Source: Rhodopirellula sp. (GTDB taxonomy: Bacteria; Planctomycetota; Planctomycetia; Pirellulales; Pirellulaceae). Taken from it: a stretch of DNA of 43,609 nucleotides. The notes beneath the pieces are model-generated. The model ran no database searches. It worked only from the letters and a program-made list of their open reading frames with translations, and was not told the origin of the DNA. This document shows, in pieces, positions 1-43,609 of the stretch. A program made the position numbers and the translations under genes. The stretch is from positions 51,713-95,321 of the forward strand of contig NZHC01000108.1 of NCBI GenBank assembly GCA_002689655.1, given 5' to 3'. The first letter of the stretch is position 1, and the number at the start of each line of letters is the position of its first letter.

Positions 1-177
1 CGTACAGATTTTCTCTGATTAACCTGTTTTCAGTAATTTCGCGATGTTTCGAGCGAAGCATGACTCCTCATCGCAGGCCATTTATTTAGCCACCTCGCGT
101 TAATGAGTTGCCGGTTTTTCGGTGGAATACCCACACAGCACTGCTGCGATCAGACCGGGACCGTTTAGAATACCTGC

Positions 178-1170
178 ATGACGAATACCCTCCAAGAACT
201 TGAGCCGATCGGCACTGATGATGGTCTGTCATCGACCATGCCGCCGCCGGCCGAGTCACAAAAACTTCCTCCCCCCGACGCTACTACGCCGCTTAAGGTG
301 CAGTGGCAATACGCCATTGTGCTCGCGTTGGTGCACGTTTTTGCTTTGCTGGCGTTCGTGGGGTGGTTCTTTACCTGGTCAGGGCTGTTTGTTGGCATTG
401 CGGGGCATTTCGTGTTTGGGATGCTCGGGATCACGATTGGCTACCATCGCTTGCTAACGCATCGTGGATTCACTTGTCCAGTTTGGCTGGAGAGGACGCT
501 AGCGATCTTGGGAATGTGCAACCTGCAAGACAGTCCAGCAAGGTGGGTTGCCATTCATCGAATGCATCATCAGCACAGTGACAAGCAGCCAGACCCGCAT
601 TCGCCGTTGGTAGGTTTTTTATGGGGGCATTGTGGGTGGGTGGTCTGCCGTCACCAAGAACTTGACACCACGCGGCACTATGAACGCTACGTACGAGACT
701 TGTTGCGTGATCCTTTCTACTTGCAGCTGGAACGGAGGCAAGGTTGGTTTTTTGTCTTCGTTGCTCATGCTGTTGTGATCAGTGCGGTCGGGGCGGCATT
801 CGGCTACCTTGTTAACGGTGGAGTCGCAAGCGAGGTAGGGCGGTATGCTGCAAGCTGGGCAGTCTGGGGTGTCGCCGTTCGTACCGTATTTGTCCTTCAT
901 GGAACGTGGTCAGTGAACTCTCTTGCCCACCTCTTCGGCTACCGGAACTATGAGACCCGCGATGAGAGCACCAACAATTGGCTTGTGGCCCTGATCAGCC
1001 ACGGGGAAGGATGGCACAACAACCATCACGCCGAGCCACGCAGTGCGGCTCATGGGCATCGCTGGTGGGAATACGACATGTCCTGGTGGATCATACGTTC
1101 GTGGGAGCTGGTGGGGCTCGCGAAGAATGTCGTGCGGCCCAAATGTATGCAAACACCACAGCCAAAGTGA
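178..1170 (+). CDS. Acyl-CoA / fatty-acid desaturase
   Basis: Membrane di-iron desaturase (330 aa) that probably introduces a double bond into acyl chains, helping to set membrane fluidity. All three histidine boxes of the delta-9 desaturase family are visible: HxxxxH at residues 90-95, HxxHH at 127-131 and HxxHH at 280-284. Hydrophobic stretches near residues 44-65, 70-90 and 190-215 are the expected membrane segments. The first 35 residues are proline-rich and not part of the family core, so the ATG start chosen is the first plausible one but a later start is possible. The gene stands alone and is convergent with the next gene. Family assignment is strong; the exact substrate (acyl-CoA, ACP or phospholipid) cannot be read from sequence. 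Confidence 0.93.
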   Translation: MTNTLQELEPIGTDDGLSSTMPPPAESQKLPPPDATTPLKVQWQYAIVLALVHVFALLAFVGWFFTWSGLFVGIAGHFVFGMLGITIGYHRLLTHRGFTCPVWLERTLAILGMCNLQDSPARWVAIHRMHHQHSDKQPDPHSPLVGFLWGHCGWVVCRHQELDTTRHYERYVRDLLRDPFYLQLERRQGWFFVFVAHAVVISAVGAAFGYLVNGGVASEVGRYAASWAVWGVAVRTVFVLHGTWSVNSLAHLFGYRNYETRDESTNNWLVALISHGEGWHNNHHAEPRSAAHGHRWWEYDMSWWIIRSWELVGLAKNVVRPKCMQTPQPK

Positions 1171-1221
1171 ACCTATCGGCGGTCGCAACGCTTGGTGTCG
1201 GGAGAAGCGTGACGAACTTGA

Positions 1222-1259
1222 GTAGCGTTTTCAATCGGAAGTACGTTCCAAGTCGCTAC
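1222..1259. terminator. Possible bidirectional terminator between convergent genes
   Basis: Nested inverted repeat: outer arms GTAGCG (1222-1227) and CGCTAC (1254-1259), inner arms GGAA (1237-1240) and TTCC (1246-1249). It lies in the 207-bp gap between the desaturase and the convergent sugar-nucleotide gene. There is no clear T-run, so it is weak as an intrinsic terminator. Confidence 0.25.
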
Positions 1260-1377
1260 GCGATCGAATGCGTGAGATGCGTCGCACCCTCCGGTGCCCC
1301 TTGGTGGGCGATCAGCTTTGATAACACTTAGATCGTTCTTGATCAAGGATTTCGATGCGTCGCAAGGCGGTAGGTAA

Positions 1378-2349
1378 CTAGCTGTAGTTGGGCGTAGGCG
1401 GTCGGTAGTCCTGCAGCTTGATACCCTGAAACCAATCAAGAGTGTGCTGCAATCCTTCTGCCAATGCGATCTTGGGTTCCCATCCAAGTTGGGCCTTGGC
1501 CAAGGAGATGTCAGGGCGTCTGCGGGTCGGGTCATCCGAAGGGAGTGGTTTGTGAATTAAGCGGCTGGATGATCCAGAGAGTTCGATGATTTTTTCGGCC
1601 AGCTCGAGGATGGTGAATTCGGTTGGGTTCCCGATGTTCACTGGTCCGACAAAGTTTGTCTCGTTATTCATCATTGCAATGATCGCATCTACTAGGTCAT
1701 TGCGATAACAGAACGATCTTGTCTGGCTTCCATCGCCAAAAATCGTGATGTCTTCATTGTTAAGTGCTTGGCGAATGAAGTTGGAAACGACGCGACCATC
1801 GTAGGGGTGCATTCGCGGTCCGTACGTGTTGAAAATTCGTACGATTCTGACGTCCACGTTGTTGCTACGGTGGTAATCCATGAACAACGTTTCTGCGACG
1901 CGCTTCCCTTCGTCGTAGCACGCTCTGATACCAATCGGATTAACGCTCCCGCGGTAACTTTCAACTTGTGGATGCACCTCGGGGTCACCATAGACTTCAC
2001 TTGTGCTCGCCTGCAGAATTCTTGCCCCACACCGTTTGGCAACTCCCAGCATGTTGATAGATCCCAGAACACTGGTCTTGATGGTCTTGATCGGGTTGTA
2101 CTGGTAGTGTCCGGGGGCCGCGGGGCAGGCCATGTTGTAGATCTGATCAACCTCGAGAAAAATCGGTAACGTAATGTCATGCCGAAGGATTTCGAAGTTT
2201 GGTTCTCCTAGCAAGTGTTGGATATTTGTTTTTTGGCTAGTGAAAAAATTGTCCAAGCAGATAACATCGTGACCCTCGGTAACCAAACGCTCGCAGAGGT
2301 GGGAACCAAGGAAGCCGGCACCACCGGTAATAAGGATGCGGTGAATCAT
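1378..2349 (-). CDS. UDP-glucuronic acid decarboxylase (UDP-xylose synthase), extended SDR
   Basis: Probable cytoplasmic NAD-dependent enzyme converting UDP-glucuronate to UDP-xylose for cell-surface polysaccharides. The 323-residue protein has the Rossmann motif GGAGFLGSH at residues 9-17, a STSEVYGDP segment at about 116-124 and the catalytic YxxxK pair at Y145/K149. Length and the motifs NTYGPRM and [11 protein letters not shown] match the short bacterial UXS group, which lacks the membrane anchor of animal enzymes. It is the last of three same-strand genes, 71 bp after panC. Related extended SDRs (dTDP-glucose dehydratase, UDP-glucose epimerase) are alternatives but fit the motifs less well. 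Confidence 0.88.
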
Positions 2350-2420
2350 CAGCGTCTCTTTCGAGTTTGGGAGAAAGGGGTGTGGCGGTGTCGCCGCTCA
2401 TTTTCCGTCGGCAGTAATTC

Positions 2421-3320
2421 TCAGTCGCCCCTAGGTCCCAATTCCCGGTTATCGATCAACCGCGTCGTCCCAATCATGCCAGCGATCAGGGCGACGGCGG
2501 GGCGGTCAATTGATGACAATGGAGTGAGGTCGTGGCTAGAGACAATACTTGCATACTGGAGTGTGTCGAGACGGTGCAGGTCTGAAATATTCACGTTGGT
2601 TGAAGTTGCTCCGTCTACATTTTCGCCAAGCAACATCCGACGCATGTTTTCCTGCAGGATATCTGTTTGGGTTTCGCCAGCTTGGTACGCCGTTTCGACG
2701 TATTGCAGAGTTTTTGAGAGCAACAGTGCGCGAGGCCGTTGGTCGACCGTTAGGTAGCGATTGCGACTGCTCATCGCAAGGCCATCGCCTTCTCGAACCG
2801 TTTCGCATCCTATGATTTTTGTTCCCACGTCAAGATCCCGCGCCATGGCCTCGATGACTCGCCATTGCTGGTAATCTTTCTTTCCGAAATATGCATGTGA
2901 TGCCGGCACGGCATTGAGCAGTTTTAAGACAACCGTGACTACTCCGCGAAAATGACCCGGGCGATAGGTGCCTTCCAGAGTTTCACTGATGCGGGGTGGT
3001 TCAACGGTAGTGCTGAAACCGTACGGATACATGTTTTCCGTTGTGGGAACAAACACAGCAGAAACGCCAGCGGACCGGAGTTCTGCGAGGTCAGCATCTA
3101 GCGAGCGTGGGTATTTGGCTAAATCTTCATGAGGGCCGAACTGAGTCGGATTCACAAAGATACTTGCGACGACGGCATCACAGGACCGAGCAGACTCTAC
3201 TAGCGATAAGTGACCCTCATGGAGTGCGCCCATGGTGGGTACGAAGCCGATGGTGCGGCCCTGCGACCTTAAGGTATTGACAAAGGCCCTCGCTGCTTCA
3301 GGTGAATGAAAGACTTCCAT
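2421..3320 (-). CDS. panC: Pantoate--beta-alanine ligase (pantothenate synthetase)
   Basis: ATP-dependent condensation of pantoate and beta-alanine, the last step of pantothenate (vitamin B5) synthesis. The protein opens with FVPTMGALHEGHLSL, carrying the HIGH-like HEGH at residues 34-37, and has GKKDYQQ and the KMSKS-like MSSRNRYL further on; its 299 residues fit the family. The frame stays open upstream to 3443, but that extension would overlap the DUF151 gene and is not PanC-like. I therefore chose the ATG at 3318-3320, which leaves a 16-bp gap after the upstream gene and suggests co-transcription. No other pantothenate gene is in the window. Confidence 0.95.
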   Translation of the reverse strand: MEVFHSPEAARAFVNTLRSQGRTIGFVPTMGALHEGHLSLVESARSCDAVVASIFVNPTQFGPHEDLAKYPRSLDADLAELRSAGVSAVFVPTTENMYPYGFSTTVEPPRISETLEGTYRPGHFRGVVTVVLKLLNAVPASHAYFGKKDYQQWRVIEAMARDLDVGTKIIGCETVREGDGLAMSSRNRYLTVDQRPRALLLSKTLQYVETAYQAGETQTDILQENMRRMLLGENVDGATSTNVNISDLHRLDTLQYASIVSSHDLTPLSSIDRPAVALIAGMIGTTRLIDNRELGPRGD

Positions 3321-3336
3321 GGCGGTTTCGCTGGGA

Positions 3337-3750
3337 TTATGTTGCCGAGGTAGCTTCTTCGAGCACATGTTCGCTGACGTAAATTGGCAGCGGTGGGGAG
3401 AAGGTGACAGCGACAGCAATCGCGTCACTCGGACGCGAGTCAATCTCGATCACTTCACCGTCTTCTTTCACGAGACGCAGCTGGGCGAAGTAAGTGCTCT
3501 TGTCAAGCTCATTGATTACAACGCACTCGACTTTCGCACCCAGTGCATTGGCCACAGTCACAACCAGGTCGTGAGTCAACGGGCGTGGCGGAACGTAACC
3601 ATCTTTCACACGGCGGTCAATGTTCGTGGCTTCGAAGATACCAATCAGTATGGGGAATTCCCGATCGCCTTCTACTTCTTGAAGATAGATGACCTGATTC
3701 TCTGTCAGCTCAGAAATAATGATCCGGGCTAGTTGCATCTTTACGGGCAT
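3337..3750 (-). CDS. DUF151 / bifunctional nuclease family protein
   Basis: Small cytosolic protein of the DUF151 family, whose plant and bacterial members are reported to have DNase/RNase activity. The core reads QLARIIISEL, then a block REFPILIGIFEA, then RPLTHDLV, and near the C-terminus IDSRPSDAIAVAV, all family hallmarks. I prefer the ATG at 3748-3750 (138 aa) because conserved sequence begins just there; an ATG at 3808-3810 would add 20 poorly conserved residues. It lies directly upstream of panC and was probably transcribed with it. The cellular role in planctomycetes is unknown. Confidence 0.85.
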   Translation of the reverse strand: MPVKMQLARIIISELTENQVIYLQEVEGDREFPILIGIFEATNIDRRVKDGYVPPRPLTHDLVVTVANALGAKVECVVINELDKSTYFAQLRLVKEDGEVIEIDSRPSDAIAVAVTFSPPLPIYVSEHVLEEATSAT

Positions 3751-3869
3751 GAGATCGTTTGCAGTCTGAGAGTGATTCGATTTGAATGGGCTGAATGCGG
3801 CGAGCATCATCGCTCGGACAGCAACTGGATTATACCGTTTTTAAGCAAGTTGATAGTGGCGTGCACGAT

Positions 3870-3920
3870 TGAAACTGCTTCAATACTGAAACTGCACTAA
3901 AGCTGAAACTGCACCAAACC
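3870..3920. repeat. 17-bp tandem repeat, three imperfect copies
   Basis: Three units begin with TGAAACTGC at 3870, 3887 and 3904, exactly 17 bp apart; the second halves diverge. The array lies in the 430-bp gap between DUF151 and glgB, where I see no convincing gene. Confidence 0.8.
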
Positions 3921-3950
3921 CGGGCCGAGAAATCTTCGGCAGGCTTCAAC

Positions 3951-3965
3951 AGCAGCCAAGCTGCT
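3951..3965 (-). terminator. Small hairpin downstream of glgB
   Basis: AGCAGC-CAA-GCTGCT is a perfect 6-bp inverted repeat about 220 nt beyond the glgB stop codon. It has no good U-tract on the minus strand. It could be a weak terminator or a chance hairpin. Confidence 0.2.
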
Positions 3966-4183
3966 ACAAGAACCCCTCTCATCAGACAGTGTTGTTTGTG
4001 ATGGTTGGAATCAGGGACATGAAATGCCCAAACGGTGCTGCTCGTCGCATGAAGTTGCCGTCTCTCAGGTTCCAAGGAACAGGGTCTTGCAAGAGGCATG
4101 GGGGGGAAGGCGGGCAAGATTGGGAGGAATGGGCTGCGGGGGTGAGTTGAACCATCCAACCCATCTGCAAACTGTGGTTCCCA

Positions 4184-6436
4184 TTAAGGCTCGAAACGGA
4201 AAATGGTGGTCGCGAGTGGTGGCAGGTTAACCAGAATACTGTGGGGCCGCTCGTGGTGACCTCGTCCCGTCGTTTCTCGGCCAGGAAAATTTCCGATGTT
4301 GGTTCCGCCATAACTGGTGCTGTCGCTATTGAAAATTTCTTTCCAAAAGCCGCCGTGCGGTACGCCCACTTCATAGTCGTAGCGAACCACGGGGGTCATG
4401 TTGGCACAGACAAGTAGGGGCGGCGTCCCGTCAGTCCCTTTTCGGAGGTAGGCAAGGACACTATCTCGGGCATTTAGGCAGTCGACCCATTCAAAGCCAT
4501 CATCGGAGAAGTCAAGTTGGTGGAGTGCAGGATTTTCAACCACGATCCGATTGAGGTCGGCAACCATTTGCTGTACGCCCCTGTGATTTTCAAAATCGAG
4601 GAGTTCCCATTGCGGTCCCTCATCGTGGTTCCATTCATTCCACTGTCCGAATTCGCCACCCATGAACAGCAATTTTTTGCCCGGATGGGTCCACATGTAA
4701 GAATAGAGCAGACGCAGGTTGGCGAATTTTTGCCACAGGTCGCCAGGCATCTGACTTAGCATCGCGCCTTTTCCGTGGACGACTTCATCGTGCGAAAGTG
4801 GCAGCATGAAATTCTCGGTGAAAGCATAAATCAAACTGAATGTTAAATCGCTTTGATGATGACTGCGGTGGACTGGCTCCTTATGAAAATAATCCAAGGT
4901 GTCGTTCATCCAGCCCATGTTCCATTTGCAGGTGAATCCGAGCCCGCCATCTTCCGTGGGACGCGATACGCCGGGCCATGCGGTTGATTCTTCGGCTGCT
5001 GTCACCACCCCCGGATACTTGTCGTGGACCGCTTCATTGAATTCTCGCAAAAACTCAATTGCTTCAAGATTCTCTCGTCCGCCGTTTCGGTTGGGAATCC
5101 ATTGATCGTGTTCGCGACTGTAGTCGAGGTACAACATCGATGCCACGGCATCAACACGCAGCCCATCGACGTGATACTTATCTAACCAGAACAGGGCGTT
5201 TGCGATCAGGAAGTTACGGACTTCGTTGCGTCCATAATTGAAGATGAGTGTGCCCCAGTCAGGATGTTCGCCCTGGCGCACATCGGCATGCTCGTAAAGG
5301 GCAGAACCATCAAATTTCGCAAGTCCATGGGTGTCTTTGGGGAAGTGGGCCGGTACCCAATCGACAATCACACCGATTCCATGCTGGTGCAGATAGTCTA
5401 CAAAGAACATGAAGTCTTCCGGACTTCCATGGCGAGATGTGGGGGCAAAGTAGCCGACAGTCTGATAACCCCAGGAGCCAGTGAATGGATGCTCCGTAAT
5501 TGGCATCAGTTCCACATGTGTGAAATGCATGCGGTGACAGTAATCGACCAGCCTTTTTGCAAGATCCCGATAGTCCAGCCATCCGTGGGTGCGACCGGGG
5601 CCTTTCTGCCAACTGCCCAGGTGAACTTCATAAATATTCATGGGAGCATGCCGCGGATCGCCGTCACGTCGCTTGGACATCCAGACGCTATCGTCCCATT
5701 GATAGGTGTGGAGATCAGACACGATTGAGGCCGTCAGCGGCGGTAATTCGGCAGCAAATCCGAGCGGATCACTTTTGTCTAGCCATTCGTCGTTCAGATT
5801 CAGAATACGGTATTTGTACTTGTCGCCCACCTTCGCGTCAGGGATGTACAGTTCCCATATTCCCAAATGGTCAAGTGATTTTGCAGTATGTTCACGGCCG
5901 TCCCAATTGTTGAAATCGCCGACTACTTGAACGCATTTTGCATTGGGAGCCCAAACAGAAAAATTGACTCCAGTTGAATCGTCGATGGTGCGAGGCTGGG
6001 CACCCAAGCGTTCATAAAGTCGGTGATGGCGCCCTTCGCCGATCAGGTGCCGGTCGAGGTCACTGAAGATGGACGGTGCGGCATACGGATCTTGCATGTC
6101 GATAATCTCGCCAGTCTTGTCTGTCATCTGGATGCGGTATCGGGATGTGCTTGTTTTCCCATGCGCGACATCTTGATCTGCCTGAGGCTTCTCGTCGACC
6201 TCCCCGTGGCAGATCGCTTCAAAAAAACCTGCCGGATGGAGTTTTCGCATGGGACGCCGTAGGCCGTTTTGGCGATCAATGATCCAAGCAGCTTTCGCCT
6301 GAGGCAGGTAAGTTCGCACTGCAATCGCAGACTCCCCAAGATAGTCCACTGGGTGCGGACCTAGCACACTCGAGGGGTTTTCGTGGGTACCGTCAATCAG
6401 CTGGCCGATGCTGTTCAGGGAGACTTGAGTGTGCAT
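4184..6436 (-). CDS. glgB: 1,4-alpha-glucan (glycogen) branching enzyme
   Basis: Cytoplasmic GH13 enzyme that forms alpha-1,6 branches in glycogen. The 750-residue length is typical of long bacterial GlgB with an N-terminal N1 domain. A CBM48 domain (GVNFSVWAPNAKCVQVVGDFN) occupies roughly residues 150-250 and the TIM barrel about 270-640. Catalytic signatures are present: DGLRVDAVASM with the nucleophile Asp near 429, TAAEESTAWP with the acid/base Glu near 482, and LPLSHDEVVHGKG. A C-terminal beta domain follows. The ATG start gives MHTQVSLNSIGQLIDGTHEN, consistent with the family. No other glg gene is in the window. The upstream RNase H-like gene is 82 bp away on the same strand. Confidence 0.97.
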   Translation of the reverse strand: MHTQVSLNSIGQLIDGTHENPSSVLGPHPVDYLGESAIAVRTYLPQAKAAWIIDRQNGLRRPMRKLHPAGFFEAICHGEVDEKPQADQDVAHGKTSTSRYRIQMTDKTGEIIDMQDPYAAPSIFSDLDRHLIGEGRHHRLYERLGAQPRTIDDSTGVNFSVWAPNAKCVQVVGDFNNWDGREHTAKSLDHLGIWELYIPDAKVGDKYKYRILNLNDEWLDKSDPLGFAAELPPLTASIVSDLHTYQWDDSVWMSKRRDGDPRHAPMNIYEVHLGSWQKGPGRTHGWLDYRDLAKRLVDYCHRMHFTHVELMPITEHPFTGSWGYQTVGYFAPTSRHGSPEDFMFFVDYLHQHGIGVIVDWVPAHFPKDTHGLAKFDGSALYEHADVRQGEHPDWGTLIFNYGRNEVRNFLIANALFWLDKYHVDGLRVDAVASMLYLDYSREHDQWIPNRNGGRENLEAIEFLREFNEAVHDKYPGVVTAAEESTAWPGVSRPTEDGGLGFTCKWNMGWMNDTLDYFHKEPVHRSHHQSDLTFSLIYAFTENFMLPLSHDEVVHGKGAMLSQMPGDLWQKFANLRLLYSYMWTHPGKKLLFMGGEFGQWNEWNHDEGPQWELLDFENHRGVQQMVADLNRIVVENPALHQLDFSDDGFEWVDCLNARDSVLAYLRKGTDGTPPLLVCANMTPVVRYDYEVGVPHGGFWKEIFNSDSTSYGGTNIGNFPGRETTGRGHHERPHSILVNLPPLATTIFRFEP

Positions 6437-6518
6437 TTGTGATCCGCTAAGGCGGCGTCAGGGAAAATGAAACGGGTTAGCGAATGGGCTGGTCGAGGAT
6501 CAGTAGTATTGCGTTGAC

Positions 6519-7181
6519 TCAGCTCGACTCGATCAAATCCTTTGCGGTGAAGCGTCGCCGCGATTCCTGAACGCCATCGGTTGCATTGCCACGAAGCAGC
6601 CAACGACGCAACTGATCGGTGGGACCATTGCCCCCTTGGGGACTACCCGGGCCGCGGTGCGGCGAATGGACACGGATATTTGCAATGTTCTGTTTTTGTT
6701 CAGCCGTTGGTGTCATAGGTGAGGTCCCGACGCTGACCAGCCGAGATGAAACCAAGCATGCTTCAACTCGATGGATGAATAACGCACGATCAACCCGTCG
6801 CCACAAATCAGCATGCTGCACATCAATCCGACGCCCAAAATGCTCCCAAACAAAATTATTCTCTCGCCAGCGGGGTAACGAATCAGAAAGGGAACGCACC
6901 AAGTAACGGTTATGGCTGAGCAGCGTTACCGAGGACGGGCCATCGATCGATTCAAGTCCACGCACTGCTGCCAGCAAAGTCAGGCGGTTCAAGTCACCCA
7001 GATCGGAATCGCCTGCATCAAAGACCGGTTGGCCATCGGATGATTCCAGTGAGAAACGCCACGTCCCTTCACTTAAGGATGAAGCGGTAGCCTCACAGAC
7101 CAGTAGATAGTCAGAGCAGTTTTCGGCGTCATGGACGGTGCTAATGCGTCCATTCGCCACCGCGGATGGTGTATTCAACAT
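6519..7181 (-). CDS. RNase HI-like protein, probably catalytically dead
   Basis: About 220 residues resembling the RNase HI fold. Recognisable segments are a beta-hairpin WRFSLESSDG, NRLTLLAAVRGLE (compare NNRMELMAAIVALE in E. coli), LLSHNRYLVRSL (compare STDSQYVRQGI), a Trp-rich helix and ADLWRRVDRAL (compare VDLWQRLDAAL). The acids that bind magnesium in true RNase HI are replaced: the first strand lacks the DGS motif, the helix Glu is Thr, the second Asp is His, and the final H/D pair is not seen. A GTG directly precedes the chosen ATG, so the start is uncertain by one codon. The last 60 residues look disordered. Function is unknown; a nucleic-acid-binding or protein-interaction role is inference. 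Confidence 0.7.
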   Translation of the reverse strand: MLNTPSAVANGRISTVHDAENCSDYLLVCEATASSLSEGTWRFSLESSDGQPVFDAGDSDLGDLNRLTLLAAVRGLESIDGPSSVTLLSHNRYLVRSLSDSLPRWRENNFVWEHFGRRIDVQHADLWRRVDRALFIHRVEACLVSSRLVSVGTSPMTPTAEQKQNIANIRVHSPHRGPGSPQGGNGPTDQLRRWLLRGNATDGVQESRRRFTAKDLIESS

Positions 7182-7184
7182 CAC

Positions 7185-7724
7185 AGGAAAGGTTTTCCAA
7201 CAGGATGGGGCAAGGTGTCGTCAAGTAAAGCCGTTTCTCGACTGACACGCGGCAGGGAGGTGCGATCCATCAGGGGGCAGCGGCGACCATCGCTATAACG
7301 CAGGTGTAGTCTCCGCCTGATGGGGATATCGGTAAATGCTATGTGTTCCCCACACTGTTGCTAATCAAAAAGGTCGACCAATTCTCACAGAAGACCTTAG
7401 GAAACGCAGATTCCGTATGATCGGAAAAGCCAAGCAGATCAGGCCTCGCTGGTGAACCGCATTGTGTTGCTATCCAGAGAGCCAGCGAACCATCAGTACA
7501 GTTACACAACCAAAGTCACGCTCAGCAGGGTGTGACTCACCATCTGACGACTCAAAGATTCGAAGTGAGGTGCTGCGGATGGGTTGCAGCTGTCGTAGCG
7601 ATTTTGACAAGCGGGTGACTGCGTAGGGGCCTGTTATCAAAGGTAGAGTGATCCGAATAAGCTCGCGCCGAAGGGGGCACGTAACGCCGCACGCATCGCA
7701 CAGCTTGGGAAGACATCGTTAACG
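7185..7724. other. 540-bp intergenic region with inverted repeats
   Basis: No convincing gene. The strongest structure is CCATCAGG (7267-7274) pairing with CCTGATGG (7316-7323); inside the 41-nt loop, read on the minus strand, GCGG and CCGC can extend the stem. A second inverted repeat is TCGCTGG (7446-7452) with CCAGCGA (7482-7488). Both would lie in the 5' leader of the RNase H-like gene or the 3' trailer of the LarA-like gene, which share a strand. I could not match it to a known riboswitch, tmRNA, SRP RNA or RNase P RNA. Confidence 0.4.
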
Positions 7725-8909
7725 CTACACGGGTGTGTCCAGCCAGTCGTAGGTTGCTCCGCAGAGGCTTGCCGCTCGGATGATGCTGCATTTGGCGAAG
7801 GAGCGTGTCAGGTTGCTGAGTTCCTCGCCTGATTGAATTTTGCCAATGCCAAGGGCTTCCGTTTCTTCTGCTGGTAGGTCACTGTGCAATAGAATCCGAT
7901 ACTCTTGAACCAGGTTTCGCAGCGTGCACGCAGGGGGGAGCGTTGGGTCCCAGGCTGGAAGCTCGTCTGTACCCAGTGTATCGGAATGCCCGCCGATCTC
8001 AGTTGTGTTTTCATAGATGCTCAGGAGACAGCCGGTAGGAGCATCCGAAAGCTTCGTCCACAACACGATGGTGCCCCCCAGATCAGTACGCCGGGAGGCT
8101 GCTGCGGCTGCCCGTGCTACGTTCTGCCAAGTTTGTTGCTGTTGGTCGCCGTCCAGCGAGGCAACGACCAGCGATGTCGGTGAATTGCTCGCCGGAACGT
8201 GACGGGCTTCTTGGAGGCTTTTGCGAATCCCGATAGCTGTTCCGGCGTTGATATCGGCCGCTTCTCCCGAATTGCTTGAGGTCACGCTCAGTATCAACTG
8301 AGCACCTAGTAGCATGGCCGGCTCGTTCGGGTCAGAGGAATCTGCACTTGCTTGTGACGGGGGACCCAAGCATCGAAGGCGAGATGCAGAATCTGAGAAC
8401 GTTGGGAAAAATCCATGCAAATCACTTCGGCAGTCCAAGTCACCACAACGCCCGGATGTGATTGGTAAAACAAAGTCTGCATCGACCAGTAACCGGTTCA
8501 GGTAGATAGGATGCGCCGCAACATCTGGGCCGAGGAATCTTAGTGCCTCACGATTCGAGGGCTGGTGGATTTCTACTGCACCAGCTTCGCCGACGACTTC
8601 TGTAATCGCTTGCATCGTCGAAGGAACCGCCTCATCGCTGACCACGACGCTGATACTGTCCGCGTCGCTTTGCTGAAGTAGTTGAATGACCGCTGAAAGA
8701 ATCCGTAGCACTTGGGGCGTATTTGGATCGACTGCTACGGCAACGGTGTCACCTGGCACGATCGCCGCGGTCATTGCTGGATAATCGACAGGGGCACGCA
8801 GCGCCGAGAGAGTTGCTTCAAACGGATCCGCGCAGGGGCCTGACTTAACAGGACTATGCGATGAGCTGTCTGCGGAGGCGATTTCAGATAGGTGCGACTC
8901 AAAATTCAT
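7725..8909 (-). CDS. LarA-like (DUF2088) protein, divergent
   Basis: The 394-residue protein resembles the lactate racemase LarA family. Its order of elements fits: PGDTVAVAVDPNTPQVLRIL, then SISVVVSDEA, then PIYLNRLLVDADFVLPIT, then a LHGFFPTFSD segment where LarA has the HYFAGFSGGRK-type motif. The Lys that covalently holds the nickel-pincer cofactor in LarA is absent (the GGRK becomes SDSAS), as are the THRP and RPTP motifs. It may therefore be a non-nickel relative or act on another substrate. No larB, larC or larE is nearby. The ATG start at 8909 has an unconserved Ser-rich leader of about 25 residues. Family placement is moderate; function unknown. Confidence 0.65.
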   Translation of the reverse strand: MNFESHLSEIASADSSSHSPVKSGPCADPFEATLSALRAPVDYPAMTAAIVPGDTVAVAVDPNTPQVLRILSAVIQLLQQSDADSISVVVSDEAVPSTMQAITEVVGEAGAVEIHQPSNREALRFLGPDVAAHPIYLNRLLVDADFVLPITSGRCGDLDCRSDLHGFFPTFSDSASRLRCLGPPSQASADSSDPNEPAMLLGAQLILSVTSSNSGEAADINAGTAIGIRKSLQEARHVPASNSPTSLVVASLDGDQQQQTWQNVARAAAAASRRTDLGGTIVLWTKLSDAPTGCLLSIYENTTEIGGHSDTLGTDELPAWDPTLPPACTLRNLVQEYRILLHSDLPAEETEALGIGKIQSGEELSNLTRSFAKCSIIRAASLCGATYDWLDTPV

Positions 8910-9287
8910 ATTAGGGGATCCGGCTAACTCAGGCGACTCTTAACTTCAAAGCTTTTGCCACTGTTGTAATCTCAGTCGCTCACGAACAGAAGGTAGGTTG
9001 GGCCGGAAGCGTGTCCCAAATCAAAAATGCGAATTAAACGGTGATCAGTAAAATGCCCGCGAGATCCTACTCGTCGGCCTCGTTACTAGTGGCTGGGCAG
9101 GACGCATGCCTTGCATGGGCTTCACGATGGGACCCGCGTTGCAGGCTTTGTCAGCTGCAGTGATCGAAGTGGGGCGGAAATGCTTGCTTTTCGCGGAAAT
9201 GATCTTGCGACGTGAGCGACTTGCCCGCGACAATGCGCATTCGCCCGGTGACGCATTTTTTCGTGACTCTTACGTGACTGACCCAAA
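8910..9287. other. Divergent intergenic region, 378 bp
   Basis: This gap separates the minus-strand LarA-like gene from the plus-strand HEAT gene and must hold both promoters. A direct repeat CGTGACT occurs at 9262-9268 and 9273-9279, 11 bp apart, just upstream of the HEAT gene start. I see no convincing gene or RNA. Confidence 0.4.
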
Positions 9288-10694
9288 ATGGAATTTGGTG
9301 ATCTGTCGGAAAATCCCTTTTCGCGCGTAGCACGCAAGCAAAAAAACACGCGACGCCGTTCCTTGGTTCGAGCGTTTCAGGTATTCGTTTTAGTAACCAT
9401 CGCAACTGGTGGAATCCTTGTTCTGGCAAATCAGAGCAAGCGTTGGCTAGCTGAGCGTTTATTGGTTGACTTTGATGGTCTTGCGGCTGGTCAAAAGATT
9501 GACCGCTTGGGGCAGCTCGCCGACTTAGGAGCTTTTAGTGTCGAACCGCTCGCCAATAGTATGGCTGACGAAGATCCTGGAGTAGCCAGGGCTGGTTATG
9601 AGTTGTTACGAGCCGCTCAAAATAATTGGACGGTATTACCACTTGCCGATGAGTTGTCCCGCCACGAATTGTTGATCGAAGCAGTGAAGGGTATCGCCAT
9701 AGATCTGCCAGACCATCGTACCGGTTGGGGCACGAGCTTGATGCAACAAACCTTGCTGTTTGCTTCAGAGCACCCGGGTAGCTCGGGGGATCTTCCTGAG
9801 CGTGCATCCAAGGCCATTAACCTGTTAACGCTTTCGGGGCGTCCCACGCATACCAATGACTTGGGTGAGAGAGACGCATTTGGACGACTGGATGTGCAGG
9901 CCGGACCATTGCCAGTCGACGGGATCCAATCCGTTGACGAGTGGACGACTTGGCCCCCAAGCCACGCCGTTACCCGAAATGTCAGCGGGGGGATCGCGGG
10001 GGATGCGCCAGACATGATCGCGGGGGCAATTTCGGGTGGCTCTTTCGGGCACGCTGAATCAACACTCTCAATCGATAATCGTTCAACCGCTGGCAGGTCC
10101 GCGAGCGTGCCAACAGTCTATAAGTCTGGCGCAAGCAGATTGCAGTTGGTTGGCAGTGATGAAGTAGTGCAACTTGCAGATATTGCTGATAGCACCATGG
10201 TTGATTCTGTGGACCGCGGAGATGCTCTTGAGGTTGGAAGGAATGTTGGTTGGGTCGATGGAAGCAATTCCCCGGTGATCAATGCAAATGCACAGGTCGG
10301 CTTACTTGATTCTCCCGTGGGCACGTTTGATGATGCGTCCGTGATGTGTTGGCTAGGGAGTCCGCATGCAGCACTTCGAGAGAAGGCAAAGTTGGAGCTT
10401 GTTTCCAGAGGTTTTGATGGCACCGCGATCGCAATCGCAACGCGTATTTTCACCGGTAACGTCAACCAGAGACTCGAGTTGGTGGAAGCTTTAACAGGTA
10501 CGAGTGTGCTCGATCCGCGTCCGTGGCTGTTGTTGTTGCTGCAAGACTCGGATCGTGATGTGAGATTGCGAGCGGTCTCCATTTTGGGGAGCATGGACGA
10601 TCCCGCGATCGCTGGACGTCTGCAGACGCAACTAGGTGACGAGCGTGACCCAGCAGTCGCGTCCCGAATTCGCCGTGTGTTGAATCTCCGGTAA
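9288..10694 (+). CDS. Membrane-anchored HEAT-repeat protein, function unknown
   Basis: The 468-residue protein has a basic N-terminus (RKQKNTRRR) followed by one hydrophobic helix at about residues 26-46, so it is probably anchored in the inner membrane with the rest outside. After the anchor come helical HEAT-like units, roughly residues 55-180. A long Ser/Asp/Gly-rich low-complexity linker (about 200-345) follows, then two or three clearer HEAT units at the C-terminus (WLLLLLQDSDRDVRLRAVSIL is typical). The ATG at 9288 is the first sensible start. The gene is convergent with a moxR gene. No enzymatic motif is visible; a scaffold role is inference. Confidence 0.75.
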   Translation: MEFGDLSENPFSRVARKQKNTRRRSLVRAFQVFVLVTIATGGILVLANQSKRWLAERLLVDFDGLAAGQKIDRLGQLADLGAFSVEPLANSMADEDPGVARAGYELLRAAQNNWTVLPLADELSRHELLIEAVKGIAIDLPDHRTGWGTSLMQQTLLFASEHPGSSGDLPERASKAINLLTLSGRPTHTNDLGERDAFGRLDVQAGPLPVDGIQSVDEWTTWPPSHAVTRNVSGGIAGDAPDMIAGAISGGSFGHAESTLSIDNRSTAGRSASVPTVYKSGASRLQLVGSDEVVQLADIADSTMVDSVDRGDALEVGRNVGWVDGSNSPVINANAQVGLLDSPVGTFDDASVMCWLGSPHAALREKAKLELVSRGFDGTAIAIATRIFTGNVNQRLELVEALTGTSVLDPRPWLLLLLQDSDRDVRLRAVSILGSMDDPAIAGRLQTQLGDERDPAVASRIRRVLNLR

Positions 10695-10703
10695 GGAGGC
10701 AAC

Positions 10704-10746
10704 CTTGCTGAACGCGCCGCGGTTCATCACGGGGCAAGTGGTTTTC
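10704..10746 (+). terminator. Terminator-like stem-loop after the HEAT gene
   Basis: CTTGC (10704-10708) and TGAAC (10709-10713) pair with GTTCA (10722-10726) and GCAAG (10734-10738), followed by TGGTTTTCTC. The stem has a one-sided bulge. It lies 10 nt after the stop codon, in the 74-bp convergent gap. Confidence 0.4.
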
Positions 10747-10768
10747 TCAGTTCGCAGGCAGCGCAGGC

Positions 10769-11797
10769 TTACAGCACTTTGGCGGGTGCCACTGCCTGCT
10801 CTTTGACTAACCGGGTAATCAGGTCATCAACAGTGATCCCGTCCGCTTCTGCTGCAAAGGTGGGGACGATTCTATGTCGCAGGACAGGGTGAGCTAACGT
10901 TTCAACATCGTCGATGGTGACGTGCGATCTTCCTTGCAGCAGCGCGCGTGCTTTTGCTGCCAATACCAATTGTTGACTTGCGCGGGGTCCGGGGCCCCAT
11001 TCTATCAGTTCTTTCGCCCATCCTTTGCATTGTTCATCCGCCGGACGCACTGCACGGACGGCGTCAAGAACCCAGTCTTTCACATGAGGTGGCAGAGGGA
11101 CTCTTCGGACGGTCCGTTGGAACTGGATAATTTCGTCACCCGAGACCACTGCTTCGACAGAGCTATTGAAGGTGGATGTGGTGCGATCGACGATTTCACC
11201 TTCTTGATCACGAGTGGGATAGTCCACGACCACATGGAACAGGAACCGGTCTCGCTGTGCCTCCGGAAGCGGATACGTCCCTTCCTGTTCGATCGGGTTT
11301 TGGGTGGCAAGGACGAAGAAGGGTTCATCCAAAGTGTAGGTATGTCCGGCTGCGGTGACCGCATGTTCCTGCATCGCCTCGAGTAATGCCGCTTGCGTCT
11401 TTGGGGGTGTTCGATTGATCTCGTCCGCTAGCAGCATCTGGGTGAACACGGGTCCACGCTCGAAGACGAAATTCCGCCGTCCCGTGTCTGGATCTTCCTG
11501 AATGATCTCGGTGCCGGTGATATCGCCTGGCATTAGGTCAGGGGTGAATTGTATTCGTCGGAACGAAAGGTCCATGGAGTCTGCGAGCGTGTGGACCATC
11601 AGTGTTTTGGCGAGTCCTGGAACACCTTCAAGCAGGCAGTGTCCGCGAGCCAGAATTGCGATCAGCAATTGCTCGATGACCGCGTCCTGTCCAACGACGA
11701 CTCTTCCTACCTGTTCGCGAATCTTCTCGCAGGCGGTGACCAAGGCGGTGGCATCGGCGGGGTCATTCTGAGATTCAATGGGAGGCGGCTGGACCAA
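10769..11797 (-). CDS. MoxR-family AAA+ ATPase (first copy)
   Basis: AAA+ ATPase of the MoxR group (342 aa), thought to act as a chaperone that matures or inserts cofactors into partner complexes. Walker A-like GVPGLAKT, Walker B LLADEINR, the sensor 1 region [21 protein letters not shown] and [10 protein letters not shown] near the C-terminus are all present. The start appears to be TTG at 11795-11797, since an in-frame stop lies about 50 bp upstream and no nearby ATG precedes the conserved region. Unlike the second copy at 17.5-18.5 kb, it has no DUF58 or transglutaminase partner beside it. It is divergent from the FHA kinase gene, 160 bp away. Confidence 0.92.
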
Positions 11798-11957
11798 AGC
11801 AAAACCTGTTGACTGGCGGGATACGGATAGGAATGATGCAAGACGTTATATTATGACTCGTTCGTGCCGGCTCGCCACCTGTCTGACTCAGGTTGGGGGG
11901 GCGTATGTTGTTAAACGGCCGTTTTTATCGTTGTTCACGATTGTTTGCGGGATTCTC

Positions 11958-13703
11958 ATGCCGTCACTGTTTGTCGTTCGCGGTCGGGATCAGGGCCGTC
12001 ATTTTCAACTCTCGCAGTCCGTTCTGCGGTTGGGGCGGGAAGCTGGCAGTGATATCCAGTTGTTTGATTCTGAAGCTTCCAGGATGCATGCCGAGGTTCG
12101 TGTGCAACAGGATGGCACCTGGGAACTGCTTGATTTGAACAGCAGCAATGGGACTCGTGTCAACGGTGACGTCGTTTCCACGCATGTCCTGCGGAGTGGT
12201 GATCGCGTTGAAATTGGGGAAACGCTGATGATTTTCACAGGCGCTGGCCAGCCCAATGAAATGGATGCTGCTCATGGGATCGATATCGTTCTGAAGAGTC
12301 AGGAAGATGGCAGCAGAATCGTTTCCTCTCTATCAAGCGCTGGTGCTGATTCGCAACTGATTCCTGGGCCATCCAGCGAGTCCGAAACTGATCGTTCGCT
12401 GGAGGTCATGTACCTCACGGCGATTGCTGTAGGGCGGACTGACGATCTGAATGAGCTGCTAAATCGTATTTTGACACTCGTGTTCGACTGGGTTGAGGCC
12501 GATCGTGGCTGTGTCATGTTGCGTGATCCGGATACACGTTTGCTGCAGCCCGCAGCGCGGTGTGATCGAGCAGGACTTGAGGCAAAAGATCGCCGCATTT
12601 CGATTAGCCACACCATTCTTGATTTTGTGTTAGAGAAAAAAGAGGGTGTGCGAACGAGCAACGCCAGAGACGACTCGAGGTTCGATGCTGCAGCGTCAAT
12701 TGTGCAGGCTGGGGTGCGGGAGGCGTTGTGTGTTCCGTTGCAGGGCCGCTATGACATCGTCGGGGCGATTTATGTTGACACCTACACCTCACCGGGAAAG
12801 CTCGTTGAATCTGGGCATCAGTTGAAGTTTACAGACGATCATCTGCGTTTGATCACAGCCATTGGACATCAAGCTGCCTTGGCGATCGAAGATACGTTCT
12901 ACTATTCTGCGCTCGTCCAAAGCGAACGATTGGCTGCTATGGGGCAAACGATTGCAACACTCTCGCATCACGTGAAAAATATCCTGCAGGGAATTCGCGG
13001 TGGAAGTTATTTGATCGAAGCCGGATTAAAACGTGACGATACGGATGCAGTCCGCAAAGGATGGGGGATCGTCGATCGGAATCAGGATCGAATCTCAAAT
13101 CTAGTGATGGACATGCTTACCTTCTCCAAAGAACGTGAGCCTGAGTTGGTGAAGGCAGACTTGAATGAAACGGTACGCGATGTCGTGGAGTTGATGCAAA
13201 CGCGAGCTGGGGAGATGAATGTGCTTCTTGGGCAGCATCTTGATGAGTCGATTCCCGAAGCTGAATTTGACCAGGACGGGATGCATCGCGCTCTTCTTAA
13301 TTTGTTGACCAATGCAATTGATGCCACATCTGTCGTCTCAAACCGTGAAGATCGAGGTGAGGAGGATGTGGATCAGGGGGACGCAGAAAGTGAAACACAA
13401 CAGGGAAAAGTATTCGTCAGTACGTCATACGATACTTTGGAAGGTTGGATTGTCGATGTGGTTGACAATGGACCAGGAGTCGCAGCGGAAGACCGTGACA
13501 AGATTTTCTCAATGTTTGAATCTCGAAAAGGAATGCGTGGCACAGGGCTTGGGTTACCAGTGAGTGCCAAGATCATGCGTGAGCATGGTGGAGCAATTGA
13601 GGTGCTTGACGGTGAGCATGGGGCGGGGATTTGTTTTCGCTTGAAGCTGCCGCCTGGCAGGCCCCCGACGTCTGACCTGTCAGCATTTGATACTTTTGTT
13701 TAG
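11958..13703 (+). CDS. FHA-GAF sensor histidine kinase
   Basis: Soluble signalling kinase of 582 residues. An FHA phosphothreonine-binding domain fills residues 1-95, with GREAGSD, SRMHAEV and SSNGTRVNG as key motifs. A GAF domain spans about 148-320. The dimerisation/phosphoacceptor helix has LSHHVKNIL, with His337 the likely phosphorylation site, and the ATPase domain has the N box LLNLLTNAIDA, VDNGPGV and GTGLGLPVSAKI. An acidic Glu/Asp-rich insertion (about 460-480) interrupts the ATPase domain. The frame is open upstream to 11778, but that would overlap moxR; the ATG at 11958 starts directly on the FHA domain. No transmembrane segment and no adjacent response regulator are seen. Confidence 0.9.
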   Translation: MPSLFVVRGRDQGRHFQLSQSVLRLGREAGSDIQLFDSEASRMHAEVRVQQDGTWELLDLNSSNGTRVNGDVVSTHVLRSGDRVEIGETLMIFTGAGQPNEMDAAHGIDIVLKSQEDGSRIVSSLSSAGADSQLIPGPSSESETDRSLEVMYLTAIAVGRTDDLNELLNRILTLVFDWVEADRGCVMLRDPDTRLLQPAARCDRAGLEAKDRRISISHTILDFVLEKKEGVRTSNARDDSRFDAAASIVQAGVREALCVPLQGRYDIVGAIYVDTYTSPGKLVESGHQLKFTDDHLRLITAIGHQAALAIEDTFYYSALVQSERLAAMGQTIATLSHHVKNILQGIRGGSYLIEAGLKRDDTDAVRKGWGIVDRNQDRISNLVMDMLTFSKEREPELVKADLNETVRDVVELMQTRAGEMNVLLGQHLDESIPEAEFDQDGMHRALLNLLTNAIDATSVVSNREDRGEEDVDQGDAESETQQGKVFVSTSYDTLEGWIVDVVDNGPGVAAEDRDKIFSMFESRKGMRGTGLGLPVSAKIMREHGGAIEVLDGEHGAGICFRLKLPPGRPPTSDLSAFDTFV

Positions 13704-13799
13704 TTGATCCGCGTTTCTGGTGACCTGAGGTTGCGAGGTGCAGTCCGTGCCAGAATGACTCACGCGTGATAGGATACCGTCAGGCCGGTTAGGCGAAAT

Positions 13800-13824
13800 C
13801 GAGCTGATTTGAAACATCAGCTCG
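13800..13824. terminator. Strong hairpin between convergent genes
   Basis: CGAGCTGAT (13800-13808) and ATCAGCTCG (13816-13824) form a perfect 9-bp stem with a 7-nt loop. It sits between the kinase gene and the convergent transglutaminase gene, so it could stop transcription from both sides. U-tracts are short (ATTT on the minus side). Confidence 0.5.
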
Positions 13825-13899
13825 CATGTTGAATCCAGACGCAATAGCGCAGCGCACTCGTGTTGCTTTTTGGCATCCTGATGTGCCACACACGCGTCT

Positions 13900-13954
13900 T
13901 CTGAGCGTGCTCTGAGCGTGTTCGGAGCGTGCTCGGAGCGTGCTCGGAGTTCAG
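13900..13954. repeat. 11-bp tandem repeat, about five copies
   Basis: Units TCTGAGCGTGC, TCTGAGCGTGT, TCGGAGCGTGC, TCGGAGCGTGC and a degenerate fifth copy run from 13900 to 13954. The last copy overlaps the transglutaminase stop codon at 13951-13953, so the array mostly lies just downstream of that gene. Confidence 0.85.
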
Positions 13955-16086
13955 GTAAACGGAGCAGGACGCATTCCTTGATATCTTGCACTCGCGAACT
14001 GGCGGTACCAGGTTGGTAATGCTTGAAGAAGCTGGGTTTCAGTTTCGCCTAAACGCTGATCTTCAGAATGATGGAAGGCCTCGATACGATCAGCGAACTG
14101 ATTGAGTGTTTCGCTGCGCCCCCGAACCAGTTCGTGCTTCTTGCATTTGCGGTCTGCCTGTTTCAACATCCGGCGGCAAGCAATATCCATGTCATGCTCT
14201 TCACCACGATTTGGACGTAAGAACTTGGTCCAAAGTAGAAACACGGCAACACAAAACAGTGGCAACTGGGCAACCCGGAATAATATGTTCAGTGGATCTG
14301 TGACCCGGATAGACAGTAGCCAACCGATCGCCCGTCCGAGGACAGTGTCGCCGTAGTCATCGCCTCCGCCGTAAAAAACGTCAAAAAGTCCATCGCTGTC
14401 AATGGATTGGTCATTACTGCTGATGGTCAGGTATTGTCTTCCTGGCGTTGACTCAACCGCGACCCAGCGTTGGGCCCTGTCATCGTACGCCTCGACCCAC
14501 GCGTGGGCGTCGAGGTTGCGAGCCAGCCACCTCTCGGTGTCTGAATTGTACTCGTCTACGACATATCCGGTTACATAACGCGCTGGCACACCGAGGCTTC
14601 GAAGCAGAAGAACGGTGGATGTTGCGAAATATTCACAATGGGCTGGGTGACTTGTTTCAAGAAAATTGACGATAGGATCATAACCCCGCCGGCGTTCGGG
14701 TAGGTCGAGTGAATACTCGTAGTTATCCCGGAAGTAACTACTGACAGCTACGGTTTTCTCATCAAAAGTCTGCAGGCTCCCCCATCGCTGCGATGAGTAA
14801 TCCTGGAGGAATTGTTCCATCGTTGGCGGTAAGTCGAGTAGGAATCTCGCACGCTCCGCGGACATTGCTTCTTGGGTGGGTTGAGAGCTGGCAACTGCAA
14901 CGTAGGGTTTGGACATGTCCACTCCCAGGCGTATAATGCCATGTGGGTTGAGTGTCAGTTCATTGCTCTTTGCTTCTATCCAACTTGTAGCCTGAGGGAG
15001 GAAAACTGCCGTTCCCTTCATGGGATCATTGTGAATCTCCAGCTCCACCGTTGGCCCGTTTGGCTGCTCAAGAAGAAAGGTGCTCAGTTTTAGTGGCTGG
15101 TTGTCTGCCATCGATTCACGCGACGAAGTTTTTGAGGGGGCGATGTCACGGTCGCGCATTTCTGGGTCACTGGTGGCCAAGATAAAATCGGTCTGGACCG
15201 TCTGCCATTGTCGGCGACGGTAGGTATCAAAGGCATTTCCCCTCAAGTAGCCCGGCACTGGTTCAGAATAAACCCTCAAAGCGATCTCTTGCGGATTCTT
15301 TATGATCACTTTTCGAACAGACCCAAGTGTGCTGCCTCGCACATACCGAGTACCACCGATGATCTGATCGTTACTGGACAGATTGATTGAAACCTGTAGT
15401 TGTTTCTGCAATTTCTGCTGGATCGTGGGCAGCACGGCTTGGGTACTCCTGGCAACGACGCTGGTTGCCATGAGTAGCAAAGACAGGGTCAACAGAACGA
15501 GCAGAGGTGTCAGCGATAGATGGGCTTTGGCGACGGGTGGGGTGACCATGGCCGAACTGGTCGGCTTCGCCGTTGGTCTACCTAGAAGGAGGTGCGACGC
15601 AAGGCAGAAACCGGCGCACGTTGCCAGCGCTACCGTGGTTTGGGCAGCCTGCGAAGTGCTCGCACCGCCAGCAAATACGCAGAGAGTGATCATTAGTAAC
15701 CCGATTGGAAGCATCAGGTGATGTCCACGAAGCGGCCGGGCGATCCATATAAATAGCGATACAATCACGCATCCGTGTGCGCAAATGTCCAGGGTCGTTT
15801 GAACCCAACCCTGTTGTAACCGGATCTCGGCGGTTGCCCGCCATATCCCACATGCTGCCAACGCGGCGGCCAAGGTTGCGATGAAGAAAAACCAATTGAG
15901 TCCAGAGGTGAACACATTTTGCTTGTAAGGTTCGCGCTGCCGTAGGTTCCAACCTCTGGCGGATGCGAACAGATTCGCGACCAACGCCGCCGCCACGATA
16001 GGAACGGCTGAGCGAAACGTTGAGCCTACAAACATCGCTTGAACGATAAGCAGGAACGCGATCGTACGGGTGGCATACGGAGCCAT
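13951..16086 (-). CDS. Membrane transglutaminase-like protein (TgpA / DUF3488 type)
   Basis: A 711-residue inner-membrane protein. Several hydrophobic helices occupy the first 220 residues. A periplasmic region of about 350 residues holds the transglutaminase core: HPAHCEYFATS with Cys484, DAHAWVEAY with His528, and WVAVESTPG where the third triad residue is Glu545 instead of the usual Asp. One further helix lies near residues 600-620, followed by a cytoplasmic tail with a DUF4129-like helical segment. The gene follows DUF58 by 87 bp in a moxR-DUF58-transglutaminase operon. The substrate is unknown; peptide-bond hydrolysis or cross-linking of an envelope protein is inferred from the family. 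Confidence 0.9.
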   Translation of the reverse strand: MAPYATRTIAFLLIVQAMFVGSTFRSAVPIVAAALVANLFASARGWNLRQREPYKQNVFTSGLNWFFFIATLAAALAACGIWRATAEIRLQQGWVQTTLDICAHGCVIVSLFIWIARPLRGHHLMLPIGLLMITLCVFAGGASTSQAAQTTVALATCAGFCLASHLLLGRPTAKPTSSAMVTPPVAKAHLSLTPLLVLLTLSLLLMATSVVARSTQAVLPTIQQKLQKQLQVSINLSSNDQIIGGTRYVRGSTLGSVRKVIIKNPQEIALRVYSEPVPGYLRGNAFDTYRRRQWQTVQTDFILATSDPEMRDRDIAPSKTSSRESMADNQPLKLSTFLLEQPNGPTVELEIHNDPMKGTAVFLPQATSWIEAKSNELTLNPHGIIRLGVDMSKPYVAVASSQPTQEAMSAERARFLLDLPPTMEQFLQDYSSQRWGSLQTFDEKTVAVSSYFRDNYEYSLDLPERRRGYDPIVNFLETSHPAHCEYFATSTVLLLRSLGVPARYVTGYVVDEYNSDTERWLARNLDAHAWVEAYDDRAQRWVAVESTPGRQYLTISSNDQSIDSDGLFDVFYGGGDDYGDTVLGRAIGWLLSIRVTDPLNILFRVAQLPLFCVAVFLLWTKFLRPNRGEEHDMDIACRRMLKQADRKCKKHELVRGRSETLNQFADRIEAFHHSEDQRLGETETQLLQALPTWYRQFASARYQGMRPAPFT

Positions 16087-16173
16087 GTTCGCCTTTCGAT
16101 GGGTGGTCGCTGGGTTAGCGGCGTAGTGTTGGCTGCGGTGTCTATCGCAGCGGGGATAGATTTTGGGTCGTAT

Positions 16174-17526
16174 TTAGACGGCTTCGGCTTGCGGTGGTGA
16201 AACGTTGCGCGGCGCGGGTGTTCCACGATTTGCGCTGGCATGCTGGGGACCATCGGTTCTCATCACTGTGCAAGAAGCGAGCGTCCGTGTGCTGAGGTCA
16301 GGGAGTCTGCGGGTGGTAAGCACGAGGATTGGGGAACGTCCAGCAATTTCCACTGCGGTGCTGAGTTGCTGGTCGGCTGTCTCGGTTGCGATGGGTCCGG
16401 CTGCGGCCAATTTGATCAGCATCGATTCGATGTCGGTATCGGAGAGAAATGTTGGTGATGCTTCGCCTTGATTCTTCCCTGCGTCGGAATTCAGCAGCGT
16501 GTCATCATTGAGGGATCCCTCCGTGACAAAGAGTGCAAGCTTGACAGTCTGCTTGCCTAAATCGTGAATGGCTGTAGCAGCCAAAGACAACATTTGCTCA
16601 AAAGCAGGGTAAGTGCCGTCTTCAGTAGGACGGGTTTGTTTCTCGAGTGCCGTATCGATGATCAAGAAGACGTGCTGAATCGAAGGTGACTGGAACTCTC
16701 GGACAATGGGGATTCCAAGTCTCGCCCACGAAGGAAAATCCCACCTTCTTACGGACATCCCAGGCTCGTACTCGCGACTTCCGGTGTAGTCGAGTTGGTC
16801 TCCCGACAGGAGTTTGTGGGACCAACCCCCAAGATTGTTCAAAAGACCTTTCGTATGTTCATCATCACCCGTCAGTGGTGGAGGTGTGATTGGCATTGAT
16901 AGCGTTGATGGAGTGTCAACACTCGATTCGAAAAGGTGAAATGGGAAACTTCCCTGGACGACCGTATTGGGAAGTGTTTGTATTCCTCGGCGGTAGTATG
17001 TTAAGACGGCAGTGTGGGTGGCTGAATCACCGGCTCGGAGGAACAGATTTTGTTGCGGACTCTGTTGCACAGAGTAGCCGGGCAGAAATTGACGACGACG
17101 GAAAAGCCAGCGTCTACGCGGCAAAGTCGGGGGAGAAAACGCAAAGCCAAAGTCGAGAGCGGGCAGCGTGCTTCGATTTTGTGCGTGAATAGTCACCTGA
17201 AAAGGTTGGCCCTGCGGAGCAGAGTTGGGAACAGAAAACTGCGTTTCCAAAGAGGGCAGCGTGAGAAAGTGGATTAAACATCCCGCGGTCAGCATCCCAA
17301 CACACGCAGCAAACAGACCCTGCCAAGGAAATCCCCAAATGATATTTAGAGTCACAATCGCAAAGAGCAGAGCACTGACGGATGCCGGTGTCATGGCTTG
17401 GCGTATCGCCAAGAAAGCCCGTAAAGGAGCGACGAGAACAGCGTAAGTTATTTGCGCGAGCTGGACCATGAAGTTGGGTGGGTAAATGTGGGGCGTATGG
17501 TCTCGCGAATTGCCGCCGGATTTCAC
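16174..17526 (-). CDS. DUF58 domain protein of the MoxR operon
   Basis: A 450-residue membrane protein. Two hydrophobic helices lie at about residues 45-85. A beta-rich region follows, and then the DUF58 signature in the form YTGSREYEPGMSVRRWDFPSWARLG at about residues 242-266, leading into a von Willebrand A-like domain (HVFLIIDTALEK). The annotated start is GTG at 17524-17526, overlapping the moxR stop by 4 bp, which implies translational coupling; an ATG at 17467-17469 would give a protein 19 residues shorter. DUF58 proteins usually work with the adjacent MoxR ATPase; the client complex is unknown. Confidence 0.9.
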   Translation of the reverse strand: MKSGGNSRDHTPHIYPPNFMVQLAQITYAVLVAPLRAFLAIRQAMTPASVSALLFAIVTLNIIWGFPWQGLFAACVGMLTAGCLIHFLTLPSLETQFSVPNSAPQGQPFQVTIHAQNRSTLPALDFGFAFSPPTLPRRRWLFRRRQFLPGYSVQQSPQQNLFLRAGDSATHTAVLTYYRRGIQTLPNTVVQGSFPFHLFESSVDTPSTLSMPITPPPLTGDDEHTKGLLNNLGGWSHKLLSGDQLDYTGSREYEPGMSVRRWDFPSWARLGIPIVREFQSPSIQHVFLIIDTALEKQTRPTEDGTYPAFEQMLSLAATAIHDLGKQTVKLALFVTEGSLNDDTLLNSDAGKNQGEASPTFLSDTDIESMLIKLAAAGPIATETADQQLSTAVEIAGRSPILVLTTRRLPDLSTRTLASCTVMRTDGPQHASANRGTPAPRNVSPPQAEAV

Positions 17527-18503
17527 ACGGGTACCTCTGTCGCTTGAATAATGTCGCGCAGAATATGTGTTGCGTCGTCAGAGCTGATGCCGCTGCTTCG
17601 CAGTGAAATGCGATGGGACATCACATCCACTGCTAAAGCCTGGACGTCGTCCGGGAGCACATACTGACGACCTTGGAGCACAGCTCGTGCTTGTGCGGCC
17701 CGCAGAAGCATCTTTGAGCCGCGAGGGCTACAGCCAATTCGTACACGTGTGTCCCTGCGCGTCGCGTTGACAAGTGTCACGATGTAAGTCGCAACTTTTT
17801 TGTTGACTTCCACATGGCGGACTAGCTGCTGCAATGCGACCAAGGTTTGCTTTTTCATAAGCGGAGCGAGTGAGAAGTCAGGCTCATCGATAGAGCGATC
17901 AAGCAATAGCTCAACCTCACTCTCCGCATCTGGGTAATTCATGGAGAGACGGAAAAGAAAACGGTCAAGTTGCGATTCGGGGAGTGGATAGGTACCTTCG
18001 AATCCACTGGGGTTTTGGGTGGCGATTACCAAAAAGGGTTGGTTCAACGCGTGGCGTGTCGCATCGATGGTGACTTGTGCTTCCGCCATTGCTTCGAGCA
18101 ATGCGCTTTGTGTGCGAGGTGAAGCTCGGTTGATCTCATCTGCAATCAGTAGATCGCAGAAGATTGGTCCTGGACGAAATTCGAACGTCCCGGTTGCCGG
18201 TTGAAAAATGGAGCTACCAAGAATGTCAGCGGGTAGAAGATCGGGCGTGCACTGAATTCGTTGAAAATCAAGATCCAGTAAGCTCGCAAGTGACTTCGCC
18301 AATGTTGTTTTGCCGACCCCTGGTACGTCTTCCAGGAGGACCGATCCCTCAGCAAGCAGGGCGGTCAACAACGAATCGATCACCTCCGTTTTTCCACGGA
18401 TGACATTCTGCAATGCATCACGAACCTGCGAAATCTGTGTTAGGGCCTCCCCTGTCGTATCAGACTTAGGCGTGGTGGTTGATTCGCTGTTTTGTATTGA
18501 CAT
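17523..18503 (-). CDS. MoxR-family AAA+ ATPase (second copy, operon leader)
   Basis: AAA+ ATPase of 326 residues that heads the moxR-DUF58-transglutaminase operon. Walker A is GVGKTT within LEDVPGVGKTTLAKSLA, Walker B is DLLIADEINRA, and [22 protein letters not shown] is the MoxR sensor region. A C-terminal lid carries GCSPRGSKMLLRAAQARA. The ATG start at 18501-18503 is clear. It differs from the copy at 10.8-11.8 kb in length and sequence, so the two are old paralogues rather than a recent duplication. Confidence 0.94.
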   Translation of the reverse strand: MSIQNSESTTTPKSDTTGEALTQISQVRDALQNVIRGKTEVIDSLLTALLAEGSVLLEDVPGVGKTTLAKSLASLLDLDFQRIQCTPDLLPADILGSSIFQPATGTFEFRPGPIFCDLLIADEINRASPRTQSALLEAMAEAQVTIDATRHALNQPFLVIATQNPSGFEGTYPLPESQLDRFLFRLSMNYPDAESEVELLLDRSIDEPDFSLAPLMKKQTLVALQQLVRHVEVNKKVATYIVTLVNATRRDTRVRIGCSPRGSKMLLRAAQARAVLQGRQYVLPDDVQALAVDVMSHRISLRSSGISSDDATHILRDIIQATEVPV

Positions 18504-18827
18504 TGCTGGGTCGCTATTCAGTAGTTTGCCGCGGTGGAATGCTTTGGTTGATCTGATGTACGCACGTTCAAACTGTCGTACTGTGCATTGTTTTCTGAAA
18601 TGAGAGCTCTCAAACCGCCAGCGAGAGTAGGCCCGTTTGTTTTGTCTTGTCGATGTTCAGCGATCGTACCGCCCCGCTGTGCAATGACACTCCAACGCTC
18701 AACGCAGGTGAAACGAAATGAGCTTTGTGCCCAGTTTCTACCAGCCCGGACAATAGTATGATAAGTTGTCTGAATCGTAGTTTACGCTTTTTCTCGCGAT
18801 CATGTTGCATCGCGTCTGGTGATTTCC
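18504..18827. other. Divergent intergenic region, about 320 bp
   Basis: Lies between the moxR operon (minus) and the MnmD-like gene (plus), and should contain both promoters. I see no convincing gene, RNA or strong repeat in it. Confidence 0.35.
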
Positions 18828-19565
18828 ATGCCTCCCCAAAGACAGCTGCTAGAAATTGCTGGCACGCGTAATTCGATTCAAATTACCGACGACAACAGCA
18901 GAACACTCATTGACCCTGTTACTGGTGTTGCATTTCATAGTGCGTCGGGTGCTCTCGCTGAGACGCGACACGTTTACCTGCATAATAGTGGGGTCGAAGA
19001 AAGGCTCGCTCAAGGGGTATCTACCGACGTGCTTGAGGTTGGGTTAGGTACAGGACTCGGTATGCTTTTGACGGTGGACGAAGCAGTTGGTGGGAATGCG
19101 CCATTGGATTACCACGCGTTGGAACTGGACTTGTTGCCTGTTGGTGTTCTGCGAGCACTGAAACTGCAGACGGGGTTAAAGACATCAGCAGTTTGTGAGT
19201 CGTATCTTGATTGGTACGAGAGCACTTTGTTCGCCGCAGGTCAGGGTAGTTATTGTTGGAAATACAATGAACATGTCACGGTAACGATTCACCACCACGA
19301 CGCTCGGGAATTCCAATTCTCAAAAGCCGGATGTTTCGATGCTATCTATTTTGACCCTTTTGCGCCAGCGGTCAATGAAGAGCTTTGGGCAGAGGAGTTT
19401 TTGGGCAGGATGCGGGCCCTTATGCGAGAGGGCGGGCATTTGGTCACCTATTGCGTGAGTCGTCGCGTCAAAAATGCGCTCAAGGCCAGCGGTTTTGAGA
19501 TCAATTGCATTCCGGGGCCTGTGGGCGGAAAACGCGAGGTGATGCGGGCCATAAGGCGAGCTTGA
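18828..19565 (+). CDS. MnmD-like tRNA wobble-uridine methyltransferase
   Basis: SAM-dependent methyltransferase of about 245 residues related to the N-terminal half of MnmC. That domain performs the last methylation of 5-methylaminomethyl-2-thiouridine at tRNA position 34. The SAM motif is VLEVGLGTGLGMLLT, an acidic motif ALELD follows, and the catalytic-region signature is DAIYFDPFAPAVNEELW, close to the DGFAP motif of MnmC. The FAD-dependent second half of MnmC is absent, as in stand-alone MnmD. I prefer the ATG at 18828; a GTG three codons earlier (18819) is possible. It is convergent with lpdA, 32 bp away. Confidence 0.85.
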   Translation: MPPQRQLLEIAGTRNSIQITDDNSRTLIDPVTGVAFHSASGALAETRHVYLHNSGVEERLAQGVSTDVLEVGLGTGLGMLLTVDEAVGGNAPLDYHALELDLLPVGVLRALKLQTGLKTSAVCESYLDWYESTLFAAGQGSYCWKYNEHVTVTIHHHDAREFQFSKAGCFDAIYFDPFAPAVNEELWAEEFLGRMRALMREGGHLVTYCVSRRVKNALKASGFEINCIPGPVGGKREVMRAIRRA

Positions 19566-19597
19566 TATTCAGATCTGTTGGTCTGGGCCGCAAATGA

Positions 19598-20989
19598 TTA
19601 CGCCGTGTGAATAGCCCGTTTGTCGACATCCATGGCAGCCTCATGCACCGCTTCGGCGAGGGTTGGATGGGCGTGACAGGTCCGCGCGATGTCCTCGCTG
19701 CTAGCGCCAAACTCCATGGCGGCGGCCGCCTCGGCAATCAAATCACCAGCTCGCGCGCCGATGATATGCACACCTAGCACACGATCTGTTTCTTGGTCAG
19801 CCAGTATCTTTACTCGACCTTCGTGCTCACCCAGTGTGCGTGCGCGGCCGTTGGCACCGAACGGACTGACCCCTTTGTTGTATTGAACACCCGCTTCCTT
19901 GAGTTGTTCTTCCGTTGTCCCAACGGTGGCAATTTCAGGGTGGGTATAAACGATCGCAGGGATCACATCGTAGTTGATATGACTTTGGATGCCCGCCATC
20001 CTCTCGACACACACGATCCCTTCTTCCATCGCTTTGTGGGCGAGCATGGCTCCGCCAATGCAGTCTCCCGTTGCGTAGACGTTTTCCACCGCCGTTTCGA
20101 ACTGATTGTCAACCGCAATGAATCCACGTGTGTCGGTTTCTAATCCAATCGATTCAAGACCTAGATCGTCAGTAGCCGGTGTCCGCCCAGTGGATAACAA
20201 AACTCGATCACACTCGATTGGGTCCCCATCTTTGATCGCGACCACGCATTTCTCGCCGTTTCGTTTGGCCGAATCAACGAAGGTATTGGTTCGAAAGTCG
20301 AGACCTTGTCGTTTGAATGTGCGGTGGGCAATGCTCGCGATCTCATTGTCGATGCCGGGGAGAATTCGATCCATCGCTTCCAGCACAATGACTTCGCTAC
20401 CGAGGCGATTCCAGACGCTTCCGAGTTCCAGTCCGATGTAGCCACCACCGATGACAACGAGTCGTTCCGGGACGTCAGGGAAGGACAAGGCTGTCGTGCT
20501 GTTCCCAATCCGATCGTTGTCTTCTTCGACCGAGCCAAGCTTTGCTGGGTGACTGCCCGCGCAAATCAAGATGCGTTTGGCTTCGATTAAGAGAGGCTCT
20601 TCCCCGTCTACCTGGATGGTGTTGACGTCTCGAAAGCGGCCCCGACCTTGATAAGGTGTAACACCACGCTTTTTGAAGAGCATGTTGATTCCACCCGTCA
20701 GCGTATCTACGATTTTTTCTTTGCGGGCCATCAGCTTGTCTAAATGCAACTCAACGCCATTGATTTGCACCCCGTGCTCGGACAGACCGTGGTTGGCTTC
20801 CTCGTACAGGTGGCTCGACTCTAGCAGCGCCTTGCTGGGGATGCAGCCAACCCGAAGGCATGTCCCTCCAAAACGCGGATTCTCATCGATGCAAGCCGTG
20901 TCGATGCCCAGTTGTGCTGCCCGGATTGCCGCCACGTAACCCGCAGGACCGCCACCGAGAACAACCAGGTCATGCTGCACCGTTTTCAT
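19598..20989 (-). CDS. lpdA: Dihydrolipoyl dehydrogenase (E3)
   Basis: FAD-dependent disulfide oxidoreductase (463 aa) that reoxidises dihydrolipoamide in 2-oxoacid dehydrogenase complexes or glycine cleavage. It begins with the FAD-binding GGGPAG at residues 12-17 and has the redox pair C44/C49 in GGTCLRVGCIPSK. The NAD-binding GGGYIGLELG lies near residue 185, and the C-terminal dimer interface has the catalytic HAHPTLAEA. The frame extends upstream to 21067, but those 26 residues are not family-like, so I chose the ATG at 20987-20989. No E1 or E2 gene is nearby, so the partner complex cannot be assigned here. Confidence 0.95.
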   Translation of the reverse strand: MKTVQHDLVVLGGGPAGYVAAIRAAQLGIDTACIDENPRFGGTCLRVGCIPSKALLESSHLYEEANHGLSEHGVQINGVELHLDKLMARKEKIVDTLTGGINMLFKKRGVTPYQGRGRFRDVNTIQVDGEEPLLIEAKRILICAGSHPAKLGSVEEDNDRIGNSTTALSFPDVPERLVVIGGGYIGLELGSVWNRLGSEVIVLEAMDRILPGIDNEIASIAHRTFKRQGLDFRTNTFVDSAKRNGEKCVVAIKDGDPIECDRVLLSTGRTPATDDLGLESIGLETDTRGFIAVDNQFETAVENVYATGDCIGGAMLAHKAMEEGIVCVERMAGIQSHINYDVIPAIVYTHPEIATVGTTEEQLKEAGVQYNKGVSPFGANGRARTLGEHEGRVKILADQETDRVLGVHIIGARAGDLIAEAAAAMEFGASSEDIARTCHAHPTLAEAVHEAAMDVDKRAIHTA

Positions 20990-21471
20990 CTTATCTTGCT
21001 CGATTTTAGGGGAATGTTCTTCAGGTTTGCCAGCATGTCGTGGTTGAATCCGGGGGCTCAACTGCATACCGATGAATCAGCTCGTCAAACAACGGCCTGT
21101 CCAGAATACCAGTTTAAGTAGTGGTTCTTCGGGTACTGTGTCTTGGGGTCACGCTTTGCTGAGGATTCATATTCTGCTGAATTGGGTTTGACGAAGCGTG
21201 GTCTTAAACTCGCCTTATGGCTGACGGCTACATCAGCCAAAGTAATTTTGGCTACCATATGTGTCGCTGCCAACCTGACATGTTTTAGGCAATTGAGCTT
21301 CGTAACGATAGTCAGCCCTGAAACGGTTCCTGCATCACAGGGCGTTTGCTTGAGATTGAATGACGGCAGGTCCGGCGATTTATTGATTTTAGCGGTTGTT
21401 CCCCTTGCGACCCCTGCTGTTGCACTGACAATAACGCAACGCAGGTTTCTCTCACTCCACTGGCGGTTTCA
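20990..21471. other. Intergenic region with two overlapping hairpins
   Basis: A divergent gap of about 480 bp. GGCTGA (21219-21224) pairs with TCAGCC (21233-21238), and AGCCAAA (21235-21241) pairs with TTTGGCT (21247-21253). The two stems share bases 21235-21238, so they are mutually exclusive. An open frame from 21143 runs through here, but it overlaps the flippase gene out of frame and looks like no known protein. Confidence 0.45.
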
Positions 21472-22422
21472 TTGCTTACGCGAAGATTACGTGCGATTGT
21501 CGGACCGGCTTTTGCTGCCGTGCTTTTCGTGCTGGCAATTCGCCTACTTTACCATGAAGTTCAGGGGGTTACTTGGGAAGAGTTCATGGCGGGGCTCACT
21601 GGTGTGAGGCCGTTGTATATCGGTTTCGCTGCATTTCTGATTGCGCTGAACTACGGTCTTCTGACGGCATATGATTTGTTGGCGCTTCGATACGTTTGCA
21701 GGTCACTTCCGCTACGTCGCGTTGCGTTGGTGTCCTTTCTGGGATTTAGCTTGGGCAACAACTTGGGGACCTTGCTTGCGGCTACCCCGCTGCGGTTTCG
21801 ATTTTATTCTCGTTGGGGGCTTTCGCCCAGTCAGATCGTTGTGATGATGGCGATTCTGGGGCTGACCTTCTGGAGTGGCCTTTGGTTTTTGGGTGGTACC
21901 GTGCTCGTCTGTGTGCCTGTCGAGTTGCCAGAGGAGGTTAGCTTGCCGTTTGGCACTCGTACGCTGGGTGTGATCTTGCTGGTATTGGCAATCAGCTATT
22001 TGTTGGTTTGCTGCCTTTGGCGCAAGCCATGGCCGATTGGTAAGCTGAATCTTCGACCGCCTGAACCAGGGTTGATGGCAGTCCAAGCTTCTGTCGCCGC
22101 GATCGATCTGCTGATTTCAGCTACTGCGCTTTATCTCGTGCTGCCAACAGCAGCATCGGTACCGTTTGCCATGGTGTTAGGAGCTTATCTTGTTGGTATC
22201 TCGATTTCGCTGCTGACGCAGGTGCCGGGTGGTCTTGGGGTACTGGATTTGATTTTGTTGACTTTGCTCAAAGGGACGGTCGGGGATTCGGTGTTGGCTT
22301 CCGTTTTGATCTTCAGGTTGCTTTATTACATTTTGCCGCTTCTCGTCGGAATGGTGGTCTTGGTGGCTCATGAGATCTACGGTGGGGCGGTGGAAGCACG
22401 ACAGGCGCGTCGTGCTCCCTAG
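21472..22422 (+). CDS. MprF/YbhN-type flippase domain protein (UPF0104)
   Basis: Polytopic inner-membrane protein of 316 residues with about eight hydrophobic helices. It matches the N-terminal lipid-flippase half of MprF, for example YDLLALRYV, SLGNNLGTLLAATPLRFRFYSRWGLS and LTQVPGGLGVLDLILL. The C-terminal DUF2156 aminoacyl-phosphatidylglycerol synthase domain of full MprF is absent: the protein ends in HEIYGGAVEARQARRAP soon after the last helix. It may move a lipid or act like stand-alone YbhN-type proteins. The apparent start is TTG at 21472; the frame is open back to 21364, so a non-standard earlier start cannot be excluded. Confidence 0.8.
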   Translation: MLTRRLRAIVGPAFAAVLFVLAIRLLYHEVQGVTWEEFMAGLTGVRPLYIGFAAFLIALNYGLLTAYDLLALRYVCRSLPLRRVALVSFLGFSLGNNLGTLLAATPLRFRFYSRWGLSPSQIVVMMAILGLTFWSGLWFLGGTVLVCVPVELPEEVSLPFGTRTLGVILLVLAISYLLVCCLWRKPWPIGKLNLRPPEPGLMAVQASVAAIDLLISATALYLVLPTAASVPFAMVLGAYLVGISISLLTQVPGGLGVLDLILLTLLKGTVGDSVLASVLIFRLLYYILPLLVGMVVLVAHEIYGGAVEARQARRAP

Positions 22423-22470
22423 GTCTGTTGTGAACTCGAGGCGGACAACGGGGTGCCTTGGCAGCCGGCG

Positions 22471-22494
22471 GTAGTGAGGTAGTGAGGTAGTGGG
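22471..22494. repeat. 8-bp tandem repeat, three copies
   Basis: GTAGTGAG repeats at 22471 and 22479, then GTAGTGGG at 22487. It lies in the 400-bp gap after the flippase gene, in which I see no gene. Confidence 0.7.
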
Positions 22495-22562
22495 CACTCC
22501 TCCGGGGTCTGTGCAGCCATTGGTAGATGGAGACGGCGTTACGGGGTGAGCGACGGTTGCGT

Positions 22563-22587
22563 CCGCCCGACACGGTGGGCGGTGTCG
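22563..22587 (+). terminator. Overlapping alternative hairpins, possible terminator
   Basis: CCGCCC (22563-22568) pairs with GGGCGG (22577-22582); alternatively CGACAC (22568-22573) pairs with GTGTCG (22582-22587). The second is followed a few bases later by TATATGATTTTTCC. It lies 140 bp after the flippase stop codon, so it may be a terminator, but this is uncertain. Confidence 0.3.
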
Positions 22588-22823
22588 TATATGATTTTTC
22601 CACTGATCGCTTTAGTGAGTTCCTTTGCGTGATGACCCGTGAAATTCAAAAATCGGATAAACTTTACAGCTGAGGCGGCTGGCAATGGTTCATCAGGAAA
22701 GTGGTGACTTCATGGCTTGGATGGTCGGGCAGTCAATGGTTTGTCAGATCCACAGCAAGCTTGTGTACAAGAGCCGTTTGGTCTTGAATTTCCGTGTTCT
22801 TGCAGGTGTTTAGGTTCTAAGCT

Positions 22824-25800
22824 TTGACTCACTTTCCAAGCAAACTGCTTTTCCGTGGTGTCGTTGGCTGCTGCTTGAGCCTGACCTTCCTAGGGTTTCT
22901 TTCAGAACAGGCTTGGGCGAGTAATTTTGATCGCGATATTCGCCCTTTATTGGCACGGCATTGCTTCAAGTGCCATGGTCCCGATGACGAGGCTCGTGAG
23001 GTTGATCTCAGGCTAGACAACGAACAAGGTGCAAAAAAAGATCAGGGCGGTTATGCGGCTGTCATTCCCGGTGATGCAGAAAGCAGTGAATTGCTTAAGA
23101 GAGTGGTCGCAGACGATCTCGCAGTACGCATGCCGCCGCCAGACTCAGGCAGAGCTTTGACCAAGCAAGAGATCGAGTTGTTAAGAGACTGGATTGAATC
23201 AGGTGGCGAGTATACCGAACACTGGGCGTTTATCCCGCCCACGCAAGGCGAGATACCGCGGGTTGCAAATGAGAATTGGTGTCGGAACCCAATTGATAAT
23301 TTTGTCCTAAGCAAGCTTGAGGCAATGAGCTGGCAGCCCGCTCCGGTTGCCGATCGTGAATCTCTGATTCGACGTCTTTCGCTCGACTTGATTGGCGTCA
23401 TTCCCTCGCTTGGTGACGTTGAACGTTACACCCAAGATCTAGATCCGGGGGCATATGAAAGACTTGTTGATCGGCTGCTTGGTTCGCCGGAGTACGCTGA
23501 GCGATTTGCGCGACCTTGGCTTGATCTTGCCAGGTACAGCGATACCAACGGCTATGAGAAAGATCGAAGGCGGAATATCTGGCCGTACCGGGACTGGGTC
23601 ATTGCAGCTGTTGGGAAAGATATGCCGTACGATCAGTTTTCGATTGAACAGCTGGCTGGCGATATGTTGCCAGATGCAACCAACCAACAGAGGATTGCCA
23701 CAGGCTTTCATCGGAACACGATGCTCAATGAAGAGGGAGGAATCGATCCGATGGAGTATCGATACCACTCTATCATCGATCGTGTCGCGACGACGGGCAC
23801 GGTTTGGATGGGTTTGACCACAGGATGTGCGCAATGTCATACGCATAAATATGATCCGATCACCCATACGGAATACTTCTCGTTGTTCGCACTGTTAAAT
23901 AATGCGGATGAGCCTGAGGTGATTGTGGTAGACAGTCAGCGGGGCGAGCTGGCAGCAGAAGCTGAGGAGCGTATCACTGAGGCAGAAAATGGCCTGGTTG
24001 ATGCCTGGCTGCCGAGCTTCCAGCAATTTCAGGCGTTCCAGCGTTTTCAGAGTGGTTCTGGCTCAAGGACGGAAAAGCAAACTGTGTTCTCAGATAAACC
24101 AAAGCCAGAGAGCTTGCAGGGCGACTTGGAGCTCAAACGAGAAGTTGCGACGAAATTTTATGAGTGGGTTGAGTCGCAGATTTCCCAGTCACGACCGTGG
24201 ACCCCCCTTAGCCCCGTCGCGATGCAGTCCACCAAGCCTATGCTTCAGTCATTGCCCGACTTTTCTGTGCTTGCACGGGGTGACGTGACCAAACGCGAGG
24301 TTTATGTGTTGCATTATGAATTGCCCGTTAGCGATGAACCCTTTTCTGCTTTACGGCTGGATGCGTTACCGGATGTTTCCTTGCCCGCCGGTGGACCTGG
24401 CTTGGCGTTCTATGAAGGAAGACGTGGTGATTTTTTTCTTAGTGAGTTGACTGTCACAACAGACGGCAGAGCCGTCCCATTAAAGAATCCTTCCCACAGT
24501 TACGGGAAAATAGGTGTTGGCTCGGGCAATGCGCGTGCAGCAAATGTGATCGATGGAGAAGGGTCGACCGGGTGGTCTACCTCGGGTGCAGAAGGTAAAG
24601 CAAATCAATGGGTGGCGAACTTTGCAGAACCGGTTGCTGGGGGTAGCCGGCTTGAGATCGAGCTGGTTTTCGAGCGGCATTTTGCGGCAGGTTTGGGAAG
24701 ATTTCGGTTCTCGTTCACCTCCGGAAAAAATCCTGTGGCTGCTTCGAGTTTGCCAGAACACATGTATGGTTGGCATGTGCAGCAGGTCGGCGACATCTCG
24801 AGAAAGGACTTCGAGGATCTGCAAAAACATTTTGTCCAAATTTCGCCGGAATTAGAGTCGCAGCGCAAAGAACTAACGAAGCTGCAGAGAAAGATTCCAG
24901 CCGAGGTGAGGACGCTTGGTATGCAAGATCGAGGATCCGCAGATGCACGCATCACTCATCGGCACCATCGCGGCGAATATTTGCAACCGCGAGAAACCGT
25001 GCAGCCTGGGGTTCCTCAAGTACTCAACCGTGATGGCAAGAACAGCCCACAGGACCGCTTGAGCTTCGCCCAGTGGTTGGTCAGTGAGAGGAATCCTCTG
25101 GCAGCTAGAGTCGCAGTGAATCGGGCATGGCGTGAGTTCTTTGGACGAGGCATTGTGGATACTGCGGGCGACTTTGGGACTCAAAGTGAACCACCCTCCC
25201 ATCCCAAACTGCTCGACTGGCTGGCCGTGGACTTTTCACAGAATAACTGGTCACTGAAGCGGTTGCACCGAATGATTGTCGCGTCATCGACCTATCGCCA
25301 AGCCCTTCAGGTTCCCGATGATGCGGATTTGGGAAATCGGCTGCTGTCGGGAATGCCTAGGCGGCGACTCGCGGCTGAACAGATCAGAGATTCCTTGCTG
25401 GCTGCATCTGGTTTGCTGACGCGGCAGGTGGGTGGGCCGAGTGTCTTTCCGCCGCAGCCCGATGGTGTGATGCAGTTAGCATACGGTGCCCCAAAATGGA
25501 CGGCTTCCAAAGGGGCTGATCGCTTTCGACGCTCGATTTACACCTTCAGTAAACGGACTGCGCCTTTCGCGGCTTTTGCGACATTCAATGGGCCATCAGG
25601 AGAGACTTGTCTTGCGAGACGCGATCGAAGCACGACGCCGTTGCAAGCATTGTCGCTTTTGAACGATGAAATGTACGTTGAGTACGCCAGTGGCCTCGCC
25701 GATACGGTTTTGAAGCAACTGGGAGATGAAGCTGAGCCACCTAAGATCGCTTCGCTAATGTTTCGCCGGTTGCTCGCGCGGCACCCGAAAACGATAGAAT

Positions 25801-25907
25801 TATCGGCGATCCTTGATTTTTATCAGCGTTATCGCGACAACCCTAAGGTTTGGGTGCTGGTAGCGCGTGCGTTGATCAATCTCGATGAGGTCATCACAAC
25901 CCGCTAG
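22824..25907 (+). CDS. PSD1 / DUF1549-DUF1553 protein with planctomycete cytochrome c domain
   Basis: Exported protein of 1,027 residues typical of planctomycetes. A signal peptide (about 1-32) is followed by the planctomycete cytochrome c domain with the haem motif CFKCH at residues 47-51. DUF1549 follows (about 150-370) and contains a second CxxCH, CAQCH at 335-339. The middle region has a discoidin-like stretch (ANVIDGEGSTGWSTS), and DUF1553/PSD1 (about 735-1000) ends the protein. Such proteins usually sit beside a DUF1501 partner; none is seen here. The start is TTG at 22824, just after an in-frame stop, with no nearby ATG. A role in polysaccharide breakdown is often suggested but unproven. 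Confidence 0.93.
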   Translation: MTHFPSKLLFRGVVGCCLSLTFLGFLSEQAWASNFDRDIRPLLARHCFKCHGPDDEAREVDLRLDNEQGAKKDQGGYAAVIPGDAESSELLKRVVADDLAVRMPPPDSGRALTKQEIELLRDWIESGGEYTEHWAFIPPTQGEIPRVANENWCRNPIDNFVLSKLEAMSWQPAPVADRESLIRRLSLDLIGVIPSLGDVERYTQDLDPGAYERLVDRLLGSPEYAERFARPWLDLARYSDTNGYEKDRRRNIWPYRDWVIAAVGKDMPYDQFSIEQLAGDMLPDATNQQRIATGFHRNTMLNEEGGIDPMEYRYHSIIDRVATTGTVWMGLTTGCAQCHTHKYDPITHTEYFSLFALLNNADEPEVIVVDSQRGELAAEAEERITEAENGLVDAWLPSFQQFQAFQRFQSGSGSRTEKQTVFSDKPKPESLQGDLELKREVATKFYEWVESQISQSRPWTPLSPVAMQSTKPMLQSLPDFSVLARGDVTKREVYVLHYELPVSDEPFSALRLDALPDVSLPAGGPGLAFYEGRRGDFFLSELTVTTDGRAVPLKNPSHSYGKIGVGSGNARAANVIDGEGSTGWSTSGAEGKANQWVANFAEPVAGGSRLEIELVFERHFAAGLGRFRFSFTSGKNPVAASSLPEHMYGWHVQQVGDISRKDFEDLQKHFVQISPELESQRKELTKLQRKIPAEVRTLGMQDRGSADARITHRHHRGEYLQPRETVQPGVPQVLNRDGKNSPQDRLSFAQWLVSERNPLAARVAVNRAWREFFGRGIVDTAGDFGTQSEPPSHPKLLDWLAVDFSQNNWSLKRLHRMIVASSTYRQALQVPDDADLGNRLLSGMPRRRLAAEQIRDSLLAASGLLTRQVGGPSVFPPQPDGVMQLAYGAPKWTASKGADRFRRSIYTFSKRTAPFAAFATFNGPSGETCLARRDRSTTPLQALSLLNDEMYVEYASGLADTVLKQLGDEAEPPKIASLMFRRLLARHPKTIELSAILDFYQRYRDNPKVWVLVARALINLDEVITTR

Positions 25908-25922
25908 CTTTGCTATCAAAGC
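25907..25922 (+). terminator. Small hairpin at the PSD1 stop codon
   Basis: GCTTTG-CTAT-CAAAGC is a perfect 6-bp stem that begins on the last base of the stop codon. No T-run follows, so termination function is doubtful. Confidence 0.25.
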
Positions 25923-26083
25923 AAGGGAATGGGTTGGCAACTTCGGGGCCATCGCAGGCGACACGATTACGTCCTTGAGCAGCATCGTCAGGAGGTCAAG
26001 AGGGTGTATGACTAGCGTTGTAACGGTGGGGCGTCTCACTGTAAGATACTGTTAGAATTTGCCAAATCGATCCGCGATGTACC

Positions 26084-26091
26084 AAGGAAGG
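26084..26091 (+). promoter_or_regulatory. Ribosome binding site that decides the kdsD start
   Basis: AAGGAAGG lies 7 bp before the TTG at 26099. It is one of the few clear Shine-Dalgarno sites in the window and supports the TTG start over the ATG at 26162. Confidence 0.6.
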
Positions 26092-26098
26092 TCTCGCA

Positions 26099-27184
26099 TT
26101 GTCCGGTCAAAAAAGACAACATCAACGCGTTTCGACGGTCAGCGTGTCCGCCCCCAGCAGCATGTTGGAGCGTTTGCGGTTATTACGATCGAACGTCAGC
26201 ACTGAAGGGCACGCGATCTTGGCGGCAGCTTCTTGTTTGGGTCCCGAGGCGGTGACGGCTGCGGAGTTGACTGCAGAGTGTGACGGTTGCGTCGTTGTGA
26301 CCGGTGTTGGAAAAGCTGGTCTGGTAGGTCAAAAGTTGGTGGCCACGCTTGCAAGTACTGGCTCACCTGCGCACTTCTTGCATCCCTCGGAAGCGGTTCA
26401 CGGTGATTTGGGACGCGTGCGAAAATGTGATTTGGTTTGGGCGATCAGTAATTCCGGTCGCAGTGAAGAGGTGGTGCGGATTGCGCCCCATCTGCGAGCA
26501 AATTCATGCGGGTTGATTTCCATTACTTGTGACCACGACAATCCACTTGCGGTGACGGCGGATTGCTCCGTTGCGATTGGCAAGCACAATGAGGCATGTC
26601 CCAATGGCTTGGCACCCACGGCGAGCACTGCTGTGATGATGGCAGTGGGCGATGGAATCGCGATGCTTGCGAGCCAGATGCGTTCGTTCACGGCACAAGA
26701 TTTTGCCCGGTATCACCCTGGTGGTTCGCTGGGCCGGAAACTGATTGACGTTGATCAAGTCATGCGTCCGCTTGCGGTTTGTCGTGTTGCCTCGACCGCG
26801 GTTTCGATTCGTTCAGCGATGGTAGCACCGTCTCAGTCTGGGCGGCGGACTGGTGCTGTGATGCTGGTGGATCAGCAGGGCAAGCTCGCGGGGGTATTTA
26901 CGGATAGTGATCTGGCGCGATTATTGGAGGCTCGTGAGGAGGCTGTTCTGGATGCGTCAATCGCGTCTCGGATGAGCCAGGAGCCAGCCACGGTTGTCAG
27001 TGGGACGCTGTTGCAGGACGCGATGGCTCTGATGTCGCAACGCCGCATCAGTGAATTGCCAGTGGTCAACGCTGAATTCCAGCCTGTGGGGATCCTTGAT
27101 ATTACCGACGTCGTTTCGTTGACCGAATCAAGCCAGGGGCAGCCCACCGTCCCTTTTGGACCCACTGATGAGTGTTCCCACTAG
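26099..27184 (+). CDS. kdsD: Arabinose-5-phosphate isomerase (KpsF/GutQ family)
   Basis: Interconverts ribulose-5-phosphate and arabinose-5-phosphate, the first committed step toward Kdo for LPS. The 361-residue protein has a SIS domain (about 55-190) with VVTGVGKAGLVGQKLVATL, HPSEAVHGDLGRV and AISNSGRSEEVV. Two CBS domains follow (about 220-345), with GVFTDSDLARLLE and the closing RISELPVVNAEFQPVGILDITD. TTG is the preferred start because of a good ribosome site, but the ATG at 26162 is possible and removes 21 poorly conserved residues. kdsC follows after 90 bp, the same order as in E. coli. Confidence 0.93.
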   Translation: MSGQKRQHQRVSTVSVSAPSSMLERLRLLRSNVSTEGHAILAAASCLGPEAVTAAELTAECDGCVVVTGVGKAGLVGQKLVATLASTGSPAHFLHPSEAVHGDLGRVRKCDLVWAISNSGRSEEVVRIAPHLRANSCGLISITCDHDNPLAVTADCSVAIGKHNEACPNGLAPTASTAVMMAVGDGIAMLASQMRSFTAQDFARYHPGGSLGRKLIDVDQVMRPLAVCRVASTAVSIRSAMVAPSQSGRRTGAVMLVDQQGKLAGVFTDSDLARLLEAREEAVLDASIASRMSQEPATVVSGTLLQDAMALMSQRRISELPVVNAEFQPVGILDITDVVSLTESSQGQPTVPFGPTDECSH

Positions 27185-27202
27185 TCCAGCATTCTGCAAA
27201 CG

Positions 27203-27244
27203 CTGTTTTATTGTTCCTGTTTTATTGTTCCTGTTTTATTGTTC
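27203..27244. repeat. 14-bp tandem repeat, three perfect copies
   Basis: CTGTTTTATTGTTC occurs at 27203-27216, 27217-27230 and 27231-27244 with no mismatch, followed by CTGCAC. The array lies between kdsD and kdsC and ends 30 bp before the kdsC ATG. Confidence 0.95.
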
Positions 27245-27274
27245 CTGCACCTCGACACCCCGTCCTGATATTTC

Positions 27275-27799
27275 ATGCCAGCTCTGTTGAAGCCTGATTC
27301 CGAAATCGCTGAATCGATCACCTGCATTCTGTCCGATGTTGACGGGGTGATGACAGATGGGCGGATCGTTTATGACAACCAAGGTGTCGAGACCAAGAGT
27401 TTTCATGTTCGTGATGGCTTAGGAATCAAAGCTTGGATGAACAGCGGTTTTGGCTTTGGCATTCTGACGGCGCGGACAAGCAAAATCGTCAGTCAGCGGG
27501 CTGGCGAGTTGGGGATCGAACACGTTCAACAAGGCTATGAGGACAAGTGGCCCGCTGCGTTGTCGATGTTGTCCGTGATGGGCTATCAACCCGGACAGGT
27601 TTGTTACATCGGTGACGATTTACCTGACATTGCTGTCATGCGTCGTGTTGCGTTAGCAGTGGCGCCGGCGGATGCTGCTTTTGACGCGCAGGAGGCTGCG
27701 GGTTGGATTTTGCGTTCAAAGGGTGGCCAAGGCGCGTTACGCGAATTGGTTGAACGCCTATTGCGATCGAAACATCGCTGGGAGGAACATTTGGGGTAG
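27275..27799 (+). CDS. kdsC: 3-deoxy-D-manno-octulosonate 8-phosphate phosphatase
   Basis: HAD-superfamily phosphatase of 174 residues that releases Kdo from Kdo-8-phosphate before its activation to CMP-Kdo. The HAD nucleophile motif is DVDGVMTDGR starting at Asp21, with FHVRDGLGIKAW next, ILTARTSKIV as motif II, and GDDLPDIAVM as the metal-binding motif near residue 111. Its length matches cap-less tetrameric KdsC. The ATG start at 27275 is clear. It lies in an operon-like order with kdsD upstream and a large LPS-transport candidate downstream (90-bp gap). Confidence 0.94.
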   Translation: MPALLKPDSEIAESITCILSDVDGVMTDGRIVYDNQGVETKSFHVRDGLGIKAWMNSGFGFGILTARTSKIVSQRAGELGIEHVQQGYEDKWPAALSMLSVMGYQPGQVCYIGDDLPDIAVMRRVALAVAPADAAFDAQEAAGWILRSKGGQGALRELVERLLRSKHRWEEHLG

Positions 27800-27889
27800 T
27801 GAAGTTCATTGCGGCTGCCAGTGCTTTTGAGCTGATTTTCAGCGTTGCTGGTATCTGATCTTGGACGGTTCGGCGCCCTCAAACACACC

Positions 27890-30800
27890 ATGTTAAACAA
27901 GATTCGACAGTATCTCATTGCCCTCACCGTAGTCCTTGCAATGGCTGTGGCATATCAGACGTTGGTGACGCCTCAGTTGCATCCACCAAAGGTCAAGTGG
28001 ATGCATGCCGCGACCATGCCGCCGTTGACACGCTTTAATGACAGCATCAAGGGCTTGTTTCCTGATGAGGACTGTTGGCAACGCAGTGGGTGTACCATTC
28101 TGAAAACCGTTGACGGGATGCTGTTGTTTCGGGATTGGGTTGATTTAGATAATAACAAGTTTCGGTTATCGCCACTTTCGATTGTGGTTGGAGGTGGGTT
28201 GAAATCGGGTCAGTCAAGTGCGCCCATTATGATCGACGCGCCACAGGGAGCTGAAATTCAATTCAATCGCTCACTTGAGATGGGCCGCGGGCCAACGCCT
28301 GCCATCGAACGGGGGAGGGTGATTGGTCCCGTCGTAGTGAAGGCAATGGGCGATGAAAATGAACATGGCGGGTTGCTCGTTCATACGTCGAATATTGGTC
28401 TTGATAGTCAGAAAATATGGACCACTGATGAGTTCGATCTGAGCTCGGAGGGGCTATCCATGCGAGGACGCGATTTAACGCTCCACCTGACGAAGACGGG
28501 CAAGGGTATTCCGGAGCTTGAACGCGTTGAACTCATTTATCTGTATGGCCTGAAGTATTCGGTGGATGAGACAAAATCGATGGATTTTGCTTGTGATGGC
28601 AGGGTTGAGTACCAGTTCACTCAGAGAACGCTTGAAATGCGAGAGGCGGTTTCACTGGCTTACCGTGACGGGGATCAACTCAGCACGTTTAACTGCGACT
28701 CACTCGAGTGTGTGCTCGCTGATCCAGAGCTAGAGTCTGGCTCAGGTAAAGCAAGTTCTTCAGTCACAGACCAATTTGAGAAGATTACCGCGGTTGGACA
28801 GCCGGTGGTTTTGAAGTCGGGGACGATGCGAGCAGACTTCTCTGCAAATAGGATCGAAGTGACTTCGGGCAGCGGTGGACGCCTGGGGATTTTGGCAACT
28901 GGGGCCAGTGGTGTGAAAGTCAACTCCGCAGGCTGGGGTGGGACGTTTGAAGAGTTGAAATGCAACCTGCAGATGGGTGATGAACCAAGATTGCTGCAAT
29001 TGTTGGTTGATGGGTTTGGGCGAGCATTCTTTCGGGATGATTCTGGCACGGTCGGAGACATCAGTTGGGCAACGTCATTCAAGCTTGGTGAGGCGGCTGC
29101 GGTGGGGAAGGGAGGTTTAGCTTCGAGTGTAGGAGCGAACTCTGGGCTGACGCAAAAGCAACCAGATGCCGTGAACAATGGGGTACGCAGGAAGTTTGAC
29201 TTCGTTATTGGCGGAGACGTCAAAGGGCGATTTGGTCTTAGTAGTGCGTCGACGGCGGATCGGAAAACATCCGGTCAGTTTGGGGCACGTACTCTCGCTG
29301 GGGCGGTGAAGGTGTTAACAAGCCGACCCACGGGAGGTCCGTTAGCAGGTCGAGCCACACCACAAAAAAACACCTGCCTGCCAGACTGGATTAGTTTGCA
29401 GGATGACGTCCGTATTTCGACCGACAGTGTTGATGCTGAAACCGATGAGCTGCTTCTTTTCTTCGATCAAGCACAGTTCCTGACGAACGCGAAGCAGGCT
29501 CGGCCTGAGGCTTCAGTGCCTGTTGCGGCGGTTGTCGCACCTTCATCAGTTGAGCCGGTGATTCGAAAAGCTCACGAGCGGCAGACGATCAAAGGACAAC
29601 GGATCAGTGCAAAGTTTGCCGTTGCCAATGATGATCGCTGGACGCCGCAAAAGGTGAATGTCGAAGGAGACGTTTCGATTCAATACATGCACCAGCATGA
29701 AGGAGTGTCGCTGCCTGCAAAACTTACGGGTGACGCTTTGCAATATGAGGGGCAGCTTGGCAGTGATGTGGTGCAGTTGAAGGGAAAAGCTCAGGAACCA
29801 GCGAGACTTGATGTCGGGGACGGCTTTTTTGTCGGGCCGATGATTCAGTTGAGGCCCAGTCAGAATATTCTCTGGATGAATTCTGCGGGGGAGTTTCAGC
29901 TACCTTCCGCGTTGATGCAGGGTGCAGCCGAGTCCGCGGACCCGACCGCTGTGCAATGGGTCCATGCACCTCATTGCCGTTGGCGGGGTGAATTGTTGTT
30001 TGATGGGAATACCGTTGTGCTTTCGGAAGGAATCGACATCACCGCGTCGGTCTTGTCCGGTGGTGATGCGATGGATCTTCATTTGACTGGAGACCGTTTG
30101 CAGGTGGATTTGGCGGGTAAGGTCGAGATGATGAAGCCAAGCCAAGTGCAAGAAATCGAAATCCAGCGTGTGACGATTACAGAAACAAAAGAGAGACCCG
30201 TTGAAATTCAGCTGGTAAGGCTTGCTGCGGGTGAGGATGCGCAGTCCAAGCATCTTCTGTACACCAGAAAGCTCGAGTTTACGCCTACGGAGCTCGGTGG
30301 TGTGATCAAAGGGTTTGGGCCCGGTTGGTACCGCGGTTGGCTACCCTCGAAAGAGGGCCCGGTACCTTACACTGGCGTGCACCTGACATTTAAAGACTCC
30401 ATGCAAGCCCGTGTGGAAACCAAAACGCTGGATTTCCTGGGGGGCGTCCGAATCGGAAAGCGAGGCGTGGCAGGTTTTGATGCACCTTTCTTTGATGCGT
30501 CAACCATGGATTCAATTTCCGTGGGTGACTCTACGCTCGATTGTGATCGTATCCGCGTCAATGCCGATCCTGCCGGGGCTCTCGCTGGTGCTTATGGTCG
30601 TAATGCGAGCCCGTGGGAATTGGAGGCGGTTGATGGCGTGGTGTTCAGAGATATGGGCGCCAAGAATGGGCTGTTGGTTGGCACAGCTAGTCGTGTGACG
30701 TATTCGAATTCCAAAGACCTTTTCAAAATTGATGGCTCTCCCAATCGGCCGGCCTTTTTTGAACTCACGAATTCAGATGGAACGCCTCGGGCCAAGGGCA

Positions 30801-30901
30801 CGGTTCGCACGATGACTGTGCGGGTGTCGACCAAGGAGGTGGAGAATATGATTCTGGAAAGTCTCGATATTGCGGCTCCGCAAAACAGGGACATTCGGTG
30901 A
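27890..30901 (+). CDS. Very large LptC/OstA-like envelope protein
   Basis: A 1,003-residue protein with one N-terminal hydrophobic anchor (about residues 7-27); the rest should be periplasmic. The sequence after the anchor is beta-rich, with recurring OstA-like strands such as VVKAMGDENEHGG, FDLSSEGLSMRGRDLTLHL, KVNVEGDVSIQYMH and LTGDALQYEGQLGSDVVQLKGKA. LptC, LptA and LptD share such beta-jellyroll repeats. It occupies the position of lptC directly after kdsD-kdsC, but is about five times the length of LptC (about 190 aa). I chose the ATG at 27890; a TTG at 27845 is also in frame. Role in LPS transport is inferred from position and fold-like repeats; no lptB is in the window. Confidence 0.7.
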   Translation: MLNKIRQYLIALTVVLAMAVAYQTLVTPQLHPPKVKWMHAATMPPLTRFNDSIKGLFPDEDCWQRSGCTILKTVDGMLLFRDWVDLDNNKFRLSPLSIVVGGGLKSGQSSAPIMIDAPQGAEIQFNRSLEMGRGPTPAIERGRVIGPVVVKAMGDENEHGGLLVHTSNIGLDSQKIWTTDEFDLSSEGLSMRGRDLTLHLTKTGKGIPELERVELIYLYGLKYSVDETKSMDFACDGRVEYQFTQRTLEMREAVSLAYRDGDQLSTFNCDSLECVLADPELESGSGKASSSVTDQFEKITAVGQPVVLKSGTMRADFSANRIEVTSGSGGRLGILATGASGVKVNSAGWGGTFEELKCNLQMGDEPRLLQLLVDGFGRAFFRDDSGTVGDISWATSFKLGEAAAVGKGGLASSVGANSGLTQKQPDAVNNGVRRKFDFVIGGDVKGRFGLSSASTADRKTSGQFGARTLAGAVKVLTSRPTGGPLAGRATPQKNTCLPDWISLQDDVRISTDSVDAETDELLLFFDQAQFLTNAKQARPEASVPVAAVVAPSSVEPVIRKAHERQTIKGQRISAKFAVANDDRWTPQKVNVEGDVSIQYMHQHEGVSLPAKLTGDALQYEGQLGSDVVQLKGKAQEPARLDVGDGFFVGPMIQLRPSQNILWMNSAGEFQLPSALMQGAAESADPTAVQWVHAPHCRWRGELLFDGNTVVLSEGIDITASVLSGGDAMDLHLTGDRLQVDLAGKVEMMKPSQVQEIEIQRVTITETKERPVEIQLVRLAAGEDAQSKHLLYTRKLEFTPTELGGVIKGFGPGWYRGWLPSKEGPVPYTGVHLTFKDSMQARVETKTLDFLGGVRIGKRGVAGFDAPFFDASTMDSISVGDSTLDCDRIRVNADPAGALAGAYGRNASPWELEAVDGVVFRDMGAKNGLLVGTASRVTYSNSKDLFKIDGSPNRPAFFELTNSDGTPRAKGTVRTMTVRVSTKEVENMILESLDIAAPQNRDIR

Positions 30902-30939
30902 TCCGCTGATGCTGGGATGGGAATGCGGGAAAGCCATGT

Positions 30940-32013
30940 TCAATCTTGCTGCGGTTCTTCGTTATCGAGCATGTAGTCTTTTATTTTCTTGTGGAGCGTG
31001 TTCCGGTTGATCCCCAGTTTAGATGCTGCTTTGGTTTGGATTCCACCGCAGGAGGCGAGAACCTGAGCGATGAGTTCTTTTTCGATGCGTTCGACGATCA
31101 CTGAATGAATTTCTCCCGTGATGGCACCGGCGTCACTCAAGCCGCGCATTACAACTTCGCGCGTTAATGAATCGAAGTCGCCGGTAGGAAGGCGGGTACC
31201 CGTTGGTAGCTCGCGCGACGTCACGCACTTGGGTAAGAGGTCAAGAGTGAGTTCATCGGTTTCCGCCATCACAACAGCGCGTTCAACGTAGTTTTGCAGT
31301 TCACGGACGTTACCCGGCCAATGGTAGTCTTGCATGGCCTCCATTGTGCCAGGCCCGATGTGGACCACATAACGATCGTTCACCTCATTGTAGTGTTCAA
31401 GAAAAAACGAGATCAGACTTGGGATATCTTCTCGGCGACGGCGTAACGGTGGTATTTCAATGGGGACCACATTGAGACGCCAATAAAGGTCTTCCCGAAA
31501 CCTGCCCTCCTTGGATTCCTGCATCAGGTCCCGGTTGCTGGCAGCTACGATTCTTGCATCGGTGCTTAGAGTACTGGTATCACCGACACGCTCAAATTCG
31601 CGTTCCTGCAACACACGCAATAGCTTCACTTGTAGCGTCAGTGTGGTGCTGTTGATCTCATCGAGAAAGACCGTACCGCCATCCGCAGCCTCGAAGCGGC
31701 CGGTACGATTGGCAACTGCACCGGTAAAGGCTCCCCGTACATGCCCAAACAATTCACTCTCCAGCAGGCTTTCACTCAAGGCACCACAGTTGACGCGAAC
31801 AAAAGGTCCTTGGCTGCGATGGCTGAGTTGGTGGATCGCGTTGGCAATCAGTTCCTTGCCAACGCCTGTTTCACCGAGGATCAGCACCGAAGCGTTGCTG
31901 CCTGCAACGCGGCGGGTTACTCGATAGACCTCTTGCATCGCTGGCGAGTTGCCAATGATTCCGGGGATGGGGGGCGCGCCAGAGCCCGATGGTGAGGTTC
32001 CGAGGATCGACAT
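30940..32013 (-). CDS. Sigma-54-dependent transcriptional activator without a receiver domain
   Basis: Enhancer-binding protein of 357 residues that remodels RNA polymerase-sigma-54. The AAA+ domain starts at about residue 18, with Walker A GETGVGKE (47-54), the sigma-54-contacting GAFTGA loop at 94-99, Walker B TVFLDEI and the arginine-finger region [12 protein letters not shown]. The C-terminus is a Fis-type helix-turn-helix ([18 protein letters not shown]). There is no N-terminal receiver, GAF or PAS domain, only a short Gly/Pro/Ser leader, so it must be controlled otherwise. The gene is convergent with the LptC-like gene, 38 bp away, and follows the exported receiver-like gene on its strand. 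Confidence 0.94.
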
Positions 32014-32239
32014 AGGGTGATTGTGGGCCGGGTTGTGGTCCGAGACCGCGATCTGTGTTGCGTAGGGCTAATCGTTTGGGCGCAGGGGACGCGCCGTTGC
32101 TTAGGAGTGAAAATACCTATATTTCAACCGCTCGGATACCAGACCGCCTCTGTCTCAGCCGCGTTTGGGGGTTTGGGTCGCTTTGATCGCCCAGAACATC
32201 GACGTTGGGGCTGGATTTTACGCTACTGCACCGGCGAGA

Positions 32240-34105
32240 TTATCCGCGTTCTGCGAGTGCCTGTGCCGCTTTGGTCTGGTAGGTTTGCCGATCCAGGAAG
32301 GTCATTTGTGGAATACGGCGGCTCTGCTTCACTTGTCGTCGCAGGTTCTCCAATTCGGCCATGGAGGTGGGTTGGTCGACCCACAGGGTGGGGGCGGGCC
32401 AGCGTCGACTGCTCAGGTCCGGTCCGGTTGGCCCGTAAAAAACAATTGGAATCTGTTTGCCACGGTCCAGCCTACGTACACTGTCGACCATCTCAACGGG
32501 TGGCAGGTCAGCTAATTGGGTTTTGGCCATGATGAGCCGTAAATCACCACCACGGCGAATCGCGTGTTGCAACGCTGCCACGCTTCCCACAACTTCAACC
32601 TCAAAGCCAATGTTGCTCAGGAGCGTCTCGGCTTGCAAGGTCGTGTCTGCTCTGGTCTCGACAAGAATTGCGTTGGGTTTGTTGGTCAGCGAGTTCATCT
32701 CGCTCAAGGTGCGTAAGACAAAGCTGCTACCGGGGAAGGGCCTGCCCTTCGCAAGCGCGGCAATCTTTAAAGCAGCCTCGAAGCGAATCCGTGGTTCAGG
32801 CGATGAAGCCGCACGCACAAGTGCGGTCCGACTGATTCCTGTGCCACGTAGGTAGGTTTGACGATCGGCATCTGTCGCTGCTGGAGGGTCAATGATTCGG
32901 AGCAGACCAACGGCGGCGGGTAGGTCATTGGTGTTCATTGCGTGCTCGAGCGCGTGCAGCAGAGCAGCCGCGTCGGTCAAAATCGGATATTGAGATTTTG
33001 CAGCCTCGATTTGTACATCATCGCCCCAATCGGGGTCGAGCATCAGGCGATAGCCTATCTCAGCAGCCAAAATATCACTGGCGTCATTCAGGCTTAGGCC
33101 ACCGAGTCTTCGAAGGCGTGATGCGGCATCCGCAACATCACGATAGACACCAAAAATCCGCTGTGTTGGTTGATGTGTCACGCCCGTGCGCGCTTCGTCC
33201 ACACTCCAAAGTATCATCTGTTCGTCATCATTCTTCGTTAGTTCTGCTGCCCTTTCACGTTGCGTGAAATTAATCAGCAGTAGTTCACGCCCTGAGGCTT
33301 CTGAAGGTACTGACCCTTCCAGTTTGATCAAGTTTTGTTTGCCAACAGCTCGCTCCTCAACGCTGGAATCCTGCGCCAGAGCCGCTGTGAGGAAATCGAT
33401 GGTGTAGCCAGAGCGATTGATCCTCGCGAGACACTCCAACGCAGCGGTTCTTATCTCGCTTGTCCCGTACAACGCCAACTGCTCAAGTGCGTTCTCGCCT
33501 CCTGTACCTAGTTCCAGCATCGTTCTTAATATCTGATCACGATTCTCAGGCTTGGGTGTCTGGACCGCCGCGGAGACCAGTTCAACGATCGATGCTTTCC
33601 CACCGGCTAACAGGACACGCGTTGCGGCAAGTGACTTGTCGGTTGTTTTTGCGCTGAGATCAGCGATTGCGGCTTTCAAACGTCCAGGCTCTTCCGTCGT
33701 CGTTTGCGAAGCCTTCGTCAGAATCGCTAACCCGGATTTTGCCGCTTCACTCAGGGTCGGGTCGGCCCCGATGGCGATGAAATTACGTGAACCGATCTTT
33801 TCTGCCATTTTCGTGAGTTCTGAATCTGAGGCACCGATACCGGCGACACGCGTCAGTAACGTGTTGACCTCGGGCCACTGCTTCAGGCGAGCAAGTGCCG
33901 CAATGGATTCCGCAAGTTCCAGATTCCCCTGCGACGAGTACCCCATCCACAAATCTGTCAAAGGGGACTTGGCGACAGGTCGCGCATTGCCTTGGCCAGT
34001 GCCAGTCGGGCCATTGATCTGTGCTTGTGCGAAGGCAGGAACCAAGCAGACCATCGAAAGAATGCAGGCAAAGAGACGTTTGGGATAATGGTTGCAGGTC
34101 GACAT
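32240..34105 (-). CDS. Exported helical-repeat protein with a degenerate receiver-like C-terminus
   Basis: About 621 residues. The chosen ATG at 34103-34105 gives a Sec signal peptide, with a basic start (YPKR), a hydrophobic core LFACILSMVCLVPAFA and a likely cut after AQA. An upstream ATG (34156) would add 17 residues. Alpha-helical HEAT-like repeats fill about residues 45-470. From about residue 478 the sequence resembles a response-regulator receiver fold: AILVETRAD, then AETLLSNIGFEVEVVGSV, then LRLIMAKTQL, then IPIVFYGPTG. The Asp that is phosphorylated in receivers aligns with Lys near 528 and the acidic pair is also lost. Function is unknown; the receiver resemblance is a pattern match, not proven. 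Confidence 0.65.
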   Translation of the reverse strand: MSTCNHYPKRLFACILSMVCLVPAFAQAQINGPTGTGQGNARPVAKSPLTDLWMGYSSQGNLELAESIAALARLKQWPEVNTLLTRVAGIGASDSELTKMAEKIGSRNFIAIGADPTLSEAAKSGLAILTKASQTTTEEPGRLKAAIADLSAKTTDKSLAATRVLLAGGKASIVELVSAAVQTPKPENRDQILRTMLELGTGGENALEQLALYGTSEIRTAALECLARINRSGYTIDFLTAALAQDSSVEERAVGKQNLIKLEGSVPSEASGRELLLINFTQRERAAELTKNDDEQMILWSVDEARTGVTHQPTQRIFGVYRDVADAASRLRRLGGLSLNDASDILAAEIGYRLMLDPDWGDDVQIEAAKSQYPILTDAAALLHALEHAMNTNDLPAAVGLLRIIDPPAATDADRQTYLRGTGISRTALVRAASSPEPRIRFEAALKIAALAKGRPFPGSSFVLRTLSEMNSLTNKPNAILVETRADTTLQAETLLSNIGFEVEVVGSVAALQHAIRRGGDLRLIMAKTQLADLPPVEMVDSVRRLDRGKQIPIVFYGPTGPDLSSRRWPAPTLWVDQPTSMAELENLRRQVKQSRRIPQMTFLDRQTYQTKAAQALAERG

Positions 34106-34512
34106 GCTTAGGTCGCGTTGTTGTAGTAATGGGTAGCAGGAGCTGTGTCTGTTCATTCATCATACTCCCCGACTGTCGCCCAGTCAGGGTTGGACGGGCT
34201 ATCCAGACAGGTTGTTTTACGCCGGTTGCCGGGGTTTTAAGGCCGGCCGTTCCAGTTCAGCCACGCATTTCAGTTAGTCGTCAGCCCGGGCGACGCTCAC
34301 GATATCGGCTGGGAAGGGGCCTCGCCTCCAGAATGCGGGCTGTAAGTACCGGTCATGAGTGTCAGTACCTTTGGTGCTACCGTTTGGCAGGTGCTTTACA
34401 TTTTTCGTTTTGACTAAATTTTTATGCTTGAACAGCATTTCAGACGACCTACGGCAATCTGCAGCGGCAGTGAAACGCTTGAGTAACCGCAAAAACCATT
34501 CGGGGCAATGAG
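34106..34512. other. Intergenic region, about 400 bp
   Basis: Between the SDR gene and the exported helical protein, both minus strand, so it holds the latter's promoter. A short hairpin ATGCT-TGAAC-AGCAT lies near 34422-34436 next to AT-rich sequence. No convincing gene. Confidence 0.3.
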
Positions 34513-35322
34513 TTACCTTGGCATTGGATAGGGTTCCGCAAACGATCCGAATGCACCCAGCCCTCCATCTACTTCTAGGTCGGTCGCAGTTACAAACGAG
34601 GCGGCATCGCTGGTCAGCCAAAGGACTGCCGATGCAACCTCACAGGGTTCCCCAATACGACCAATGGGATGCCGGTTGCCAAGAGCCGCGACGCCACCTT
34701 GCTCCGCCACGCTGGCTTGGATCATCGGTGTGTTAATGGCGCCGGGAGACACTGACAAGACACGGATGCCGTCGCGTGCGTACTCGATTCCCCATTGGCG
34801 AGCTTGCATGACATTTGCACTTTTGATCGGACCGTAAACGCCAACCTCACGTGCGGTGCGATGAGCCTGTCCGCTGGCCAAGTTGATGATCACACCTGCC
34901 TGTTGCTGTTGCATGTAGGGCAACACTTCCGCTGCCATTCGCATGTAACCACAGAGATTGACATCGATCATCCGTTGCCAAACCTCTGGTGGAACACGGT
35001 CGATGGGGTGATAGGAAGCAGGTGGCTGGATGGCAGCATTGTTGACTAATACATCAACCGCTCCCTGTTCATCAATCACCTTCTTAACGACGGCCTTGCA
35101 ATCTGCTGCTGATGCTGTGTCGCAGTGCATATAGGTCACGTCTGGATTATCTGACAGCTCTTCGTTTGATGGTGATTTGACGTCCGCCACATAAACATGG
35201 GCGTTGGATTGTACAAAGGCGTCGGCGATCGCTTTTCCTATTCCCATGCTCCCCCCTGTCACGATGACGATGCGATCACGGTTGTCGAATGTTACATTCC
35301 CGGAAGGGCGTTTAGCTGACAT
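34513..35322 (-). CDS. Short-chain dehydrogenase/reductase
   Basis: Classical SDR of 269 residues, an NAD(P)-dependent oxidoreductase. The cofactor motif is VTGGSMGIGKAIADAF (residues 20-35); NNAAIQPP, DVNLCGYMRMA and the active-site set NLASG...YGPIK (S, Y and K) follow. The C-terminus has the usual LTSDAASFVTATDLEVDGG. It starts 3 bp after the sulfatase stop codon, so the two are almost certainly one transcript. The pairing suggests a role in breaking down a sulfated sugar, for example as a sugar dehydrogenase, but the substrate is not evident. Confidence 0.9.
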   Translation of the reverse strand: MSAKRPSGNVTFDNRDRIVIVTGGSMGIGKAIADAFVQSNAHVYVADVKSPSNEELSDNPDVTYMHCDTASAADCKAVVKKVIDEQGAVDVLVNNAAIQPPASYHPIDRVPPEVWQRMIDVNLCGYMRMAAEVLPYMQQQQAGVIINLASGQAHRTAREVGVYGPIKSANVMQARQWGIEYARDGIRVLSVSPGAINTPMIQASVAEQGGVAALGNRHPIGRIGEPCEVASAVLWLTSDAASFVTATDLEVDGGLGAFGSFAEPYPMPR

Positions 35323-35325
35323 GGC

Positions 35326-36822
35326 TCAATTGCTGCTGGGGGCCGGCGTCTGTTGACTGGTTTTCGTTTGGCGTTGCCTCGTGGACGGATTCTTATCCTG
35401 AATGCCAACTTGGTTCAGACGCATTTGAAGCATTTTGTCCATTTGTTCCAAACGTGGTGAAAAATCATGCTTCTCCGCAAGATTGGTGAATTCCCCGGGG
35501 TCAGCTTTCATATCATAAAGCTCACGGGTGCCATCTTTGTACCGCATGTAATGCCAATTTCGCGTACGAAATGAAAAGCCATTGTTGAAAGACAGTGCAC
35601 CAGGTTTGATTTGATTCGCTGTTTGCGTGAGCAATGGCAGGAGACTTGTCCCTTGAACTTCATCTGGAATTGTCTGCCCTGTCAGTGCACAAACAGTGGG
35701 GTAAATGTCAACCAGTTCCACAACAGCCTCAGATCGTCCTCGAGCCAGGTTGGGTGCAGAAACCACGAAAGGGACTCGGAGTACCTGCTCGTGGAGGTTT
35801 GACTTCTGCCAGAACTGATGATCTCCCAGATGGTATCCGTGATCGCTGGTGAACACGATGGCGGTGGATTCGCGCAATCCCAGGGAGTCCAGTTCGTCGA
35901 GGATTTTCCCTACCTGTTCGTCCATGAACGAAACGGAGGCGTAGTAGCCTGACCACATTCTTCGCTGATTATCCGGATGTTTTCCGATTGGATTTCTTGA
36001 AGATATTGTTTTGGCTTTTCCTAACTTGGGTATGTCCGTCAAATCATCGGTTTGTTGAGCCGGTAGCTGCATCTCCTGCCAAGGGTAAGGCTCGAAATAC
36101 TCTCGCGGAGCGACCATCGGATAATGGGGTCGGACCAGCCCGACAGCTAGAAAAAATGGGTGATCGTGATGCTCGCGTAACAGATCGATTGCTTTGTTTG
36201 CTGATTTGTAGTCAGGCTGGTCTGAACCATCGCCGTCATACTGCACGGTCACAAACATACGGTTCGGCATCTTTGTCGATTCGCGCGCTTCAAGATGGTC
36301 AGTGAAGATGTTCAGGTTCAGGCATGCATAATCTCCGGGGGTGTGAGCTTCCAGTCCCGGGGAATTAAAACGCTCTGTCCACGAGGATGCAATGTCCTCT
36401 CCGTTCGTACCCGCGATGATGTCACCCGGAACACGCATGTGGTAGATCTTGCCAACCCGCGCGGTGTACCAGCCATTTTCGCGAAAATACTGGCCCATGT
36501 TGACTTTGCCTGCGCCCTGATAGCGGCTGAACATCAGCGATCGGCGTGATGGACCACACGAAGTCCCTTGGCAATAGGCACGCTCAAATAGCATCCCTGT
36601 GCGCGCCAACTTGTCAATGTTGGGAGTTTTGCAGATTGTGTCCCCGTAGCATCCCAAGACACTGGCACGGAGATCGTCTGCGATAATGAACAGAACGTTC
36701 TTGATCTTCTGAGGTTCATTAGCGACGCTCACGTTTGGAGCTAGCACCAGCAGTGAAGGGTACAGCAACACATTCGTTAGTATCAAGTTAGTTGTTTTCA
36801 CGGATGAGAGCGAGGTGTGCAT
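35326..36822 (-). CDS. Secreted sulfatase (iduronate-2-sulfatase-like)
   Basis: Sulfate-ester hydrolase of 498 residues, probably periplasmic. The N-terminus is hydrophobic (LILTNVLLYPSLLVLAPNVSVA) and acts as a signal peptide. Calcium-binding acids are in FIIADDLR (Asp49/Asp50). The C-x-P-x-R sulfatase signature is CGPSR at 89-93; its Cys must be matured to formylglycine, and no maturase (anSME) is in the window. TSDHGYHLGDHQFWQK is typical of the iduronate-2-sulfatase branch. The last 25 residues are a Gln/Thr/Pro-rich tail. Linked to the downstream SDR by a 3-bp gap. Actual substrate unknown, perhaps an algal sulfated polysaccharide. Confidence 0.93.
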   Translation of the reverse strand: MHTSLSSVKTTNLILTNVLLYPSLLVLAPNVSVANEPQKIKNVLFIIADDLRASVLGCYGDTICKTPNIDKLARTGMLFERAYCQGTSCGPSRRSLMFSRYQGAGKVNMGQYFRENGWYTARVGKIYHMRVPGDIIAGTNGEDIASSWTERFNSPGLEAHTPGDYACLNLNIFTDHLEARESTKMPNRMFVTVQYDGDGSDQPDYKSANKAIDLLREHHDHPFFLAVGLVRPHYPMVAPREYFEPYPWQEMQLPAQQTDDLTDIPKLGKAKTISSRNPIGKHPDNQRRMWSGYYASVSFMDEQVGKILDELDSLGLRESTAIVFTSDHGYHLGDHQFWQKSNLHEQVLRVPFVVSAPNLARGRSEAVVELVDIYPTVCALTGQTIPDEVQGTSLLPLLTQTANQIKPGALSFNNGFSFRTRNWHYMRYKDGTRELYDMKADPGEFTNLAEKHDFSPRLEQMDKMLQMRLNQVGIQDKNPSTRQRQTKTSQQTPAPSSN

Positions 36823-36895
36823 GCCGGCGCCAGATGGGGAGGAAAGACTTGATCCACCAAATCAATGTACCACCTCATGGCTACCATTGCGCGGC

Positions 36896-36925
36896 CGATG
36901 TTCAGTGAAACGATGTTCAGCGGAA
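36896..36925. repeat. 15-bp direct repeat, two copies
   Basis: CGATGTTCAGTGAAA (36896-36910) is followed at once by CGATGTTCAGCGGAA (36911-36925), 13 of 15 bases identical. It lies in the 221-bp gap between phoU and the sulfatase gene, upstream of the latter's start. Confidence 0.75.
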
Positions 36926-37043
36926 CACGGGGATGTGGATGCGGAAAGCTCCTGATCCTAAATGGTCGATGCCTTGCACGAGCCTCATCTCACCGCTCGG
37001 TAACGCTAAACTTAAGATCTGGTACTCGGGCAGACTTGGTGAC

Positions 37044-37739
37044 TTATTCGGGCCCAGAAACGTTCTTGTTCCGGTTTTCGGTCTCCCCGTGCTGGTGCCG
37101 AACTATATCGCCCATGATGAGATAGATTACCTCCTCGGAAATATTGACCGCGAGATCTGCGATCCGTTCGAGATGACGGGATGCACTGAAGCAGTGCACG
37201 GCGGGGGCAATGTAGTCCGACCTGTCCCGCATCAACTCGTGCAAAAGATCAATGACTACCCGATTTTTGGAGTCAACTTGGTCGTCTGCTGCGATCACTG
37301 CGCGAGCCTTTGCCACGTCCCCCTCGATGAATGCGTCAAGCGCTTTCTTGACCATCTGTGTGGCACCCGCCACCATCTCATCCAATTCCTCAGGAATTGG
37401 AAACAACGGATATCCTATGATTTCCTTGGCTCGCTCTGCAATATTGCAAGCGAGGTCCGCCATGCGTTCAAGTTCATTGTTGACTTTAACCACCGTGAAG
37501 AGCCAACGCATGCTGGTCGCTACTGGTTGGTGCAGAGCCAGCAGTTTGAGGCATTCCTCCTCAAACTTAATGTCGTTGGCATCGATTATGGCGTCTTGGG
37601 TTATGACTTCATCGGCCAAGTCAGCTCTGCGTTCTGCCAACGAACGCACTGCCGTCAAAATCATCTGTTCGACTAAACCGAACTGGGAAATCAGATCACT
37701 TCGAAGAGAGTCCAGTTCCCTGTCAAGAAGTTTAGTCAT
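37044..37739 (-). CDS. phoU: Phosphate transport regulator PhoU
   Basis: Cytoplasmic negative regulator of the Pho response (231 aa) that links the Pst transporter to the PhoR kinase. Two three-helix PhoU repeats are visible: one with LVEQMILTAVRSL and RRADLADEVITQDAIIDANDIKFEEECLKLLA, and the second beginning near residue 120 with MVKKALDAFIEGDVAKARAVIAADDQVD. The ATG start is clear. It is last in pstS-pstC-pstA-pstB-phoU, 51 bp after pstB. No phoB or phoR is in this window. Confidence 0.95.
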   Translation of the reverse strand: MTKLLDRELDSLRSDLISQFGLVEQMILTAVRSLAERRADLADEVITQDAIIDANDIKFEEECLKLLALHQPVATSMRWLFTVVKVNNELERMADLACNIAERAKEIIGYPLFPIPEELDEMVAGATQMVKKALDAFIEGDVAKARAVIAADDQVDSKNRVVIDLLHELMRDRSDYIAPAVHCFSASRHLERIADLAVNISEEVIYLIMGDIVRHQHGETENRNKNVSGPE

Positions 37740-37790
37740 TGGGATTGCGAGTTGGAGGGGTTAGTTGTTGAAAGAGCATAGATAACCAGC

Positions 37791-38666
37791 CTAGCCGAAT
37801 CGGCCGCTGATGTAATCTTCAGTGCGTTTGTTATTCGGGTTAGTGAAGATGCTCTGAGTTTTGTTCATTTCAACGAGTTCGCCCTCGAAGAAGAAGGCTG
37901 TCTCATCGCTGCATCTGGAAGCCTGCTGCATGTTGTGAGTGACAATCACGATTGTGTACTGCTTGCGGAGCTCGTTCATCAATTCTTCGATTGCCAAAGT
38001 GCTGCCGGGGTCTAAGGCGCTGCACGGCTCGTCCATCAGTAGGATTTCTGGACCCACTGCAATGGTACGCGCGATGCATAATCTCTGTTGCTGGCCTCCA
38101 GAGAGGCCCAGCGCTGGAGCGTGCAGGCGATCTTTGACCTCGTCCCAAACAGCCGCTTTTCGCAGGGACCACTCAACGATGTCAATTAATTCGCTGCGAC
38201 GCAATTTCATATGAAGGCGTGGCCCGAAAGCAACGTTTTCGAAGATCGATTTTGGAAAAGGGTTCGGCTTTTGAAAGACAATGCCCACATTGCGACGGAG
38301 GTCTACGACGTCCGTCGTATTCGCAAGAACATCCAGGGTTCCCATGTGCAAACTACCGGTGGCACGAGCGGTATGAATCGTATCGTTCATACGATTGACC
38401 CAGCGCAGCAAAGTGCTTTTGCCGCATCCGCTTGGGCCAATGAAGGCCGTGACTTTGTTTTTTTGAACGTTGAGGGATATCGATTTGAGCGCTTGAAAGT
38501 TGCCGTACCAGGAGCACAGGTCCTGCATCTCAATGGCATTGCAAGCGACGCCGGTGTTGTTCTCCTCGGTTTTCATTTCAGACACATGCGAAGGGAGTTT
38601 TGGAGTGGGTTTCGCTCGGAGCGGGGGGCTCGTTGCCTTGGGAGCGGGGTTGACGGCATTGCTCAT
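37791..38666 (-). CDS. pstB: Phosphate ABC transporter ATP-binding protein
   Basis: ATPase of the Pst phosphate importer, working at the inner face of the membrane. Walker [10 protein letters not shown] lies at residues 77-85; the Q-loop [11 protein letters not shown], signature LSGGQQQRL and Walker [14 protein letters not shown] follow. At 291 residues it is about 30 longer than usual, because of a Pro/Lys-rich N-terminal extension of some 40 residues; an internal Met at residue 31 would remove most of it. Spacing to pstA is 36 bp. Confidence 0.96.
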
Positions 38667-38702
38667 GCGATCTGTGTCCGACAGTGAGGGGTTGCAATTT
38701 GT

Positions 38703-40049
38703 TTATTGAAGCTTGTTTTGCATTCGATGGCGAATGAGGACAGCAACTGCGTTGAAGCTCAACAAGATGGCGAGGAGGACAACGATGCCACCGGCCGCGA
38801 TGTTGTGAAACTCTTCCTGGGGACGCGATGTCCAGTTGTAGATCTGGAGTGGCATGACGGTGTAATCATCCATTAAATGCTGTGGCGCGGATCGTATGTA
38901 AACAATTCCGGCGATGATCAGTATTGGGGCGGTTTCTCCAACGGCCCTGCTTATCGCAAGAATTGAGCCTGTCATGATTCCGGGCACAGCGGAAGGAAGC
39001 GTTACATTCCATACGACTTGCCAAGGAGTTGAGCCCAGTCCCAACGCGGCTTCTCGCAGGGTTGCGGGAACTGCACGCAAAGCTTCTTGGGTACTGATGA
39101 TGATCACCGGTAAAATGACGAGCATCAGGGTCAGGGCGCCGGCAATCACACCACGCCCAAACGGCAAGCGAAGATAGTACCACTGATTCTCGCTAATGCG
39201 ACCTGGAGTTGATTGGTTATCGATAGTTCGGCTTAACTGATCGGGGTCAGTGGAAGGCTGTTCCGAGAGCGGGTCAATGGCAATGATGTCTACTTGTGTG
39301 AGGCCACTTTCCCCGTTTTCATACGCAAGCATACCCGTTCGTGGAACCACCGATGCAGCGTTGCGAGATTCCACAGGCAGCAAGAAAAAACGCTCAGGTA
39401 CGTCCGCACCGCCGGTGTCTACAAAAGGATCGCTAGCCAGATTACTGAACTGGTCATAGTAGACAGCACCCACCTCAAAAGTGGGGCCTAAACTGTTCTC
39501 TGACTTGTCGAAAAGTGAAAACATGGACACAAAGGCGGTCAAGCCCAAGATGCCGTAAACCACACTGGGGACCCCCGCCAGATTGGTGATGTTCAGTTGA
39601 ATCAGGTTGAAAATCTTTTTGGCGACTTTGTTTCGGGGGGTGAATTCCTCGATTAGGATCGCTGTCCCGATTCCAAGTGGTAACGTGAGCAAGCTGCACA
39701 TTGCACAAACCCACAAAGTGCCCATCAGTGCGGGCCATAGTCCCGCATTTTCTGGCTCAGGCTCTGGGGAACCTGTCAGAAGGGTCCAACTGAGAGTGGG
39801 AATGCCAGCAGTCAGTATCGAACCAAGTAAAAACGCGAGGATCAGAATGGAAGTACAGGCGGTGATGATACACATCCGCCGAAAGCGTATGTCTTTCTTG
39901 ATTCGCGCATCAGTAGTTAGCAGCTGCGGTCTTTCAAACGGAACGCTTGACTGTCCTGCCGCAGTTGCACCCTTATCTACCCGGGTAGCACGTTTTTCCG
40001 GTGGATCGGATTTCTCGTGATCGATTTTAGACGGTTCGGTGTCACTCAA
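38703..40049 (-). CDS. pstA: Phosphate ABC transporter permease PstA with a large extra loop
   Basis: Permease subunit of the Pst importer. The permease parts are normal: an EEF motif in ILIEEFTPRN, NLAGVPSVVYGILGL, and the EAA loop EALRAVPATLREAALGLGSTPWQVV. At 448 residues it is much longer than the usual 280-300. A cytoplasmic extension covers residues 1-55, and about 115 residues (roughly 181-297) lie between two helices on what should be the periplasmic side. The start is TTG at 40047-40049, overlapping the pstC stop by 4 bp, so the two are translationally coupled. Confidence 0.94.
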   Translation of the reverse strand: MSDTEPSKIDHEKSDPPEKRATRVDKGATAAGQSSVPFERPQLLTTDARIKKDIRFRRMCIITACTSILILAFLLGSILTAGIPTLSWTLLTGSPEPEPENAGLWPALMGTLWVCAMCSLLTLPLGIGTAILIEEFTPRNKVAKKIFNLIQLNITNLAGVPSVVYGILGLTAFVSMFSLFDKSENSLGPTFEVGAVYYDQFSNLASDPFVDTGGADVPERFFLLPVESRNAASVVPRTGMLAYENGESGLTQVDIIAIDPLSEQPSTDPDQLSRTIDNQSTPGRISENQWYYLRLPFGRGVIAGALTLMLVILPVIIISTQEALRAVPATLREAALGLGSTPWQVVWNVTLPSAVPGIMTGSILAISRAVGETAPILIIAGIVYIRSAPQHLMDDYTVMPLQIYNWTSRPQEEFHNIAAGGIVVLLAILLSFNAVAVLIRHRMQNKLQ

Positions 40050-41023
40050 TCGTACGTCTCCCGATACTTTCTGCGAATGTGGTTGCCAACAATCGTTAGA
40101 CTCAGCGTGATTGCAAAGAGAGTGAAGGCAACAGCGTACATGGAGTAATATTCAATGCCGAAATTGGAGACATCACCACCCGCAATTTGTACCATGTAAC
40201 CGGTCATCGTTTGTGCTTCTTCGCCGGGATTGAGAGTCACTTGCGCTCGGCTGCCCGCTGCAAGCGCGACGATCATGGTCTCGCCGATTGCGCGTGCGAT
40301 CGCCAACAAAAAGGCGCTGATGATGCCGCTCAGGGCGGCTGGGATGATCACCCTCACGGTAGCGTCAAATCGAGTGCCACCCAGGCCAAATGCTCCGTCT
40401 CTGAGACGTGTGGGAACAGCTTGGAGAGCGTCTTCCGCAAGAGAGCATACGGTTGGGAAACAAAGAATACCCACGGCGATGCCCGCGCTCATCGTGTTGT
40501 AAACGTTGAAACCCGAGTAACACCACTGCAGAAACGGAGTAATGGTCATTAAAGCGAAGAAGCCGTAAACGACGGTGGGAATCCCGGCCAGAATTTCCAA
40601 GACCGGTTTCAACGTGTTGCGCACGCGGCGGGGGGCGTACTCACTTAGGTAGACCGCGGTCACCAGTCCCAAGGGCAGCGCGAAAAGCATCGCTATCGCC
40701 GTAACCAGAAAGGTACCACTGATCAGTGCCCAGATCCCGAAGCTCTTGGTGTCACCGAGGAGGGGGGTCCAGTCAGTTGACAGAAAAAAGTTGCTTAGGG
40801 TCACTTCTGGAAACTGAAAGAAAGTTACAGTTTCCGATGCAAGTACAAAAACGATCGCGACCGTGATCAGAAGCGAAAATAAACCGCAACCGATCAGCCC
40901 AACAAAGATACCCTTCTCCCGCAATCGCACCATGGTGAGATTGCGACGATCACGGTGTAGCAGCGTTTGAACTTGTTGTTCAAGTTCCTGCAAAGCTCGA
41001 TTACCGTTGACTGCAGAACTCAT
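40046..41023 (-). CDS. pstC: Phosphate ABC transporter permease PstC
   Basis: Permease partner of PstA, 325 residues with about six hydrophobic helices. Visible signatures are YLSEYAPRRVRNTLKPVLEILAGIPTVVYGFFAL and the EAA loop LAEDALQAVPTRLRDGAFGLGGTR. An N-terminal cytoplasmic stretch of about 40 residues is predicted to be helical and charged. The ATG start at 41021-41023 is clear. It follows pstS by 89 bp. Confidence 0.95.
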   Translation of the reverse strand: MSSAVNGNRALQELEQQVQTLLHRDRRNLTMVRLREKGIFVGLIGCGLFSLLITVAIVFVLASETVTFFQFPEVTLSNFFLSTDWTPLLGDTKSFGIWALISGTFLVTAIAMLFALPLGLVTAVYLSEYAPRRVRNTLKPVLEILAGIPTVVYGFFALMTITPFLQWCYSGFNVYNTMSAGIAVGILCFPTVCSLAEDALQAVPTRLRDGAFGLGGTRFDATVRVIIPAALSGIISAFLLAIARAIGETMIVALAAGSRAQVTLNPGEEAQTMTGYMVQIAGGDVSNFGIEYYSMYAVAFTLFAITLSLTIVGNHIRRKYRETYD

Positions 41024-41112
41024 GTGCTGAAGTGACCCTGATCGTCCTGTTCGAATGCGGACTAGAACTCGGTGGTGTGTCCGCGGAAGCGTTGTTCTTC
41101 ATCGTGAAGCGG

Positions 41113-42129
41113 CTATTTGAGCAAGTTATCCAGCTGGTAAATGTCTGTTACCGGTCCTGACCGCTTTTCCAATTCCGGTGTCAGATAGTGGGTGCCAGAT
41201 TTTCCCATGCGACATCGCATCATCGCCTCTCTGTAGATTGACGCCGGAAGCGCGACATAACCCGTGCTGCTCGCGAGCTTGGGAGCGTTTTGCAGATAGT
41301 AACCGATGAATTTGCGTACTTCTGGCCGCTTGAAGGAATCTGAGTTTACGTAGATGAATAAGGGGCGGCTAAACGGAGCATAAGTTCCGTTTTCAATTGT
41401 CGTAGCGGTTGGACTAACAGGATCACCCGTCTTCGGATTGACGATGGCAATCGATTTCAATTTGTCCTTGTTTTCCTCGTAGTAAGCGACACCGAAAAAG
41501 CCAATTGCATTGGGGGTGCCTGAGACTCCTGTGACTAGCACGTTGTCATCTTCGCTCGTGCTCATGTCAGACCGTAAGGATCCTCCACTTTTCCCAACCA
41601 CCACTTCTTTGAAGTAATCAAAGGTGCCAGAGTCTGTTCCCGGTGCGAATATCTTGATCTCCTCCGCGGGCCAACCTTCTCTGACATCGGCCCATGTCTT
41701 CGCCGCTGAACCTGCAAGAAAGATTTTTTTGATCTCGTCGAGGGTGAGCTGGTTAAGCCAAGCGTTACTCTTGCGAGCAACCAAGGTCAAGCCGTCATAG
41801 GCCACTGGTAACTCGAAGAAGTTCACACCAGTCTTACGAGCTGCAGCGAACTCACTGTCTTTAATAGGTCGCGATGCATCAGAAATGTCCGTGTCACCGA
41901 TGGTGAAACGCTTGAAGCCACCGCCTGTTCCAGAAACTCCTACACTAATCTTTACACGGGGATATTGCTTCTGAAACCCGGAGGCTGCGGCTTCACTGAT
42001 GGGGTACACCGTACTGCTGCCGTCTATCGCGACCTTACCCAACAAACCAGTGTTTTGAGCAACGGCGTCACCGAAGCCAGCGTAGAAAACCAATCCAAAA
42101 ACGAGGAATGAGTGAAGGGGCAATTTCAT
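41113..42129 (-). CDS. pstS: Periplasmic phosphate-binding protein PstS
   Basis: High-affinity phosphate-binding protein, first gene of the operon (338 aa). A signal peptide (about residues 1-24, cleavage likely after AVA) precedes the binding domain. Phosphate-contacting segments are visible: [38 protein letters not shown] and [11 protein letters not shown]. It belongs to the PstS branch that recognises phosphate through TGGGFKRF. There is no lipobox Cys, so it is soluble or loosely attached. The gene start is the ATG at 42127-42129. Confidence 0.95.
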
Positions 42130-42627
42130 GGATGGGAGGCTTGTGTGAAAAGGGTCTTGACTGCGACAAGTCGGACCGACCCGTCAGAAATGATAAAGCT
42201 ATCAGCGGTTATCAAAAGGTACGAGCCTTGAATGCGTGCTTTTATGATGAAGGTTGCGTTAATCTTTAGGGGATTTGTGCATTTACAGTGAGATTAGGGC
42301 TGTTTGAGCACAATGTGGCGAGGCATTTGCCGCAGAGAAGAGTTCAGCTTCTAAAACTACCCCGAAAGAGTTTCTCTCGCAGAGAGTTGCGATCTCAGGT
42401 AAGAATCAGAAGCTCGTGCGATGGTCGTAATTGAAAATTAGTGAGTCCCTACGATCGCGTGTTCAGCGGTGGCTCGCAACCGGGACTCGAGAGCGTGTGA
42501 CTCAAACCATGGTCATGAGTGGTCTCAAGCAGGGGAAAGCGGGGATGTGTTCTTTACATCTGAAGTGGCAGTGCCGGTTGAATACAGAGATGGTGTCCCG
42601 CCGGGTAACTCAGTGGCGTTGCGGAAA
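42130..42627. other. pst promoter region, about 500 bp
   Basis: Between the polyglutamine gene and pstS, both minus strand, so it should hold the pst promoter. I searched by eye for PhoB boxes (CTGTCAT-type direct repeats 11 bp apart) and found no convincing one. The best symmetrical element is listed separately at 42191-42214. No gene is convincing here. Confidence 0.4.
42191..42214 (-). promoter_or_regulatory. Possible operator upstream of pstS
   Basis: TGATAA (42191-42196) and TTATCA (42209-42214) are inverted around a 12-nt spacer, 62 bp upstream of the pstS start. CTATCA and TTATCA are also direct repeats 10 bp apart. This could bind a regulator, but it does not match the PhoB consensus. 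Confidence 0.3.
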
Positions 42628-43609
42628 TCAAGAGCCGTCTGTCGCCAGCTTCCGGAAGTAGGCTTCGATTGCTTCACGGTAGTGGGTTGGTAGATCTCGG
42701 CTGATCTGTTGCAACGCCTCTTTTCGCTCTGCTGGTGGAAGCTTTCCCCAGCCGTCACGTTCTTCGATTCGCTTGCGATCAACGTCACCGCTACCGCTCC
42801 CGCCGGCGGCCTGACTATCGTTCATGGGGGTAGATTGATCACCCTGACTGTTTCCTTGTCCAGACTGCTGCTGTTGCTGCTGTTGCTGCTGTTGCTGTTG
42901 CTGCTGTTCTTCGATTTGTTCGATCAGCTTGGAAAGTTTGTCAATGATTTTTTGTTCCCTGTCTTGGACGTTCTCGTCAGCCCGACCCAAGTCCAACCTA
43001 CGTGTCACATCCGTCATCAATCTGGAAATCTCGTCGAGCGAGTCTGCCTTGAGCGGGCTGATGTCAGCAACCATGAGCTGTGCAGTTCGCGTATAGCGGA
43101 CTGGGCAATCTTTTTCGTTTTCTAATAAACGTTGTAGGTCGACCATTGCTTCATTTTTTTGTAGTAGTGCGTGATGGCATGCGCCGCGGAAGAAAAGGGT
43201 CGCGGCTGGATCTGCCGAATCAGTTGCGTCCACTTCCTTGAAAGTCAGCAACGCTTCGTCGTAAAGTCGGACGCGAACCAGTTCTCGGCCAAGCCATGTG
43301 CGAATAGAGGCCTGCAATGATTTGGGTAATGTGCCCACGTTGAGGTGGGCTGGATGGTCGGGAGCAAGCCTGCCGCCGGCTTCCTGCAGATTCTCGGCTG
43401 CCAAAGCTGCGACCTGTTCCATCAATGGGGAGTGGGCGCGAGATGTGGTGATGAAAATATCCAGCGGATCGGCATCATTCGATTCTAAGGCCGCTTCGAG
43501 CTGTCCCGCGGCCCCTTCCAAGTCAGTTGATGATATCCCTAAAGCAGCTAGCGATTCTCGTAGCATCTGTGACAATGCACCTGCGTCCGGTTGCTGCCAG
43601 CTCGCGGCG
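42628..43609 (-). CDS. Polyglutamine-containing helical protein, cut by the window edge
   Basis: At least 315 residues are coded, and the frame stays open to the window end without a clear start (a TTG lies at 43573-43575, but coding-like sequence ASWQQPDAGALSQ precedes it), so the N-terminus is probably missing. Helical TPR-like pairs occupy the first part, for example YDEALLTFKEVDATDSADPAATLFFRGACHHALLQ. A charged helix then leads into a run of 14 glutamines, followed by a Gln/Ser/Gly-rich linker and a basic C-terminus (ISRDLPTHYREAIEAYFRKL). I do not recognise a specific family or function. It is upstream of the pst operon on the same strand, with a gap of about 500 bp. Confidence 0.75.
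   Translation of the reverse strand, partial: AASWQQPDAGALSQMLRESLAALGISSTDLEGAAGQLEAALESNDADPLDIFITTSRAHSPLMEQVAALAAENLQEAGGRLAPDHPAHLNVGTLPKSLQASIRTWLGRELVRVRLYDEALLTFKEVDATDSADPAATLFFRGACHHALLQKNEAMVDLQRLLENEKDCPVRYTRTAQLMVADISPLKADSLDEISRLMTDVTRRLDLGRADENVQDREQKIIDKLSKLIEQIEEQQQQQQQQQQQQQQSGQGNSQGDQSTPMNDSQAAGGSGSGDVDRKRIEERDGWGKLPPAERKEALQQISRDLPTHYREAIEAYFRKLATDGS
42865..42906 (-). repeat. Trinucleotide repeat coding 14 glutamines
   Basis: Fourteen consecutive CAG/CAA codons (read on the minus strand), mixed rather than pure, lie within the gene at 42628-43609. The mixture of codons argues for a selected tract rather than recent slippage alone. Confidence 0.9.

Follow-up and report, generated by a model that had tools for sequence, protein, structure and literature searches.

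The window, the whole 43,609-nucleotide stretch of Rhodopirellula sp. DNA analysed here (phylum Planctomycetota, class Planctomycetia, family Pirellulaceae), carries one long gene directly behind two Kdo-synthesis genes. The features of the locus, with the modules assigned to the long gene product, are as follows.

26099–27184 (+): KdsD/KpsF-like arabinose-5-phosphate isomerase (TIGR00393, 248.6 bits; cut-off 203.7)
27275–27799 (+): KdsC-like phosphatase, directly upstream of the long gene (TIGR01670, 139 bits; cut-off 106.95)
27890–30901 (+): probable fused LptC-(LptA)n protein, 1003 aa (ORF, relatives' alignments, AF2 model, fold matches)
27893–27979 (+): predicted single N-terminal membrane helix (anchor), residues 2–30 (AF2 helix; hydropathy)
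28094–28585 (+): predicted LptC-like module, residues 69–232
28571–29092 (+): predicted first LptA-like module, residues 228–401
29189–29707 (+): predicted long-stranded beta stretch between modules, residues 434–606 (the weakest assignment)
29708–30409 (+): predicted LptD-N-domain/LptC/LptA-like module(s), residues 607–840
30353–30877 (+): predicted C-terminal LptA-like module, residues 822–996

The longest ORF in the window at this place (27845–30901, plus strand) begins with a TTG codon and encodes 1018 aa. Since the alignments of close relatives start at query residue 16, the ATG at 27890 is the preferred start, and the probable gene is 27890–30901 with 1003 aa, matching the extent and the roughly 1,000 residues given in a preliminary description of this DNA. 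Each of the 40 fetched family loci (40/40) contains one ORF matching the window gene, and the ORF is therefore a real gene. The proteins of the family are 956–1198 aa long, with a median of 1044 (n = 41, window included).

The preliminary description had also placed kdsD and kdsC ahead of the gene; both are indeed upstream on the same strand, each over its NCBIfam cut-off. It had named a search for this gene order in other planctomycetes as a check, and the order recurs: using tblastn, kdsC was found directly upstream in 38 of the 40 fetched family loci (the exceptions being L055, where no KdsC match appears despite 6.6 kb of upstream sequence, and L066), and kdsD upstream in 31 of 40. Among 37 named loci the counts were 34 for kdsC and 32 for kdsD, and the three kdsC misses have at most 299 upstream bases; an earlier ORF-cluster count, with the kdsC cluster at −1 in 34/41, was depressed by antisense ORFs. 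In each of six inspected class loci outside the family (L194–L199) a long ORF adjoins a KdsC or KdsD match. The expected kdsD-kdsC-lptC-lptA-lptB order does not continue, as neither lptA nor lptB lies behind the fused gene in the window, where the next gene encodes a sigma-54 activator on the minus strand.

Several other elements of these loci were observed. Three tandem copies of a 14-base unit, TGTTTTATTGTTCC, occupy positions 27204–27245, in the spacer that separates the kdsD-like gene from the kdsC-like one. Directly downstream of the fused gene, positions 30940–34156 (minus strand) encode the sigma-54 activator and a HEAT-repeat protein, a pair found in the same place behind the gene in 5 of the 41 family sequences examined, window included. 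Upstream of kdsD, L053:4265–5275 encodes a class II fructose-bisphosphate aldolase (Pfam 8e-94), and this ORF cluster is also near the fused gene in a few other family loci.

Homology within the family and the class

A search with the single window protein found the gene in 128 of 149 family genomes. A profile built from 41 family sequences, window included (A1), matched 190 of 198 class genomes at E up to 1e-4, a count of matches not individually checked, the weakest of which (down to 5.6e-5) could include LptD frames; all eight misses belong to family f12. Some of the misses within the window's own family reflect search sensitivity, since G031, G114 and G124 were missed by the single-protein search and recovered by A1. 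A long protein of this kind is the usual state across the class.

The window protein itself matches Pfam LptD_N, which is the LptA domain, at E 0.011 (16.4 bits against a cut-off of 20.4); it has no LptC HMM row in Pfam or NCBIfam, and no NCBIfam row of any kind, at E up to 1. Of the 41 family sequences, counting rows with E no higher than 0.1, LptD_N is present in 16 (best 7.8e-9), Pfam LptC (PF06835) in 4 (best 1.5e-6), NCBIfam LptC (TIGR04409) in 14 (best 6.7e-8) and NCBIfam LptA in 13 (best 4.9e-7), the only other Pfam row being one stray TubC_N. Nine members were scanned singly; their LptC rows fall at residues 153–215 (two proteins), 261–308 and 672–710, and their LptA rows at 324–424 and 835–1067. 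The LptC model is thus not confined to the N-terminal module, as is understandable for modules of one fold. Four of the nine (L050, L051, L057, L067) exceed the Pfam LptA/LptD_N cut-off, and one (L046) has no LptC or LptA row in Pfam or NCBIfam. In the wider class, L196 and L198 have LptD_N over cut-off near the C-terminus, and L195 has no LptC or LptA row in Pfam. The family is thus homologous to LptC and LptA, although the window protein itself stays under every curated cut-off.

Predicted fold

Because A1 found no match among PDB sequences (0 at E up to 10), a comparison of folds was needed. In the AF2 model, residues 2–30 of the window protein form a helix and the remainder is almost wholly beta. 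The 19-residue hydropathy peaks at 2.04, at residue 9, and exceeds 1.6 within about the first 100 residues in 34 of 41 family sequences; the part after the helix would be periplasmic. An LptC-type beta-jellyroll is predicted at residues 69–232 and several LptA-type jellyrolls further along, and the top fold matches by Z are LptC, LptA and LptD. This supports the preliminary description, which had proposed an LptC-like anchor followed by beta-rich, OstA-like segments and had named AlphaFold among the checks. The arrangement of the modules is uncertain since the pTM is only 0.59, and whole-chain Foldseek rows to LptD superpose poorly (TM 0.09–0.16 on the query, rmsd 41–47). Residues 434–606 have no good fold match of their own; with the middle alone, the single Foldseek row below E 0.001 is an OmpC model (probability 0.23). 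LptA is a separate soluble periplasmic protein, whereas the predicted LptA-type modules here lie within one 1003-aa chain led by a membrane helix, so the protein would be an LptC-LptA fusion and not an LptA.

Fused proteins in other lineages of the phylum

In a sample of 199 genomes of the phylum, A1 matched 28, of which 16 are outside the class, mostly with weak scores. The LptC model, run over 294 phylum genomes, matched 72 at E up to 0.01, with matches over cut-off in 60; the lack of a match in the other 222 says little, since the window's own genome and every class genome listed are among them. The best LptC match falls in an open frame of at least 500 aa in 64 of the 72 matching genomes. 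As frame length alone is no proof of fusion, we scanned 19 proteins, from 19 of the 23 stretches fetched outside the class. Seven of them exceed the Pfam cut-offs for LptC and LptA alike:

L192: 793 aa; LptC 7.4e-11; three LptA stretches, 6.5e-24
L220: 664 aa; LptC 5.7e-19; LptA 4.9e-20
L221: 834 aa; LptC 3.4e-16; LptA 2.8e-14
L223: 1115 aa; LptC 1.1e-16; LptA 2.4e-6
L227: 658 aa; LptC 6.4e-17; LptA 1.4e-20
L228: 848 aa; LptC 3.1e-10; LptA 5e-15
L229: 656 aa; LptC 7.5e-15; LptA 7.2e-17

Four more have both kinds of row with at least one under cut-off (L186; L191, 343 aa; L193; L225, 330 aa), four have LptC rows only (L188, L230, L231 and L222, where a lone LptC makes up the whole 174 aa, 3.7e-22), two have LptA rows only (L184, L187), and the two with neither (L183, L185) were both brought in by A1. 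When A1 was aligned by hhalign with A5, made of seven outside-class proteins (L192 first, then L188, L186, L193, L184, L185 and L183), the probability was 99.9 and E was 5.2e-32, over 825 columns at 9% identity (84–1013 against 92–1071).

A KdsC match was present in 15 of the 23 outside-class stretches (L183–L193, L220–L231), adjoining the gene in 14 and separated from it by one ORF in L187; none was found within the fetched stretches of L184, L185, L189, L190, L193, L223, L225 and L226. In L188 the order is kdsC (4110–4637), fused gene (4651–7803) and LptD (7862–10465; Pfam LptD 9.5e-8). The seven fusions (656–1115 aa) share the LptC-then-LptA order with the window protein, theirs over the Pfam cut-offs whereas the window protein stays under HMM cut-offs; six are shorter than it, and six lie directly behind kdsC, L223 being the exception. 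Outside the class, several lineages of the phylum thus carry LptC-(LptA)n fusions of other lengths, mostly at the kdsC position. The idea of a fusion was right in substance, and its reach is wider than first stated, with a long protein of this family usual across the class and fusions in these lineages as well.

Transport partners and stand-alone proteins

The genes lptB, lptF and lptG, whose location the preliminary description had left to be found, are in the window's own genome: LptB at C108:61846–62547, adjoining what by inspection is a signal-peptidase-like ORF, and two LptF/LptG genes at C16:9949–11121 and C82:83821–84927, all over cut-off. An LptD-like protein (C93:33481–36444) has 57% identity to a relative's LptD, itself just over the Pfam LptD cut-off, and by this match LptB, LptF/G and LptD occur together in the genome. 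LptD-like proteins are present in 59 of 60 family genomes. The best Pfam LptD row in the own genome (E 0.65) falls at a place other than the LptD-like protein. That protein, viewed in its fetched stretch (L182:4332–7445, from contig C93), gives no Pfam match up to E 0.01 despite its 57% identity to the relative's LptD: planctomycete LptD, too, is easily missed. About 2 kb from the LptF/G gene on C82, a 385-aa lipoprotein-like ORF (L170:11833–12987), likewise without a Pfam match up to E 0.01, might at a guess be an LptE-like candidate.

Searches of the own genome with PF06835 and PF03968 gave no row for a stand-alone LptC or LptA up to E 1, which is a weak negative because the fused protein was unlisted too, although hmmscan sees it at E 0.011. 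Over the class, NCBIfam LptA (E up to 0.1) gave rows in 38 of 98 genomes and NCBIfam LptC in 13 of 98, none over cut-off, which again says little since only 1 and 3 of 14 well-known control genomes pass the LptA and LptC cut-offs, respectively. Most of the class LptA rows fall within long open frames, of about 1000 aa upward; of the rows assigned, some coincide with the fused gene and others with LptD-like frames. Upon inspection, the own-genome row on C154 proved false (a kinase/FGE-like protein), as did the G179 frame (an HlyD-like protein), and the rows in L203 and L204 were read as LptD-like. One reservation to the fusion reading is a real-looking extra OstA-like protein in class genome G208, which also has the fused gene: L202:3757–4476 encodes 240 aa with what looks like a signal peptide, and its Pfam LptD_N row (E 0.0029) is under cut-off.

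Discussion

The predicted fold, the homology of the family and the neighbourhood make it very probable that the window gene encodes a single-chain lipopolysaccharide bridge, in function one LptC followed by a head-to-tail row of LptA, and so support the earlier proposal that both roles are fused in one periplasmic protein. In Escherichia coli the path runs from LptC through LptA to LptD. In the planctomycete protein, the N-terminal helix would anchor the chain in the inner membrane and the first jellyroll, the LptC part, would take LPS from the LptB2FG transporter; the LptA-type jellyrolls behind it would together make up one continuous greasy groove, and the last of them, at the C-terminus, would meet the outer-membrane protein LptD at its N-terminal jellyroll. 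The contacts with LptB2FG and LptD, the groove, the LPS cargo and the transport steps are what we infer from this architecture.

Known LptC (YrbK; PF06835, TIGR04409) consists of one domain, about 190 aa long; the window protein resembles it in the membrane helix, the predicted LptC-type jellyroll (here residues 75–232) and the gene position behind kdsD-kdsC, but differs in that further jellyrolls follow in the chain. LptA/LptH (YhbN; PF03968, TIGR03002) is secreted as a soluble monomer, and its copies line up by contact, whereas the modules of the window protein would be linked in one covalent chain and held at the inner membrane.

Another reading keeps the LptC-LptA fusion by descent but has it export a different surface glycolipid, in cells with little or unusual LPS. 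The evidence on cargo consists of the kdsD/kdsC neighbourhood and homology, and this leaves such a reading some room; yet most family loci have Kdo-synthesis genes immediately upstream, kdsC is present in 15 of the 23 outside-class stretches and nearly all family genomes have an LptD-like protein, and we consider it improbable. An AsmA/TamB/YhdP-type phospholipid bridge lying beside kdsC by chance is more improbable still and was rejected: TamB and YhdP do share the long, inner-membrane-anchored, beta-rich groove, bridge-like LPD-3 ranks sixth by Foldseek with the full model and second with the middle, and TamAB rows (E 0.035 and 0.063, low probability) appear for the middle, but none of the 41 family sequences has an AsmA/TamB Pfam row (E up to 0.1), the LptC/LptA/LptD fold matches are on top by Z, and the gene keeps its position behind the Kdo genes and adjoins LptD in L188.

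Among the literature matches listed, in a search that most subscription papers fell outside, there is no published report of an LptC-LptA fusion, and no publication was found for the seven outside-class fusion records. In the text of PMC10542722, Methylacidiphilum (Verrucomicrobia), of the same superphylum and with the same pathway, has LptA (Mfum_1152) and LptC (Mfum_1153) as two separate genes with consecutive locus tags. A 2012 study reported LptD in every planctomycete genome searched, and the words LptA and LptC are absent from its main text (PMC3422733). Diderm Firmicutes are described as having two OstA proteins of about 200 aa (PMC5007114), and a 2022 survey of outer-membrane genes describes the Planctomycetes Lpt system as 'largely reduced' (PMC8871954).

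Our results suggest that this system has been rebuilt rather than reduced, its periplasmic part being one divergent fused protein. This is probably an important protein that HMM-based annotation would miss, because it passes no curated Pfam or NCBIfam cut-off. The ORF lengths are graded (174, 330–343, 656–664, 793–1115 and up to about 1300 aa), and planctomycete cells have an unusually wide, folded periplasm. It is conceivable, and we put this forward tentatively, that the LptC of Planctomycetota captured LptA by fusion and grew by repetition of modules, the ORF series representing molecular rulers; if so, the series would match the distance between inner and outer membrane at sites of LPS export, and bridge length would be fixed by the gene. 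The fused protein would give the bridge model a natural covalent form, with the number of modules set by the gene, so that bridge length, module count and the width of the periplasm become testable against each other.
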